Of a stretch of DNA of 64,000 nt, positions 1 through 64,000 are shown in pieces. The stretch lies in assembly GCF_016839145.1 (NCBI RefSeq), contig NZ_CP069303.1, forward strand, positions 1,364,001 to 1,428,000. The letters are read 5' to 3'. Source of the stretch: Shinella sp. PSBB067 (lineage in GTDB: Bacteria; Pseudomonadota; Alphaproteobacteria; Rhizobiales; Rhizobiaceae). The notes beneath the pieces are model-generated. The model did no database searches, was not told where the DNA came from, and was given only the letters and a program-made list of their open reading frames with translations. How positions within the stretch are numbered: position 1 is the stretch's first letter; each line of letters opens with the position of its first letter. The position numbers were made by a program, and so were the translations under genes.

Positions 1-957
1 GACGGCGGTTATTCGGAAGGCCACGACCGCGGCCGCCAGGAGCTTGAAAAGGCGATGGGCGACAAGATCGAGACCGCCTTCCTCGAAAACGTGCCGGAAG
101 GCCCGGATGCCGAACGCGCCGTCGAGCGCATGGCCCGCTCGGGTTGCGCGCTCGTCTTCACCACGTCCTTCGGCTTCATGGATGCGACGATCAAGGTCGC
201 GCAGAAGTTCCCGGACGTGAAGTTCGAGCACGCAACCGGCTTCAAGAGCGCGGAAAACGTCGGCACCTACAACGCCCGCTTCTATGAAGGCCGCTACATC
301 CAGGGCGTGATCGCCGCCAAGATGTCGAAGAAGGGCGTCGCCGGCTACATCGCCTCCTTCCCGATCCCGGAAGTCGTGATGGGCATCAACGCCTTCATGC
401 TCGGCGCGCAGTCCGTCAACCCGGACTTCAAGGTCAAGATCGTCTGGGCCAACACCTGGGCCGATCCGGGCAAGGAAGCCGATGCCGCCAAGGCGCTCGC
501 CGACCAGGGCGTCGACATCCTGACCCAGCACACCGACTCGACCGCGCCGATGCAGGTTGCCGCCGAACGCGGCATCCACGCGTTCGGCCAGGCGTCCGAC
601 ATGATCTCCGCCGGCCCGAACACGCAGCTCACCGCGATCGTCGATACCTGGGGCGCCTACTACATCAAGCGCACGCAGGCTGTTCTCGACGGCACCTGGA
701 AGTCCGAGCAGATCTGGGACGGCCTGAAGGACGGCATCCTGACCATGGCGCCCTATACCAACATGCCCGACGACGTGAAGAAGGCCGCCGAGGATGTCGA
801 GGCGAAGATCCGCTCCGGCGAACTGCACCCCTTCACCGGCCCGGTCAAGAAGCAGGACGGCTCCGACTGGCTGGCCGCCGGCAAGGTCTCGGACGACGGC
901 ACGCTGCTCGGCATGAACTTCTACGTCGCCGGCGTGGACGACAAGCTGCCGCAGTAA
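1..957 (+). CDS. BMP family ABC transporter substrate-binding protein (5' end outside window)
   Basis: This is the C-terminal 318 residues of a basic membrane protein (BMP/Med/PnrA) family periplasmic binding protein. The reading frame is open from base 1 and stops with TAA at 955-957. An internal ATG at 55 is not the true start, because the family sequence (GGYSEGHDRG) continues upstream of it. Family features visible are the EVVMGINAFMLGAQSVNP segment, the TWADPGKEADAAKAL helix and a DILTQHTDSTAPMQVA hinge region. Known BMP proteins bind nucleosides or related ligands and deliver them to an ABC importer. The permease and ATPase are presumably to the left, outside the window. A strong terminator follows 24 bases after the stop, so this is the last gene of its operon. 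The ligand cannot be read from the sequence. Confidence 0.9.
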   Translation, partial: DGGYSEGHDRGRQELEKAMGDKIETAFLENVPEGPDAERAVERMARSGCALVFTTSFGFMDATIKVAQKFPDVKFEHATGFKSAENVGTYNARFYEGRYIQGVIAAKMSKKGVAGYIASFPIPEVVMGINAFMLGAQSVNPDFKVKIVWANTWADPGKEADAAKALADQGVDILTQHTDSTAPMQVAAERGIHAFGQASDMISAGPNTQLTAIVDTWGAYYIKRTQAVLDGTWKSEQIWDGLKDGILTMAPYTNMPDDVKKAAEDVEAKIRSGELHPFTGPVKKQDGSDWLAAGKVSDDGTLLGMNFYVAGVDDKLPQ

Positions 958-979
958 GCAGGAACGGCAAGGAACGCGG

Positions 980-1010
980 AAAGGCGTCCCCCAGAGGGAC
1001 GCCTTTTTCG
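980..1010 (+). terminator. Rho-independent terminator after the BMP gene
   Basis: A perfect 10-bp stem, AAGGCGTCCC (981-990) with GGGACGCCTT (996-1005), encloses a 5-base loop. The descending arm runs into TTTTTCG. It lies 24 bases past the BMP stop codon and ahead of the independent regulator gene that starts at 1148. Confidence 0.85.
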
Positions 1011-1147
1011 TTCGTGCGGCACTCTATCCCCCTGTTTATGCGCAACTCCACACACAAACCGTTTCGCACTTTCGCTGGAATTGCTCTATACCTGCCGGAT
1101 GGTTTCGGGACGGACGGGGTGCCCCGGAACGGAGGAGGGGAAGGTTC

Positions 1148-1903
1148 TTGCGCAAGGGTTTGCTTGAGACGGTCATCAGCGGGATGAACACGCGCACCAG
1201 CCATGCGCAGGTCGTCAACGCGCTGGGCCGGGCCATCATCGCGGGCGAATACCCCGTCGGTGCGACATTGCCGGGCGACGCGGAGCTCGCGGCCCGCTTC
1301 AAGGTTTCCCGCACGGTGCTGCGCGAGGCGATGAAGACGCTGGCCGCCAAGGGCCTTGTCGTGCCGCGCGCGCGCATCGGCACGCGCGTGACGCCGAACA
1401 CGCAATGGAACCTCTTCGACAGCGACATCCTCACCTGGTATTTCGCCGTCGGCATCAACGAGGATTTCCTGCTGCACCTTTCCGAAGTGCGCCTCGCCTT
1501 CGAGCCGCATGCCGCGGTGCTCGCCGCCCGCCATGCGACGGAGGCCGACATCAGCCAGATGATGCGGCTCGCCGTTGCCATGGGCGATTCGGAACACACC
1601 GCCGAGACGCTCGCCATGGCCGACCTGAAATTCCACCTCTCGGTTCTGGAAGCCTCGCGCAATCCGTTCCTGCGCACCGTGGGCAGCCTGATCGAGGCGG
1701 CCCTGGTCGGCGCCTTCAAGCTCAGCTCCCCCGCCGCCGACCGCGGCAAGCGGGGCGACGTCGCCGCCACCCATATCCGCATCGTCGAGGAGATCGACAG
1801 GCGGGACGAGGAGGGCGCGCGCCGCGCCATGGAAAACGTCATCAAGGTCGGCCGCGAGCGCGTCGTGCAGGCGCTGCGCGCGGAAAAGCAGTCAGGCCGG
1901 TAA
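1148..1903 (+). CDS. GntR/FadR-subfamily transcriptional regulator
   Basis: A 251-residue regulator with an N-terminal winged helix-turn-helix (about residues 18-85; GEYPVGATLPGDAELAARF and SRTVLREAMKTLAAKGLV are typical) and a C-terminal all-helical FCD ligand-binding domain (about 100-235, with the metal/ligand-type DLKFHLSVLEAS segment). I chose the TTG start at 1148 because GGAGGAGG (1131-1138) sits 9 bases ahead. The ATG at 1184 has no comparable site. FadR-type regulators usually repress a sugar-acid or organic-acid catabolic operon, but no such operon adjoins here, so the target is unknown. The 3' end overlaps the convergent antiporter gene by 12 bases. Confidence 0.9.
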   Translation: MRKGLLETVISGMNTRTSHAQVVNALGRAIIAGEYPVGATLPGDAELAARFKVSRTVLREAMKTLAAKGLVVPRARIGTRVTPNTQWNLFDSDILTWYFAVGINEDFLLHLSEVRLAFEPHAAVLAARHATEADISQMMRLAVAMGDSEHTAETLAMADLKFHLSVLEASRNPFLRTVGSLIEAALVGAFKLSSPAADRGKRGDVAATHIRIVEEIDRRDEEGARRAMENVIKVGRERVVQALRAEKQSGR

Positions 1904-3670
1904 CGGCGCGGCAAGGTCCAGTTCGCCCTGCGCGCCGGCGTCCCGGCGAAGCCCGTCGGCTCTCAGGAGCTGCTCGGCCATGGCCGAAGCGAGCTCATCC
2001 TTGGCGATCACGATATGGTTGGCGCCGAACTGGCGCAGATGGTCGGCCTCGGCCTGCGAGGTGGCCCGCGCGACGATGGCAAGGGCGCCGTTTGCCGCGC
2101 GTGCCTGCTCGATCAGGGTGCCCGCGGCGAAGGCATCGGGTATCGCCGTGACGAACCAGCGTGCGCCGGCAATGTTGGCCTGCGCCAGCACGCCGCGGTT
2201 GCCGGCGGGCTCGCCGATGGCCTCGATGCCGCTTTCGCGCAGCACTTCGGCAACGCCCGCACGCTCCTCGATGACGAGGAGGGGAATGCCCGCCGCCCTC
2301 AGCCGTTCGACGACACGCCGGCCGACGCGGCCGTAGCCCACCACCACCGCGTGGTCCGCGAGCGTCGTCGGCTCGGGCACGTCTTCCACGCTCGCGGCCT
2401 CCTCGGCCTTCGGCGCCGTCTCCTCTCCGCCTGCCGGCTCCTGCGCCCCGCCCAGCCTTGCCCCATAATGGTCGACCGCCATGAAGAGCAGCGGATTGAC
2501 GAGGATTGAGAACAGGGCGCCGGCGACGACGAGGTCCTGTGCGACCGGCGGAAGCAGCTTGAGGCCGACGCCGAGCACCACGAGGATGAAGGAGAACTCG
2601 CCGATCTGGGCAAGGCTTGCGGCGATCGTCAGCGCGATCGTGCGCGGATAGCCGAAGGCCTTGACGATGAGATAGGCCGCGGCCGACTTGATGAAGATGA
2701 TGGTGACGACGGTGGCGAGGATCGCCAGCGGCCGTTCGAGAAGATTGACCGGATCGAACAGCATGCCGACCGATACGAAGAAGAGAACCGCGAAGGCGTC
2801 GCGCAGCGGCAGGGTCTCCCGCGCGGCCTGCTGGCTGAGCTGCGATTCGGCCAGGACCATGCCGGCGAAGAAGGCGCCGAGCGCGAAGGACACGCCGAAG
2901 AGCTTCGCCGAGCCGTAAGCCACCCCGAGCGCGATGGCGAGCACCGACAGGCGGAACAGCTCGCGCGAGCCCGTATGCGCGACGTAATGCAGGATGAGCG
3001 GGATGACCTTGCGGCCCACGACGAGCATCAGCGCGATGAAGGCCGAGACCTTGACGGCGGTGACGCCGACGGCGGTCCATACCGCACCGATGCCGAGCGC
3101 GCGGGTCAGGTCCGGATCCACGTCGGCGGTCTGCGCCATGCCGCCGAGCACGCCGGCAAGCGGTGGCAGGAGCACCAGGGTCAGGACCATCACGAGATCC
3201 TCGACGATCAGCCACCCGACCGCGATGCGCCCCTTCTCCGTCTCCACCATGCGGCGCTCCTGCAGGGCGCGCAACAGGACGACCGTGCTGGCGACGGAAA
3301 GCGACAGGCCGAAGACGAAGCCGCTGCCGGCCGACCAGCCCATGGCAAGCCCGAGAAGCAGCCCGAAGAAGGTGGCGACGAGGATCTGGCCGATCGCGCC
3401 GGGAATGGCGATCGTGCGAACGGACAGGAGGTCTTTCAGGGAAAAATGCAGGCCGACCCCGAACATCAGCAGGATGACGCCGATCTCGGCCAGTTCGTTC
3501 GCCAGTTTCTGATCGGCGACGAAACCGGGCGTGAACGGCCCGATGCAGACGCCGGCCAGCAGATAACCGGCGATCGGCGGCAGGCGAAAGCGGTGTGCGA
3601 CCAGCCCCGCCAAGAAGGCGAGACAGATACCGGCGACGAGGGTCGCGATCAGCGGTGTCGCATGGGGCAA
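1892..3670 (-). CDS. ybaL: YbaL/Kef-type cation:proton antiporter with TrkA-N domain
   Basis: A 592-residue inner-membrane protein. The first ~385 residues form the CPA2 Na+/H+ exchanger domain with about 12 hydrophobic segments (LPPIAGYLLAGVCIGPFTPGF is the family signature). A cytoplasmic TrkA-N Rossmann domain follows at roughly 435-555 (VVVGYGRVGRRVVERL). This is the layout of YbaL/KefB-type potassium efflux systems; substrate and direction are inferred from the family. The start is TTG, giving MPHATPLI, which aligns with the start of Escherichia coli YbaL as I remember it, and an AGGA lies about 9-10 bases upstream. No Kef ancillary flavoprotein (KefF/KefG) gene is adjacent. The last 12 bases overlap the end of the convergent GntR gene. 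Confidence 0.9.
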   Translation of the reverse strand: MPHATPLIATLVAGICLAFLAGLVAHRFRLPPIAGYLLAGVCIGPFTPGFVADQKLANELAEIGVILLMFGVGLHFSLKDLLSVRTIAIPGAIGQILVATFFGLLLGLAMGWSAGSGFVFGLSLSVASTVVLLRALQERRMVETEKGRIAVGWLIVEDLVMVLTLVLLPPLAGVLGGMAQTADVDPDLTRALGIGAVWTAVGVTAVKVSAFIALMLVVGRKVIPLILHYVAHTGSRELFRLSVLAIALGVAYGSAKLFGVSFALGAFFAGMVLAESQLSQQAARETLPLRDAFAVLFFVSVGMLFDPVNLLERPLAILATVVTIIFIKSAAAYLIVKAFGYPRTIALTIAASLAQIGEFSFILVVLGVGLKLLPPVAQDLVVAGALFSILVNPLLFMAVDHYGARLGGAQEPAGGEETAPKAEEAASVEDVPEPTTLADHAVVVGYGRVGRRVVERLRAAGIPLLVIEERAGVAEVLRESGIEAIGEPAGNRGVLAQANIAGARWFVTAIPDAFAAGTLIEQARAANGALAIVARATSQAEADHLRQFGANHIVIAKDELASAMAEQLLRADGLRRDAGAQGELDLAAPLPA

Positions 3671-3748
3671 ACGCGTCTATCCTATTGCTTGGGAATTCAA
3701 GAGGATAGGGTAGGGCGGCCGCCCGGTTCGCGCAAGACGAAAATCCGT

Positions 3749-4096
3749 TCAGCCGTCGTTGCTGGCGTTGAGGTCCTCCGGCCGCGTGCCTTCGTCGTGC
3801 GCATGCGTGGCGAGCTGGGCCGCCCCCATCGCCTGGTAGAGGTTGAACAGCGCCTCGCTTGCGCGCGCAGCCAGCCGGAACCAATCGCTGTTGCCGGCGA
3901 TGGCGGGGTGATGGAGCAACTGGTCGTCGACGAGGTCGAGCACGATGGAGGTCGTGTGCACCGCCTCATGGAAGCCGAAGGAACCGGAAGCGTACTGCGC
4001 AAGCAGTTCCGGCGGCGTCATGCCATGCTCTCCCGCCAGGATGTCGAGCTGTCTCAGCCGTTCGTCCTCGAGTTCGATGTCACTGCTTTCCAGCAT
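3749..4096 (-). CDS. Hypothetical protein, ~115 aa
   Basis: A small acidic soluble protein rich in helix-forming residues, with no signal peptide or membrane segment. I do not recognise the family with confidence; it resembles short conserved rhizobial hypotheticals. A TTG start at 4129 would add 11 residues, but the ATG at 4096 is preferred because GAGGGG lies 8 bases upstream. It starts 30 bases after the stop of the lipoprotein gene on the same strand, so the two are probably co-transcribed. Confidence 0.65.
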   Translation of the reverse strand: MLESSDIELEDERLRQLDILAGEHGMTPPELLAQYASGSFGFHEAVHTTSIVLDLVDDQLLHHPAIAGNSDWFRLAARASEALFNLYQAMGAAQLATHAHDEGTRPEDLNASNDG

Positions 4097-4125
4097 GGTC
4101 GTCGCCCCTCTGTTGCCTCTTGGTA

Positions 4126-4386
4126 TCAATAGTAGTCAAGCCGCACATGGCGGCGGATCAAAAGCAGCGAGCGATCCGGCTGGATGATGTACGTTTCGTC
4201 CACCTGCCTGCCCATCGTGTCGTAGAATGTGTGGCCGAGCGTGCTGCCGATCGGCGCTTTGGTGAGCTTCGTTCGAGGCTGGCCGCCATAGGTGATGCTG
4301 CCGGGAATGGGTTCGAGACGCCCGGCCTGCGCGGTGCAGGCGGCAAGGGCGAGGGCGGCAAGCAGGGGCACGAGGATTCGGATCAT
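4126..4386 (-). CDS. Small predicted lipoprotein, 86 aa
   Basis: The first 16 residues form a lipoprotein signal ending in the lipobox LALAAC, with Cys16 as the expected lipidated residue. About 70 residues of mature protein follow, with a GHTFYDTMGRQVDETYII core. AAGGAG lies 7 bases upstream of the ATG. It is probably anchored in the outer or inner membrane facing the periplasm. The function is unknown, and it is the first gene of a two-gene unit with the 115-aa protein downstream. Confidence 0.75.
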   Translation of the reverse strand: MIRILVPLLAALALAACTAQAGRLEPIPGSITYGGQPRTKLTKAPIGSTLGHTFYDTMGRQVDETYIIQPDRSLLLIRRHVRLDYY

Positions 4387-4463
4387 GGCAGGCTCCTTCC
4401 GGCGCAGTCTAGCAGATCGCGCGCAACGGGAAACGGGCGACCGAAGCCGCCCGTCATGAAGCT

Positions 4464-4988
4464 TCAGCCCTGGGGCGTCAGCGTCACCGATGTGCCGGTG
4501 GCCGCCAGGTTGAGCCCGATCTGGCCGCTGACGCTGATCGTCTGCAGGTGGATCGAGCCGGAGGTGCCGCCGATGAGTATGTTCGTGCCGACACCGACGC
4601 CGACGCTCGCTTCCGCGGTCGCCCCCTGGTAGAGGCCGCCGAGCGAGCCCTGATGGTAGCCGGCCGTCGGCGCGAAGACCGCCCAGACGATGCGGCCCTG
4701 GGTGGTGAAGCCGAGATCGACGCCCATCTTGCGGATCACGCCGCTATAGGAATCCCGCTCGCCGTTGGACGCCTTGAAGACGCAGTCGACGCTCTTTGCC
4801 GAACCGATCACGTAGCCGACGCCGCCGCCCACGTCGCAGGTCAGCATGCCGATCTTCACGCCATCGCGCGCGCCGCGGTCGATATAGACGGGCGCCTCCT
4901 CGCGGATCACCATGTCTGCGGCACCAGCGGTCGTCGCAAAAGCCTGCGCAAGGGTCAACGCGAGGATGGTTCCAAGCTTCTTGTTCAT
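4464..4988 (-). CDS. DUF992 family exported protein, 174 aa
   Basis: A signal peptide (about residues 1-24, ending TTAGAA) is followed by a glycine-rich beta domain typical of DUF992: VKIGMLTCDVGGGVGYVIGSAKSVDCVF, then a long hydrophobic beta stretch (EASVGVGVGTNILIGG). DUF992 proteins are periplasmic or surface proteins of unknown function, common in Rhizobiales. The ATG at 4988 is chosen over the upstream in-frame ATG (5072) because it starts the signal peptide and has AAGGAG 8 bases upstream. Confidence 0.85.
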   Translation of the reverse strand: MNKKLGTILALTLAQAFATTAGAADMVIREEAPVYIDRGARDGVKIGMLTCDVGGGVGYVIGSAKSVDCVFKASNGERDSYSGVIRKMGVDLGFTTQGRIVWAVFAPTAGYHQGSLGGLYQGATAEASVGVGVGTNILIGGTSGSIHLQTISVSGQIGLNLAATGTSVTLTPQG

Positions 4989-5094
4989 CTGTGCACTCCT
5001 TCTAGCTGGCACGATAATGGCGAATCCGGCGCATTGGTTCCCGGTCGCAACCGATCTCATGGCCAAGAACATGGCGGAGTGTGGGCACGCAGCC

Positions 5095-5115
5095 GCCCGC
5101 CGTCAGGCGGCGGGC
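5095..5115. terminator. Possible hairpin terminator between two minus-strand genes
   Basis: GCCCGCCG (5095-5102) pairs with CGGCGGGC (5108-5115) around a short loop. It lies after the stop of the 70-aa gene and before the DUF992 gene. There is no U-tract on either strand, so termination is uncertain. Confidence 0.3.
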
Positions 5116-5134
5116 GCGAACACCGGTTTTCCGG

Positions 5135-5347
5135 TCAGACATGGTTGATGGTGGGAAGGTGCGAGATCACCTCGTCGCGGCTCCTCTCGTCGAGCGTGGC
5201 GATGTGCTCGTTCCAGAACGCTTCGGCGAGGCGGCTTTCGTGCTCCCATTTCCGGGTGCTCATGAGATTGTCGTCGATCTTTGCCAGCCGTCCGCCACCG
5301 AGGCGGAGATATTCGGCGGCAAGCTTTGCAGCGGGTGTCTGTGTCAT
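5135..5347 (-). CDS. Hypothetical protein, 70 aa
   Basis: A short charged, helical, cytoplasmic protein (TPAAKLAAEYLRLGGG at the N-terminus) with no recognisable domain. The ATG at 5347 is selected because GAGGAGG sits about 6 bases upstream; an in-frame ATG 39 bases earlier has no such site. It stands alone, and the 366 bases upstream carry no convincing gene. Confidence 0.6.
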   Translation of the reverse strand: MTQTPAAKLAAEYLRLGGGRLAKIDDNLMSTRKWEHESRLAEAFWNEHIATLDERSRDEVISHLPTINHV

Positions 5348-5713
5348 GGCCGACCTCCTCTGGATGACTGGACCGGAAACCGGCAAGCCCCAGGGATTGT
5401 TCCGCGCAACAAAAAAGGCCGGGGCGAAAACGCACCGACCTTCCTCATCATCGTCCTATCACCAGTGCCAGTACATCCGTGGTCAAGAGCAGCAGGCGAT
5501 GACGGCAATTGCGAGCGGCAGAAAGCTTCCAGCGCTCATCAGCAATGCCGATGGACGTGATATAGGAGGCCATTGTGTCCAAAACAAGGGCAATGCCGAA
5601 AATCGCAAACCCCGCCGCCGCACCCGGCGTTGACGCGCCGGGCAAAGCTGCTAAAAAGCCGCATCGCTCAAGGGGCGAGCCCGGCCCCGAGCCGGCGCTG
5701 CCCCTTGCTCCGT
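5348..5713. other. Gene-free stretch upstream of tRNA-Ser
   Basis: No convincing protein gene. A GTG at 5575 preceded by GGAGG opens a 53-codon low-complexity frame that runs into the tRNA, and a 65-codon minus-strand frame crosses the same bases. Neither looks like a real protein. The stretch presumably holds the promoters of the 70-aa gene (leftward) and of tRNA-Ser (rightward). Confidence 0.5.
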
Positions 5714-5803
5714 GGAAGAGTGGCCGAGCGGTTTAAGGCACCGGTCTTGAAAACCGGCGTAGGCGAGAGTCTACCGTGGGTTCGAATCCCACCTCTTCCG
5801 CCA
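5714..5803 (+). tRNA. tRNA-Ser (anticodon TGA)
   Basis: The acceptor stem GGAAGAG (5714-5720) pairs with CTCTTCC, followed by discriminator G and an encoded CCA (5801-5803). The anticodon stem CCGGT/ACCGG encloses loop CTTGAAA with anticodon TGA at 5748-5750. A long variable arm typical of class II tRNAs and a T loop (GGTTCGAATCC) are present. Its last six bases, CCGCCA, begin the direct repeat that bounds the accessory region to the right, so it is the likely insertion site. Confidence 0.97.
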
Positions 5804-5819
5804 AACACCGCCGATTGCC
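5798..5819 (+). repeat. Direct repeat copy 1 (putative attL, includes tRNA-Ser 3' end)
   Basis: A 22-base sequence beginning with the tRNA terminal CCGCCA and ending CCGCCGATTGCC. It is identical over all 22 bases to 11607-11628, and matches 14120-14142 at 21 of 23 bases when extended by one base. The distal part, ACCGCCGATTGCCGCAC (5807-5823), is also identical to 11481-11497. Confidence 0.8.
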
Positions 5820-6136
5820 GCACAAATTCACGGGCATCTCCTTAATTATCAAACAGATAGCTGGTTGCTAGGCAGTTGATCTAAGGGGACAGGTTCTCGC
5901 ACGCCCTACCACGTAGGATAGTCGTCCCGTTAGAGCCGCCGATCATACGCTATTGCCCCCGTTTTTCCGTGGGTGAACAAGCTTTGGGCATGCTGAATGT
6001 TCCCTTATTGTTCATGGTGGAGTACACTTGCTAAGCTGCGTAAAGATTCGAGCGTTGTCGGCAGATTACGTGTTGACCAGCGTGAGAAAGGCCAAGTAGG
6101 GCAAATGTTGCAATCATCACCTTTCTGGATGCCAAT
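5820..6136. other. Non-coding leader region of the nuclease-STAND gene
   Basis: 317 bases with no plausible gene. It contains a candidate LexA box (5999-6013) overlapping a sigma-70-like promoter: TTGGGC at 5984-5989, a 16-base spacer, and TATTGT at 6006-6011. The rest is unremarkable, AT-richer sequence. Confidence 0.5.
5999..6013 (+). promoter_or_regulatory. Candidate SOS (LexA) box upstream of the defence gene
   Basis: GTTC (5999-6002), seven bases, GTTC (6010-6013): an exact match to the alphaproteobacterial LexA direct repeat GTTC-N7-GTTC. It overlaps the possible -10 element at 6006-6011 and lies about 120 bases upstream of the first defence-gene codon. An eight-base pattern is expected about twice by chance in 64 kb counting both strands, so position is the main support. 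Confidence 0.4.
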
Positions 6137-6511
6137 TTGAGCAAAGCGTCAAAGCAGCCGAAGGCTACATCGACCGAGATCACCGGGGGAGCGGGCTTCA
6201 CTTACGAAGATACCGTTGTAGCCTACTACCTGTCCGCGCTCCTCCGAGAAGAAGGTGCTGCTCTCCAGAAAGGCGTTGTAAAGAGTGTTGCCGTACAGCA
6301 AAGCGGCCACGACCGTCCGATGGACGATATGACCATCGAGTTCGAGGACCAGGGAACGCTCGTAAACCTCGATCTTCAAGTTAAGACCGGTCTTTCCATC
6401 AGTAGCCGGAACACGGCCTTTATGGATGTCGTCACCCGCGCTTTGAAGACCCGCGCAGAGGACGGCTTTCAGCCTGACCGTGGCGCATATGGTTTGCAGT
6501 GGAGCGCATAG
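6137..6511 (+). pseudogene. Nuclease domain of an Avs-like defence protein (Cap4/DUF4297-like), frame broken at its 3' end
   Basis: A 124-residue frame carrying only a nuclease domain. GGAGFTYEDTVVAYYL (residues 17-32, Glu24), PMDDMTIEF (Asp64) and LDLQVKTG (Gln81-x-Lys83) have the order and spacing of the E...D...QxK PD-(D/E)xK nucleases seen at the N-terminus of Cap4 and Avs effectors. The reading frame ends with TAG just after GAYG, where the family sequence should continue. That continuation is found one frame back, starting at 6493 (F-A-V-E-R-I-A...). One base missing from the T-run at 6493-6495 would explain it. There is no canonical slippery heptamer. The start is TTG (6137) with no clear ribosome-binding site. 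It could also act as a separate nuclease subunit translated with the gene that overlaps it. Confidence 0.6.
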
Positions 6512-9500
6512 CAGTCGCCGGTCTGCAAACGTTGAAGCGGCTGATCGAATGGGCCAAGGCGAGTCCTGACGCTGGACACTTTGAGCGGCGCTTTCAGCCC
6601 GGGGGCGCAGCGGCGAAACCCGAGCGCGAGATGCGCGACGATCTCAAACCACTGATCGACGCGAAAACGGCTGAAGAGGAATGGGCTTTCTATCGGCAGT
6701 TCGTCGGTGAGCGGTTTGACGGGCTAAACGAGGGCGGCGCACTCAGAGCTGAAGTCATCAACCGGCTTCAGGAGTTGGTCGCTAGCAACGAAGATGGCCA
6801 GAGCACCCTTCTGTTCGACCGTTTGTGCCGAATTGTACGCGACGGCGCGGGAGCCGCGCGTAAGTGGACCCGGGCCTCTCTCCTCGACCAGCTGCGCGGT
6901 GGAGTGCGGCTGAAGGTGACGCCAAACTATCGCGTCGACATCGGCATTATCGAACAATTCTCGGCCGACGGTATCGCCGACATCATCGACGACATTGAAG
7001 GCTTCCAGGTCGAGCGTCCCGCGTTACGCGACAAGATTTCCGAGACACTCAGGACGCATCGCGTCGTTAACATCAGCGGCTTGCCAGGCTGCGGGAAGTC
7101 CGTGGTCCTCCGCCGCGTCGCCTCCGAAGCTCACCGGCGCGGACCGATCATCTTCCTCAAGTCCGATCGCCTCTCGGGCAAAAGTTGGCTTGAGTTCGCG
7201 GCGAAGCTGGGACTCCGGCATCGAAAAGCTGACGAGTTGTTGGCCGAGATCGCAGCGATCGGTTCGTCTGTTCTCTACATCGACGGTATTGACCGCATTA
7301 ACCCAGACCAAAAGCGCGTCATCCTCGACATACTGCACGCGATCGAGAGCAATCCGGCGCTCCACGGATGGCAGGTGTTGGCCTCGTCCCGCGATCAGGG
7401 GCTCGAGACGTACCGTGCTTGGTTCCCGCCATCGTTCTACAAGGGCTCAGCGATCGGTGATGTACAGGTAGAGCCGTTCAACGAAACCGAAGCGGAGGCG
7501 TTGGCAAAGGAAAAACCCGGGTTGCGTCGCCTGCTGATGGGAACGCCAGCCGTCCAAGACATTGCGCGAAGACCGTTCTTTGCGGCGGTACTGGCGCGGA
7601 GCTTTCAGGACGACGCGGCCGAGCCCCAAACCGAAACCGACCTTATCAACGCTTGGTGGGCGCGGGCCGGTCATGACGCACCGCCGAGCACGGCACCCCA
7701 GCGCCAACGCGCCCTTCTGGACCTTGCCGAGAAGGGCGTCAGCAACTTGGGGAAAAGCATCCCCGCGCGACACTTGTCGTCGCCAACCTTTGAGCACGTC
7801 GCCGCACTGAAGGGCGATCTTGTTGTCCGAGGTCACGACGGCGACGCCTCGTTCTCATTCACCCATGACATCTTTTTTGAATGGGTCTTCTTCCGGCTCC
7901 TCATCGACCTTGGGAGTGAATGGATACAGGGCATCGCTCGGGCTGGCGAACCGCCACTGCTGGGCCGTGTTATCGGACTTTTGGCGCAACACTCTCTGAC
8001 ATCGCAGGGCAAGTGGTCGGCGGGTTACATGGCACTCGAAGGATCGCCTCTGCGGCCACAGTGGCGCCGAGAGTGGTTGACCGCTCCCATGTTCACAAGC
8101 GCGTTCGCCGACGCGCAGAAGGAGTTCACAGATTTTGTCTCATCGAACGATTTCGCCCTGCTGGAAAAGGCACTGGTCTGGTTTCAGGCGCAGCATACCA
8201 TCCCAAGTCCGATGGTCCTCGGTCAAACTGACACTGAACGCGAGGGTTTCGAACGCATCCGTCTGGCCGAACTGCTTAGCTGGCCCTCAGACTTCGAAAG
8301 CTGGGGACGCTTTCTGGACTGGCTCATCACCCTTGCCCCTAGCGTTCCGGTTCGGCTCATACCGAACATCGTGGAAGTTTTTTCCGTTTGGCAGAACGCG
8401 TTGTCTGACCTACGCAATCCCAGGTCCAAGGCGATCGTCGAGCGTTGCAGCCAGTGGCTAATTGAGTTGGAGGAAGCGGTTTACCAAGATCGGCTGACAT
8501 TCGACCACAGTAAGTGGGACGCGCTCGGGCGCGATGCGTTGAAGCAGTTTGCAACGTCCCTCCGTATTGTGATCCTGCGCGCAGCGCGGGCCTACCCGAC
8601 GCCCGCGAACGCTCTGCTCGATCGCGCCATCGCCAACCAAAAGATGCGCGAAAAGGCCTATCCGGACCTGATGGCTCTTTCATGGATGATGGCAGAGGTC
8701 TCGCCCGAGAAACTGGCAGACGTCGCTAAAGCAGAGCTGTCCGAGGAGCTGCCACAGGACAAGGCGGACCGAAAGGCGAAACAACAACGAGAAAGGGGCG
8801 AGCGCCTGCGCCGCATTCGCGCGAAGCCGGAAAGCGAACGCACCGACGATGAAAAAAGGGCGCTACAGCATTTCCATTTGCCGATATCGAGCGATAGCGA
8901 GTTCGAAGACGACGTGGGGATCGACCGCCACCATAACTATTACTATCCCGTTTCGGCCTTGCACGAGCCGTTTGCCAGCCTCTTCGTCAAGAAGTCAGAT
9001 GTCGCCGTCCAACTGGTTCGCGATTTGGCTAACCATGCAACCACGGGTTGGCGTCAGTTTCGCAAACTTTCCCGCCGTCGCCCTGGCACACCGATTCCGA
9101 TCACGGTGACTTTCCCGTGGGGCGCCCAGCAGTTTTGGGGAGATTGGCCGGGGTACAACTGGCATCTCGGTCAGCTCGGTCCACAGCCACTTGAGTGCGC
9201 TTTTTTGGCGATGAGCTACTGGGCTTTTCGCGAAATCGAGGACGGGCGGTCCGTAGACGAAGTGATCCGCCTCGTTGTCGAGGGTAATGAAAGCGTCGCC
9301 GCGGCGGGCTTGGGTCTCGTCCTCGCCATCGAGACATTCCACATCTCCGAGGTTATGCTCGCTCTCGTGACGTGCCTGCGTCTCTGGCGGTACGATATTG
9401 AGCGTATGCGGCAAGAGCTGATGCGGAATGTCGACCTGTTAGGGTTCGGGGCCCTCTCGCAGCTGACCGGCGAAAAAGCAAAAGCGAAGGAATACATCGA

Positions 9501-11454
9501 CAAGCGCGTGAGCCGCTCGCGCGACGTGAAACAGCTCGCGATGCAGTTTGCCATCAACGCAGATGACACATTGCGGGAGCGATTCAAGCAAGCGCTTGAG
9601 CGCTTCCCATTTGATCTGCCTTACGAGCTGGAAGAACACAGTTCTGACCCGAACGCCACGGCCGCACTGACGGAATGGGCAAAGGAATACGCTGCGCTTG
9701 CAGTTCCTGAGAACTATCAGGGCTACCGAACCGCAGATGACCAGATTCTGGTGGCGTATCAGCCACCGCTCAGGCCCGAGGCCATCGAGCGAGGCGAGAG
9801 TGCCCGCATTTATCTTCTCCAGACCAGCTACCTTGCGTGGGCCATGAAGTCGCTTCGCGAGTTCAAACTCGCGCCGGACAAAACGCTTGTAGAGGCTGCT
9901 GCATTGGCGCGGCCGCTGTTCAATCCGTCGCTCTTCATAGAGCGGTTAGACGTTGAGGACCACAGGCCTCAAAGCTTGGTCGCCGCTGTGGCGGCTTGCG
10001 TCGTGTGTTACGGCGACAAGACTTCTGAGGACTATGCGTGGGCGCTAGATGTCCTCGCCAAAGTCGACGGGATGCGCGAGCCTACGGGGTTCTTCCACGG
10101 CTCGCAAATTGCGTGGCACCCAGCAATCCAGCTAGTCTATGCGTTGCTGCACCTGCGCCGCACGGAACCCGGCGATCTCGATCCAGCTCGCCGCCTACTG
10201 CGACTGACCCAGTACACCCACGAGGGTACTTCAGAGTTCGCCTTTGCGGCTCTACTCGCCGATCCCGCCCTTCAGGTGTCGTGGACGGCGGCGCAACTCG
10301 CCCTCGATCTCGCACACTACTATCGGCCGATCACCACCGCCACCGGCGACCGGGACAGCAAAGCCGCGATCAAGGCAGCGAAGAAGGCGTTAGACAGGGC
10401 CGCACGAGGACTTACCGCTAAAGCTCCCAAGCCATTTCCACCACTACCGCCTGCTTGGGTCCCGCAGGAGGCTGGTGAGATCTACGACGGCGACGAAGGT
10501 CATTGGCGGGAGCCCGATCCGCTATTCGACCCGCAGAGCGCAGAGAAAAAGCTGCGCAACTTTCCAATTGAACAATGGTGTGGGTCGCCAACCTTTAAGC
10601 CCCTCACGCTTGAACTCCTACGTGCGCTGGTGAGATGGACGGCAGAACGACTAAATCCGCCCGGCGCCGGCCCCGGTCGCCGCCGCGACCGGGCGGCGGA
10701 CCTTATTCAATGGAATGACGCCCTCGGCGATCTGCTTGCACGAGCCGCGCCGTTCTTCGAAACAGCTTTGGTCATTGAGGAGTTTTTGTCGCCGTTCATT
10801 AGCGGCAACGACGCGCTCGATGTCGTCGCGGAGTTTGCGGACAAGACTGTTACGCGCCATATCCTCGATTCGGCGGAGATTCCGCCCGGCACGTTAGAGA
10901 TACTGGCGGTTTGCGTTGACCGTGTCGTCAGTGATCCCACGTTCCGTTCGGGCGGTTACCGAGCCGGCGAGCTATCCGGCCGAGAATTGTCGCAGCTCGT
11001 CGACGCGTTGCTAATGGTCGCCATCAAGCAGGCGAATGGAGCGGCTCGTTTCGTAAACGGCGATTGGTCCGAGATTGGCATCGTGATGCCGCTCGTTACA
11101 CGGCTGATCTCGGCCGTTGGGTGGTCAGCCGATGTGATGTCGAAGTTCCTGCTGCTTTGCGAACGCGCTGGAGCCGCCTATCCGCTCGACGATTTCATCG
11201 TGCAAACGAACGCAGTTCTAGCAAAAATCGAGAATGCGAAAGGCAATTGGGTAGGCACAAGCCTCGCGGCACGTACAGCGGGAACGGTACAGCGCTTGGC
11301 TGATGCGAATTTTCCGCTTCGTGCCGATCAGGCTCAGGGCCTGCTCCGCATTCTCGACGCGCTGATCGACCTTGGTGACCGTCGCAGCGCTGCCCTTGAA
11401 CAGACAGAAGTATTCAAGAGCGTCCAGATTCCAGTGTCGGCGATGGCACAGTAG
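6499..11454 (+). CDS. Large STAND-type NTPase, body of an Avs-like antiphage defence protein (1651 aa)
   Basis: The protein has a P-loop NTPase with Walker A GLPGCGKS (residues 194-201), Walker B VLYIDGID (258-265) and a sensor-like LASSRDQG (294-301). A STAND-type segment FTHDIFFEWVFFRLL (about 454-468) follows, then about 1,180 residues of mostly helical sequence that probably form the repeat-type target sensor. In AVAST (Avs) proteins such a sensor binds a phage protein and activates an N-terminal nuclease, and here the nuclease is encoded immediately upstream in another frame. The GTG at 6499 overlaps the nuclease frame by 13 bases and has no ribosome-binding site. The first residues continue the nuclease-linker homology (AVERIAVAGLQTLKRLIEWAKAS), so the intact ancestor was probably one protein of about 1,770 residues. 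The family assignment rests on architecture, not on a database match; other STAND defence NTPases are possible. Confidence 0.7.
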   Translation: MERIAVAGLQTLKRLIEWAKASPDAGHFERRFQPGGAAAKPEREMRDDLKPLIDAKTAEEEWAFYRQFVGERFDGLNEGGALRAEVINRLQELVASNEDGQSTLLFDRLCRIVRDGAGAARKWTRASLLDQLRGGVRLKVTPNYRVDIGIIEQFSADGIADIIDDIEGFQVERPALRDKISETLRTHRVVNISGLPGCGKSVVLRRVASEAHRRGPIIFLKSDRLSGKSWLEFAAKLGLRHRKADELLAEIAAIGSSVLYIDGIDRINPDQKRVILDILHAIESNPALHGWQVLASSRDQGLETYRAWFPPSFYKGSAIGDVQVEPFNETEAEALAKEKPGLRRLLMGTPAVQDIARRPFFAAVLARSFQDDAAEPQTETDLINAWWARAGHDAPPSTAPQRQRALLDLAEKGVSNLGKSIPARHLSSPTFEHVAALKGDLVVRGHDGDASFSFTHDIFFEWVFFRLLIDLGSEWIQGIARAGEPPLLGRVIGLLAQHSLTSQGKWSAGYMALEGSPLRPQWRREWLTAPMFTSAFADAQKEFTDFVSSNDFALLEKALVWFQAQHTIPSPMVLGQTDTEREGFERIRLAELLSWPSDFESWGRFLDWLITLAPSVPVRLIPNIVEVFSVWQNALSDLRNPRSKAIVERCSQWLIELEEAVYQDRLTFDHSKWDALGRDALKQFATSLRIVILRAARAYPTPANALLDRAIANQKMREKAYPDLMALSWMMAEVSPEKLADVAKAELSEELPQDKADRKAKQQRERGERLRRIRAKPESERTDDEKRALQHFHLPISSDSEFEDDVGIDRHHNYYYPVSALHEPFASLFVKKSDVAVQLVRDLANHATTGWRQFRKLSRRRPGTPIPITVTFPWGAQQFWGDWPGYNWHLGQLGPQPLECAFLAMSYWAFREIEDGRSVDEVIRLVVEGNESVAAAGLGLVLAIETFHISEVMLALVTCLRLWRYDIERMRQELMRNVDLLGFGALSQLTGEKAKAKEYIDKRVSRSRDVKQLAMQFAINADDTLRERFKQALERFPFDLPYELEEHSSDPNATAALTEWAKEYAALAVPENYQGYRTADDQILVAYQPPLRPEAIERGESARIYLLQTSYLAWAMKSLREFKLAPDKTLVEAAALARPLFNPSLFIERLDVEDHRPQSLVAAVAACVVCYGDKTSEDYAWALDVLAKVDGMREPTGFFHGSQIAWHPAIQLVYALLHLRRTEPGDLDPARRLLRLTQYTHEGTSEFAFAALLADPALQVSWTAAQLALDLAHYYRPITTATGDRDSKAAIKAAKKALDRAARGLTAKAPKPFPPLPPAWVPQEAGEIYDGDEGHWREPDPLFDPQSAEKKLRNFPIEQWCGSPTFKPLTLELLRALVRWTAERLNPPGAGPGRRRDRAADLIQWNDALGDLLARAAPFFETALVIEEFLSPFISGNDALDVVAEFADKTVTRHILDSAEIPPGTLEILAVCVDRVVSDPTFRSGGYRAGELSGRELSQLVDALLMVAIKQANGAARFVNGDWSEIGIVMPLVTRLISAVGWSADVMSKFLLLCERAGAAYPLDDFIVQTNAVLAKIENAKGNWVGTSLAARTAGTVQRLADANFPLRADQAQGLLRILDALIDLGDRRSAALEQTEVFKSVQIPVSAMAQ

Positions 11455-11480
11455 TGAATCTCTGACATAGGCCGAAACAA

Positions 11481-11497
11481 ACCGCCGATTGCCGCAC
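11481..11497 (+). repeat. Direct repeat copy 2 (short)
   Basis: ACCGCCGATTGCCGCAC, 17 bases identical to 5807-5823. Together these two copies bracket the nuclease-STAND module. The copy begins 27 bases after the STAND stop codon. Confidence 0.7.
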
Positions 11498-11606
11498 GGA
11501 AGGTGAGATCGATCTTCTTGCGGTTTCATGATGTTAGCAACAGCTTTGAAGATTCAATCGGGAGGGCTATAGAGTAGATGTCGTGCCCATCAGGTTCCCG
11601 CACGGC

Positions 11607-11628
11607 CCGCCAAACACCGCCGATTGCC
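11607..11628 (+). repeat. Direct repeat copy 3
   Basis: Identical over 22 bases to 5798-5819, including the CCGCCA that forms the tRNA-Ser 3' end. It marks the left side of the AraC/MFS module and lies 110 bases right of copy 2. Confidence 0.8.
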
Positions 11629-11802
11629 CTCTATGGCGCGATATTGCCGCGGATCACTGCACCACCACCCGCGACGGCGAAAACCGCCGATTCGACGCTG
11701 CAGCCCGATATATCTTGAAGTTCAGCACCGGCCGCTTCCGACCTCATTGCGGTCGTTTCTTACGACTTCACCAATGCCTGAAAGCGGCAGCCCCCGCGTA
11801 AC

Positions 11803-12618
11803 CTATCTGCCGACGATCTTCTCTGTTTGGCGGAAGGCGCGCGGGCTGAACCCAATGGCGCTACGAAACATGTAGGTGAAGGCGCTTGGCGACTGGTATC
11901 CTAGATCGAGCGCTACCGAGCTGATTTTCTTGCCGGCGGCAAGCTGGGAGACGGCGTGAAGAATGCGGATTTGCCTCAACCAGCGCGAAGGCGGCATTCC
12001 TGTTTCGGTTATGAAAAGCCGCTCGATTGTCTTGCGGCTGGCCGAAGCGCCAATGAACCATTCGTCGATAGAAGCAATCGAGCCCGGATCATCTATCGCG
12101 GCCTGCGCGAGTCCGGAAATGCGCTTGTCCTGCGGCATCGCAATTGAAAGCGGGATGTCTCTGGCAGCCAGAATTTCATGAAAAAGCAGGTCGTATAACG
12201 CGGCCTCATGTGGCTTTGTAAGACCGGAGGACTCGCTGTCCGGGATAACGCCCATCAAGGCTTGAAGAAGCGGCGTCATCTGAACGATACGAGCCTCTGT
12301 TCCGAGCCTGTCTGCTTCTGCGCGGTTCACGTCGACATAGATGATCTCATTGCTCGATACATAGCGGAGCCAATGTTCAACATCAGGCGGTATCCACACA
12401 GCCATGGCCGGATTGAGAAGGAGAATCCGGTCGCGTGTGCCAACATACATCGATCCGCGAATGGCAGAAAAGAACTGCCCGAAATCGTGTGCATGCCAGC
12501 CGACGTCCCGACCTGCCTCCTGGCTTTCAATGTCGCGAATATATCGGGGCCTTGTTGCACCGGGCATCGTAGCGGAACCAAATGTCAGTTTGACGAAATC
12601 TAGATATAAATAGATCAA
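11803..12618 (-). CDS. AraC-family transcriptional regulator
   Basis: A 271-residue protein with an N-terminal cupin-like sensor (about 35-120; GWHAHDFGQFF, MAVWIPPDVEHWL) and a C-terminal double helix-turn-helix AraC domain (about 170-268; ASRKTIERLF, then SVALDLGYQSPSAFTYMFRSAIGFSPRAFR). This is the cupin-plus-AraC layout of local activators of divergently transcribed genes, and an MFS transporter starts 73 bases away on the other strand. The start is uncertain: the TTG at 12618 gives the longest form, and the ATG at 12567 would remove 17 residues. Neither has a good ribosome-binding site. The inducer is unknown. Confidence 0.88.
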   Translation of the reverse strand: MIYLYLDFVKLTFGSATMPGATRPRYIRDIESQEAGRDVGWHAHDFGQFFSAIRGSMYVGTRDRILLLNPAMAVWIPPDVEHWLRYVSSNEIIYVDVNRAEADRLGTEARIVQMTPLLQALMGVIPDSESSGLTKPHEAALYDLLFHEILAARDIPLSIAMPQDKRISGLAQAAIDDPGSIASIDEWFIGASASRKTIERLFITETGMPPSRWLRQIRILHAVSQLAAGKKISSVALDLGYQSPSAFTYMFRSAIGFSPRAFRQTEKIVGR

Positions 12619-12691
12619 TCATCGACAGAAAGACAGAACACCATCCCTTATTCTGACCGTGCGCTCGGACAGTGAAGGGACAGCGTCAGCC

Positions 12692-13846
12692 ATGGTCGCA
12701 ACGAGAACACAGCAGGACGCGGTGCCGGATTGGGCCGCCATCGTGATCGTCATATTGAGCGTGACAGCCTTTGCAGTCGCTCAGGGCCTCACTTTTCCGC
12801 TCATTTCCCTTGTGCTTGAAGCAAAGGGCGTGGCCGGAAGTCTGATCGGTCTGAATGCCGCCGCTTACGCGGCCGGCGCGATAGTGTCTGTTGTCACAAT
12901 AGATCAACTCACCGCAAGGGTCCGGGGCAACCGCCTGATCGTCGCGGCCTTGTTTGGCTGCTCTATCGGCCTCGCGGCGTTTGCCATGACTGACTGTCTG
13001 CCAATCTGGTTCATTGCCCGTTTCGCTGTCGGCTTTTGTGCGAGCTTGATCTCGATCCTAAGCGGAGCATGGCTGAACACCGCGACCCCCGACCGCATAC
13101 GCGGACGCATTTCCGGCTTCTATGGAACCGGCATGTGTGCGGGATTTGCAGCCGGCCCGTTGGCCATTCCGCTTCTAGGCACGACCAATGGTTCTGCCTT
13201 TGCGTTGGTGTCCGGCTATATCGCATCGATTGGTCTTGCTTGCACAGTCTTTAACGGCGGCACCCGCACAGTGCCAGAACGCGCGCCAGCAGGCGCATTG
13301 CTGCGCTTTATCGGCGCCGCGCCCATTCTGGTGCTCATAGAGCTGGCCTTCGGCTTTGCTGATATTGCTGCGATATCCGGTATGGCCGTCTACTTCGTTC
13401 GTGTGGGCCACTCAGAGGCGTTCACGGCCTACGCGATCACTGTGCTGTCGCTTCCCACAGCTTTTGCCCAGCCGGTAGTGGGATGGTTGTTAGACAAGAC
13501 TTCGCGCGCCGGGGTGACGATCGGCTGCGGCCTTCTGGGGGCGGTCGCATTCCTGATCATTCCATTCCTTCAGTCCGAAGCAGCCATTTTGATAGTATTC
13601 GCTGCCATCGGCATTGCAACATTTGCTCTGAGCACTTGCGCCCTCACAATTCTGGGCGAGCGTTTCGACGGCGGAATGCTGATAGCCGGAACCGCCAGCT
13701 TCTCACTGGCCTACTCCATCGGCAGCGCAATGGGATCGACTGGCACGGGTTTTCTTCTGGATTGGATTTCGCCAAGTGCTGTCCCGACAAGCGTCGGCTT
13801 GGGCCTGCTTGCTTTCACGATACTGGTTCTGTTCAAGCGCCCGTGA
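12692..13846 (+). CDS. Major facilitator superfamily transporter
   Basis: A 384-residue integral membrane protein with about 12 hydrophobic segments in two halves, and the MFS loop pattern after TM2 (DQLTARVRGNRLIVAA). It is probably an inner-membrane efflux carrier for a drug, sugar or metabolite, driven by the proton gradient; the substrate cannot be told. The ATG at 12692 is preferred (GAAGGGA about 11 bases upstream); a GTG at 12659 would add 11 residues. It is divergent from the AraC regulator and probably controlled by it. It forms the cargo of the second accessory module. Confidence 0.88.
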   Translation: MVATRTQQDAVPDWAAIVIVILSVTAFAVAQGLTFPLISLVLEAKGVAGSLIGLNAAAYAAGAIVSVVTIDQLTARVRGNRLIVAALFGCSIGLAAFAMTDCLPIWFIARFAVGFCASLISILSGAWLNTATPDRIRGRISGFYGTGMCAGFAAGPLAIPLLGTTNGSAFALVSGYIASIGLACTVFNGGTRTVPERAPAGALLRFIGAAPILVLIELAFGFADIAAISGMAVYFVRVGHSEAFTAYAITVLSLPTAFAQPVVGWLLDKTSRAGVTIGCGLLGAVAFLIIPFLQSEAAILIVFAAIGIATFALSTCALTILGERFDGGMLIAGTASFSLAYSIGSAMGSTGTGFLLDWISPSAVPTSVGLGLLAFTILVLFKRP

Positions 13847-14172
13847 TTTCTCGACCTGTGCTAAAGTCAGCTAACCAACGATTTCGCACAAAACCGGACA
13901 GTCTCCATTCACCCCGACCCGGTCATTCGCAGCGGCTGACCAATGGCGACAGCAAAAGGCGGACTTGGGGCGCAAACCTGCCGCCAAATGCACGATATCG
14001 CCGCCGTTTTTATACGCAAGCGCCGCCGAAAACCGCCGACCGCTGCATAGCGTTAAATATCTGCATAATTGTCAAAGGCTTATCACCATTTCATAGTGCT
14101 CAGCTTCGTCGGGCGCTGCCCGCCAAATGCCGCCGATTGCCGTTGGGCGAACCGAAGCGGTGAGTTGCGTGA
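13847..14172. repeat. Right end of the accessory region, degenerate repeats, no gene
   Basis: 326 bases without a credible gene. It holds the last direct-repeat copy (14120-14142), a partial copy at 13981-13991 (CCGCCAAATGC), and a block at 14021-14060 similar to 11671-11715 (AAAACCGCCGA, then CGCTGCA and an ATATCT-like end). The core chromosome resumes with the reductase gene at 14173. Confidence 0.6.
14120..14142 (+). repeat. Direct repeat copy 4 (putative attR)
   Basis: Matches 5798-5820 at 21 of 23 bases, the difference being TG in place of CA in the middle (CCGCCAAATGCCGCCG...). It forms the right boundary of the accessory region, 30 bases before the stop codon of the backbone reductase gene. 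Confidence 0.75.
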
Positions 14173-14703
14173 TCAGGCAGGAACATAGGTCAACCTGATC
14201 ACGTCCGCACCGATCCGCTCGCTGGCCGCGAGGCGGAGGGGCGGGCGGGGGGCGGCGAAGAAAGGCTTGCCGCGGCCGAGCACGACGGGGTGGATGTAGA
14301 GACGATACTCGTCGACAAGGCCGAGGTCGGTGAGGCTCCGGGCCAGATCCGGGCCGGAAACTGAAATCTCCCCGGAGAGGCGGGTCTTCAATTCGCCCAT
14401 GACCGTCGCAAGGTCACCCTCGACAAGGGTGGCGTTGGGGCCGACCGCTTGCAACGAGCGCGATACGACCCATTTCGCATGGCCCCGCCACGCCGCCGCG
14501 AATTCCTGTTCCCGCGCGGTCCATTCCGGATGGTCGTCGTCCCAGTAGCGCATGACCTCGTACATGCGGCGGCCGTAAACGCTGGCCGTGAGGCCGCGCA
14601 CCTGTTCCGTCCAGTGGTGAAAGAGCGGGGGATCCGGCGCGAACTCCTCATGGTCGACATAGCCGTCCAGCGACAGGTTCATTGCAAAGACGATCCGCGC
14701 CAT
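14173..14703 (-). CDS. Dihydrofolate reductase family protein (RibD C-terminal-like)
   Basis: A 176-residue soluble protein of the RibD_C/DHFR-like fold. It begins with IVFAMNLSLDGYV and has the YGRRMYEVMRYW segment, a predicted NADPH-binding region around EISVSGPDLARSLTDLGLVDEYRLYIHPVVLG, and a closing strand. Members are stand-alone NADPH reductases of unknown substrate and are usually not involved in riboflavin synthesis when encoded alone, as here. The ATG at 14703 gives the normal family length. Confidence 0.88.
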   Translation of the reverse strand: MARIVFAMNLSLDGYVDHEEFAPDPPLFHHWTEQVRGLTASVYGRRMYEVMRYWDDDHPEWTAREQEFAAAWRGHAKWVVSRSLQAVGPNATLVEGDLATVMGELKTRLSGEISVSGPDLARSLTDLGLVDEYRLYIHPVVLGRGKPFFAAPRPPLRLAASERIGADVIRLTYVPA

Positions 14704-14740
14704 ATGCTGGTCTCCGGCATGTTTCTCGGGCTTGCCGCCT

Positions 14741-14890
14741 TCAAGGCAGGCGGTCCGACATTTCGGGCGGGATCAAAGATCCGTCACTCTTCGGCACTGC
14801 CGGCTGCTCGGCCTCGATGAACAGCACGCTGACGACGAGAGCGGCCAGGAGGCCGAGCAGGATCAGAAAAAGCAGGCCCGATTTGTCCAT
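14741..14890 (-). CDS. Small single-pass membrane protein, 49 aa
   Basis: MDKSGLLFLILLGLLAALVVSVLF forms one transmembrane helix, followed by an acidic tail of about 25 residues (FIEAEQPAVPKSDGS). The longer frame to 15007 has no membrane character upstream of the helix, so I use the ATG at 14890, although its ribosome-binding site is poor. The function is unknown. Confidence 0.5.
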   Translation of the reverse strand: MDKSGLLFLILLGLLAALVVSVLFIEAEQPAVPKSDGSLIPPEMSDRLP

Positions 14891-15019
14891 AGGACGACTG
14901 TAGCACGCAATGCGATGAAATCGAGGCACGGGCGCGCTGCCTTCGCACTGCCCCGGGCGGATACTGGGAACGCCGCGCGGCCACTCGGTGAACGCCGGGA
15001 GCGGCACCGCCTGTGCCGA

Positions 15020-15298
15020 TCATGCGGCCTTCTTCCTGCGCAGCGAGATGAAGGTGAGCGCGCCGGCAGCGACACCGTACAGCACCCACTTGAAGGGCAG
15101 GACGTCGGCGATCTCGCTGCGGATCGGCCGGACTGCAACCGTGCCCGGCGCGGATTGGTAGCCCGCATCCCCACCGGCCTTCGCCTCGGCGATCTGCTCC
15201 GGGGAGACCACCCATTCGGCTCCCTTCCACTTGTCGTAGGCCATGGCGCCCCCGCCGACGATCACGGCGACAGCGGCGGAAGCAATGAGGTTGCGCAT
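15020..15298 (-). CDS. Hypothetical membrane protein, 92 aa
   Basis: One N-terminal hydrophobic segment (LIASAAVAVIVGGGAMAY), a hydrophilic middle of ~45 residues, then a second helix (WVLYGVAAGALTFI) ending in the basic tail SLRRKKAA. Both termini are probably cytoplasmic with a periplasmic loop. AAGGA is placed about 8 bases ahead of the ATG at 15298, which favours it over the ATG nine bases earlier. No known domain is recognised. Confidence 0.6.
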   Translation of the reverse strand: MRNLIASAAVAVIVGGGAMAYDKWKGAEWVVSPEQIAEAKAGGDAGYQSAPGTVAVRPIRSEIADVLPFKWVLYGVAAGALTFISLRRKKAA

Positions 15299-15599
15299 GT
15301 TGGACATCCTTGATTTTCCTGCATATTTCGAGGCGCGCAAAATAGGCAGGCAATCGGGCGGAGGCAAGCACGAGGGGCTGGCCATCTGTGGACGGACGGC
15401 AGGGGCCGGTGATCTTGCGCGTCAAGCAGGATCAGGCGCGATGCGGGGCTCGGCTGTCTCCTTACGACACAGGCGAGGGCGCTTTGGCAAACCCCCGGGG
15501 CAACTTTTCCGGACTTGTTCCAGACGCAATGTGGTCCTAAGCTTCAGCCACACCCGAAAGCAATATTGCCGGCTGGATGTGGATCAAGGGGAGGCAGCA
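15299..15599. other. Intergenic region, nothing recognised
   Basis: 301 bases between the divergent membrane-protein gene and the 71-aa gene. It presumably contains both promoters, but I see no clear operator, RNA gene or hairpin. Confidence 0.4.
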
Positions 15600-15815
15600 A
15601 TGGATGTGCTTCGAGACCCTACGCATATCGGCATGTTCGAACCTCAGGACCTCGATATCCTGAAAGGCGTGTTCACGCGTCTGACGACCGCCGGGCCTCC
15701 GGCCTTCGATGAAGCCCGGGCGCGCTCGCTCGCCCGGTCGATCATAACGCTTTACCGGCACGGCGTGCGCGACCCCAACCAGCTCTTCGACGTCCTGCAG
15801 GACGACGCATCCTGA
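15600..15815 (+). CDS. Hypothetical protein, 71 aa
   Basis: A small soluble helical protein (EPQDLDILKGVFTRLT, then DEARARSLARSIITLYRHGVRDPNQLFDVL) resembling short conserved rhizobial hypotheticals. GGGGAGG lies 6 bases before the ATG at 15600, which is why the longer upstream frame is not used. No function can be assigned. Confidence 0.7.
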   Translation: MDVLRDPTHIGMFEPQDLDILKGVFTRLTTAGPPAFDEARARSLARSIITLYRHGVRDPNQLFDVLQDDAS

Positions 15816-16037
15816 TTGACAAACATGATGGTAGATCGAGCGCCTGCCTTCATCCGGCGGGCGTATTAACCATGCGGAAACCATAACGCATTGATCTTTA
15901 TGCCCCGGCGCCGCACACGCTCGCAATTTTGCCATCTTGTTGGCATGATTAACGCACTGTTATTTACTGAGTGGCATTGACCGTCGACTTGCAGGGGCAA
16001 GGCAGTCGGCTGGTAAACCGTCGGGGACAATAGCGGC

Positions 16038-17045
16038 GTGGGACATCATAACTTGAAGAAGAATGCGAACCGTCTTGGCACGAGCCTCCGGTTCATCGCA
16101 ATTCCGCTGGTCTGCGCAGGGCTCGCTGCCTGTGCGACGACGACGGCCGCCCCCAAGAAGAAGGTCCGCGGCAAGGAATTCTTCGCCGAATCCGAATATG
16201 GCGTGAAGGCGAGCCCGCGCGTCGTCCAGGACGGCCAGCCCGTGCCGAAGGGCGGCGGGCGCTACCAGCTCGGCAAGGCCTATCAGGTTCGCGGCAAGTG
16301 GTACGAGCCGAAGGAAGAACCGGGCTACAGCAAGACCGGCCTTGCCTCCTGGTACGGCTCCGCCTTCCACGGGCGCAAGACGGCGAACGGCGAGGTCTAC
16401 GACAGCTATCACCTTTCCGCCGCTCATCCGACCTTCCCGCTGCCGAGCTATGCCCGCGTCACCAATCTGGAGAATGGCACGTCCGTCGTCGTGCGCGTCA
16501 ACGACCGCGGCCCGTTCCACGAGAACCGCGTGATCGACGTTTCCTCCAAGACGGCCGATCTGCTCGACATGAAGCGCACCGGCACCGCCAAGGTGCGCGT
16601 GCAATATGTCGGCAAGGCGCCCCTTGAGGGCAACGACATGCCCTATCTGATGGCGTCCTACGTGCCGAAGGGATCGCGCATTCCGGCGGTCGATCCGGGA
16701 GGCCAGATCGCCACCGGTGTCATGGTGGCTTCCGCCGATCCGCGCGCGCTGCCGGGCACGGGTGAGGGCACGCTCTCCCTGCCGCAGACGAGCACGATGA
16801 CGGCGCTCGCCAAGACCGCGCCCGAAAGCGGCGCCTTCCAGGTCATGGACCAGTTCGTCCTCCTGCCGGAAATCGGCCCGATGCCGACGGAGCGGCCGAA
16901 TTTCGGCGCCGAGCCCTCCGGCGTCAGCTATGCCGCCGCCTATGCGGACGAGCGCGTGCGGGATGCCTCGGGCGCCTTCGATGCCATCCTGAACCTCGAC
17001 GGCCGGTTGACCCCGCTTTCCGAACTGGCCGGCAACGCCGGCTGA
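16038..17045 (+). CDS. rlpA: RlpA-family septal ring lytic transglycosylase / DPBB lipoprotein
   Basis: A 335-residue lipoprotein with an N-terminal signal ending in the lipobox GLAAC (Cys about residue 32). A basic linker follows, then a double-psi beta-barrel at about 95-190 (TGLASWYGSAFHGRKTANGE; HPTFPLPSYARVTNLENG; VRVNDRGPFHENRVIDVSS). The RGPFHENRVIDVS segment holds the residues associated with activity in RlpA enzymes that cleave naked glycan strands at the septum. No C-terminal SPOR domain is evident; the last ~140 residues are low complexity. The start is GTG at 16038. It is followed 82 bases later by a penicillin-binding-type gene, which fits a cell-wall role. Confidence 0.88.
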   Translation: MGHHNLKKNANRLGTSLRFIAIPLVCAGLAACATTTAAPKKKVRGKEFFAESEYGVKASPRVVQDGQPVPKGGGRYQLGKAYQVRGKWYEPKEEPGYSKTGLASWYGSAFHGRKTANGEVYDSYHLSAAHPTFPLPSYARVTNLENGTSVVVRVNDRGPFHENRVIDVSSKTADLLDMKRTGTAKVRVQYVGKAPLEGNDMPYLMASYVPKGSRIPAVDPGGQIATGVMVASADPRALPGTGEGTLSLPQTSTMTALAKTAPESGAFQVMDQFVLLPEIGPMPTERPNFGAEPSGVSYAAAYADERVRDASGAFDAILNLDGRLTPLSELAGNAG

Positions 17046-17127
17046 GAGGCGGGCCGATAACCCGCCGCCGCAAAGCCGTTTGCGCAATGCGCACGGCTGT
17101 GTGAGTGTGGCGACATCCGGAGTCGCC

Positions 17128-18291
17128 ATGCATCGCCGCCTCATTGCCTGCCTTGTTCTCTTCCTGTCCCTGACGGCGGTTGCGCGCGCCCAGTCGCCGG
17201 CGCCGCAGGCCGGTTTCGACGTGAAGGCCAGGCAGGTCTACATGATCGAGGCACAGACCGGCACGGTGCTTTTCGCCCGCGCGGAGGACGAGGTGGTGCC
17301 TGCCGCCTCCCTCGCCAAGCTGATGACCGCCGCAACGGTGTTCAAGGCGCTTTCCGGCGGCGAGATCACCCTGGAGACGCAGTATCCCGTCACCGAACAC
17401 GCCTGGCGGACGGGCGGCGCGCCATCGCGCACCTCCACCATGTTCGCCGCGCTGAAATCGAACGTGCGCGTCGAGGACCTCATCCGCGGCGTCACCGTCC
17501 AGTTCGCCAACGACGCCTGCATCATCCTTGCGGAAGGCATCGCTGGTTCGGAGGGTGCCTTCGTCGAACGGATGACGAAGGAGGCGCGGGCGCTGGGGTT
17601 GGAGAAATCCACCTTCGCCAACGCCACCGGCCTGCCGGACCCCGGCAACAAGGTGACGATGCGCGAGATGGTGACGCTCGCCCGCCATCTGGAGACGACC
17701 TATCCGGGCTACATGCATTATTATCTCGAACCCGAATTCGAGTGGAACAAGATCAGGCAGCGCAACCGCAATCCGCTTCTTGCCCTCAATATCGGCGTGA
17801 CCGGCTTCGTCACCGGCTTTTCGGAGGAGGGCGGCTATTCCATCGTCGCGGCGGTCAACCGCGACGGCAAGCACATGCTGCTGGCCATGGGCGGCATGGA
17901 GAGCGACAAGATGCGTACGGAGGAGACCCGCCGCATCGTCGAATGGGCGCTGTCCTCCTTTGAGCGGCGCACGCTCTTCAAGCAGGGCGAGATGATCGCG
18001 GAGGCGAGCGTCTATGGCGGCGACGCCTCCACCGTGCCGCTGGTCGCCGGCGACGAGGTGGACGTGTTCCTGCCGAAGGACAATTCGCAGCGCCTCGTCG
18101 CCCGCGTCGTCTACACCTGGCCGGTCCGCGCGCCCGTCGAGCCCGACGCGGCGGTGGGTACGCTGAAGATCTGGAACGACAAGCAGCTCCTGCGCGAGGT
18201 GCCGGTGAAGACCGCCGGCAAGGTGGGTGTCGGCCCGCTACGAACGCGAGCGCTGGATGCGCTGATCGAGCTGTTCTTCTTCTGGATTTGA
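17128..18291 (+). CDS. D-alanyl-D-alanine carboxypeptidase family protein (DacF-like), with altered active-site motifs
   Basis: A 387-residue exported protein with a signal peptide (MHRRLIACLVLFLSLTAVARA), a peptidase S11 domain (~30-270) and a C-terminal beta domain typical of class C PBPs. The nucleophile motif SLAK is present (AASLAKLMTA). At the place of SxN the sequence reads QFANDAC, and at the place of KTG it reads GFVTGFSEEGGYS, so Ser and Lys of the second and third motifs are missing. It may therefore be inactive or unusual as a carboxypeptidase. The ATG at 17128 is chosen over the TTG at 17080 because GGAG precedes it by 6 bases and the signal peptide begins there. It lies upstream of tmk-holB-metG. 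Confidence 0.88.
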   Translation: MHRRLIACLVLFLSLTAVARAQSPAPQAGFDVKARQVYMIEAQTGTVLFARAEDEVVPAASLAKLMTAATVFKALSGGEITLETQYPVTEHAWRTGGAPSRTSTMFAALKSNVRVEDLIRGVTVQFANDACIILAEGIAGSEGAFVERMTKEARALGLEKSTFANATGLPDPGNKVTMREMVTLARHLETTYPGYMHYYLEPEFEWNKIRQRNRNPLLALNIGVTGFVTGFSEEGGYSIVAAVNRDGKHMLLAMGGMESDKMRTEETRRIVEWALSSFERRTLFKQGEMIAEASVYGGDASTVPLVAGDEVDVFLPKDNSQRLVARVVYTWPVRAPVEPDAAVGTLKIWNDKQLLREVPVKTAGKVGVGPLRTRALDALIELFFFWI

Positions 18292-18416
18292 CGGGGCGGG
18301 GCGGGGGAAAAGCGTTTCGTCCGCCGGGAACATGGGTTAGTAGTGTCCGACTCGCCTCCGCCTCGCCGGAAATCGTCAAATGGCCGCCGCGGCGGCCGCT
18401 GGAACGGAAATAGGAT

Positions 18417-19100
18417 TTGTCTGCCGCACCCGGTTTGTTTGTCACGTTCGAAGGCGGCGAAGGCGCCGGAAAGTCGACGCAGATCCGGCTTCTGGCAAAC
18501 GCCCTGCGCGCACGCGGCCTGACGGTGCTGGTGACGCGCGAACCGGGCGGCTCCAAGGGCGCCGAAGCGGTGCGCCACGTCCTTCTTTCCGGCGCGGCCG
18601 AGGCCTACGGCATCCGCATGGAGGCGATCCTTTTCGCCGCCGCGCGCAGCGACCATGTCGAGCAGGTCATCCGCCCGGCGCTTGCCGCGGGCACCGTCGT
18701 GCTCTGCGACCGCTTCATGGATTCCTCGCGCGTCTACCAGGGCATCACCGGCAATCTGGAGCAGGCCTTCGTCGAGGCGCTGGAGCGCGTGGCGGTCAAC
18801 GGCGTCGTGCCCGATTGCACCATCATCTTCGACCTTCCCGCCGCCATCGGCCTCGAACGCGCCCGCCGGCGCGCCGCAGGGCCGGACGAGCAGCCCGACC
18901 GGTTCGAGAAGGAAGAGCTGGAAACGCACGAGAAGCGCCGCGAGGCCTTCCTCGACATCGCCGAGCGCGAGCCGCTGCGCTGCCGCGTGATCGACGCCAC
19001 CAGGACGCAGGAGGAGATCGCCGCCGAGGTGCTCGCCATCGTCGAGCCGCTTCTCCCGATCACCGCGCATGGCCGGCAGGACCCGGAGCGAGTCTCGTGA
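18417..19100 (+). CDS. tmk: Thymidylate kinase
   Basis: A 227-residue enzyme that phosphorylates dTMP to dTDP. The P-loop [11 protein letters not shown] (about residues 11-21), the DR(F/Y) motif in [15 protein letters not shown], and a LID segment ([17 protein letters not shown]) are present. The start is TTG at 18417 with a weak GGA just upstream. The stop overlaps the GTG of holB by four bases (GTGA), indicating coupled translation; tmk-holB is a common pair in bacteria. Confidence 0.95.
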
Positions 19101-20128
19101 GCGACGAACGTCCCGGCATCCTCGACGGCGCGGTGCATCCCGGCGAGCAGACGAAGCTCTTCGGCCATGCCGCGGCGGAAGATTTCCTGGCGCGCTCCTA
19201 TCGCTCCGGCAAGGGCCATCACGCGATCCTCATCGAAGGGCCGGAAGGCATCGGCAAGGCGACGCTCGCCTTCCGCTTCGCCAACCATGTGCTGCACCAT
19301 CCCGAGCCCGCGGAGGCGCCCGAGGCGATCGCCGACCCGTCGCCCGCATCGCCCGTCACCCGCCAGCTCGCCTCCGGCGCCTCGCACAACCTGCTGCATC
19401 TCACCCGGCCGGTCGACGAGAAGACCGGCAAGGTGAAGTCGGCGATCACCGTGGACGAGGTGCGCAGGGCCGGCAAGTTCCTGGCGCAGACCTCGGGCAC
19501 CGGCAACTGGCGCATCGTCATCATCGATCCGGCCGACGACCTCAACCGCAACGCCGCCAACGCCATCCTGAAGATCCTCGAAGAGCCGCCGAAGCGCTCG
19601 CTCTTCCTCGTCCTGACCCATGCGCCCGGCAAGCTGCTGCCGACCATCCGCTCGCGCTGCCTGCCGCTCTCGCTCTCGCCGCTGTCGGAAAACGATCTCG
19701 CCGCGGCGCTGGACAGCCTCGGCACCACGCTGACCGGCGGGCGGGCAGGGGATGTCCTCTCTGCGGCCCATGGCAGCGTCTCCGAGGCGCTGAAGCTCGT
19801 GAACTATGGCGGCTTCGACATTGTCGAGGCCTTCCGTGCCATTGTCGCGGGCCAGGCGGAACCGCCGCGCCGCGACGTGCACAAGCTCGCCGACGTGCTG
19901 TCGGCAAAGGACAGCGACACCGTCTTCTCGTTCTTCTGCCAGCACGCCGCCGACTTCGTGACGGACGCCGCGCGCAAGGCCGCGCTTTCAGGCGACATCG
20001 CCCGCGCCGACCGTCTCGCGCAGCTTTCCTCGCAGCTCGGCGAGCGAATGGCCATCGCCCAGGCCTACAATCTCGACCGCAAGCAGACGATCATCAGCGT
20101 GCTCGACGACATCCGGGCCGCGCTCTAG
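19097..20128 (+). CDS. holB: DNA polymerase III subunit delta'
   Basis: A 343-residue clamp-loader subunit. It has an AAA+ domain with the nucleotide-site relic GPEGIGKAT (about 48-56), a long insert, then [29 protein letters not shown] (the delta'-typical Walker B and SRC region) and the TIRSRC motif. It belongs to the DnaX complex that loads the sliding clamp. The GTG at 19097 overlaps the tmk stop by four bases, and the longer upstream frame is only the shadow of tmk. metG follows after 88 bases. Confidence 0.94.
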
Positions 20129-20216
20129 GTCAAAGCCGAAACTTGCTGTTTCCCTCTGCGCCCGCATGGTCTAATACCTTGCGGCATTGCACAACCGAAG
20201 ACAGAACGCACCCCCG

Positions 20217-21767
20217 ATGACCGATACGTCCCGCTTCTACATCACGACCGCCATTTCCTATCCGAACGGCAAGCCGCATATCGGCCATGCCTACGAGCTG
20301 ATCGCCACGGATGCCATGGCGCGCTACCAGAGGCTCGACGGGCGCGATGTCTTCTTCCTGACCGGGACGGACGAACACGGCCAGAAGATGCAGCAGACGG
20401 CACGCAGGGAAGGCATTTCCGCACGCGAACTCGCCGACAGGAATTCGAAAGAATTCAGGGATATGGCTGTTCTTCTTAATGCATCGAACGATGATTTCAT
20501 CCGCACGACCGAGGCGCGCCACTACGAGGCCTGCGCCGAGATCTGGCGCCGCATGGCGGAAAATGGCGACATCTACAAGGGCGGCTATGCCGGCTGGTAC
20601 TCGGTGCGCGACGAGGCCTATTACCAGGAGAGCGAGACGGAGCTGCGCGCCGACGGCGTGCGCTATGGTCCGCAGGGCACGCCCGTCGAATGGGTGGAGG
20701 AGGAAAGCTATTTCTTCCGCCTGTCCGCCTATCAGGAGAAGCTCCTGAAGCACTACGAGGACAACCCGGACTTCATCGGTCCGGCCGAGCGGCGCAACGA
20801 GGTGATCTCCTTCGTGAAATCCGGCCTCAAGGATCTGTCGGTCTCGCGCACCACCTTCGACTGGGGCATTCCGGTTCCCGGCGACCCGGCGCATGTCATG
20901 TATGTCTGGGTCGATGCGCTGACGAACTACATCACCGCGACCGGCTATCTCACCGATCCGGAAGGCGCCCGGGCAAAATACTGGCCGGCGAACATCCACA
21001 TCATCGGCAAGGACATCATCCGTTTCCACGCGGTCTATTGGCCCGCCTTCCTGATGTCGGCCGGCGTGCCGCTGCCGGGCCGCGTCTTCGCCCACGGCTT
21101 CCTGCTCAACAAGGGCGAGAAGATGTCGAAGTCCCTCGGCAACGTGGTGGACCCGGTCAACCTCGTGAACCATTTCGGCCTCGACCAGATCCGCTATTTC
21201 TTCCTGCGCGAAGTCTCCTTCGGCCAGGACGGCAGCTATAGCGAGGAGGGGATCGCGACCCGCATCAACTCCGACCTTGCCAACGGCATCGGCAACCTCG
21301 CCAGCCGCTCGCTGTCGATGATCGTCAAGAACTGCGGCGGCAGGGTTCCGGAATGCGGCGAACTCAACGACGCGGACCGCGCGATGCTCGCCTCCGTCGA
21401 TGCCCTTCATGCGATCACCCGCGAAGAGATGGGCAGGCAGCAGATCCACAGGGCGCTGGCCGCGATCATCGCCGTCGTCTCGGAAGCCGACCGCTACTTT
21501 GCCGGCGAGGCGCCCTGGGCGCTGAAGAAGACGGATCCGGGGCGCATGGGCACGGTGCTCTATGTCACGGCGGAAGTGGTGCGCCAGATCGCGATCCTGC
21601 TTCAGCCCTTCATGCCGCAGTCCGCCGGCAAGCTGCTCGATCTCGTCGCCGCACCGGCCGACAAGCGCGACTTCGGCGCGCTCGGCGAGGCGGGCCGTCT
21701 CGTCAGCGGCACGCCGCTGGAAGCGCCGACCCCGGTCTTCCCGCGTTACGTGGCGCCCGAAGGGTGA
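20217..21767 (+). CDS. metG: Methionyl-tRNA synthetase
   Basis: A 516-residue class I aminoacyl-tRNA synthetase charging tRNA-Met. The HIGH motif is at residues 21-24 (KPHIGHAYE) and KMSKS at 302-306 ([10 protein letters not shown]). An anticodon-binding helical domain follows. The four-cysteine zinc knuckle of E. coli MetG is absent, and there is no C-terminal EMAP/Trbp domain, so it is the short alphaproteobacterial form. The ATG at 20217 is used instead of the TTG at 20187 because the family begins directly with the [14 protein letters not shown] strand. tatD starts 7 bases after the stop. Confidence 0.96.
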
Positions 21768-21774
21768 GCCTGCA

Positions 21775-22554
21775 ATGCTGATCGATACCCATTGCCATCT
21801 GGATTTTCCCGACTTTTCGGCCGAGCGCGACGATATCGTCGCGCGGGCGCACGCGGCCGGCGTGAAGCAGATGATCACCATCTCGACGCGGGTCCGGAAG
21901 TTTCCGGAGATCCTGGCGATCGCCGAAACGTATCCCTCGGTCTTCTGCTCGGTCGGCACGCATCCGCACAATGCGGACGAGGAGCTCGACATTCCGGTCT
22001 CCGAGCTGGTCGAACTGTCGCAGCACCCGCGCGTGGTGGCGATCGGCGAGGCGGGGCTCGACTACTTCTACGACAACGCGCCGCGCGACGCACAGGCCAT
22101 CGGCCTCGTCAACCATATCGCCGCCGCGCGCGAGACGGGCCTGCCGCTCGTCATCCACAGCCGCGCGGCGGACGAGGACATGGCTGCGATCCTGACCGAA
22201 GAAACGGGGAAGGGGGCGTTTCCTTTCCTGCTGCACTGCTTCTCCTCCGGGCCGGAACTGGCGCGCGTCGGCGTCGCGCTCGGCGGCTACGTCTCCTTCT
22301 CCGGCATCCTGACCTTCCCGAAATCGGAAGAGCTGCGCGAGATCGCGAAGACCGTGCCGCTGGAGCGCATGCTGGTGGAGACGGACGCGCCCTATCTCGC
22401 GCCCAAACCCTTCCGCGGCAAGCGCAACGAGCCGGCCTATGTGGCGCACACGGCGGCCGTTCTCGCGCAGACCGTCGGTGTCGGCGTCGAGGAGATCGCC
22501 CGCATCACCACCGAGAACGCTTTCCGCATCTTCTCGAAGATGCCGCGGGTGTAG
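21775..22554 (+). CDS. tatD: TatD-family metal-dependent deoxyribonuclease
   Basis: A 259-residue TIM-barrel hydrolase. Metal ligands are seen in DTHCHLDF (near the N-terminus), GEAGLDYFYDNAPRDAQ, PLVIHSRAADEDM, FLLHCFSSG and VETDAPYLAPKPFRGKRNEP, the full set of TatD motifs. Such enzymes act as 3'-5' exonucleases or related hydrolases in DNA quality control. The gene starts 7 bases after metG and ends 2 bases before the MBL-fold gene, so metG-tatD-MBL is probably one operon, a conserved arrangement in rhizobia. Confidence 0.94.
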   Translation: MLIDTHCHLDFPDFSAERDDIVARAHAAGVKQMITISTRVRKFPEILAIAETYPSVFCSVGTHPHNADEELDIPVSELVELSQHPRVVAIGEAGLDYFYDNAPRDAQAIGLVNHIAAARETGLPLVIHSRAADEDMAAILTEETGKGAFPFLLHCFSSGPELARVGVALGGYVSFSGILTFPKSEELREIAKTVPLERMLVETDAPYLAPKPFRGKRNEPAYVAHTAAVLAQTVGVGVEEIARITTENAFRIFSKMPRV

Positions 22555-22556
22555 CC

Positions 22557-23384
22557 GTGGCCTATACGCGTCGCTTCACCATCCTCGGCTGCGGCTCGTC
22601 TCCCGGCGTGCCCCGCATCACCGGTGACTGGGGCGCCTGCGATCGCGCCAATCCGAAGAACCGCCGCACCCGCGCCGCCTTCCTCGTCGAGCAGTTCGGC
22701 CCCGAGGGCAAGACGACGGTCGTCATCGACACCGGCCCGGATTTCCGCACGCAGATGATCGCCGCCGGTGTCGAGAGCATCGACGCGGTGCTCTATACGC
22801 ATGCCCATGCCGACCATATCCACGGCATCGACGACATCAGGGGCTTCGTGCTGCAGACCCACCGGCAGGTGCCGATCTGGGCGGATGCGGCGACGATGGA
22901 GCGCATCCGCGAAGGCTTCGGCTATTGCCTGAGGACGCCGGTCGGCAGCATGTATCCGCCGATCGTCACGGAGAACCTGATCGACCCGATGGACGCGCCG
23001 GTGACGATCGACGGGAGAGGGGGGGCGATAACGTTCCAGCCCCTGCTCCAGGTGCACGGCTCGATCCATTCGCTCGGCTTCCGCATCGGCGACGTGGCCT
23101 ATTGCAGCGACATCAGCGACTTCCCCGAAAAGACCGTCCCGCGCCTGCGGGGCCTCGACATGCTGGTGATCGACGCGCTGCAATACCGTTTCCATTCAAG
23201 CCACCTGTCGCTCGGCCAGGCACTGGAATGGATCGAGCGGCTGAAGCCGGCGCGGGCGATCCTGACCCACATGCATGTGCCGCTCGACTACGACACCGTG
23301 CAGAAGGAAACGCCGGCCCATGTGGAGCCGGCCTATGATGGCCTCCGCTTCGAGGTGGCGCTTACCGCAGATCAGGCGAAATAG
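22557..23384 (+). CDS. MBL-fold metallo-hydrolase (PhnP-like)
   Basis: A 275-residue metallo-beta-lactamase-fold protein. The metal-binding motif [13 protein letters not shown] is present, the N-terminal strand [14 protein letters not shown] is typical of the PhnP/RNase Z-like group, and CSDISDFP and [11 protein letters not shown] supply later ligands. It is probably a cyclic phosphodiesterase or nuclease-type hydrolase; the substrate is unknown. The GTG at 22557 lies 2 bases after the tatD stop. Its end overlaps the convergent purC by 13 bases. Confidence 0.9.
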
Positions 23385-24325
23385 GGCGCCAGATTCTTGC
23401 GGATGCGGTCCAGAACCGTCTCGCCGGAAAGATCGGGCACGAATGTCTTTCCGGTAATCTGTTCAAAGGCCTGGATGTAGACCTTCGAGGTCTGCTCGAC
23501 GAGGTCGCGCGGGATTTCCGGGATCGGATCCTTGTAGGGATCGCAGCGTTCGGTAACCCAGGCGCGCACGAAATCCTTGTCGAAGCTCGCCGGCCGGCCG
23601 CCGGCCGCAAAGCTCTGCTCGTAGCTGTCGGCGATCCAGTAGCGGCTCGAATCCGGCGTGTGGATCTCGTCGGCCAGCACGATGCGGCCGTCCTTGTCCG
23701 TGCCGAACTCGTATTTCGTGTCGACGAGGATCAGGCCGCGCTCGGCCGCGCGCGCCTGTCCGCGTGCGAAGAGCGAAAGCGCATAGCGCGAGACGGTTTC
23801 CCATTGCTCGGCCGTCAGCAGGCCCTGAGCAAGGATTTCCGCACCGGAGAGCGGCTCGTCGTGACCGCCGTCGAAGGCCTTGCTGGTCGGCGTGATGATC
23901 GGCTCGGGAAGCTTCTCGTTGTCCCTGAGGCCGTCCGGCAGCGTTATGCCGTACATGTCGCGCTCGCCCTTGCGGTACTTCGTCAGGATCGAGGTGCTGG
24001 TCGTGCCGGCGAGATAGCCGCGCACGACCACCTCGACCGGAAGGATGTCGAGCCGCGTGCCGATGACGACGTTCGGGTCGGGATAGGCCAGGACGTGGTT
24101 CGGGCAGATGTCGGCCGTTTCCTCGAACCAGTAGCGCGCCGTCTGCGTCAGCACCTGGCCCTTGAAGGGAATGGACGTCAGGATGACGTCGAAGGCGCTG
24201 AGCCGGTCCGTCGCGATGATGATGCGGCGGCCATCCGGCAGGTCGTAGTTCTCGCGGACCTTGCCCTTGTAGCGGTTCGGCAGTTCCGGGATATGGGCGT
24301 CGGAGAGAATGCGCAGATCGCTCAT
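23372..24325 (-). CDS. purC: Phosphoribosylaminoimidazole-succinocarboxamide synthase
   Basis: A 317-residue SAICAR synthetase, which joins CAIR and aspartate in purine synthesis. Typical segments are [71 protein letters not shown] and FDKDFVRAW. It has the length of the longer (eukaryote-like) PurC group rather than the ~240-residue form. Rhizobia often have more than one purC copy. It stands alone here, with the IS30 element inserted upstream of it (from 24488) about 160 bases from the start codon. Confidence 0.95.
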
Positions 24326-24487
24326 CGTGCGAGGCTTCCGTTGTTGGTTCGGTCTGTCGTTCCGCTTAAGGCTCCGGGTGGTTCCGGGTCAAGGCAGAAA
24401 CCGGATTTCCAGAGCCTTAGGCACTGTTGGGCGCATCGTTATGTTCCATAATCTATCTTATGTGATCTTTGTTCAAGGGTGGGTGGG

Positions 24488-25530
24488 TTCAAGGATGAAG
24501 TGCGACTTGCGAATGATGCCAATGGTTTATCAGTCGCAAGGACGCTGCAATGAAACACACCTACTCCCACCTGGACCTGAATGAACGCCGCAGGATAGCG
24601 CGCTGGCGTCACGCCGGCCTGAGCGTCGATATCATCGCGGAATGGCCTGATCTCAGCGGCTACCATTGCGTGACCGCGCATGACATGGCTTGCGAACGGC
24701 GGGCCAAGCTCAGGAAGCTCGCGCGCTTCTCGCATGTCCGCCAGTCCGTCATCGAACGGATCGTGCACGGCTGGTCGCCGCAACAGATCGCCGGTCGGAT
24801 GCGGCTGGAGCACCATCCGATTTCGGTCAGCCACGAGACGATCTACAAGTTTGCCTATTCGGCCGACGGACATGCCATCAAGCTCTGGAAACATCTGCCG
24901 GAACATCGTGCGCGACGCCGGCCACGTCATGCCAGGCGCCGGCATGGCCAGCGCTTCAGCCCGGATCTCAACATTTTGCGCCGCCCGGACGTGGTTGCCG
25001 ATCGCAGGCAGTTCGGACATTGGGAATGCGACCTGATCCAGTTCCGCCAGAAGTTCGGCAAGGCGAACGTGACGTCACTGGTCGAGCGGGTCAGCCGCTT
25101 TGCTGTTCTCTTTCGCAACAACGACAGGCAGTCGCGCCCGATCATGGAGCGTCTCATCGGCGTGCTGCAGGCCCTGCCCCATCGCGCACGGCGCTCGATC
25201 ACTTTCGACCGTGGGACGGAGTTTACCGACTGGCCCTACCTCCAGGCCGGGATCGGCTCCGCGACATGGTTCTGCGACCCGCAATCGCCCTGGCAGAAAG
25301 GCACCGTCGAGAACACGAACGGGCGGGCCAGGAAATGGCTTTCGAGGGATGTCGATCCGCTCTCGATTACCGACCAGGATCTGAAGGACATCTGCGACCG
25401 GCTGAACACAACGCCACGCAAGTGCCTCGGCTACAAGACACCGGCCGAGGTCTTTCGCCAGAAGCTACTCGCGCAGATGCGATCCGGAGGATAGCATCAA
25501 CGAGCCTGCAAGTCGCGCCTGGGCTTGAGC
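24488..25530 (+). mobile_element. IS30-family insertion sequence
   Basis: About 1.04 kb with one complete transposase gene. Imperfect terminal inverted repeats are visible: TCAAG followed by GCGACTTGC on the left (24488-24510) and the complementary GCAAGTCGC...CTTGA on the right (25508-25530), with a 9-base perfect core. The exact ends and any target duplication are not certain, because the right flank carries a tandem 18-base repeat overlapping the terminus. It sits between purC and the LysR gene and interrupts no recognisable gene. Confidence 0.7.
24550..25494 (+). CDS. IS30-family transposase
   Basis: A 314-residue transposase. It has an N-terminal helix-turn-helix region (HLDLNERRRIARWRHAGLSVDIIAE), the IS30 signature around GWSPQQIAGRM and SHETIYKFAY, then a DDE catalytic core with QFGHWECDLI (first Asp), SITFDRGTEFTDW (second Asp) and SPWQKGTVENTNGRARKWL (Glu). 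There is no internal stop or frameshift, so it looks functional. A short hairpin (CTTGCGA/TCGCAAG, about 24507-24540) lies between the left inverted repeat and the start codon. Confidence 0.93.
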   Translation: MKHTYSHLDLNERRRIARWRHAGLSVDIIAEWPDLSGYHCVTAHDMACERRAKLRKLARFSHVRQSVIERIVHGWSPQQIAGRMRLEHHPISVSHETIYKFAYSADGHAIKLWKHLPEHRARRRPRHARRRHGQRFSPDLNILRRPDVVADRRQFGHWECDLIQFRQKFGKANVTSLVERVSRFAVLFRNNDRQSRPIMERLIGVLQALPHRARRSITFDRGTEFTDWPYLQAGIGSATWFCDPQSPWQKGTVENTNGRARKWLSRDVDPLSITDQDLKDICDRLNTTPRKCLGYKTPAEVFRQKLLAQMRSGG

Positions 25531-25553
25531 TCACACCTGGGCTTGAGCTCACA
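25518..25553. repeat. Tandem 18-bp direct repeat at the right IS30 end
   Basis: The unit CCTGGGCTTGAGCTCACA occurs twice without a gap, at 25518-25535 and 25536-25553. The first copy overlaps the right terminal inverted repeat of the IS30 element. Each unit contains the palindrome TGAGCTCA. Confidence 0.85.
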
Positions 25554-25639
25554 GTGGGTACATTCTATTTCCAAGTGCGACATGCCAGTGGCTTCGACGG
25601 TCTCGCTCCGGGATCATGGCTTCCCCCCCCCGCCTGTTT

Positions 25640-26587
25640 TCAATCCAAGTCGCCGCCCGGCACACCCGCTGATGCCTGCGTTGCGGACGTACTCATGCCG
25701 AGATTCAGTTCGCGCGCAAGATCGATCAACGCGCGCAGTTTCGCCGGCACATGGCGGCGGCCGGGATAATAGAGGCACAGGCCATCGAATGGCGGCGTCC
25801 AGTCGTCCAGCACCTGCACGAGCCGCCCGGCCATCAGGTGCTCCCGGGTTCCGAAGTCCGGCACATAGGCAAGGCCGGCGCCGTGGAGCGCAGCTTCGAG
25901 GATCAATCCGCTTTCATCCAGGATGAGCGATCCCGGGACGTCGATTTCGAGGCTTTCCCCGCGCCGGACGAATTCCCAGTGATAGATCCGGCCACTTGCC
26001 ATCCGTAGCCGGATGCACCGATGGGCCTTCAGGTCGTTCGGATGGCCGGGCATCCGGCGACCCGCGAGATAGGCCGGTGCGCCGACCACGATCATGCGCG
26101 TCTGCCCGGTCACCGTAATGGCGATCATGTCGGGCGGCACGGCCTCGGCCAGCCGGAACCCGGCATCGAAGCCCTGCCCCGTGATATCGACCAGTGCGGC
26201 CTCGGTGACCACATCGAGCGTCACCTCGGGATAGCGGTCCGCATATCGCAGCAGCAGCGGTTCCAGCAGCATCCGGGCTGCACCCAACGAGATGTTCAGC
26301 CGCAGCACGCCGCTTGGGCGCGCCTGGGACTGCTGGGCGCGTTCCATGGCGCTGTCGATGGCGGCAAGCGCGGCGGCAACCTCGTCGACAAAAGCCTCGC
26401 CCGCCGCCGTCAGCGCCACGGAGCGCGTGGTCCTGTTGAAGAGCCGCACGCCAAGCCGGCCTTCCAGCGCGTTCACGGCATGGCTGAGCGCCGAGGACGA
26501 CACCCTCAACTCGCGCGCCGCCGCGCGAAAGCCGCCATGCCTCGCGATGGTGGTGACTGCCTCGAGCTCGGCAAGGCTGGCTTTCAT
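25640..26587 (-). CDS. LysR-family transcriptional regulator
   Basis: A 315-residue regulator with an N-terminal winged helix-turn-helix (residues ~1-60; LAELEAVTTIARHGGFRAAARELRVSSSALSHAVNALE) and a periplasmic-binding-like effector domain (~90-295). It resembles the group that regulates adjacent oxidoreductase genes. The ATG at 26587 begins the normal LysR start; the longer upstream frame is the complement of the dehydrogenase gene. It is divergent from the aldehyde dehydrogenase 96 bases away, the usual LysR-target arrangement. The C-terminus ends near the IS30 flank but appears complete. Confidence 0.92.
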   Translation of the reverse strand: MKASLAELEAVTTIARHGGFRAAARELRVSSSALSHAVNALEGRLGVRLFNRTTRSVALTAAGEAFVDEVAAALAAIDSAMERAQQSQARPSGVLRLNISLGAARMLLEPLLLRYADRYPEVTLDVVTEAALVDITGQGFDAGFRLAEAVPPDMIAITVTGQTRMIVVGAPAYLAGRRMPGHPNDLKAHRCIRLRMASGRIYHWEFVRRGESLEIDVPGSLILDESGLILEAALHGAGLAYVPDFGTREHLMAGRLVQVLDDWTPPFDGLCLYYPGRRHVPAKLRALIDLARELNLGMSTSATQASAGVPGGDLD

Positions 26588-26600
26588 TGCGCGATTTTCC

Positions 26601-26625
26601 TCATCAGCCTGTGAATGATTGATGA
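26601..26625. promoter_or_regulatory. Possible LysR operator in the divergent promoter region
   Basis: The dyad TCATCA (26601-26606), 13 bases, TGATGA (26620-26625) lies between the two divergent start codons. LysR proteins bind interrupted dyads in such positions; assignment is by location only. Confidence 0.3.
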
Positions 26626-26683
26626 TCTTATCCTGATCCCCGGCGACGTGCATACCATCCTCGTCCAGACAGGAGATCAAAAA

Positions 26684-28099
26684 ATGAGAGCAATCGACCG
26701 GATCTATATCGACGGCGCCTTCGTCACGCCGCATGGCGAGGAGCGGTTCGACCTGTTCAATCCGTCGACCGAGGAAAAGACCGGAACGGTGCGGCTTGCG
26801 GACGCCGAAGACGTCCGGATGGCCGTTGCCGCGGCAAAGCGCGCTTTCCCGGCCATGCGAGACACGAGCCCGAAGGAACGGATCGAGATGCTCCATGCCC
26901 TGCGCGATGCCGTGGCAGCCAGGGCGGACGTTCTGAAGGAGGCGATGGCCCTGGAATACGGTGCGCCGCAATCCTTTCTCGCCTTTTCGGTTCCCCACGC
27001 CGCGCACGTCTTCGAAACGGCGGCAAGGACCGTTACGGACTATGCCTTCACCCGCCGCATCGGTAACGCCGAAATCATCATGGAGCCGGTCGGTGTCGCT
27101 GCGGCGATCACCCCCTGGAACAGCAATATCGGCTTCATCTGCACCAAGCTCGCCACCGCCCTCGCCGCCGGAACGAGCATCGTCGTCAAGCCGTCGGAGA
27201 TGAGCGCGATCCAGACCCAGGCCGTGCTGGAAGCGCTTCACGATGCCGGCCTGCCGCGTGGCGTCCTGAATGTCGTCAACGGCTACGGCCATGTGGTGGG
27301 CGCGGCCCTGAGCGAAAGCCCGGACATCGCCAAGATCACCTTCACAGGCTCGACCGCGACCGGGCGCACGATCCTGCGCGCGGCCTGCGATACCTTCAAG
27401 CGCGTGACCTTGGAACTCGGCGGCAAGGGCCCGCAGATCCTTCTCGACGACGCGGACCTCGACCAAGCCGTTCCCCACATCGTCGCGTCCGCCTTCCGCA
27501 ACAGTGGGCAGGCCTGCATCGCCGGCACCCGCCTCCTCGTCCCCGAGCATCGTCTGGCGGAGGTGAGCGAACGCCTCGGCGAGGCCGTATCACGGATAAA
27601 GGTCGGCCCGCCGGATGATCCCGACGCCACCATCGGGCCGATGGTCAGCGCCAGGCAATGGGAGCGGGTCCAGTCCTTCATCCGGCTCGGCCGCAAGGCC
27701 GGTGCGACCGTTCTCGTCGGTGGCGAGGGCCGCCCGGCCGGGCTCGATCGCGGCTGGTTCGTGCGGCCGACCGTCTTCACCGGCGTCACCAGCGACATGG
27801 AGATCGCCCGGCAGGAGATTTTCGGCCCGGTCCTCAGCGTGATCGCCTATCGCGACGAAGCGCAAGCCATCGCCATTGCCAACGACACGGAATACGGCCT
27901 GCAGTCCTACGTTCTCGGCGCCGACATAGAGCGGATGCGGCGCGTTGCCCGCCGGCTCGAAGCCGGGCGCGTGGTCCTGAACGAAGCGCCCTCGGATTCG
28001 CAGGTTCCGTTCGGCGGCTTCAAGCATTCCGGCATCGGGCGCGAGTTCGGCCCCTTCGGTCTCGATGCGTTCCTCGAACCCAAGGCCATCGTCGGTTGA
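26684..28099 (+). CDS. Aldehyde dehydrogenase family protein
   Basis: A 471-residue NAD(P)-dependent aldehyde dehydrogenase. It has a Rossmann cofactor domain (ITPWNSNIGFICTKLATALAAGTSIVVKPSE; FTGSTATGR), catalytic Glu about residue 244 (VTLELGGKGPQ) and catalytic Cys about 278 (NSGQACIAGTRLL). The C-terminal FGGFKHSGIGREFGPFGLDAFLE is typical. The ATG at 26684 is preceded by AGGAG at 8 bases, so the earlier ATG at 26615 is not used. The substrate is not determinable; the divergent LysR gene probably controls it. Confidence 0.92.
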   Translation: MRAIDRIYIDGAFVTPHGEERFDLFNPSTEEKTGTVRLADAEDVRMAVAAAKRAFPAMRDTSPKERIEMLHALRDAVAARADVLKEAMALEYGAPQSFLAFSVPHAAHVFETAARTVTDYAFTRRIGNAEIIMEPVGVAAAITPWNSNIGFICTKLATALAAGTSIVVKPSEMSAIQTQAVLEALHDAGLPRGVLNVVNGYGHVVGAALSESPDIAKITFTGSTATGRTILRAACDTFKRVTLELGGKGPQILLDDADLDQAVPHIVASAFRNSGQACIAGTRLLVPEHRLAEVSERLGEAVSRIKVGPPDDPDATIGPMVSARQWERVQSFIRLGRKAGATVLVGGEGRPAGLDRGWFVRPTVFTGVTSDMEIARQEIFGPVLSVIAYRDEAQAIAIANDTEYGLQSYVLGADIERMRRVARRLEAGRVVLNEAPSDSQVPFGGFKHSGIGREFGPFGLDAFLEPKAIVG

Positions 28100-28134
28100 A
28101 GGGATCGGGATTCGCAAAAGCCGGCGGTCCTGCA

Positions 28135-28287
28135 AGTTGGGCGGCCGGTCGATCCATGTCGTGAAGCGAAATTCATACGTTGGATTAGATAGTCGGTATA
28201 ATTATATGATTTATAATAAAAATATATAGAAGGGTCGTTTTCGGATCTATGTGCTATCCTGAAGGGCGCCGAAAAGGAGCGCATGCC
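28135..28287. other. AT-rich intergenic region (promoter of the DUF4864 gene)
   Basis: About 100 bases (28160-28250) are strikingly AT-rich for this genome, with TATAATTATATGATTTATAATA near 28196-28217 split by short gaps. Several -10-like hexamers are possible. No gene or hairpin was found. Confidence 0.4.
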
Positions 28288-28710
28288 ATGAGGTTGCCTT
28301 TCGTCGTGATCCCTTGCCTTGCCTTCGCCCTGCTCCCCTTCGCCGTCACGTGGGCGCAAGAGCCGCTCGATACGGTGCGGACGGTGATCGAGGGGCAGAT
28401 CCGGGCCTTCCTGAACGATGACGCCGGTGCGGCCTATGCGTTCGCCTCCCCGACCCTCCGCGAAAAATTCCCCACGAAGGATGCGTTCTTCGACATGGTC
28501 AAGCGCGGATACGCCCCGGTCTACCGGCCGGGCAATTTTGCCTTCGGCCGCGCGAAGGTCGAGGGCGACACGGTTGTCCAGGAAGTGCTGATTTCCGGGC
28601 GGGACGGCAAGGACTGGACGGCGCTCTACCAGCTCGTGAGGCAGCCGGACGGCAGCTACAGGATCAACGGCGTGCACATGGTGCCCGCCGCTCCCGGACC
28701 CGGAATCTGA
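28288..28710 (+). CDS. DUF4864 domain exported protein, 140 aa
   Basis: A signal peptide (MRLPFVVIPCLAFALLPFAVTWA) is followed by an NTF2-like alpha+beta domain of the DUF4864 family (RTVIEGQIRAFLNDDAGAAYAFASPTLREKFPT ... GSYRINGVHMV). The function is unknown; proteins of this family are periplasmic. The ATG at 28288 has AAAAGGAGC immediately upstream. The stop lies 13 bases from the convergent end of tgt. Confidence 0.85.
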   Translation: MRLPFVVIPCLAFALLPFAVTWAQEPLDTVRTVIEGQIRAFLNDDAGAAYAFASPTLREKFPTKDAFFDMVKRGYAPVYRPGNFAFGRAKVEGDTVVQEVLISGRDGKDWTALYQLVRQPDGSYRINGVHMVPAAPGPGI

Positions 28711-28723
28711 AGGTGCGCGCGCC

Positions 28724-29854
28724 TCAGAGGGGGGCGAGATCGCCCCTCGCCCACATCTCCTGGGTTTCCGCCATGAAGTCGGCGAAGCGGCCTTCCTCGA
28801 TCGCCTTGCGGATGCCGGCCATCAGGTCCTGGTAGTAGGAAAGGTTGTTCCAGGTCAGCAGCATGCCGCCGAGCGATTCGTTGGCGCGGACGAGATGGTG
28901 CAGGTAGGCGCGCGAATAATCCCGCGCGGCCGGGCAGGTCGATTCCTCGTCGAGCGGGCGCATGTCCTCCGCGTGGCGCGCATTGCGCAGGTTGATGCGG
29001 CCGCGCCGGGTGAAGGCGAGGCCATGGCGGCCCGAGCGGGTCGGCATCACGCAGTCGAACATGTCGATGCCGCGGGCGACGGATTTCAGCATGTCGTCGG
29101 GCGTGCCGACGCCCATCAGGTAGCGCGGCTTTTCGGTCGGCAGATGCGGGATCGTCGTGTCGATCATGTCGAGCATGACCTCCTGCGGCTCGCCCACCGC
29201 AAGGCCGCCGATGGCGTAGCCCTTGAGGCCGAGGCCGGAAAGGGCCTCGGCCGAGCGCACGCGCAGATGCGGAATGTCGCCGCCCTGCACGATGCCGAAC
29301 ATCGCCCTGCCCGGCTGGTCGCCGAAGGCGGCCTTGCAGCGCTCGGCCCAGCGCAGCGACATTTCCATGGCGCGCTCGATTTCCTTCGGGGAAGCCGGCA
29401 GCGCCACGCATTCGTCGAGCTGCATCTGGATGTCGCTGTCGAGCAGGCCCTGGATCTCGATCGAGCGTTCGGGCGACATGTGGTGCAAGGCGCCGTCGAC
29501 ATGGCTCTTGAACGTCACGCCCTGCTCGTCGAGCTTGCGCAGGCCCGAAAGCGACATGACCTGGAAGCCGCCCGAATCGGTCAGGATCGGAAACGGCCAG
29601 CGGATGAGTTCGTGCAGGCCGCCGAGGCGGGCGACGCGCTCGGCGCCGGGGCGCAGCATCAGGTGATAGGTGTTGCCGAGGATGATATCCGCGCCGAGTT
29701 CGCGCACCTGGTCGAGATACATCGCCTTGACCGTGCCCACCGTGCCGACGGGCATGAAGGCCGGCGTGCGGATCGTGCCGCGCGGCATGGAAACCTCGCC
29801 GCGGCGCGCCTTGCCGTCGGTGGCGAGAAGCTTGAACTGGAAGGTGTCGGTCAT
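28724..29854 (-). CDS. tgt: tRNA-guanine (queuine) transglycosylase
   Basis: A 376-residue TIM-barrel enzyme that exchanges guanine 34 of GUN-anticodon tRNAs for preQ1. The [14 protein letters not shown] segment holds the catalytic Asp region, GIVQGG and [11 protein letters not shown] are base-recognition segments, and the C-terminal zinc site region is present ([17 protein letters not shown]). The ATG at 29854 overlaps the stop of queA by four bases, so the two are translationally coupled in the order queA-tgt. Confidence 0.95.
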
Positions 29855-30918
29855 CGGTGGTCCCGGAAAAGCAGGCTGGAGTCGCCGTAGGAATAGAAGC
29901 GGTAGCCGGTCTCGATCGCGTGCGCATAGGCGCCGCGCATCGTCTCCAGGCCGGAAAAGGCAGAGACGAGCATGAAGAGCGTCGACTTCGGCAGGTGGAA
30001 ATTGGTCATCAGCATGTCGGCCGTGCGGAATCGGTAGCCGGGCGTGATGAAGATGCCCGTCGCGCCGGACCACGGCCGGATCGTGCCGTCCTCTTCGGCA
30101 GCGCTTTCCAGAAGGCGCAGCGATGTAGTGCCGATAGAGACGATGCGCCCGCCCCTCGCCCTGACGGCGTTGAGGGCGGCGGCGGTGTCCTCGGAGACGT
30201 AGCCGATCTCCTCGTGCATGACATGGTCCGTCGTATCGTCCGCCTTGACCGGCAGGAAGGTGCCGGCGCCGACATGCAGCGTCACGAAATGCCGCTCGAC
30301 GCCGAGCCCATCGAGCCGAGCAAAGAGCGCATCGGTGAAGTGCAGTCCGGCGGTCGGTGCGGCAACGGCGCCCTCCTGCCGGGCATAGATCGTCTGGTAG
30401 TCCTTCCTGTCCGCCTCGTCGTCGGCGCGTTTGGAAGCGATATAGGGCGGCAGCGGAATATGGCCGACCGTGGCGATGGCCCGGTCGAGCTCCGGGCCCG
30501 ACGCGTCGAAATGCAGGGTGACTTCGCCGCTCTCGCCCTTCTCCTCGACGATGGCCGAAAGGCCCTCCGCCGCGCCGAAGGTGATGCGGTCGCCGCGCTT
30601 GATGCGCTTGCCCGGTTTGGCGAAAGCCTTCCAGCGGTCGCCGGCAATGCGCATGTGCAGCGTCGCGGAAACCTTCTGGCCGCCGGCGCCCTCGCGGTGG
30701 CGGACGCCCTCGAGCTGGGCGGGTATGACGCGCGTATCGTTGAAGACCAGCGCGTCGCCCGCCCGCAGCAGCGACGGCAGATCGCCGACCGTGCGGTCCT
30801 CGTAGGGCACATCCGCGCCGGGGCGCACGATGAGCAGCCGCGCCGCTTCCCTCGGCGTCACCGGGCGAAGCGCGATGTTTTCCTCCGGCAGGTCGAAATC
30901 GAAGAGGTCGACACGCAT
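29851..30918 (-). CDS. queA: S-adenosylmethionine:tRNA ribosyltransferase-isomerase
   Basis: A 355-residue enzyme that converts preQ1 in tRNA to epoxyqueuosine. It has the family signatures [18 protein letters not shown] at the N-terminus, [38 protein letters not shown] and [17 protein letters not shown]. It lies upstream of tgt in the same operon, with the YdcZ transporter and cyclophilins upstream on the same strand, a gene order common in rhizobia. Confidence 0.96.
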
Positions 30919-30926
30919 GGCAGGCC

Positions 30927-31376
30927 TCAGAGGAAGCGGATCATCAGCGCGCCGGCGACGAGAAGAAGCGCGCCGGCGATGCGGCCGACGGAGATTTCGC
31001 GCACGGCCATGCCGAGAAAGCCGATGCGATCGAGCAGGATGCCGGCAAGAAGCTGGCCGGAAACGGCAAAGGCCATGACGGCGGCGGCGCCGATGCGCGG
31101 CGTCAGGAAGATCGCGGTCGTGACATAGATCGTGCCGAGCGCGCCGCCGACGACATAAAGCCAGAGATCAGGCCCGCGCCAGTCCGGCGCCCGCCCCTCG
31201 AACGAGGCGGTGGCGAACATCACGGCGGCAAGGATGATCGCCCCGGAGAGGAACGAAACACAGGCGGCGGCGACCGGCATGCCGAGCCCGCGCCCGAGCA
31301 GCGCATTGATGGGAGCCTGGATGGCGATGCACGCGCCGGCCGCGACGCCGAGCAGCGCCCAGAGGAAAGCGGTCAT
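30927..31376 (-). CDS. DMT-superfamily transporter, YdcZ/DUF606 type
   Basis: A 149-residue, very hydrophobic protein with five predicted membrane segments and a DUF606 pattern ([42 protein letters not shown]). Such half-size DMT proteins usually act as pairs of identical or different subunits. The substrate is unknown. It ends 8 bases before queA. Confidence 0.85.
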
Positions 31377-31405
31377 ATCGACTTGTCTCTTGAAAAGCGC
31401 ACAAA

Positions 31406-31436
31406 GAAAAACCGCGCCCGCCGGGGCGGGCGCGGT
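31406..31436 (-). terminator. Terminator after the cytoplasmic cyclophilin gene
   Basis: A GC-rich hairpin (ACCGCGCCCG with CGGGCGCGGT, 31411-31436) lies just past the minus-strand stop at 31455. Read leftwards it is followed by TTTTTCTTTG, a U-rich tail, so it acts on the minus strand. Confidence 0.7.
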
Positions 31437-31454
31437 CGAAACGGATGGTTTCTA

Positions 31455-31970
31455 TCAGGCCGCTACGTCGGCGGCAACCTTCATCGAGACGATGGTGTCG
31501 GGATCGCGCACCGGTTCGCCGCGCTTGATCTTGTCGATGTTCTCCATGCCTTCGATGACCTGGCCCCAGACGGAATACTGCTTGTTGAGCCAGGGGGCGT
31601 CGGTGAAGCAGATGAAGAACTGCGAATTGGCGGAGTTCGGCATCTGGCTGCGGGCCATGGAGCAGGTGCCGCGCACATGGCTCATGTTGGAGAACTCGGC
31701 CTTCAGGTCCGGCTTGTCGGAGCCGCCCATGCCGGCGCGGGCCGGGTTGAAGTCCTTGCCGCCGGTCTTGCCGTACTGCACGTCGCCGGTCTGGGCCATG
31801 AAGTCTTCGATCACGCGGTGGAAGACGACGCCGTCATAGGCGCCTTCGCGCGCCAGTTCCTTGACGCGCGCGACGTGGCCCGGCGCGAGATCCGGAAGAA
31901 GCTGGATGACCACCCTGCCCTTCGATGTCTCCATGATGATGGTGTTTTCCGGATCCTTGATCTCGGCCAT
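31455..31970 (-). CDS. ppiB: Peptidyl-prolyl cis-trans isomerase, cyclophilin type, cytoplasmic
   Basis: A 171-residue cyclophilin without a signal peptide. Active-site segments are VVFHRVIEDFMAQTGDVQYGKTG, CSMARSQMPNSANSQFFICF and LNKQYSVWGQVIEGMENID. It assists folding of proline-containing peptides. A paralogue with a signal peptide lies just upstream (32054-32620), so one copy serves the cytoplasm and one the periplasm. Confidence 0.93.
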   Translation of the reverse strand: MAEIKDPENTIIMETSKGRVVIQLLPDLAPGHVARVKELAREGAYDGVVFHRVIEDFMAQTGDVQYGKTGGKDFNPARAGMGGSDKPDLKAEFSNMSHVRGTCSMARSQMPNSANSQFFICFTDAPWLNKQYSVWGQVIEGMENIDKIKRGEPVRDPDTIVSMKVAADVAA

Positions 31971-32053
31971 GGTCTTTCTCCTTTTAAAGCCTGTCCCGCA
32001 GAAGTGGGTCGCGGTCTGGTGATTGCAACAGGCGGAAAATCAAAATGCGGGGC

Positions 32054-32620
32054 TTACTTGCCGACGGTGACCTTGATCATCCGGTCGGGGTCCGTCACCG
32101 AGCCGTTGGCCGCATCGTCGCCGCGCTTGATCTTGTCGACGTTCTCCATGCCGGAGACGACCTTGCCGACCACGGTATACTGGCCGTTCAGGAAATCGCC
32201 GGGAGCGAACATGATGAAGAACTGCGAATTCGCCGAGTTCGGATCCTGCGCGCGGGCCATGCCGACCGTGCCGCGCTCGAAGGGAACGTCGGAGAATTCC
32301 GCCGGCAGGTCCGGCTTGCTGGAGCCGCCCGTACCGGCCGCCTGCGGCTGGTAGCCGTTCTCCATGTCGCCGTACTGCACGTCGCCGGTCTGCGCCATGA
32401 AGCCTTCGATCACGCGGTGGAAGGCGACGTTGTCGTATTCGCCGGCCGCGGCCAGTTCCTTGATGCGCTCGGCGTGCTTGGGCGCCTTGTCGTTCAGTTC
32501 GATGACGACCGGGCCGTCCTTGAGCTGGATCGTGATGAAATCGGCGGCCTGGGCAACGACGGCGCTGGTGGCGGTCGCGAGGAACAGGGCGCCTGCGAAG
32601 GCGAAGCGAAGGATGGTCAT
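32054..32620 (-). CDS. ppiA: Peptidyl-prolyl cis-trans isomerase, cyclophilin type, exported
   Basis: A 188-residue protein with a signal peptide (MTILRFAFAGALFLATATSAVVAQA) and a complete cyclophilin domain (NVAFHRVIEGFMAQTGDVQYGDME; GMARAQDPNSANSQFFIMF). It is probably periplasmic. GGAGC lies close upstream of the ATG at 32620; the longer upstream frame overlaps coaD and is not coding. It is about half identical by eye to the cytoplasmic copy downstream, an old tandem duplication. Confidence 0.92.
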   Translation of the reverse strand: MTILRFAFAGALFLATATSAVVAQAADFITIQLKDGPVVIELNDKAPKHAERIKELAAAGEYDNVAFHRVIEGFMAQTGDVQYGDMENGYQPQAAGTGGSSKPDLPAEFSDVPFERGTVGMARAQDPNSANSQFFIMFAPGDFLNGQYTVVGKVVSGMENVDKIKRGDDAANGSVTDPDRMIKVTVGK

Positions 32621-32654
32621 GATAGCTCCCTGGAGGGGTTCTGGATGATTGCGC

Positions 32655-33149
32655 TCAGCCCTTCTGCCGGGCTTTGAGGGCCTCGAAGACGGGCGCCGGG
32701 ACGAATGCACCGACATCGCCGCCCATGGCCGCGATCTGGCGGACCAATGTGGCTGTAATGGGCCGCGAGGCGACACCCGCCGGCAGGAAGACGGTCTGCA
32801 CGTCGGGCGCCATCTGCCGGTTCATGCCGGCCATCTGCATCTCGTAGTCGAGGTCCGTCCCGTCGCGCAGGCCCCGGATGAGCAGATGGGCCTTGTTGGC
32901 GCGCGCGGCGTCGACGACAAGGTTCGAGAAGGAGACGACGCTGACGTCCCCTGCCCGCTCCGGCAAGGCTTGCACGATGGACCGGCGGATGAGGTCCGCG
33001 CGCTCCTCGAAGGAGAACAGCGGCGTCTTGCCGGGATGGATGCCGATCGCCACGATGACCTTCGGCGCCACGCTCAGCGCCTGGACCAGCACATCGACAT
33101 GGCCGTTGGTGATCGGATCGAAAGAGCCAGGATAGAAGGCGACTGTCAT
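32655..33149 (-). CDS. coaD: Phosphopantetheine adenylyltransferase
   Basis: A 164-residue nucleotidyltransferase catalysing the fourth step of coenzyme A synthesis. The nucleotide-binding signature is at the N-terminus ([17 protein letters not shown], with the T/HxGH motif), and the ISST-like region is [22 protein letters not shown]. It is the first gene of the leftward run coaD-ppiA-ppiB. Confidence 0.95.
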
Positions 33150-33399
33150 CGGCGGGGTCCCGTTTGCCGCCTTTTGTCATGGACCGCCCTTTTCCGCAAG
33201 GGCGCCGCCTGTCGCAGCGCCCGCTGTCCCCTGTTGAAGAACATGAACCGCCCATGAACGAGCCGTTCAAGACCATTTCAGGCAGGCCATGTCTTAATGA
33301 CAGCATAGGGGCCGGGAACAATATGCGTTGCGACGCATTCTACCGTCCGAACACAGTGGAACAAGTAATGCGTTTCCTTAGGCTGGAAGGAACTCGAAA

Positions 33400-33525
33400 A
33401 TGGCACTCGCTCTACTCTGCATGACGATGTTCATCGCCCTCTCCGTCGCGACGATCCATGCATTGCGTGAAGAGGATCGGCCGGCTGCTCCCAAGGTCGC
33501 CGCCCGCGGCAAGTGGCTGCGCTGA
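33400..33525 (+). CDS. Small membrane protein, 41 aa
   Basis: An ATG preceded by GGAAGG (33385-33390) opens a 41-codon gene. The first ~20 residues are one hydrophobic segment (LALLCMTMFIALSVATIHAL) followed by a charged tail (REEDRPAAPKVAARGKWLR). It is followed 12 bases later by a second small gene with its own ribosome-binding site. The function is unknown. Support comes from the paired ribosome-binding sites, the membrane pattern and the terminator downstream. Confidence 0.6.
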   Translation: MALALLCMTMFIALSVATIHALREEDRPAAPKVAARGKWLR

Positions 33526-33537
33526 GGAAGCCGCACC

Positions 33538-33684
33538 ATGGCCGCGATCACCATCCTCTCGATGATCTTCATCAGCACGGTCTTCACGATCGACTTCGCC
33601 CGCACGATCTTCGAGATCAAGCGTGAGCGGGAAGCTCTGAAGGCCGTTCGGCTGAAAACGAAAGCAGGCGGCTTCGGCGTCTGA
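33538..33684 (+). CDS. Small membrane protein, 48 aa
   Basis: AGGAAG lies 8 bases upstream of the ATG. One hydrophobic helix (ITILSMIFISTVFTIDFA) is followed by a strongly charged amphipathic tail (IFEIKREREALKAVRLKTK). It forms a two-gene unit with the 41-aa protein and ends before a strong terminator that separates it from gyrA. The function is unknown. Confidence 0.6.
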   Translation: MAAITILSMIFISTVFTIDFARTIFEIKREREALKAVRLKTKAGGFGV

Positions 33685-33705
33685 GAACGCCCCTTGCCGC
33701 CGTCA

Positions 33706-33779
33706 AAGCGGGCAGCCTTTCCTCCGGGCTGCCCGCTTCAAATGAAAAGCCGGACGGTTCCCTGCCCGTCCGGCTTTTT
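33706..33779. terminator. Double hairpin between the small genes and gyrA; second one a bidirectional terminator
   Basis: First hairpin: AAGCGGGCAGCC (33706-33717) with GGCTGCCCGCTT (33727-33738), no U-tract. Second: AAAAGCCGGACGG (33745-33757) with CCGTCCGGCTTTTT (33766-33779), with A- and T-runs on both sides so it can stop transcription from either direction. It serves the small-gene unit (+) and gyrA (-). Confidence 0.85.
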
Positions 33780-33800
33780 CGTGTCTGGAGGCTGCGAGGC

Positions 33801-36569
<2,769 letters not shown>

Positions 36570-36805
36570 TTTCGGTCACGATCGTTGTTCAGAATCAGAT
36601 GCAATTTTATAGCCCAACGGCGCTGGGAGCGCCAATTTTGCCGGGGGTTTTGAACAGGCTTTTCCCAGAAAATCCGCCGATTTGCGCATTTTCATGGCCC
36701 GCGCGGCAGCGCATGGCGCCCGCCCTTCCCTTGCACGCCGCCCTCGCCTAACAATGCGCGGACAAGGCCGCCGAAACGGCCGCCAAATGGCGAGGGGAAC
36801 GCCGC

Positions 36806-37435
36806 ATGCTCAATGTCGATCATCTGGTCAATGCGGTCACGACGCTGCTCGTGACCATCGATCCGCCCGGCCTCGCGCCGATCTTTCTCGGGCTCACCGT
36901 CGGCATGACGCGCCCGCAGCGCAAGCAGGTGGCGCTGCGCGGCTCGCTGATCGCCTTCTGCATCCTGGCGGTCTTTGCGATCACGGGGGCCGGCGTGCTC
37001 TCGCTGCTCGGCATCTCCATCGGCGCCTTCCGCATCGCCGGTGGCCTCCTCTTGTTCTGGATCGCCTTCGAGATGATCTTCGAGCGCCGCAACGAACGGA
37101 AGGAAAAGACGAGCGAGGTGGCGATCACCCGCGATCACATCCACAACATCGCCGTCTTCCCGCTTGCCCTGCCGCTGATCGCCGGCCCCGGCGCGATCTC
37201 CGCGACCATCCTGCTCTCCGGCTCCTTCCCCTCGGCGCTGGAGCGTGCCGCCCTGATCGGCGTCCTCGCGCTCTGCATCGCCATCCTGTTCCTCTCCCTG
37301 GTCATCGCCGAGCGCATCGACCGCTTCCTCGGCAATACCGGCCGCGCCATCCTGACGCGCCTGCTCGGCGTCATCCTAGCGGCTCTGGCCGTGCAGTTCG
37401 TGGTGGACGGCATCAAGTCGGTGTTCGTCGGCTGA
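36806..37435 (+). CDS. MarC/UPF0056 family inner-membrane protein
   Basis: A 209-residue protein with six predicted membrane helices and the MarC pattern (VTTLLVTIDPPGLAPIFLGLT; FPLALPLIAGPGAISATILL). Once thought to be linked to multiple drug resistance, its role is unproven. GAGGGG lies 8-9 bases ahead of the ATG. It is divergent from gyrA (236-base gap) and convergent with the cupin gene. Confidence 0.9.
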   Translation: MLNVDHLVNAVTTLLVTIDPPGLAPIFLGLTVGMTRPQRKQVALRGSLIAFCILAVFAITGAGVLSLLGISIGAFRIAGGLLLFWIAFEMIFERRNERKEKTSEVAITRDHIHNIAVFPLALPLIAGPGAISATILLSGSFPSALERAALIGVLALCIAILFLSLVIAERIDRFLGNTGRAILTRLLGVILAALAVQFVVDGIKSVFVG

Positions 37436-37441
37436 GGCGGG

Positions 37442-37849
37442 TCAAGCGTTCCCGGCGAACCATGCGGCGATGGCCGGCATGTTCTCCTCGAAGCCGCCGG
37501 GCAGGAAGACGTTGAGCAGGCCGACCCGCTCGTCCGTGCGGTTCTCGAAATCGTGCATCACACTGGCCGGGATGCGCACGAAGCTGCCGGCAGGCGCCTC
37601 GAGCCACGCCTCGCCGGCAAGGATGCTCGCCACGCCCGCAAGCACATAGAAGAGCTCGATATTTCCGGCATGGGAATGGGCGCCCGGCCCGGTCGTGCGC
37701 GGCTCCAGCCACCATTCGGAAACGCTGTAGGCGTTTTCGGTCTCGCCATGATCCGCCTTGAAGACCGCGTTCATGCGCCCGAGCGGATAGGCCCGCCCCT
37801 CGCCCGGCCGCAGGAAAAGCACATCCGCGACCGTCTTCTCGTTCCCCAT
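37442..37849 (-). CDS. Cupin-domain protein, 135 aa
   Basis: A single beta-barrel cupin. The first motif-like segment is PGAHSHAGNIELFYVLAGVASILAGE and the second region is GSFVRIPASVMHDFENRTDERV, with His residues suitable for a metal site. No enzyme activity can be assigned. AAGGAGG lies close upstream of the ATG. The stop is 6 bases from the convergent marC stop. Confidence 0.88.
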   Translation of the reverse strand: MGNEKTVADVLFLRPGEGRAYPLGRMNAVFKADHGETENAYSVSEWWLEPRTTGPGAHSHAGNIELFYVLAGVASILAGEAWLEAPAGSFVRIPASVMHDFENRTDERVGLLNVFLPGGFEENMPAIAAWFAGNA

Positions 37850-37896
37850 GGCGCGCCCTCCTTCCGGCAGCGTTGCCCCGCGGTGAGCGCCAGGAA

Positions 37897-37922
37897 AAAG
37901 ACCGGCGCCGGGGCCGGTCTTT
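37897..37922 (-). terminator. Terminator after ssb
   Basis: AAAGACCGGC (37897-37906) pairs with GCCGGTCTTT (37913-37922). On the minus strand the descending arm continues into TTTTTCC. It lies 7 bases past the ssb stop. Confidence 0.8.
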
Positions 37923-37929
37923 CATGTTC

Positions 37930-38442
37930 TCAGAACGGGATGTCGTCGTCCATGTCGCGCGAGAGCGAACCACCGCCTGAACGGCTGCCAGCACCGGCGC
38001 CGCCTGCGGCCGGGCGCGAACCATAGTCGTCGTAGCTCGGCGCGGCGCCGCCGAAATCACCGCTGCCACGGTTTGCCCCGCCGCCCTCGCCGCGGCCGTC
38101 GAGCATGGTCAGCGTCGAGTTGAAGCCCTGCAGCACGATTTCCGTCGTGTAACGGTCGTTGCCGGTCTGGTCCTGCCACTTGCGGGTCTGCAGCGCGCCT
38201 TCGATATAGAGCTTGGCGCCCTTCTTCACATATTGCTCGACGACCTTGCAAAGGCCCTCGTTGAAGACGACGACATTGTGCCATTCCGTCTTCTCGCGGC
38301 GCTCGCCGCTGTTGCGGTCGCGCCAGGTTTCGGAGGTGGCGATGCGCAGGTTGGCGATCGGCCGACCGTCCTGCGTGCGCCGGATTTCCGGGTCCGCTCC
38401 GACGTTCCCGATCAAGATCACCTTGTTGACGCTTCCAGCCAT
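37930..38442 (-). CDS. ssb: Single-stranded DNA-binding protein
   Basis: A 170-residue protein with an N-terminal OB fold (MAGSVNKVILIGNVGADPEIR; ETWRDRNSGERREKTEWHNVVVFNEGLC; YIEGALQTRKWQDQTGNDRYTTEIVLQGF), a glycine-rich linker, and the conserved acidic tip DMDDDIPF that docks repair and replication partners. The ATG at 38442 begins the standard family start. It is divergent from uvrA, and both share the LexA box at 38577-38591. Confidence 0.96.
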   Translation of the reverse strand: MAGSVNKVILIGNVGADPEIRRTQDGRPIANLRIATSETWRDRNSGERREKTEWHNVVVFNEGLCKVVEQYVKKGAKLYIEGALQTRKWQDQTGNDRYTTEIVLQGFNSTLTMLDGRGEGGGANRGSGDFGGAAPSYDDYGSRPAAGGAGAGSRSGGGSLSRDMDDDIPF

Positions 38443-38576
38443 ACCCGTATTTCCCGTTGTCGCACCGGGCGTCACGCCCGGTATCATTTCACTAGATGAA
38501 TGCGGCATCTTATCGGCTGCCGCGCGCCTGCGCCGCCCCGGACGTGGGATAATCCACAGATCAATTGCGAAATTTC

Positions 38577-38591
38577 GTTCTTTTTTTGTTC
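38577..38591. promoter_or_regulatory. LexA (SOS) box between ssb and uvrA
   Basis: GTTC (38577-38580), seven T residues, GTTC (38588-38591) is an exact alphaproteobacterial LexA site. It lies in the 288-base gap between divergent ssb and uvrA, both classic SOS genes, so both are probably LexA-repressed. Confidence 0.8.
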
Positions 38592-38730
38592 TAATAATTC
38601 CCTACACTCTTGTCAACCGAATCGGAAACGGGCACGGAATCTTCTGACCGCGCATGGACAGGCCCCAACCAATCCCTACATAGGAGCCGACCCCTTCTGC
38701 AATGCGCAACGACTTCTGACGCTGGACACA

Positions 38731-41645
<2,915 letters not shown>

Positions 41646-41649
<4 letters not shown>

Positions 41650-42035
41650 CGGCCGATGGCGAAACGGCCGCGCGTGCGGCGGTCGAGCGGCTGAGCCATC
41701 GCCCGTTGTCCAAGGACGCGGGGAGCGGCGATGAATTCGAGGACGACGCGCTGCCTGTCGGCTCGGAAACGGGCGAGCGCGCCGAGGGGCGCAAGGCCAT
41801 CGCCCTCCTCTTCGCGGGCCGGATGGCCAAGCCCCGGACGGTCCGCTGGGCCTGGGACAGGCCGGATGTCGCCACGGAAGGCGATGTCGCCTGGCTTTTC
41901 GCGGACGGAAACGCCCTGCCCGGCGAGAACGGTGGCGAGAGCGCCGTTCCCTATCGGCTTTCCGGCGTGCGCCGCCGCCGCGGCGACACCTGGCGATGGC
42001 GGCTGTTTCACGGGCCGGAGCCCGCCGCCGGCTGA
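41646..42035 (+). CDS. NTF2/SnoaL-like hypothetical protein, 129 aa
   Basis: The second half (about 50-129) looks like the end of an NTF2-like (SnoaL/DUF4440) domain: [24 protein letters not shown] then [27 protein letters not shown]. The first 45 residues are low-complexity and poor in family features. The ATG overlaps the uvrA stop by four bases, so it is translated with uvrA and shares its SOS control. The function is unknown; a link to repair is only suggested by this coupling. Confidence 0.65.
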
Positions 42036-42079
42036 AGCGTTCCATCAAGCTGGTTGTACCGGCCATTCAGGAGGAGACC

Positions 42080-42883
42080 ATGAGCACATCCGGCACCATC
42101 AGAACCGGCATCGGCGGCTGGACCTTCGAGCCCTGGGAGGGAAGATTCTATCCGGAGAAGCTGCCGAAGAAGCGGCAGCTCGAATTCGCCAGCCGCGAGC
42201 TTTCGGCCATCGAGGTCAACGGCACCTATTACGGCTCACAGAAGCCGGAGACCTTTGCCAAATGGGCGTCCGAGGTGCCCGATGGGTTCATCTTCTCGCT
42301 CAAGGCGAGCCGCTTCACGACGAACCGCAAGGTGCTGGCCGACGGCGGCGAGTCGGTGGAGAAATTCCTGACGCAGGGACTGACCGAGCTCGGCGACCAT
42401 CTCGGCCCGATCCTCTGGCAGTTCCCGCCGACGAAGAAGTTCGAGCCCGACGATTTCGAGGGCTTCCTGAAGCTCTTGCCGGAAACGCTGGACGGGCTCA
42501 AGCTGAAGCACGCGCTCGAAGTGCGCCATGACAGCTTCAAGGTGCCGGAATTCGCCGCGCTTGCCCGCAGGCACAAGATGGCGATCGTCTATGCGCAGCA
42601 TGCGGACTATCCCGAGATCGCCGACGTGACGGCGGATTTCGTCTATGCCCGCCTGCAAAGGGGCTCGGACGACATCGAGACCTGCTATCCGGAAAAGGCG
42701 CTGGACGAATGGGCCGGGCGACTGAAGGATTGGGCGGCCGGTGGCGAGCCGTCCGACCTGCCGAAGGTCGATCCGGGCACCAAACCCGCCAGGGCGGCCC
42801 GCGACGTCTTTGCCTTCTTCATCACCTCGGGCAAGGTGAATGCACCGAACGGCGCGCGGGAACTGAAGAAGCGGACGGGCTGA
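42080..42883 (+). CDS. DUF72 family protein
   Basis: A 267-residue TIM-barrel-like protein of the DUF72/YecE family. Signatures: TGIGGWTFEPWEGRFYPEKLPKKRQLEFASRELSAIEVNGTYYG; FSLKASRFTTN; GPILWQFPPTKKF; and VYARLQRG near the C-terminus. The biochemical role is unknown. GGAGGAG precedes the ATG at 42080, so the longer frame from 41996 is not used. It follows the uvrA-NTF2-like pair by 44 bases and may be part of the same transcript. Confidence 0.9.
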   Translation: MSTSGTIRTGIGGWTFEPWEGRFYPEKLPKKRQLEFASRELSAIEVNGTYYGSQKPETFAKWASEVPDGFIFSLKASRFTTNRKVLADGGESVEKFLTQGLTELGDHLGPILWQFPPTKKFEPDDFEGFLKLLPETLDGLKLKHALEVRHDSFKVPEFAALARRHKMAIVYAQHADYPEIADVTADFVYARLQRGSDDIETCYPEKALDEWAGRLKDWAAGGEPSDLPKVDPGTKPARAARDVFAFFITSGKVNAPNGARELKKRTG

Positions 42884-42913
42884 AGTCGGCTCGTCTCGAC
42901 CGCGCCAGCCCGC

Positions 42914-44401
42914 TCACTCCTGCGGCCATGGCGGAATGGCGCGGGGCAGGTCCTCCGCCGTCAGCCCTTCGCCCGCGATGCGCCCGGCCTCGCCATGGCG
43001 CCACACGGCGCCGGCCGCCGCCTCGAACGCCGGCATCCCCTGTGCGAGATGGGCGCCGACGATACCCGCGAGCACATCGCCCGAGCCCGCGGTCGCAAGC
43101 CACGGCGGCGCGTTCTCGTTGACCAGCACGCGTCCGTCCGGCGCGGCGATAACCGTATCGGCTCCCTTGAGGATCACGGCCGCATTGGCCCGCGCGGCCG
43201 CTTGCTGCGCGCGTTCAATCTTCGAAAGCGCCTTGTCGCCGGCAAGGTCGGGGAAAAGCCGGGCAAATTCGCCGTCGTGCGGCGTCAGGACCAGCCGCGC
43301 GGGTCCGTCCGCAAAGAGCCGGAAGAGCATGTCCGCATCGTCGCGGAACGCACTGATGCCGTCGGCGTCGAGCACGAGGTGACGGCCTTTTTCGGCGAGG
43401 AGGCGCACATGGCGCCGCGCCTTGTCCGCATGCCCGAAGCCGGGACCGAGGACGAAGGTTTTCAACCGCTCGTCCTCCAGCAGGGCCGCGAGGTCCGCCT
43501 CCCCATCCACGCATTTCAGCATCACGCCGGTCAGGTGGGCGGCGTTGGCGGAAAGCGCGTCGGCCGGCGAAAGCAGCGTGACGAGGCCGGCCCCCGCGCG
43601 AAGGCCTGCCGCGGCGGAAAGGCGGGCCGCGCCGGTGGCGGTCGCGGGGCCACAGAAGACGGCGAGATGCCCGCGCATATATTTGTGCGTCTCGCCCGTC
43701 TGCGCCGGCAGCGCGATACGCCAGACGGCGGGTGCGTTCACCCGCATGTGGCCGGCATGCCCGGCGAGAATGCGGGCGGGAATGCCGATGTCGAAGACCT
43801 CCACCGCGCCAGCCAGCGCCTTGCCGGGCAGGAGCAGATGGCCCGGCTTGCGGCACATGAAGGTGACGGTCGCCACGGCCTCGAAGGCCGCGCCCCTCAC
43901 CTTGCCCGTCCGGCCATCGACGCCGGACGGCAGGTCGACCGCCAGAACGGGCAATGCGTTGCCGCGCACGGCAGCGATCACCCGGGCGGCCTCCTCCGGC
44001 AGGTCGCGGGCAAGGCCCGCGCCGAACAGCGCGTCGATGACGACGTCGCCCGCCCGCGGGGCATAGTCCGAAAGCGGCGCCACATCGCCCTCGAATCTCC
44101 CACGGGCCGTCGCCGCGTCGCCTTTCAGGGATAGAGGGTCGCCAAGGGCATAAAGGGCAATGTCGGCGCCCGCCGCCTGCAGGGCGCGCGCGGCGACATA
44201 GCCGTCGCCGCCGTTGTTTCCCGGCCCGCAGAGGACGGCGAAGCGCCGGGCGCCCGGAAAGCGGCGCAGCGCAGCCGCCGCGACCGCCTGCCCCGCCCGC
44301 TCCATGAGGCCGTAGCCCGACAGGCCCGATGCCGCAGCGGCGCGGTCGATGCGTCCCATGTCCTCGGGCGTGATGATCAGCGTGTCGATTTGCCTGTGCA
44401 T
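42914..44401 (-). CDS. nnr: Bifunctional NAD(P)H-hydrate epimerase / ADP-dependent NAD(P)H-hydrate dehydratase
   Basis: A 495-residue repair enzyme for damaged NAD(P)HX. The N-terminal YjeF_N epimerase (about 1-210) has GYGLMERAGQAV, VLCGPGNNGGDGYVAARAL and DALFGAGLARDL. The C-terminal ribokinase-like dehydratase (about 225-490) has GHLAVFCGPATATGAARLSA, VLGPGFGHADKAR, VLDADGISAF, LTPHDGEFARLF and ATAGSGDVLAGIVGAHLAQG. The start is uncertain: the ATG at 44401 has GGTGA five bases upstream, and the in-frame ATG at 44413 is possible. It is divergent from glnB. Confidence 0.93.
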   Translation of the reverse strand: MHRQIDTLIITPEDMGRIDRAAAASGLSGYGLMERAGQAVAAAALRRFPGARRFAVLCGPGNNGGDGYVAARALQAAGADIALYALGDPLSLKGDAATARGRFEGDVAPLSDYAPRAGDVVIDALFGAGLARDLPEEAARVIAAVRGNALPVLAVDLPSGVDGRTGKVRGAAFEAVATVTFMCRKPGHLLLPGKALAGAVEVFDIGIPARILAGHAGHMRVNAPAVWRIALPAQTGETHKYMRGHLAVFCGPATATGAARLSAAAGLRAGAGLVTLLSPADALSANAAHLTGVMLKCVDGEADLAALLEDERLKTFVLGPGFGHADKARRHVRLLAEKGRHLVLDADGISAFRDDADMLFRLFADGPARLVLTPHDGEFARLFPDLAGDKALSKIERAQQAAARANAAVILKGADTVIAAPDGRVLVNENAPPWLATAGSGDVLAGIVGAHLAQGMPAFEAAAGAVWRHGEAGRIAGEGLTAEDLPRAIPPWPQE

Positions 44402-45108
<707 letters not shown>

Positions 45109-45167
45109 TCCCGCCTGGCCGTCCGGCCAAGGCGTTCATCTCGTCATCACACACAGGAACCAGACTA

Positions 45168-46577
45168 ATGACGACTGCCAATGACATCCTCAAGCAAATC
45201 AAGGAAAACGACGTAAAGTTCGTCGACCTGCGCTTCACCGACCCGCGTGGCAAGATGCATCACGTCACGATGGACGTCGGCTGCGTCGATGAAGACATGT
45301 TCGCCGATGGCGTCATGTTCGACGGTTCCTCGATCGGCGGCTGGAAGGCGATCAACGAATCCGACATGGTGCTGATGCCCGACCCGGCGACGGTTCACAT
45401 GGACCCGTTCTTCGCCCAGTCCACCATGGTCGTGATGTGCGACATCCTCGACCCGGTCTCCGGCGAATCCTACAACCGCGACCCGCGCGGCACCGCCAAG
45501 AAGGCTGAAGCCTACCTCAAGGCCTCGGGCATCGGCGACACCGTCTATGCAGGCCCCGAGCCGGAATTCTTCGTCTTCGACGATGTCAAGTACAAGGCCG
45601 ACCCGTACAACACCGGCTTCAAGCTCGATTCTTCCGAACTGCCGTCCAACGACGACACCGACTACGAGACCGGCAACCTCGGCCACCGTCCGCGCGTCAA
45701 GGGCGGCTACTTCCCGGTTCCCCCGGTCGACAGCTGCCAGGACATGCGCTCGGAGATGCTGACCGTCCTCACCGAGATGGGCGTCACCGTCGAGAAGCAG
45801 CACCATGAAGTGGCGGCCGCCCAGCACGAGCTCGGCGTCAAGTTCGACACCCTCGTGCGCAGCGCCGACAAGGTGCAGATCTACAAGTACGTCGTGCACC
45901 AGGTCGCCAACGCCTACGGCAAGACGGCGACCTTCATGCCGAAGCCGATCTTCGGCGACAACGGCTCGGGCATGCACGTCCACCTGTCGATCTGGAAGGA
46001 CACCAAGCCGACCTTCGCGGGCGACGAATATGCCGGCCTGTCTGAGACCTGCCTCTACTTCATCGGCGGCATCATCAAGCATGCCAAGGCGATCAACGCC
46101 TTCACCAACCCGACGACGAACTCCTACAAGCGTCTCGTCCCGGGTTATGAAGCGCCGGTCCTGCTCGCCTATTCGGCCCGCAACCGTTCGGCCTCGTGCC
46201 GCATTCCATTCGGCACCGGTCCGAAGTCCAAGCGCGTCGAGATCCGCTTCCCCGACCCGCTCGGCAACCCCTATCTCGGCTTCGCCTCCATGCTGATGGC
46301 CGGCCTCGACGGCATCAAGAACAAGATCCATCCCGGCAAGGCCATGGACAAGGACCTTTACGACCTGCCGCCGAAGGAACTGAAGAAGATCCCGACCGTC
46401 TGCGGCTCGCTGCGCGAGGCCCTCGAAAGCCTCGACAAGGACCGCAAGTTCCTGACCGCCGGCGGCGTCTTCGACGACGACCAGATCGATTCCTACATCG
46501 AGCTGAAGATGGCGGAAGTCATGCGCTTCGAAATGACCCCGCATCCGGTCGAGTTCGACATGTACTACTCCGCCTGA
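45168..46577 (+). CDS. glnA: Glutamine synthetase type I
   Basis: A 469-residue dodecameric enzyme making glutamine from glutamate and ammonia. It has the GS beta-grasp ([19 protein letters not shown]), the ATP/metal segment [19 protein letters not shown], the [13 protein letters not shown] active-site block and RSASCRIP. The adenylylation tyrosine is Tyr398 in [12 protein letters not shown], so activity is controlled through GlnE and the P-II protein encoded upstream. Confidence 0.97.
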
Positions 46578-46588
46578 CCGGCGGCACT

Positions 46589-46650
46589 GCCTCCCGTCTT
46601 CGGGCGGGAGGCGCTCCATACGAAAAACCCGGCCGATGGCCGGGTTTTTT
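46589..46650. terminator. Terminator(s) between glnA and the convergent TAXI gene
   Basis: A hairpin GCCTCCCG/CGGGAGGC (46589-46612) is followed by a strong terminator (46623-46650): AAAAACCCGGCC, loop GATG, GGCCGGGTTTTTT-type arm. The A- and T-runs make it usable on both strands. A 27-base copy of the second hairpin recurs at 49352-49378. Confidence 0.9.
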
Positions 46651-46680
46651 GCTTTCTGTCGATGGCAGGACGTCGCGGCG

Positions 46681-47715
46681 TTACTGCTGGAGCCGCTGCT
46701 TGAGAAGGTTCAGATACTCCTCGTTCGAATCGTCCGCCCCGCCTGCGGCATTTCCCGCGGCCGGCTTGCAGGAGGGCTTGTAGTCCAGCGCCATGCCGGC
46801 CTTCACGCAGACGCCGACCTGCCAGCCGGGCGGCAGCGCGGTCAGGTCCACCGTCTTCCATTTCGGGTGCCCGGTCGTCTTCAGCTTGTCGAGACCGCCG
46901 ATGATGAGGCTCGAGAAGTCCGCGACCGTCTTGCAGCTATCGCGATGATAGGCGTTGCGCTTGACGTCGTAGTCGTAGGTCATCATCACGGCCTTCACGG
47001 CGATGAGATCGACCGGCTCGTCCTGGAACGAATAGGTGCCCGCCTCGATGCGCGAGGGCGTATAGGTCGCCAGCAGCGGCGCCTCGGTGATCGGCAGGAG
47101 ATGGAATTTCGCCTTGTCGATCGCCTCGCCGGTGAAGAGGGCGGCGGGGGCGCCCGCGACATAGAAGAAGGCGTCGATCTCGCCGGAGAGCAGCTTCGGC
47201 AGCGCCTCGTCCGGGTTGATGTCCATGCGTTCGCCGGCCTTGACCTGGAGGATGTCCATGATCAGCGTGGCGGTGAGGAAGGTGCCGCTGTCCTTCTTGC
47301 CGACGGCGACCTTTCTGCCCGCGAGGTCCTTCACGCTTGCGATGTCCCTGCGGGCCAGCACATGGATTTCCTCGTTGTAGAGCGGGAACATGATGCGCAC
47401 GCCCTTCACCGCCTTCTGCACCTCGGGATCGTTCGCCTCGAAGGTCTTGAGGTATTCGAGCACGTCGCTCTGCACGATGCCGAACTGCGTGTTGCGCCGG
47501 TTGCGCACGCCGACGAAGTTTTCGAGCGAGCCGGCGCTTTCGACGACATTGAGCTTAAGCCCGCATTCGGCGCCGAGCGCGGCGATGTCCCGGCCGATCT
47601 TGATGTAGGTGCCCTGCGGGCCGCCGGTCATGATATTGCGCTCGAATTCCTGCGCCGGGGCTCCGCCCGCCGAAAACGCAAGGCCGAGCACGGCCGCCAG
47701 AACAGATCGCTTCAT
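46681..47715 (-). CDS. TAXI-family TRAP transporter solute-binding protein
   Basis: A 344-residue exported binding protein with a signal peptide (MKRSVLAAVLGLAFSAGGAPA), then the TAXI fold (IMTGGPQGTYIKIGRDIAAL; AGSLENFVGVRNRRNTQFGIVQSDV; GRKVAVGKKDSGTFLTATLIMDIL). TAXI proteins feed TRAP carriers with small carboxylates or amino acids. No TRAP membrane subunit is nearby, so it works with a distant partner or alone. GGAAGGAG lies 7 bases upstream of the ATG at 47715, which excludes the longer frame. Confidence 0.9.
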   Translation of the reverse strand: MKRSVLAAVLGLAFSAGGAPAQEFERNIMTGGPQGTYIKIGRDIAALGAECGLKLNVVESAGSLENFVGVRNRRNTQFGIVQSDVLEYLKTFEANDPEVQKAVKGVRIMFPLYNEEIHVLARRDIASVKDLAGRKVAVGKKDSGTFLTATLIMDILQVKAGERMDINPDEALPKLLSGEIDAFFYVAGAPAALFTGEAIDKAKFHLLPITEAPLLATYTPSRIEAGTYSFQDEPVDLIAVKAVMMTYDYDVKRNAYHRDSCKTVADFSSLIIGGLDKLKTTGHPKWKTVDLTALPPGWQVGVCVKAGMALDYKPSCKPAAGNAAGGADDSNEEYLNLLKQRLQQ

Positions 47716-47815
47716 CCAAATCTCCTTCCCTTGGGCAATGCCGGGCACATGCATGGAACGGTCCTGCGCCCGCAGTTGCGTGAATACGAAGCCCTGCGGC
47801 AAGGTCGCCGCAGGA

Positions 47816-48910
47816 CTAGCAGTCGCTGTCGAGCCCGCGCATCAGGTTCCTGAGCGTCAGCACCGGCACGCGCTTGAAGACGCCGCCGAGCGCGTTGGTG
47901 ACGCATTCGCCGGAAACCAGCGCGCGCTCCAGTTGGTCGCGCTGGACGCTTGTCAGGCGGTCGAGGCCGGGCGTGTCGCGCATCGCCTGGGTTACCTCCG
48001 ATGCATTGCGCGGATTGCGACCGTCCGGGGCATCGTCGCGCGCCGGACCCTTGCCGCCGTCCTCCGGCGCTTTCGGCTGCGCGCGCGCCGCGGCTTCGAG
48101 GATATCGATCCGCGCTGCAAGCGAAGCGTTGCGGGCGGCAAGCGCGGCGACCTCGCGTTCCTTGCTGGCAAGCGCGTCGCGCAGCGCCGGCAGGTCCTTC
48201 GTCCGCATCGCCTGTTCGGCGCGGCGGGCGTCCTCCAGCTGCCGGCGCAGCGTGGCGGATTCGGCCTCCAGGCGCTCGGTCTCGGCGCTCTGCGCACTGT
48301 CCTGCTGGCCGCGCGCCTGGTCCAGCGCCTTTTCCAGCCGTGCGATCTGGTCGGTGACGAGGGAAAGCTGGCGTTCCCGGTCCTGCGTCGCCTCTTCCGC
48401 CCGCTTCCGGCGGGCCTCCGCATCCGCGGTGCGTTGCGTCGCTTGTTCCAGCTCTTTCTTCAATCCCGGAACGACGTCCCTTGTCAGCCGCGCGTTCTCG
48501 GCGGCGACGATCGTCGTATCCGACGTGCCGGCATCGTCGCGCAAGGTTTCGATCTGCCGCTTGAGCGTGCCGTTCTCCTGCGCCGCGGCCTCCGCCTGCC
48601 GGCTGCTTTCCGCGATCTGTGCGGCGCGGGCGTCGAGCTCGCGCGCAAGCTCGGCGATACGCTTGTCCCGCGCATCGATTTCACTGGAGGAGGCCGCGCC
48701 GTCCATCGTGCGGAAAGCGCCGTAGCCGGCCGCACCGCCGAGCGCCAGGCTGACGATGGAGGCGAACAGGATGCCGGCCAGTCCGGATCCGCCGCTTGCC
48801 GTCGTTCCGTTGCCGCTCCTGCCCCACTGATTGTTCATGCCGTCCGATCCGCCCGAGCCATCTTTCTTCGAGGTACGCCGAAACGGTTTGGGGCGCAAGC
48901 GCCACCCCAT
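47816..48910 (-). CDS. Membrane-anchored coiled-coil protein, 364 aa
   Basis: A short basic N-terminus is followed by one transmembrane helix (about 44-66, LAGILFASIVSLALGGAAGYGAF), then about 200 residues of Ala/Glu/Arg-rich heptad sequence (a long coiled coil), a Pro/Gly-rich linker, and a ~60-residue C-terminal domain (SEVTQAMRDTPGLDRLTSVQRDQLERALVSGECV... ending DSDC) with two cysteines. The coiled coil is probably periplasmic. It has no recognised family. The start may be the ATG at 48838 (MNNQWGR) instead. It is divergent from hspQ. Confidence 0.7.
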   Translation of the reverse strand: MGWRLRPKPFRRTSKKDGSGGSDGMNNQWGRSGNGTTASGGSGLAGILFASIVSLALGGAAGYGAFRTMDGAASSSEIDARDKRIAELARELDARAAQIAESSRQAEAAAQENGTLKRQIETLRDDAGTSDTTIVAAENARLTRDVVPGLKKELEQATQRTADAEARRKRAEEATQDRERQLSLVTDQIARLEKALDQARGQQDSAQSAETERLEAESATLRRQLEDARRAEQAMRTKDLPALRDALASKEREVAALAARNASLAARIDILEAAARAQPKAPEDGGKGPARDDAPDGRNPRNASEVTQAMRDTPGLDRLTSVQRDQLERALVSGECVTNALGGVFKRVPVLTLRNLMRGLDSDC

Positions 48911-48991
48911 CGCGGCGCAAACGCGGATGGCGACGGAACTATTGATGTTTCAGCGAAATTACCCAAATATAGGAGGAAAGGTAGGTACGCC

Positions 48992-49324
48992 ATGAAGATG
49001 CGTGACGCAAAATTTGCCATCGGCGACGTGGTCCGCCACCGGGTTTTCCCCTTCCGTGGCGTGGTCTTCGACGTCGATCCTGAATTCGCCAACACCGAAG
49101 AGTGGTGGAATTCCATTCCGGCCGAGATCCGGCCGTCGCGGGATCAGCCCTTCTACCATCTCTTCGCGGAGAACGAGGACACGGAATATGTCGCTTATGT
49201 CTCCGAGCAGAACCTCGTTGCGGACGACAGCGGTCAGCCGATCCGTCACCCGCAGGTCCGCGCCCTGATGGACGTGGACCAGGGGCACTATCGCTGGAAG
49301 GAGCAGAGCGGCATCTTCCACTGA
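48992..49324 (+). CDS. hspQ: Heat shock protein HspQ
   Basis: A 110-residue protein of the HspQ/YccV-like family: AKFAIGDVVRHRVFPFRGVVFDVDPEFANTEEWW, then QPFYHLFAENEDTEYVAYVSEQNLV and QGHYRW. In E. coli HspQ is a substrate and activator of Lon protease and binds hemimethylated DNA. A strong AGGAGGAAAGG precedes the ATG at 48992, and the long upstream frame is not coding. A terminator follows 27 bases after the stop. Confidence 0.95.
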   Translation: MKMRDAKFAIGDVVRHRVFPFRGVVFDVDPEFANTEEWWNSIPAEIRPSRDQPFYHLFAENEDTEYVAYVSEQNLVADDSGQPIRHPQVRALMDVDQGHYRWKEQSGIFH

Positions 49325-49351
49325 TCCGCAAAAGCCCGATCAAAGGCAATA

Positions 49352-49378
49352 AAAAACCCGGCCGATGGCCGGGTTTTT
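49352..49378. terminator. Bidirectional terminator between hspQ and ialB-like gene
   Basis: A perfect hairpin AAAAACCCGGCC-GATG-GGCCGGGTTTTT-type structure, identical over 27 bases to 46623-46649. It separates the convergent hspQ and IalB-family genes. Confidence 0.9.
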
Positions 49379-49398
49379 CGCATCTGATGGCGGGCCGC

Positions 49399-50022
49399 TT
49401 ACTGGCTCTTGGCAGCCTTCTGGGCATCTTCGAGCTTCTTGCGGGCTTCCTCGGCCTTCTTCTGCATTTCTTCCTGCAGCAGGCGCTGGCGCTCTTCGAG
49501 CTGCGACTGCTCGATCGGTTCGCCGTCGAACACGCCGGTGAAGCCTTCGAGCGAGATTTTGATCGGGTTCGGCGCGCGCTGGAAGTTGACCGAGGTCAGT
49601 ACCAGTTCGCCGCCCTTCTTCAGGCTAGCGAGGACCTGGTCGGTGAGCGGTACTTCCGCGACGCACTTGTCCGGCATGCAGATGGCGTAGTCGAGCTTCT
49701 GCGCCTTGCCGCCGTCGATCTGCATCTGGACGCCGACCGGGATGAGGCGGGCGCTCGGCACCGAGACCTGCATGATCTTGCGGTTGGTCTTGCCGCTGAC
49801 GGTGATGAGGCCGATGGCGGTGATGAGCTGGCCGCTGGTGGCGGTCAGAAGGTTCTGCACGATGCAGACGTCGTTGTCTTCCTGCTTGGTGCAGACCTTG
49901 AACCAGCCCTTCGGCGGAGCGGCCTGCTGAGCGAGCGATGCCGACGGAGCCGCCGCCAGGGCGACCGAGGCGGCAAAGGCGGAAAGCACGGTCCGCTTGA
50001 TGAGATTCGATGTGAAGATCAT
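49399..50022 (-). CDS. Invasion-associated locus B (IalB) family protein
   Basis: A 207-residue exported protein with a signal peptide (about 1-30, ending ASLAQ). The IalB domain follows, with the Cys-containing segments WFKVCTKQEDNDVCIVQ and DYAICMPDKCVAEVPL, likely disulfides. A C-terminal charged coiled-coil tail runs EERQRLLQEEMQKKAEEARKK. Named from Bartonella, where IalB is linked to erythrocyte invasion; in free-living rhizobia it is a general periplasmic protein of unclear role. The ATG at 50022 gives the signal peptide; the earlier start at 50076 lies outside it. Confidence 0.9.
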   Translation of the reverse strand: MIFTSNLIKRTVLSAFAASVALAAAPSASLAQQAAPPKGWFKVCTKQEDNDVCIVQNLLTATSGQLITAIGLITVSGKTNRKIMQVSVPSARLIPVGVQMQIDGGKAQKLDYAICMPDKCVAEVPLTDQVLASLKKGGELVLTSVNFQRAPNPIKISLEGFTGVFDGEPIEQSQLEERQRLLQEEMQKKAEEARKKLEDAQKAAKSQ

Positions 50023-50299
50023 GACGAGTTCGGTCTCCTGAAAATCCGGTGCCGGAGCGACAGCGCCCCTCCGCAAGGCCCCTCTCGGGCGTTTTGGTCA
50101 GCCGTGCGCTCTCCTGTCGGCGAAATGAGGCATTTGCATGACCCGCTTCGGCGTATCCTGTTACAATGGGCCGCGGCGGATATCCAGCCTTTCCTTGCGA
50201 AAATCCCGCGCGGCTTCTATTTCCGCGCTACCACGGTTCCGTCCACTTCGAGGCGGCTATAATGCATGAGAATCATCCGGCCCTGACGAGGAGATCCCG

Positions 50300-52114
50300 T
50301 TGCGCCCCTTCCTGATGGCCCTAGCCGCCTCGATGCTCGCTCTCGCCCCCCTCTCCGGCCTTGCCGCCCCGGTGCACGCCATCGCGATGCATGGCGAACC
50401 CGCGCTTCCGCCGGGCTATGCGCATTTCGATTACGTCAACCCGGACGTGAAGAAGGGCGGGCGCATCGCCTACGGCGTCGTCGGCACCTTCGACAACCTC
50501 AATCCTTTCATCCTCAAGAGCATGCGCACTACGGCGCGCGGCATGTGGGACCCGGAATTCGGCAACCTCGTCTACGAATCACTGATGCAGCGCTCGCGCG
50601 ACGAAGCCTTCACCATGTACGGCCTCATCGCCGAAACGGCGGAATGGGACGACGACCGCTCGTTCATCCAGTTCAACCTCAACCCGAAGGCGCGCTGGGC
50701 CGACGGCGAGCCGATCACGCCGGAAGACGTCATCTTCAGCTTCGAGCTGCTGCGCGACAAGGGCCGCACGCCCTTCAGCCTCCGGCTCGACGGGGTCGAG
50801 AAAGTCGAGAAGGTCGGCGAACGCAGCGTGCGCTTCACCTTCAACGACAAGGCCGACCGCGAAACGCCGCTTCTGATCGCCGGCTACTCGCCGATCCTGC
50901 CCAAGCACGCCATCGACGTCGAGACGTTCGACCGCACCTCGCTCGCCCTCCCGCTCGGCTCCGGTCCCTACAAGGTGAAGGAAGTCAAGCCGGGCGAGAA
51001 GATCGTCTATGCCCGCGACCCGAACTATTGGGCCAGGGATCTTCCCTCGAAAGTCGGCTTCGACAATTACGACGAGATCTCCGTCGAGTATTTCCTGCAG
51101 GACAATTCGCTTTTCGAGGCGTTCAAGAAGGGGGAGATCGACCTCTACCAGGAGGGCAATCCGACGAAGTGGACGCGCGGCTACGATTTCCCGGCCGCCC
51201 TCTCCGGCGCGGTCGTCAAGGACGCCATCACGCCGAAGACGCCCTCGGGCATGTTCGGCTTCGTCTTCAACACCCGCCGCCCGCTCTTCCAGAACCGCGA
51301 CCTGCGCAAGGCGCTGACGCTGGTTTTCGATTTCGACTGGGTGAACCGCAGCCTTTTCGAGAATGCCTACAAGCGCACGCAGAGCTACTGGCAGAATTCC
51401 GAGCTGAGCTCGATGGGCGTGGCGGCCGATGCACGCGAGCGCGAGATCGCCGGCCCTGCGCTGTCGCGCATCGACGCGGACATCCTCGACGGCACGCATC
51501 TGCTGCCGACGACCGACGCGTCGGGCCGCGACCGCAAGGTGCTGCGCGAGGCGATGGATTTCTTCCGGAAGGCCGGCTACGCCATCAAGGGCGGGCAGAT
51601 GGTCGATGACGCGGGCAAGCCGCTGGCCTTCGAGATCATGACGCAGAACGCGGACCAGGAGAAACTGGCCCTCGCCTACCAGCGTTTCCTCACCGCGCTC
51701 GGCGTGAAGGCGGCGATCCGCACGGTGGACGATTCGCAGTACCAGAGCCGGACGCAGACCTTCGACTATGACGTCATCGTCAAGGCGTTCCCCTCCTCGC
51801 TCTCGCCGGGCCGGGACCAGATCAGCTACTGGAGCTCGGCCATGCGCGACCGGCCCGGCAGCTCCAACTTCGCCGGCATCGCCGATCCCGACGTCGACCG
51901 CATCCTCGAGGCCATCCTGACCGCGCGCACGGCGGAGGATTTCCGCTCGGCCGTGCGCCTGCACGACAGGATGCTCCTTTCGGGCTATTATGTCGTGCCG
52001 CTCTACCATCTCGGCGAACAGTGGGTCGCGCATTCCAAGCATATCGCCCGGCCGCAGGCGGTTCCGCTCTACGGTTTCCAGTTCCCGACATGGTGGGACG
52101 AGCGGGCGCAGTAA
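50300..52114 (+). CDS. Extracellular solute-binding protein, family 5 (YejA-like)
   Basis: A 604-residue periplasmic peptide-type binding protein. It has a signal peptide (about 1-23), the family-5 start (HAIAMHGEPALPPGYAHFDYVNPDVKKGGRIAYGVVGTFDNLNPF) and the domain motifs WADGEPITPEDVIFSFELLRD and GSGPYKVKEVKPGEKIVYARDPNYW. YejA-type proteins serve importers of peptides such as microcin C or muropeptides. No permease or ATPase gene is next to it. The TTG start at 50300 is supported by GAGGAG 5-6 bases upstream; the ATG at 50315 is possible but shortens the signal. Confidence 0.92.
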   Translation: MRPFLMALAASMLALAPLSGLAAPVHAIAMHGEPALPPGYAHFDYVNPDVKKGGRIAYGVVGTFDNLNPFILKSMRTTARGMWDPEFGNLVYESLMQRSRDEAFTMYGLIAETAEWDDDRSFIQFNLNPKARWADGEPITPEDVIFSFELLRDKGRTPFSLRLDGVEKVEKVGERSVRFTFNDKADRETPLLIAGYSPILPKHAIDVETFDRTSLALPLGSGPYKVKEVKPGEKIVYARDPNYWARDLPSKVGFDNYDEISVEYFLQDNSLFEAFKKGEIDLYQEGNPTKWTRGYDFPAALSGAVVKDAITPKTPSGMFGFVFNTRRPLFQNRDLRKALTLVFDFDWVNRSLFENAYKRTQSYWQNSELSSMGVAADAREREIAGPALSRIDADILDGTHLLPTTDASGRDRKVLREAMDFFRKAGYAIKGGQMVDDAGKPLAFEIMTQNADQEKLALAYQRFLTALGVKAAIRTVDDSQYQSRTQTFDYDVIVKAFPSSLSPGRDQISYWSSAMRDRPGSSNFAGIADPDVDRILEAILTARTAEDFRSAVRLHDRMLLSGYYVVPLYHLGEQWVAHSKHIARPQAVPLYGFQFPTWWDERAQ

Positions 52115-52229
52115 AGGGGCCATCCCCAGAACTCGGGTTACCCTGAGGTAATCTGTTGAAAGCGGCGGCGCGTCGGCCTATCTCGGCGTCCTGTTCCGGA
52201 ATCTCCCGGCACCTCGAAAGGAAAACCGG

Positions 52230-52901
52230 ATGGAAGCCATTACGATCGATGTCGTCTCTGATGTCGTCTGCCCCTGGTGCTATCTGGGCAAGAAACGGCT
52301 CGACAAGGCGATCGACGCCGTGAAGGACGAGCTTGTCGTCACGGTGACGTTCCGGCCCTACCAGCTCAATCCCGACATGCCGCCGGAAGGCGTCGACCAC
52401 AAGAAGCATCTCGCCGAAAAGCTCGGCGGCACTGACGCCGTCGACCGCGCCCATCAAATGCTGACGGGGCTGGGCAAGGAGGACGGCATCGCCTTCGATT
52501 TTCCCGCCGTCAAGATCAGCCCCAACACGCTCGACGCGCATCGCCTCCTGCGCTGGGCGATGATCGAAGGCCCCGAAATCCAGGGCCGCGTCGCGCTCGC
52601 CCTCTTCAAGGCCTATTTCGAGGAAGGCCGCAATGTCGGCGACCGTGCCGTGCTGCTCGACATCGCGGAAACCTCGGGCATGGACCGCGCCGTGGTGACC
52701 GCCCTCTTTTCCGCCGGTGCCGACGTCGATTCCGTCAAGGAGGAGATCGGCATGGCCCGCGACATGGGCGTGACGGGCGTGCCCTGCTTCATCATCGACA
52801 ACAAATACGCCGTGATGGGCGCCCAGTCCGTCGATGTTCTCACCAACGCCTTCCGCGAGATCGCGGCGATGAAGGCGCAGGAGCGCGTCGGGCAGAATTG
52901 A
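52230..52901 (+). CDS. DsbA-family oxidoreductase (FrnE-like)
   Basis: A 223-residue thioredoxin-fold protein with a helical insertion. The active site CPWC (Cys14-Cys17, DVVCPWCYLGKK) and the cis-Pro region GVTGVPCFIIDNKYAVMGAQ fit the FrnE/polyketide-type DsbA group. It has no signal peptide, so it is cytoplasmic. GAAAGGAAAACC precedes the ATG. The GST gene converges 6 bases after its stop. Confidence 0.93.
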   Translation: MEAITIDVVSDVVCPWCYLGKKRLDKAIDAVKDELVVTVTFRPYQLNPDMPPEGVDHKKHLAEKLGGTDAVDRAHQMLTGLGKEDGIAFDFPAVKISPNTLDAHRLLRWAMIEGPEIQGRVALALFKAYFEEGRNVGDRAVLLDIAETSGMDRAVVTALFSAGADVDSVKEEIGMARDMGVTGVPCFIIDNKYAVMGAQSVDVLTNAFREIAAMKAQERVGQN

Positions 52902-52907
52902 GCGGTC

Positions 52908-53549
52908 TTATCCGCTCGCCGCAAGAACGGAGGGGCGGACCTTGCTCCGCTCCCACCATGCCTGAATGGACGGGAATTCGCGAATGAGCGCGGCGCCCTC
53001 CGGCGCTTCCTTGAACAGGCCGAACATCGGAGCGGCATGAAAGTCGGCCAATGATGGCTCCGGCCCGGAGAGCCAGTTTTCGGCTCCCAGCAAGTTCGAA
53101 AGCGCCCCCAGGAAGAGGCGGGCCTTTTCAACGCCGGCGGCAATGCGTGCTTCGTCTATCGCCTCGTTCCCGGATGCCTCCATCCGCTGCACGTAGACAT
53201 CCCACACCATCGGCAGATAGGCGTAATTGTCCAGCATCGCGACGATCTGGTTCATACGCGCGCGATCACGAAGAGCGCGCGGTTGCAGCGGCGGTCCGGA
53301 AAATGCCTCATCCACGTAGCGGGTTATCGCGCTTGTTTCGTAGAGGGCGAACCCGTCGTGCTCGAAGGCTGGAATGCGGCCAAAGGGTTGCCGCGCAAGA
53401 TGCTCGGGCGGCACGCCCTCGTCTGAAAACACGTCCACCGGCACGAGATTGTAAGGCACTCCCTTTTCATGGAGTGCGATGCGCACGATCCGAACGTAGA
53501 CGCTGTAGCTTGCGCCATAGACCGTGACCGATGGATGCATTTCCGGCAT
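52908..53549 (-). CDS. Glutathione S-transferase family protein
   Basis: A 213-residue protein with an N-terminal thioredoxin-like domain (VTVYGASYSVYVRIVRIALHEKGVPYNLV; RIPAFEHDGFALYETSAITRYVDEAF holds the glutathione-binding ES/ETSAI motif) and a C-terminal helical GST domain (SLADFHAAPMFGLF). Its substrate is unknown. It lies 30 bases after the start-side of the mfd end but is a separate unit; the function is inferred from the fold. Confidence 0.9.
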   Translation of the reverse strand: MPEMHPSVTVYGASYSVYVRIVRIALHEKGVPYNLVPVDVFSDEGVPPEHLARQPFGRIPAFEHDGFALYETSAITRYVDEAFSGPPLQPRALRDRARMNQIVAMLDNYAYLPMVWDVYVQRMEASGNEAIDEARIAAGVEKARLFLGALSNLLGAENWLSGPEPSLADFHAAPMFGLFKEAPEGAALIREFPSIQAWWERSKVRPSVLAASG

Positions 53550-53579
53550 TTCGCAATCCTCCCGGCCCTGGTGCTCCGC

Positions 53580-56500
53580 TCAGTTGCCCTGCTTCGCCAG
53601 CCCCGCAAGCTGCGTCATCACCTGCGCCGCGCCCGTCAGGCGCTTTTCCGGCGTGGGGTAGTCGCGGGCGAGGAACAGGCTCTGGTCCGGCCTGATCTTG
53701 ACCAGCGCGCCCTGCCTGGCGATGTAGCCGACCAGTGCCGTCGGGTTCGGGAATTCCTTGTTGCGGAACTGCACGACGACGCCCTTCGGGCCGGCATCGA
53801 GCTTCTCGACATTGGCCACGCGGCAGAGCGACTTGATGTAGACGATCTTCAGGAGATGCTGCACCTCGATAGGCAACGGGCCGAACCGGTCGATCAGTTC
53901 CGCGCCGAAGGCGTCGATGTCGCCAAGCTCGGTGATCTCGCCGAGGCGGCGGTAGAGGCCGAGGCGCAGGTGCAGGTCCGGCACGTAATCATCGGGGATC
54001 ATGACCGGCGTGCCGACGGAAATCTGCGGCGACCAGCCGCTGTCGGCGACCTCCTCGTCGCCCTTGATCTCGGCGACGGCCTCTTCCAGCATCTGCTGGT
54101 AAAGCTCGAAGCCAACCTCCTTGATATGGCCGGACTGTTCCTCGCCGAGAAGGTTGCCCGCGCCGCGGATGTCGAGGTCGTGGCTGGCGAGCTGGAAGCC
54201 GGCGCCGAGCGTGTCGAGCGATTGCAGCACCTTGAGGCGGCGTTCCGCCGTGCCCGTCAGCGTGCGGTTGACCGGCAGGGTCAGCAGCGCGAAGGCGCGG
54301 ACCTTGGATCGGCCGACGCGGCCGCGAAGCTGGTAGAGCTGGGCGAGGCCGAACATGTCGGCGCGGTGGATGATCATCGTGTTCGCCGTCGGCACGTCGA
54401 GGCCGGATTCGACGATGGTCGTCGAGAGCAGCACATCGTAGCGGCCTTCGTAGAAGGCGTTCATGATGTCTTCGAGTTCGGTGGCCGGCATCTGGCCGTG
54501 CGCGACGGCGACCTTCAGCTCCGGCACGTCCTGCCGCAAGAAATCGTGGATTTCCGAGAGGTCGCTGAGGCGGGGGCAGACGTAGAAGCTCTGGCCGCCG
54601 CGATAGTGCTCGCGCATCAGCGTCTCGCGGATGACGAGCGGATCGAAGGGCGAGATGAAGGTACGCACCGCCATGCGGTCGACCGGCGGCGTGGTGATCA
54701 GCGAGAGCTCGCGCACGCCCGTCATGGCGAGCTGCAAGGTGCGCGGGATGGGCGTCGCCGAGAGCGTGAGGACGTGCACGTCGCTCTTCAGCTCCTTCAG
54801 CCGCTCCTTGTGCTTCACGCCGAAATGCTGCTCCTCGTCGATGATGAGGAGGCCGAGATTGGCGAATTTTATGGAGCTACCGAGCAGCGCATGGGTACCG
54901 ACGACGATATCCGTCCTGCCCTCGGAAAGCTCCTTCTTCGTCAGCGCCAGTTCCTTCGAGCCGACGAGGCGGGAGGCCTGCTGCACACGGATCGGCAGGC
55001 CCCGGAAACGGTCGCAGAAGGTCTTGAAATGCTGGCGCGCGAGCAGCGTCGTCGGCACGACGACGGCAACCTGCACGCCGTTCATCGCCGCGATGAAGGC
55101 GGCGCGCAGCGCCACTTCCGTCTTGCCGAAACCGACGTCGCCGCAGACGAGGCGGTCCATCGGCCGGCCGGCGCCGAGATCCTCGCGCACGGCGTCGATG
55201 GCGTTCGCCTGGTCGTCCGTCTCGTCATACGGGAAGCGGGCGGCGAATTCGTCATAGACGCCTTCCGGCGCCGCCAGCACGGGAGCATGGCGCACAAGGC
55301 GCGCGGCGGCGATCTGGATGAGGCCGCTCGCCATGTCGAGCAGGCGCTTCTTGAGCTTGGCCTTGCGCGCCTGCCAGGCGACGCCGCCGAGCTTGTCGAG
55401 CAGCGCATCCGTGCCTTCGCCCCCATAGCGCGAGAGGAGGTCGATGTTCTCGACGGGCAGGAAGAGCTTGGCGTCGTCCGCATAGACGAGTTCGAGGCAG
55501 GCATGCGGCGCGCCGGCTGCCTCGATGGTGCGCAGCCCGACGAAGCGGCCGATACCGTGCTCGGCATGGACGACAATGGAGCCTTCGTCGAGGCCGGCGA
55601 CCTCGGTGATGAAATCCGCGCCGCGCTTGCGCCGTTTCGAGCGCCGCACCATGCGGTCGCCGAGGATGTCCTGCTCGCCGATGACGATAATGTCGCCCGC
55701 CTCGAAGCCGCTTTCGAGGCTGAGGACGGCAGATCCCGCCTCGCCCGGCTTCAGCTTGCGCAGATCGCCGAATTTCTCGACGGGCACGACATTGCCGAGC
55801 CCGTGTTCGGCAAGCACCTGCAGGAGGCGATCCAGCGAACCTTCCGACCAGCCCGTCACCAGCACCTTGGCGCCGGACGCCCGCTTGTCCGCGATATGCT
55901 TCACGGCCTGGTCGAAGACGTTGACGCGTGCGCCGTCCGCATCCTCGCTGCCGGCCGGCCGCGCCCAGCGCATGCCGGGCCGCGCCTCGACGGTCTCGAC
56001 ATGGCGGGCCTCGCCCTCGTGCTCGTTGAAGGGGGAGAGACGGATGGCGTTTCGCTCGTCGAGTTCGCGGGCGAAGCGCTCGGCGTCGAGATAGAGAAGG
56101 CCCGGCGGCACCGGCTTGTAGGGCGTCGCCTGCGCCACCTGACCCTTGCCGGGCGTGGCGGAGGCAAGGCGCGCGTCGTAATAGTCGCGCACGAGGCGCG
56201 AGCGCTCGACCGCCGCCTCGCGCACCGTATGGTCGGTGACGAAGCGGAAGCCTTCCAGATAGTCGAAGGCGGTTTCGAGTTCGGCGTAGAACAGCGGCAG
56301 CCAGTGCTCCATGCCGGGATAGCGCCGCCCTTCGGAAACGGCCTGGTAGAGCGCATCGTCGCGCGTCGCGGCGCCGAAGGAGGAGAGATACTGCTTGCGG
56401 AAATGCGAGATCGTCTCCGGCGTCAGCGTCACCTCGCTCATCGGGTTAAGGTCGAGGGCGCGCGCCTGCCCGGTCGTGCGCTGGCTGGCGGGGTCGAACG

Positions 56501-57092
56501 CGCGGATCGATTCCAGCGTGTCGCCGAAGAAATCGAGGCGCACCGGCTCCAGGCTGCCGGGCACGAAGACGTCGAGAATGCCGCCGCGCACGGCAAATTC
56601 CCCTACCTCGCGCACCGTGGCGACGCGCTCGAAGCCGTTGCGCTCCAGCCGCGCGGCGATGTCGTCCATGCGGACCTGGTTGCCGGGCCTTGCGGAAAAG
56701 GCAAGGTTCTCGATGACCATCCGCGACGCCGTCTTCTGCAGCATGGCATTGACCGTGACGAGCACGATGGCCGCATGCGGCTTCTTACGGTGGGCGATCA
56801 GCGCCGAGAGCGCGGAAAGCCGGCGCGCGGAGACTTCGGCGCTCGGCGAGACGCGGTCGTAGGGAAGGCAGTCCCAGCCGGGCAGCGTCAGCACGGGGAT
56901 ATCGGGTGCGACGAAGCCGAGCATCTGTTCGAGATCGGAAATGCGCTGGCCGTCCGAGAGCACATAGGCGACGGGGCCTGTCTTGCGGGCGAGATCGGCG
57001 AGGATCAGCGGCTCGACCCCGGAGGGCACGGCGCCGATGGTCATCGGCCGGCCGGCGCCGGCAACGCGTTCAGGGGAAAATCCGGGAATCAT
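53580..57092 (-). CDS. mfd: Transcription-repair coupling factor
   Basis: A 1170-residue translocase that removes RNA polymerase stalled at DNA lesions and recruits UvrA. It has UvrB-like N-terminal domains, an RNA-polymerase-interacting (CarD-like) domain (GSIVVHAEHGIGRFVGLRTIEA), superfamily-2 helicase motifs (Walker A GDVGFGKT around residue 650; DEEQHFG; TATPIPRTL; GRVGRS) and a C-terminal TRCF domain. The ATG at 57092 overlaps the stop of sdhE by four bases; the upstream in-frame ATG at 57200 lies inside sdhE and is not used. Confidence 0.96.
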   Translation of the reverse strand: MIPGFSPERVAGAGRPMTIGAVPSGVEPLILADLARKTGPVAYVLSDGQRISDLEQMLGFVAPDIPVLTLPGWDCLPYDRVSPSAEVSARRLSALSALIAHRKKPHAAIVLVTVNAMLQKTASRMVIENLAFSARPGNQVRMDDIAARLERNGFERVATVREVGEFAVRGGILDVFVPGSLEPVRLDFFGDTLESIRAFDPASQRTTGQARALDLNPMSEVTLTPETISHFRKQYLSSFGAATRDDALYQAVSEGRRYPGMEHWLPLFYAELETAFDYLEGFRFVTDHTVREAAVERSRLVRDYYDARLASATPGKGQVAQATPYKPVPPGLLYLDAERFARELDERNAIRLSPFNEHEGEARHVETVEARPGMRWARPAGSEDADGARVNVFDQAVKHIADKRASGAKVLVTGWSEGSLDRLLQVLAEHGLGNVVPVEKFGDLRKLKPGEAGSAVLSLESGFEAGDIIVIGEQDILGDRMVRRSKRRKRGADFITEVAGLDEGSIVVHAEHGIGRFVGLRTIEAAGAPHACLELVYADDAKLFLPVENIDLLSRYGGEGTDALLDKLGGVAWQARKAKLKKRLLDMASGLIQIAAARLVRHAPVLAAPEGVYDEFAARFPYDETDDQANAIDAVREDLGAGRPMDRLVCGDVGFGKTEVALRAAFIAAMNGVQVAVVVPTTLLARQHFKTFCDRFRGLPIRVQQASRLVGSKELALTKKELSEGRTDIVVGTHALLGSSIKFANLGLLIIDEEQHFGVKHKERLKELKSDVHVLTLSATPIPRTLQLAMTGVRELSLITTPPVDRMAVRTFISPFDPLVIRETLMREHYRGGQSFYVCPRLSDLSEIHDFLRQDVPELKVAVAHGQMPATELEDIMNAFYEGRYDVLLSTTIVESGLDVPTANTMIIHRADMFGLAQLYQLRGRVGRSKVRAFALLTLPVNRTLTGTAERRLKVLQSLDTLGAGFQLASHDLDIRGAGNLLGEEQSGHIKEVGFELYQQMLEEAVAEIKGDEEVADSGWSPQISVGTPVMIPDDYVPDLHLRLGLYRRLGEITELGDIDAFGAELIDRFGPLPIEVQHLLKIVYIKSLCRVANVEKLDAGPKGVVVQFRNKEFPNPTALVGYIARQGALVKIRPDQSLFLARDYPTPEKRLTGAAQVMTQLAGLAKQGN

Positions 57093-57397
57093 GCGCTGAT
57101 GTCTTTGAAGAGCGGCGAGAAATCGGGGCGGTAGGCGGCGATGCGCGGGAAGAGGCCGTCGCGGAACGCGTCCGGCACCGGCTTCTCGCCGGTCACCCAC
57201 TTTATGAGGTCGTTATCCTCCTCGGCCATGATGCGCTCCAGCTCATCGAGCTCGGCCTCGCCGAGCGTCGCGATCTCCGCATCGGCGAAGGCGCCGAGCA
57301 CCAGGTCCATCTCGCGGATGCCCCTGTGCCAACAACGGAAGAGGATGCGCTTGCGGCGCGGGTCGATCTCGGCGCTCGAGCGTGTCGTTCCGGTCAT
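57089..57397 (-). CDS. sdhE: FAD assembly factor SdhE (succinate dehydrogenase assembly factor 2)
   Basis: A 102-residue DUF339 protein with the motif RRKRILFRCWHRGIREMDLVLGAF, including the conserved RGxxE residues used to attach FAD to SdhA. The ATG at 57397 gives the family length. It overlaps mfd by four bases, a frequent alphaproteobacterial order, and is divergent from recG. Confidence 0.94.
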   Translation of the reverse strand: MTGTTRSSAEIDPRRKRILFRCWHRGIREMDLVLGAFADAEIATLGEAELDELERIMAEEDNDLIKWVTGEKPVPDAFRDGLFPRIAAYRPDFSPLFKDISA

Positions 57398-57503
57398 GAT
57401 CGTCCTCGCTTTCCAGCCCTCGGTGCAATTGGCGCTTCTATAGACCGGCAAAAGCCGCTTGTCAGCCTTGCCAAAGGCATGATCTCCGGCGATTTTGCCC
57501 GCC

Positions 57504-59609
57504 ATGAGACCTGCCCTGCTCGATCCGCTCTTCGCACCCCTCTCCTCGCTCCCCGGCATCGGCCCGAAGCTGGGCGGCCTCTTCGCGCGCCTGCTCGGCC
57601 AGGAGAGCATCGAGGATTGCCGCGTCGTCGATCTCGTCTTCCATTTCCCGCATTCGATCGTCGACCGGCGCAACCAGCCGGGCATCGCCAATGCGCCGCC
57701 GGGCGTCATCGTCACCATCACCGGCCGCGTCGACCGCCACCAGCCGCCGCCGCCCGGCCGGTCGAGCCAGCCCTACCGCGTCTTCCTGCACGACGAGACC
57801 GGGGAACTGGCGCTCACCTTCTTCCGGGTCAAGGGCAATTGGCTGGAAAAGGCGCTGCCCATCGATGAAACCGTCGTGGTGAGCGGCAAGGTCGACTGGT
57901 TCAACGGCCGCCCCTCGATGGTGCATCCCGACTACATGGCGCGGCTCGGCGAGGCCGACAGCGTGCCGCTGGTCGAGCCGGTGCATGGCCTCACGGCCGG
58001 CCTGACATCCCGCGTCCTGCGCAAGGTGGTGGAGGCCGCCATCGCCCGCGTGCCGCATCTGCCGGAATGGATCGACGCGACGTTGCTGCAACGGCAGGGC
58101 TTTCCGTCCGCCTTCGATGCCTTCCACCGCCTGCACGACCCGCGCGACGAGACGGACCTCGACCCGCAGGCCCCCGCCCGCCGCCGCCTCGCCTATGACG
58201 AATTCCTGGCGGGCCAGATCTCGCTCGCCCTCGTGCGCCAGCGCCTGCGCAAGGTCGCCGGCCGGCCGGTGACCGCGACCGGCGCGCTGAGCCGCCCGGT
58301 CATCGACGCCCTGCCCTTTTCGCTGACGAACAGCCAGCAGACGGCCATCGGCGAGGTGCTGAAGGACATGGCCGGCGAGCAGCGCATGCTGCGGCTCCTG
58401 CAGGGCGATGTCGGCGCGGGCAAGACGGCGGTGGCGCTGATGGCGATGCTCGCCGCCATCGAATCCGGCGGGCAGGCCGTGCTGATGGCCCCGACGGAAA
58501 TCCTCGCCCGCCAGCATTTCGCCACGCTCTCGCGCATGGCGGCACCGGCCGGTGTCACCATCGACGTGCTGACCGGCCGCACCAAGGGGCGCGAACGCGA
58601 CGCCATCCTCGAACGCATCGCCTCGGGCGAGACGCAGATGGTCATCGGCACCCATGCGCTCTTCCAGGAGAACGTCGCCTACAAGGACCTCGTGCTCGCC
58701 GTGGTGGATGAACAGCACCGTTTCGGCGTGCACCAGCGCCTTCGCCTGACGGCAAAGGGCATCTCTCCGCACATGCTGGTGATGACGGCGACGCCCATCC
58801 CGCGCACCCTCGTCCTCGCCGCCTTCGGCGACATGGACGTCTCCAAGCTCACGGAAAAGCCGGCCGGCCGCAAGCCGATCCAGACCGTCGTGGTGCCGCA
58901 GGAGCGCACCGGCGACATCGTCGATCGCCTGCGCGCCGCGCTTGCCGAAGGCAAGAAGGCCTACTGGATCTGCCCGCTGGTCGAGGAATCCGAGGAAAGC
59001 GACCTCATGTCCGTCGAGGAACGGCACGCGGCGCTCGCCGGCATCTTCGGCGATGCCGCCGGCCTCGTGCACGGGCGCATGAGCGGGCCGGAAAAGGACG
59101 CCGCCATGCTCGCCTTCAAGAACGGCGAGACGCGGCTGCTGGTCGCGACGACCGTCGTGGAGGTCGGCGTCGACGTGCCGGATGCCTCCATCATGGTCAT
59201 CGAACATGCCGAGCGCTTCGGCCTTGCCCAGCTCCACCAGTTGCGCGGGCGCGTCGGGCGCGGCGAGGAAGCATCGAGCTGCATCCTGCTCTACAAGGGG
59301 CCGCTCGGCGAGAACGGCCGTGCGCGTCTTTCGATCCTGCGCGAGACGGAGGATGGCTTCCGCATCGCCGAGGAGGATCTGAAGCTGCGCGGCGAAGGCG
59401 AGCTGCTCGGCACCCGGCAGTCCGGCACGCCGGGCTTCCTCGTCGCAAGCCTCGAAGCGCACGGCGATCTTCTCGAAATCGCCCGCAAGGACGCCGCCTA
59501 TCTTCTCGAGCGCGACCCGGAACTGACGGGCGAGCGGGGCGAAGCGATCCGCACCCTGCTCTATCTCTACCGCCGCGACGAGGCGATCCGCTTCCTGCGC
59601 GCCGGTTGA
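57504..59609 (+). CDS. recG: ATP-dependent DNA helicase RecG
   Basis: A 701-residue helicase that remodels stalled replication forks and Holliday junctions. An N-terminal OB wedge domain (about 60-150) is followed by helicase motifs: Walker A GDVGAGKT at 301-308, DEQH at 402-405, TATPIPRTLVL, and motif VI region QLHQLRGRVGRGEEAS. The ATG at 57504 is chosen over the TTG at 57495. The intergenic gap to sdhE is about 106 bases and carries both promoters. Confidence 0.96.
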   Translation: MRPALLDPLFAPLSSLPGIGPKLGGLFARLLGQESIEDCRVVDLVFHFPHSIVDRRNQPGIANAPPGVIVTITGRVDRHQPPPPGRSSQPYRVFLHDETGELALTFFRVKGNWLEKALPIDETVVVSGKVDWFNGRPSMVHPDYMARLGEADSVPLVEPVHGLTAGLTSRVLRKVVEAAIARVPHLPEWIDATLLQRQGFPSAFDAFHRLHDPRDETDLDPQAPARRRLAYDEFLAGQISLALVRQRLRKVAGRPVTATGALSRPVIDALPFSLTNSQQTAIGEVLKDMAGEQRMLRLLQGDVGAGKTAVALMAMLAAIESGGQAVLMAPTEILARQHFATLSRMAAPAGVTIDVLTGRTKGRERDAILERIASGETQMVIGTHALFQENVAYKDLVLAVVDEQHRFGVHQRLRLTAKGISPHMLVMTATPIPRTLVLAAFGDMDVSKLTEKPAGRKPIQTVVVPQERTGDIVDRLRAALAEGKKAYWICPLVEESEESDLMSVEERHAALAGIFGDAAGLVHGRMSGPEKDAAMLAFKNGETRLLVATTVVEVGVDVPDASIMVIEHAERFGLAQLHQLRGRVGRGEEASSCILLYKGPLGENGRARLSILRETEDGFRIAEEDLKLRGEGELLGTRQSGTPGFLVASLEAHGDLLEIARKDAAYLLERDPELTGERGEAIRTLLYLYRRDEAIRFLRAG

Positions 59610-59688
59610 TGCCCACAAAATCGTGATTTCGCCGGGACTGCCCGTGAAGGCATACTTCTCCATGCATCAGCGAAAAAGGAGAAATGCC

Positions 59689-59904
59689 ATGAAGACAGTT
59701 CTCGCAGTCGCGGCGACGCTTGCCCTTTCCGCCTCCGCAGCCTTTGCGGATTGCGCCTGGCACAACAAGATCTCGGCCGAAGCCAAGGTCGACAAGACGA
59801 TCACCACCGCCAGCGTGACCACGACCGAAAAGCAGTCCCGCCTGCCGGCACAAGCCGACCGGATCATCCTGGACGAACGGCAGAACGCCGTCGTCGAGGA
59901 ATAG
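59689..59904 (+). CDS. Small exported protein, 71 aa
   Basis: A signal peptide (MKTVLAVAATLALSASAAFA) is followed by a ~50-residue mature part with one Cys and many Thr/Lys residues (CAWHNKISAEAKVDKTITTASVTTTEKQS). AAAAGGAG lies 8 bases ahead of the ATG at 59689, which excludes the longer frame. It is a conserved-looking rhizobial periplasmic protein of unknown function. Confidence 0.72.
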   Translation: MKTVLAVAATLALSASAAFADCAWHNKISAEAKVDKTITTASVTTTEKQSRLPAQADRIILDERQNAVVEE

Positions 59905-59946
59905 GCATGCCGAGCCGTCCCGCCCGCGGGGCGGCTCGCCCTTTTC

Positions 59947-60654
59947 CTATCCCTTCTTCCGGGACTTCGCCTTGGCTTTCCGCTGCTCCTCGCTTTCGAT
60001 AAGCTCCAGCGACTTTTCCGGCGGCGTGACGAGACCGACCGAGATGATGAGCTTGGCGGCGTCCTCCGCGCTCATGTCGAGCGGCACGAGCTTTTCCCGC
60101 GGCACGTAGACGAGGAAGCCGGCCGTTGGAAACGGGGTCGGCGGCAGGAAGCAGGCGACCATGTCCTTGCCCATGGACTTGAACTTCGTCGCGATCTCGC
60201 CGCGCGCGTCCGTCGCCACGAAGACGATCGACCACAAGCCGGCGCTCGGATATTCGATCATCGCCGCCCTGTTGAAGGACGTGCCCTTGTCCTTCAGCAC
60301 CGTCTCGAAGATCTGCTTGAGGCTCTTGTGCACCGTGCGCACCAGCGGCGTGCGGTTGAACAGCGAATCGCCGAACTCGACGATCGTCCGGCCGATCAGG
60401 TTCTTGCCGAGGAAGCCGATGAGCGTGATGAACACCAGCGCGATCAGGAGGCCAAAGCCCGGAATGGCGAACTGGAAGTAGTTTTCCGGATTGTAGGGCG
60501 CCGGAATATAGGGCTTCACCCAACTATCCGCCCAGTGGATGAAGGTCCAGGTCAGCCATATGGTAATGGCGATCGGCGCGCAGATGACGAGGCCGGTGAG
60601 GAAATTGTTTCGCAGCCGCATGGCAAGCGACTGTCTCGGGACAAGGTCGGTCAT
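59947..60654 (-). CDS. DUF502 family membrane protein
   Basis: A 235-residue protein with two N-terminal membrane helices (FLTGLVICAPIAITIWLTWTFI; GFGLLIALVFITLIGFLGKNLIG) and a conserved cytoplasmic DUF502 domain (TPLVRTVHKSLKQIFETVLKDKGTSFNRAAMIEYPSAGLWSIVFV; VACFLPPTPFPTAGFLVYVPREKLVPLDMSAEDAAKLIISVG). The function is not established. The ATG at 60654 is the family start; the longer frame overlaps the GNAT gap. Confidence 0.9.
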   Translation of the reverse strand: MTDLVPRQSLAMRLRNNFLTGLVICAPIAITIWLTWTFIHWADSWVKPYIPAPYNPENYFQFAIPGFGLLIALVFITLIGFLGKNLIGRTIVEFGDSLFNRTPLVRTVHKSLKQIFETVLKDKGTSFNRAAMIEYPSAGLWSIVFVATDARGEIATKFKSMGKDMVACFLPPTPFPTAGFLVYVPREKLVPLDMSAEDAAKLIISVGLVTPPEKSLELIESEEQRKAKAKSRKKG

Positions 60655-60691
60655 CTGTCGTCCAGTGTGGGGCGGTGGCGTGGGAGGCCGC

Positions 60692-61186
60692 TCAACCGTA
60701 GAAACCCGGATGATAGGAAACCGTTCCCTCGCCGTAAACCGGAGAAAACGCAACGCGCATGAAATACTCGGGGGGCACCCCGTCCAGCGTCAGTCTCGGA
60801 TCCGGCGCGAAACCGAAACGGCTGTAGTAGGCGGGATCGCCGAGCACGACGCAGCCACCTGCCCCGGCGGCCTTCAGCCGATCGAGCCCTTCGCGCGCAA
60901 GCCTTCCGCCGATCCCCTTCCCCTGGCGGGGCGGATCGACCGAAAGCGGCCCGAGGCCGTACCAGTCCCGGCTTCCGTCGGAAATCCTGACCGGCGAGAA
61001 CGCGACATGGCCGACGACCATCCCGCCCTCCTCCGCCACCAGCGAAAGCGTCAGGGCACCGGCGGCCCTGAGACGGTCGACGACCAGATGCTCGGTTCCA
61101 TCGGCATGGGGCGCCGTCCGGAACGCCGTTTCCGTCAGCGTGCGGATCGCGTCGATGTCGCCTTCGCGTTCCGGCCGGACGATCAT
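60692..61186 (-). CDS. GNAT family N-acetyltransferase
   Basis: A 164-residue acetyl-CoA-dependent transferase: IVRPEREGDIDAIRTL at the start, GLGPLSVDPPRQGKGIGGRLAREGLDRL (motif A, acyl-CoA binding), and CVVLGDPAYYSRFGFAPD near the end, typical of the YhbS-like group. The substrate is unknown. It overlaps the stop of glmS by four bases, so it is the last gene of a glmU-glmS-GNAT operon. Confidence 0.92.
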   Translation of the reverse strand: MIVRPEREGDIDAIRTLTETAFRTAPHADGTEHLVVDRLRAAGALTLSLVAEEGGMVVGHVAFSPVRISDGSRDWYGLGPLSVDPPRQGKGIGGRLAREGLDRLKAAGAGGCVVLGDPAYYSRFGFAPDPRLTLDGVPPEYFMRVAFSPVYGEGTVSYHPGFYG

Positions 61187-63009
61187 TCCACCGTCACGGA
61201 CTTGGCGAGGTTGCGCGGCTGGTCGACGTCCGTGCCCATGAAGACGGCCGTATGATAGGCCAGGAGCTGGATCGGCAGCGAATATATCATCGGCGCAATG
61301 ATCTCGTCGACATTGGGCAGCACGATGGTCGCCATCGTCGGAAGCTTCGAGGCGGCCGCGCCCTTCTCGTCTGTGATGAAGACGATCCGGCCGCCGCGGG
61401 CCGCCACTTCCTGCATGTTCGAGACGGTCTTCTCGAAGAAGCGGTCGTGCGGGGCGATGACGATGACCGGCATGTTCTCGTCGATCAGCGCGATGGGGCC
61501 GTGCTTCAGCTCGCCGGCGGCATAGCCTTCGGCGTGGATATAGGAGATTTCCTTGAGCTTCAGCGCGCCTTCCATCGCCAGCGGATAGCTGGTGCCGCGT
61601 CCGAGATAGAGCACGTCCTTGCATTTCGACAGGTCGCGCGAAAGCTGCTCGATGGCCGGCTGGATGGTGTTGAGCACGCCAGCCATGATGCGCGGCATCT
61701 CGGCCAGGTGGCGCACCAGTTCCTTCTCCTCCGCCTCGCCGAGCGTGCCGCGCGCCCGGCCCGCGCCGATGGCGAGCGCGGCGAGGACGGCGAGCTGGCA
61801 GGTGAAGGCCTTGGTCGAGGCGACCCCGATTTCCGGGCCGGCGAGGATCGGGAAGACCGCGTCCGATTCGCGGGCGATGGTCGATTCCTTCGTGTTGACC
61901 ACGGCGCCGATCTTCAGCCCGTGCTCCTTGCAGTAGCGAAGCGAGGCGAGCGTGTCGGCGGTCTCGCCGGACTGGGAGATGAAGAGCGCGGCCGAAGCCG
62001 GATTGAGCGGGATCTCGCGGTAACGGAACTCCGAGGCGACGTCGATCTCGACCGGCAGGCGCGCATAGCGTTCGAACCAGTACTTGCCGACGAGGCCCGC
62101 CAGATAGGCGGTGCCGCAGGCGGAAATGGCAAGGCTCGGCACCCTGGCGAAATCGATGTCGCCGGCGACGGGTCGCACCGTCTGCGCAAGGAAATCGACA
62201 TAGTGGCTGAGGGCATGGGAGATCGCCTCAGGTTGCTCATGGATCTCCTTCTCCATGAAGTGCCGGTGGTTGCCCTTGTCGATGAGATAGGCGGCGGCGG
62301 AGGAAACCTGCCTTGCGCGCTCGACGCGATTGCCGTCGGCATCGAAGATGAAGGCGCCGTCGCGGCCGATCACCGCCCAGTCGCCGTCGACGAGATAGCT
62401 GATCTCGTTGGTGAAGGGCGCGAGCGCGATGGCGTCGGAGCCGAGGAACATCTCGCCGCGGCCATGGCCGATGGCGAGCGGCGGACCGTTGCGCGCGGCC
62501 ATGATGGTCGACGGATCGTCCTCGAAGAGCACGGCGAGCGCGTAGGCTCCGGTGACGCGCCGCAGCATGGCATGCATCGCCTCGCGGCGGCCGAGGCCTT
62601 CGCGGCGATATTTCGCGATGAGCTGTGCGACGACCTCCGTATCGGTCTGCGTGGTGAACGTCGCGCCGCCGGCGACCAGCTCGTCCTTCAGCTCGGAGAA
62701 ATTCTCGATGATGCCATTGTGCACGACGGCGACGCCGTCGACAAAATGCGGATGGGCGTTTCCTTCCGTCGGCGCGCCATGCGTCGCCCAGCGGGTATGG
62801 GCAATGCCGATCGTGCCGGCCAGCGGCTCCTCCGAAAGGCGCTTTTCGAGGTTGAAAAGCTTGCCTTCGGCCCGGCGGCGGGCGAGCCTGCCGTCGACGA
62901 CGGTGGCAACGCCGGCGGAATCGTAACCCCGGTATTCAAGGCGCTTCAGCGCATCGACGAGCCGACCCGCGACAGGCTGGTTTCCGACGATACCGACAAT
63001 TCCGCACAT
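61183..63009 (-). CDS. glmS: Glutamine-fructose-6-phosphate aminotransferase (isomerizing)
   Basis: A 608-residue enzyme making glucosamine-6-phosphate. The N-terminal Ntn-type glutaminase begins with the catalytic Cys exposed after Met removal (MCGIVGIVG). Two SIS domains follow (SACGTAYLAGLVGKYWFERYARLPVEIDVASEFRYRE; SQSGETADTLASLRYCKEHG; LGRGTSYPLAMEGALKLKEISYIHAEGYAAGELKHGPIALID) and the protein ends NLAKSVTVE. The ATG at 63009 places Cys at position 2; the frame starting at 63021 does not. Confidence 0.97.
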   Translation of the reverse strand: MCGIVGIVGNQPVAGRLVDALKRLEYRGYDSAGVATVVDGRLARRRAEGKLFNLEKRLSEEPLAGTIGIAHTRWATHGAPTEGNAHPHFVDGVAVVHNGIIENFSELKDELVAGGATFTTQTDTEVVAQLIAKYRREGLGRREAMHAMLRRVTGAYALAVLFEDDPSTIMAARNGPPLAIGHGRGEMFLGSDAIALAPFTNEISYLVDGDWAVIGRDGAFIFDADGNRVERARQVSSAAAYLIDKGNHRHFMEKEIHEQPEAISHALSHYVDFLAQTVRPVAGDIDFARVPSLAISACGTAYLAGLVGKYWFERYARLPVEIDVASEFRYREIPLNPASAALFISQSGETADTLASLRYCKEHGLKIGAVVNTKESTIARESDAVFPILAGPEIGVASTKAFTCQLAVLAALAIGAGRARGTLGEAEEKELVRHLAEMPRIMAGVLNTIQPAIEQLSRDLSKCKDVLYLGRGTSYPLAMEGALKLKEISYIHAEGYAAGELKHGPIALIDENMPVIVIAPHDRFFEKTVSNMQEVAARGGRIVFITDEKGAAASKLPTMATIVLPNVDEIIAPMIYSLPIQLLAYHTAVFMGTDVDQPRNLAKSVTVE

Positions 63010-63136
63010 GGCGCGCTCCAATTCCTATCCGACGCATTTCATTGCGTTCTTTTCGTAGAGTTTTTTTCCTGCGGCGCAACATGGGCCCGCTCACTTTCGA
63101 TTGCAGGCGTTAACGTGGGCGCGCCCAATCGACGTG

Positions 63137-64000
63137 TTAGGGCGCCGGCTTCTTTTTCGCGTCCTTGATCGCCTGGTTGCGCGCACGGATCAGCGCCGCG
63201 CGGCCCTCCTTGTTCTCCTGCCGGGCGCGGCCGAAGGCGACGGCATCGTCGGGCACGTCGGCCGTGATCACGCTGCCCGAGGCGATATAGGCGCCGTCGC
63301 CGATGGAGACCGGGGCGACGAGCGCCGAATTGGAGCCGATGAAGGCGTCCGCGCCGATGCGCGTGACATGCTTGTTGATGCCGTCATAGTTGCAGGTGAT
63401 GGTGCCGGCACCGATGTTCGTGCGCGCGCCGATGAAGGCATCGCCGATATAGGTCAGATGGTTGACCTTGGCGCCCGCCCCGATCTCCGCCTTCTTCACC
63501 TCGCAGAAATTGCCGACCTTCGCGCCCTCGCCGAGATTGGCACCCGGCCGCAGGCGCGCATAGGGGCCGACCTCGGCGCCGGCCGAGACATGCGCGCCCT
63601 CGACATGCGAGAAGGAATGGATGACGGCGCCGCTCTCGACCGTCACGCCCGGCCCGAAGACGACGTTGGGCTCGATGGTCACGTCGCGGCCGATCTCGGT
63701 ATCATAGGCGAGGAACACGGTTTCCGGCGCGATCATCGAAACGCCGTCGAGCATCATCTCGTGCCGGCGGCGCTGCTGCCAGAGCCGTTCGATGACGGCA
63801 AGTTCGGCGCGCGTGTTGCAGCCGGTCAGTTCCTCCTCGGGCGCCTCCACGGCGACCGCCCGGCCGCCCGCCGCGCGCACCACCTCGACGATGTCAGTGA
63901 GATAATATTCGCCCTTGGCGTTGCTGTTGCCGATCCGGCCGATGAGGTCGAGCGCCTTGCGCCCGTCGATGGCCATCAGCCCGCCGTTGCAATAGGTGAT
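63137..64000 (-). CDS. glmU: Bifunctional UDP-GlcNAc pyrophosphorylase / glucosamine-1-P acetyltransferase (5' end outside window)
   Basis: The C-terminal 287 residues of GlmU; the frame is open through base 64000 ([13 protein letters not shown] continues upstream of the internal Met at 63976). The end of the uridylyltransferase domain ([39 protein letters not shown]) leads into a left-handed beta-helix acetyltransferase ([65 protein letters not shown]). It lies 127 bases upstream of glmS, and together they supply UDP-GlcNAc for peptidoglycan and LPS. Confidence 0.96.

Follow-up and report, generated by a model that had tools for sequence, protein, structure and literature searches.

The window analysed here, 64,000 nucleotides of contig NZ_CP069303.1 from Shinella sp. 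PSBB067, contains a long gene split over two frames behind a tRNA-Ser gene. A first-pass annotation, made from the sequence alone, had described a nuclease-STAND-sensor gene lying alone between direct repeats at this tRNA, and both parts of that description held: the two frames were found and homologues span them as one protein, while the sole ORF of at least 200 aa between the repeats is 6499-11454. The last six bases of the tRNA-Ser gene, CCGCCA, are the start of a mobile unit. A 22-bp direct repeat has identical copies at 5798-5819 and 11607-11628 and an imperfect third at 11472-11497. The alphaproteobacterial sRNA ar35 lies just upstream of the tRNA-Ser, at 5408-5552 on the minus strand (Rfam). 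The features of the locus are:

5714-5803, plus strand: tRNA-Ser (tga) (ARAGORN; Rfam tRNA)
5798-5922, plus strand: conserved left end (nhmmer with the left-end alignment, E 5e-33; the window is one of the 11 model rows)
6137-6511, plus strand: frame 1, 124 residues, start of the Cap4-type nuclease (ORF list, tblastn)
6206, 6323 and 6377, plus strand: nuclease motif residues E24, D63-D64 and Q81-K83, respectively (frame 1 alignment)
6499-11454, plus strand: frame 2, 1,651 residues, rest of the nuclease, STAND NTPase and sensor (ORF list, tblastn)
7078-7101, plus strand: Walker A, GLPGCGKS, residues 194-201 of frame 2 (alignment)
7270-7293, plus strand: Walker B, VLYIDGID, residues 258-265 of frame 2 (alignment)
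7921-11451, plus strand: Avs4-type superhelical sensor, residues 475-1651 of frame 2
11477-11604, plus strand: weak left-end remnant (nhmmer E 9e-4)
11556-11612, plus strand: conserved right end, terminating in CCGCCA (nhmmer E 5.5e-14, genome search E 1.2e-13; the window is among the 17 model rows)
11607-11628, plus strand: second 22-bp repeat copy, start of the next segment
11607-14125, no strand assigned: probable next array unit (Pfam; weak right end at 14093-14125, E 1.1e-3)
11803-12618, minus strand: AraC-type regulator of the next unit (Pfam)
12659-13846, plus strand: MFS transporter of the next unit (Pfam)

With five homologues, each of them one protein, tblastn aligned frame 1 to 6493-6496 and frame 2 from 6493. 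A sequence search returned 653 homologues at E<=1e-5, which excludes chance as the origin of the observation. Among the 120 listed, almost every one is an unsplit protein of 1,700-1,870 aa, and the window copy adds up to 124 + 1,651 = 1,775. In 77/80 related loci, one frame stays open for more than 1,500 codons, the exceptions being L051, L053, and L111, of which the last two were matched only partly. Because the homologues are unsplit and these loci open, the window copy is read as carrying one frame slip, situated 3' of the catalytic motifs yet within the nuclease domain, whose fold extends to about residue 261. The same 77 open loci led us to reject a programmed frameshift. Either a genuine mutation or a fault in the assembly would account for the slip, and intact copies exist elsewhere. 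An assembly error, with the gene intact in the strain, is a realistic possibility that we hold at somewhat under even: this is the single slip in about 5.3 kb whose frames are otherwise open, and dN/dS is low against L038, the copy in a Rhizobiaceae MAG of another genus (genome G307), but a recent true mutation would give an identical picture. The dN/dS values, 0.125 and 0.204 for the two pieces and 0.35 in the last third, show purifying selection.

The domains that had been read from the letters were recovered by alignment and structure. For the E...D...QxK nuclease domain, D63, D64, and Q81 are invariant in 64 aligned rows and E24 and K83 nearly so, and the N-terminal part has a Cap4-type nuclease fold. 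The STAND NTPase has its Walker motifs at the residues first proposed, and G197, G199, K200, S201, and D265 are invariant across 43 rows, with D262 nearly so. The long repeat sensor anticipated behind the NTPase is a superhelix of Avs4-type fold. The feature set for AVAST-type nuclease-STAND defense (nuclease motif, Walker A and B, and long repeat sensor) is present.

When predicted models were compared using Foldseek, Avs4 ranked first for both halves of the protein, and fold agreement with Avs4 extended across the whole sensor (974 residues); among the matches listed for the sensor model, Avs4 appears and Avs3 does not. The window protein has the arrangement of a STAND NTPase followed by an Avs4-type sensor fold, at about 15% identity to Avs4. 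The NCBIfam Avs4 model scored 46.1 bits against a cut-off of 1,500, so we file the protein as Avs4-like rather than as Avs4. The first-pass proposal of an Avs-like rhizobial branch was supported in part. The layout is of AVAST type, and the protein falls in a clade separate from Avs4 in our tree. A single-sequence search of the PDB gave no convincing kin (two weak matches at E 0.61 in one run, none in another), and Avs4 was reached there only when an alignment served as query. Avs2 and Avs3 pair a Cap4-type nuclease with a terminase sensor, and the sole Avs2 sequence comparison was a PADLOC match at E 0.051.

Compared with Avs4 itself (AVAST type 4; structure 8dgf with the phage PhiV-1 portal), the window protein differs in its nuclease as well as its clade, and hhalign detected no sequence kinship between the nucleases (0.064 for residues 1-262). 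The nearest nuclease systems are Cap4 (CBASS), Hachiman, LmuA, and HerA-DUF nucleases, whereas the nuclease here is joined to a STAND sensor. The best PADLOC match, the candidate PDC-M54A (residues 84-472 of frame 2, E 2.7e-16), covers only the nuclease end and STAND part and not the sensor; we know of no functional test of it. Hymenobacter WP_245097727.1 (L222) combines the same nuclease type (E 7.7e-17) with an Avs4-type remainder, but it is placed closer to Avs4 in the tree, with a long branch whose position is uncertain. Among the papers listed by literature searches, none describes this protein family or these units, which does not by itself prove them unpublished. The protein is ordinary in kind, being a nuclease-STAND receptor, new in its combination and branch, and broken in this genome.

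We consider it likely that this is an immune protein akin to Avs4 but with another kind of nuclease, its gene being the cargo of a non-autonomous tRNA-Ser unit moved by a serine recombinase. The product is probably a sensor of some phage building block that responds by cutting DNA. The C-terminal superhelix would bind a phage protein, the likeliest being the portal, which Avs4 recognizes, allowing the STAND NTPase to bind ATP and oligomerize; oligomerization would bring the N-terminal Cap4-type nuclease domains together, and the joined domains would cut DNA and end the infection along with the cell. According to PMC12931631, Avs1-4 have nuclease effectors and are triggered by terminase, portal, or another phage protein. 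That the Avs4 fold here responds to a different trigger (terminase or a phage protein of unrelated role), with otherwise Avs4-like action, is possible and agrees with such triggers in other Avs proteins and with the low identity to Avs4, but the odds lean moderately the other way, as the fold agreement spans the entire sensor.

Relatives of the gene have defense genes beside them. Across 112/130 flanking ORFs of at least 200 aa, from 14/16 chosen loci, 69 PADLOC models were matched at E<=1e-20 by at least one flanking ORF, several models matching the same gene; the 25 models listed include Wadjet, Shedu, Gabija, Lamassu, DRT, Ago-associated nuclease, and Avs1a. The 35 other ORFs of the window, a single region rather than a matched control, had no PADLOC match. 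As evidence from gene context, these neighbors support a putative defense role. STAND proteins include regulators and eukaryotic NLRs rank high in the structure comparison of the NTPase part, but a STAND regulator or cell-death switch with no anti-phage role is highly improbable given the first rank of Avs4 for both halves, the retained nuclease residues, and the defense neighbors.

The unit in L038 matches that of the window at 96.7% and lies behind tRNA-Ser(cga) rather than (tga), with near-identity beginning at the tRNA's CCGCCA (5798). For comparison, G307 aligns in 11 pieces, at 66-84% identity, to a 15-kb stretch from another part of the window. The tRNA-Ser(tga) was readable in 19/20 congeners, and the sequence behind CCGCCA was by eye unlike the unit, except for one faint left end in G011. 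From these comparisons, the unit moved recently between genera. On the L038 contig, a second unit follows right behind the first (L162:11723-17839). Its left end is the same, and it carries a DUF3800 gene and encodes a STAND protein of 1,444 aa; the cargo in L165 includes a relative (hhalign E 8.8e-67).

Such units form a family whose left-end (11) and right-end (17) rows align well. A search of 394 family genomes with the left-end model found 25 places in 19 genomes and 13/109 genera, and 25 distinct left ends were present at E<1e-4 in 31 stretches (30 loci plus the window; 26 rows, one place twice). Eight lie directly behind a tRNA-Ser, eight directly behind a right end, and nine behind neither (one truncated by the contig start, two behind tRNA-like sequence). 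CCGCCA terminates 11/17 right ends. The cargo includes the window's STAND gene, another STAND type accompanied by DUF3800 or HNH genes, DarT/NADAR, a chromate transporter, a P450, LysR and MFS genes, and others. Defense-only cargo was rejected, as one of 47 cargo ORFs matched PADLOC at 1e-5 and many are metabolic. A structured RNA at the left end was also rejected (consensus energy -1.98 kcal/mol; 1/10 pairs changed on both sides). One exact pattern and two blastn queries found no match to the units in viral contigs, plasmids, or phages.

The right-end model alone matched in 98/394 genomes and 56/109 genera. The congener G004 has a right end roughly 20 kb away from the same tRNA-Ser(tga). Next to that tRNA, on the opposite strand, a recombinase of 540 aa is encoded, its frame running 32 bases into the tRNA gene. 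The recombinase matches serine integrases (e.g., SPbeta YokA, TP901-1, and A118) and has relatives in 71/297 genomes. We paired the first 51 recombinase rows with 141 right-end rows among the matches listed. Within these, 22 of the 37 recombinases at least 75% identical had a right end no more than 80 kb away whose position and strand were as predicted, 15 had none, and 0/37 had one in another placement; among 14 recombinases 51-67% identical, one had a right end in the predicted place. Among 30 recombinase loci, the end lies at a tRNA-Ser in 14 (with four anticodons) and at a tRNA-Arg in nine, and seven had no tRNA found. In the G004 island (L248:764-16146), the serine recombinase and the right end at the same tRNA-Ser flank large ORFs (1,260, 966, 946, and 1,034 aa) that look like a modification or defense set.

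The window unit has the right end common to serine-recombinase islands and is inserted at the 3' end of tRNA-Ser. Its ORF list contains no serine recombinase of its own, the only relative in the window genome among the matches listed is 30% identical (C2:806756), and G307 has a recombinase fragment with stops; the unit is therefore read as non-autonomous. We infer that it is moved in trans by the large serine recombinase of islands with the same right end and target, a putative mover that is not resident in the window genome as far as its matches indicate. By contrast, a study of S. meliloti reports an own integrase in 88/88 site-specifically integrated sequences studied, and tRNA 3' ends as usual tyrosine-integrase targets (PMC11476347). 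Such targets, and a unit without an enzyme, would suit movement with neighboring DNA by homologous recombination between tRNA-Ser genes or by a prophage tyrosine integrase, which we nevertheless think unlikely: in each of two different tRNA-Ser genes near-identity has a sharp onset at CCGCCA, right ends and serine recombinases pair in place and strand, and no PF00589 gene lies within about 145 kb. A resident tyrosine integrase was rejected on this last ground, all nine PF00589 matches of the window genome lying on another contig or no closer than about 145 kb. None was near the units in G307 (8 matches), G384 (5), or G498 (7), and, among the matches listed for other genomes, those near units in G580 and G403 fall outside the unit ends and are by eye a prophage gene and an insertion-type gene. 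Between two right ends in L205 (9286-12624) are a serine-recombinase-like ORF (by eye and Pfam) and two RepB-like ORFs; the RepB-like pair was rejected as mover, occurring in 3/19 left-end genomes versus 13/151 sampled, no clear excess.

SCC and cis-mobilizable elements target 3' ends, stack in tandem, have common ends, and include members without a recombinase. The units here are alike in these respects but target tRNA-Ser in Rhizobiaceae-family genomes, are small, and carry immune or metabolic cargo. A tentative reading, to which we give slightly less than an even chance, is of an SCC-like tRNA-Ser system of Rhizobiaceae in which large serine-recombinase islands coexist with stackable, recombinase-less single-gene cassettes that have common ends and carry immune or metabolic genes between genera, one of them with an Avs4-type portal sensor driving a Cap4-type nuclease. 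An Avs4-type sensor with another nuclease type would fit the expectation that NLR-like receptors of bacteria recombine their sensors and effectors, and the cassettes suggest a route for single immune genes, by apparent borrowing of a recombinase from islands at the same tRNA genes.

A second left-end type has the first 22 bases in common, followed by a different conserved stretch, in the window (11607-11711) and in L175, L177, L178, L179, L180, and L181; it occurs behind a right end in L163 and, in L175, L177, L179, and L180, at tRNA-Ser genes with four different anticodons. In L161 (4353-5738), a CBASS-type DncV-like nucleotidyltransferase directly follows a second-type left end. L166, L178, and L210 have a common 30-base stretch upstream of their left ends, ending in CCCT just before CCGCC, which may be another target gene (no known Rfam gene in L166 and L178).
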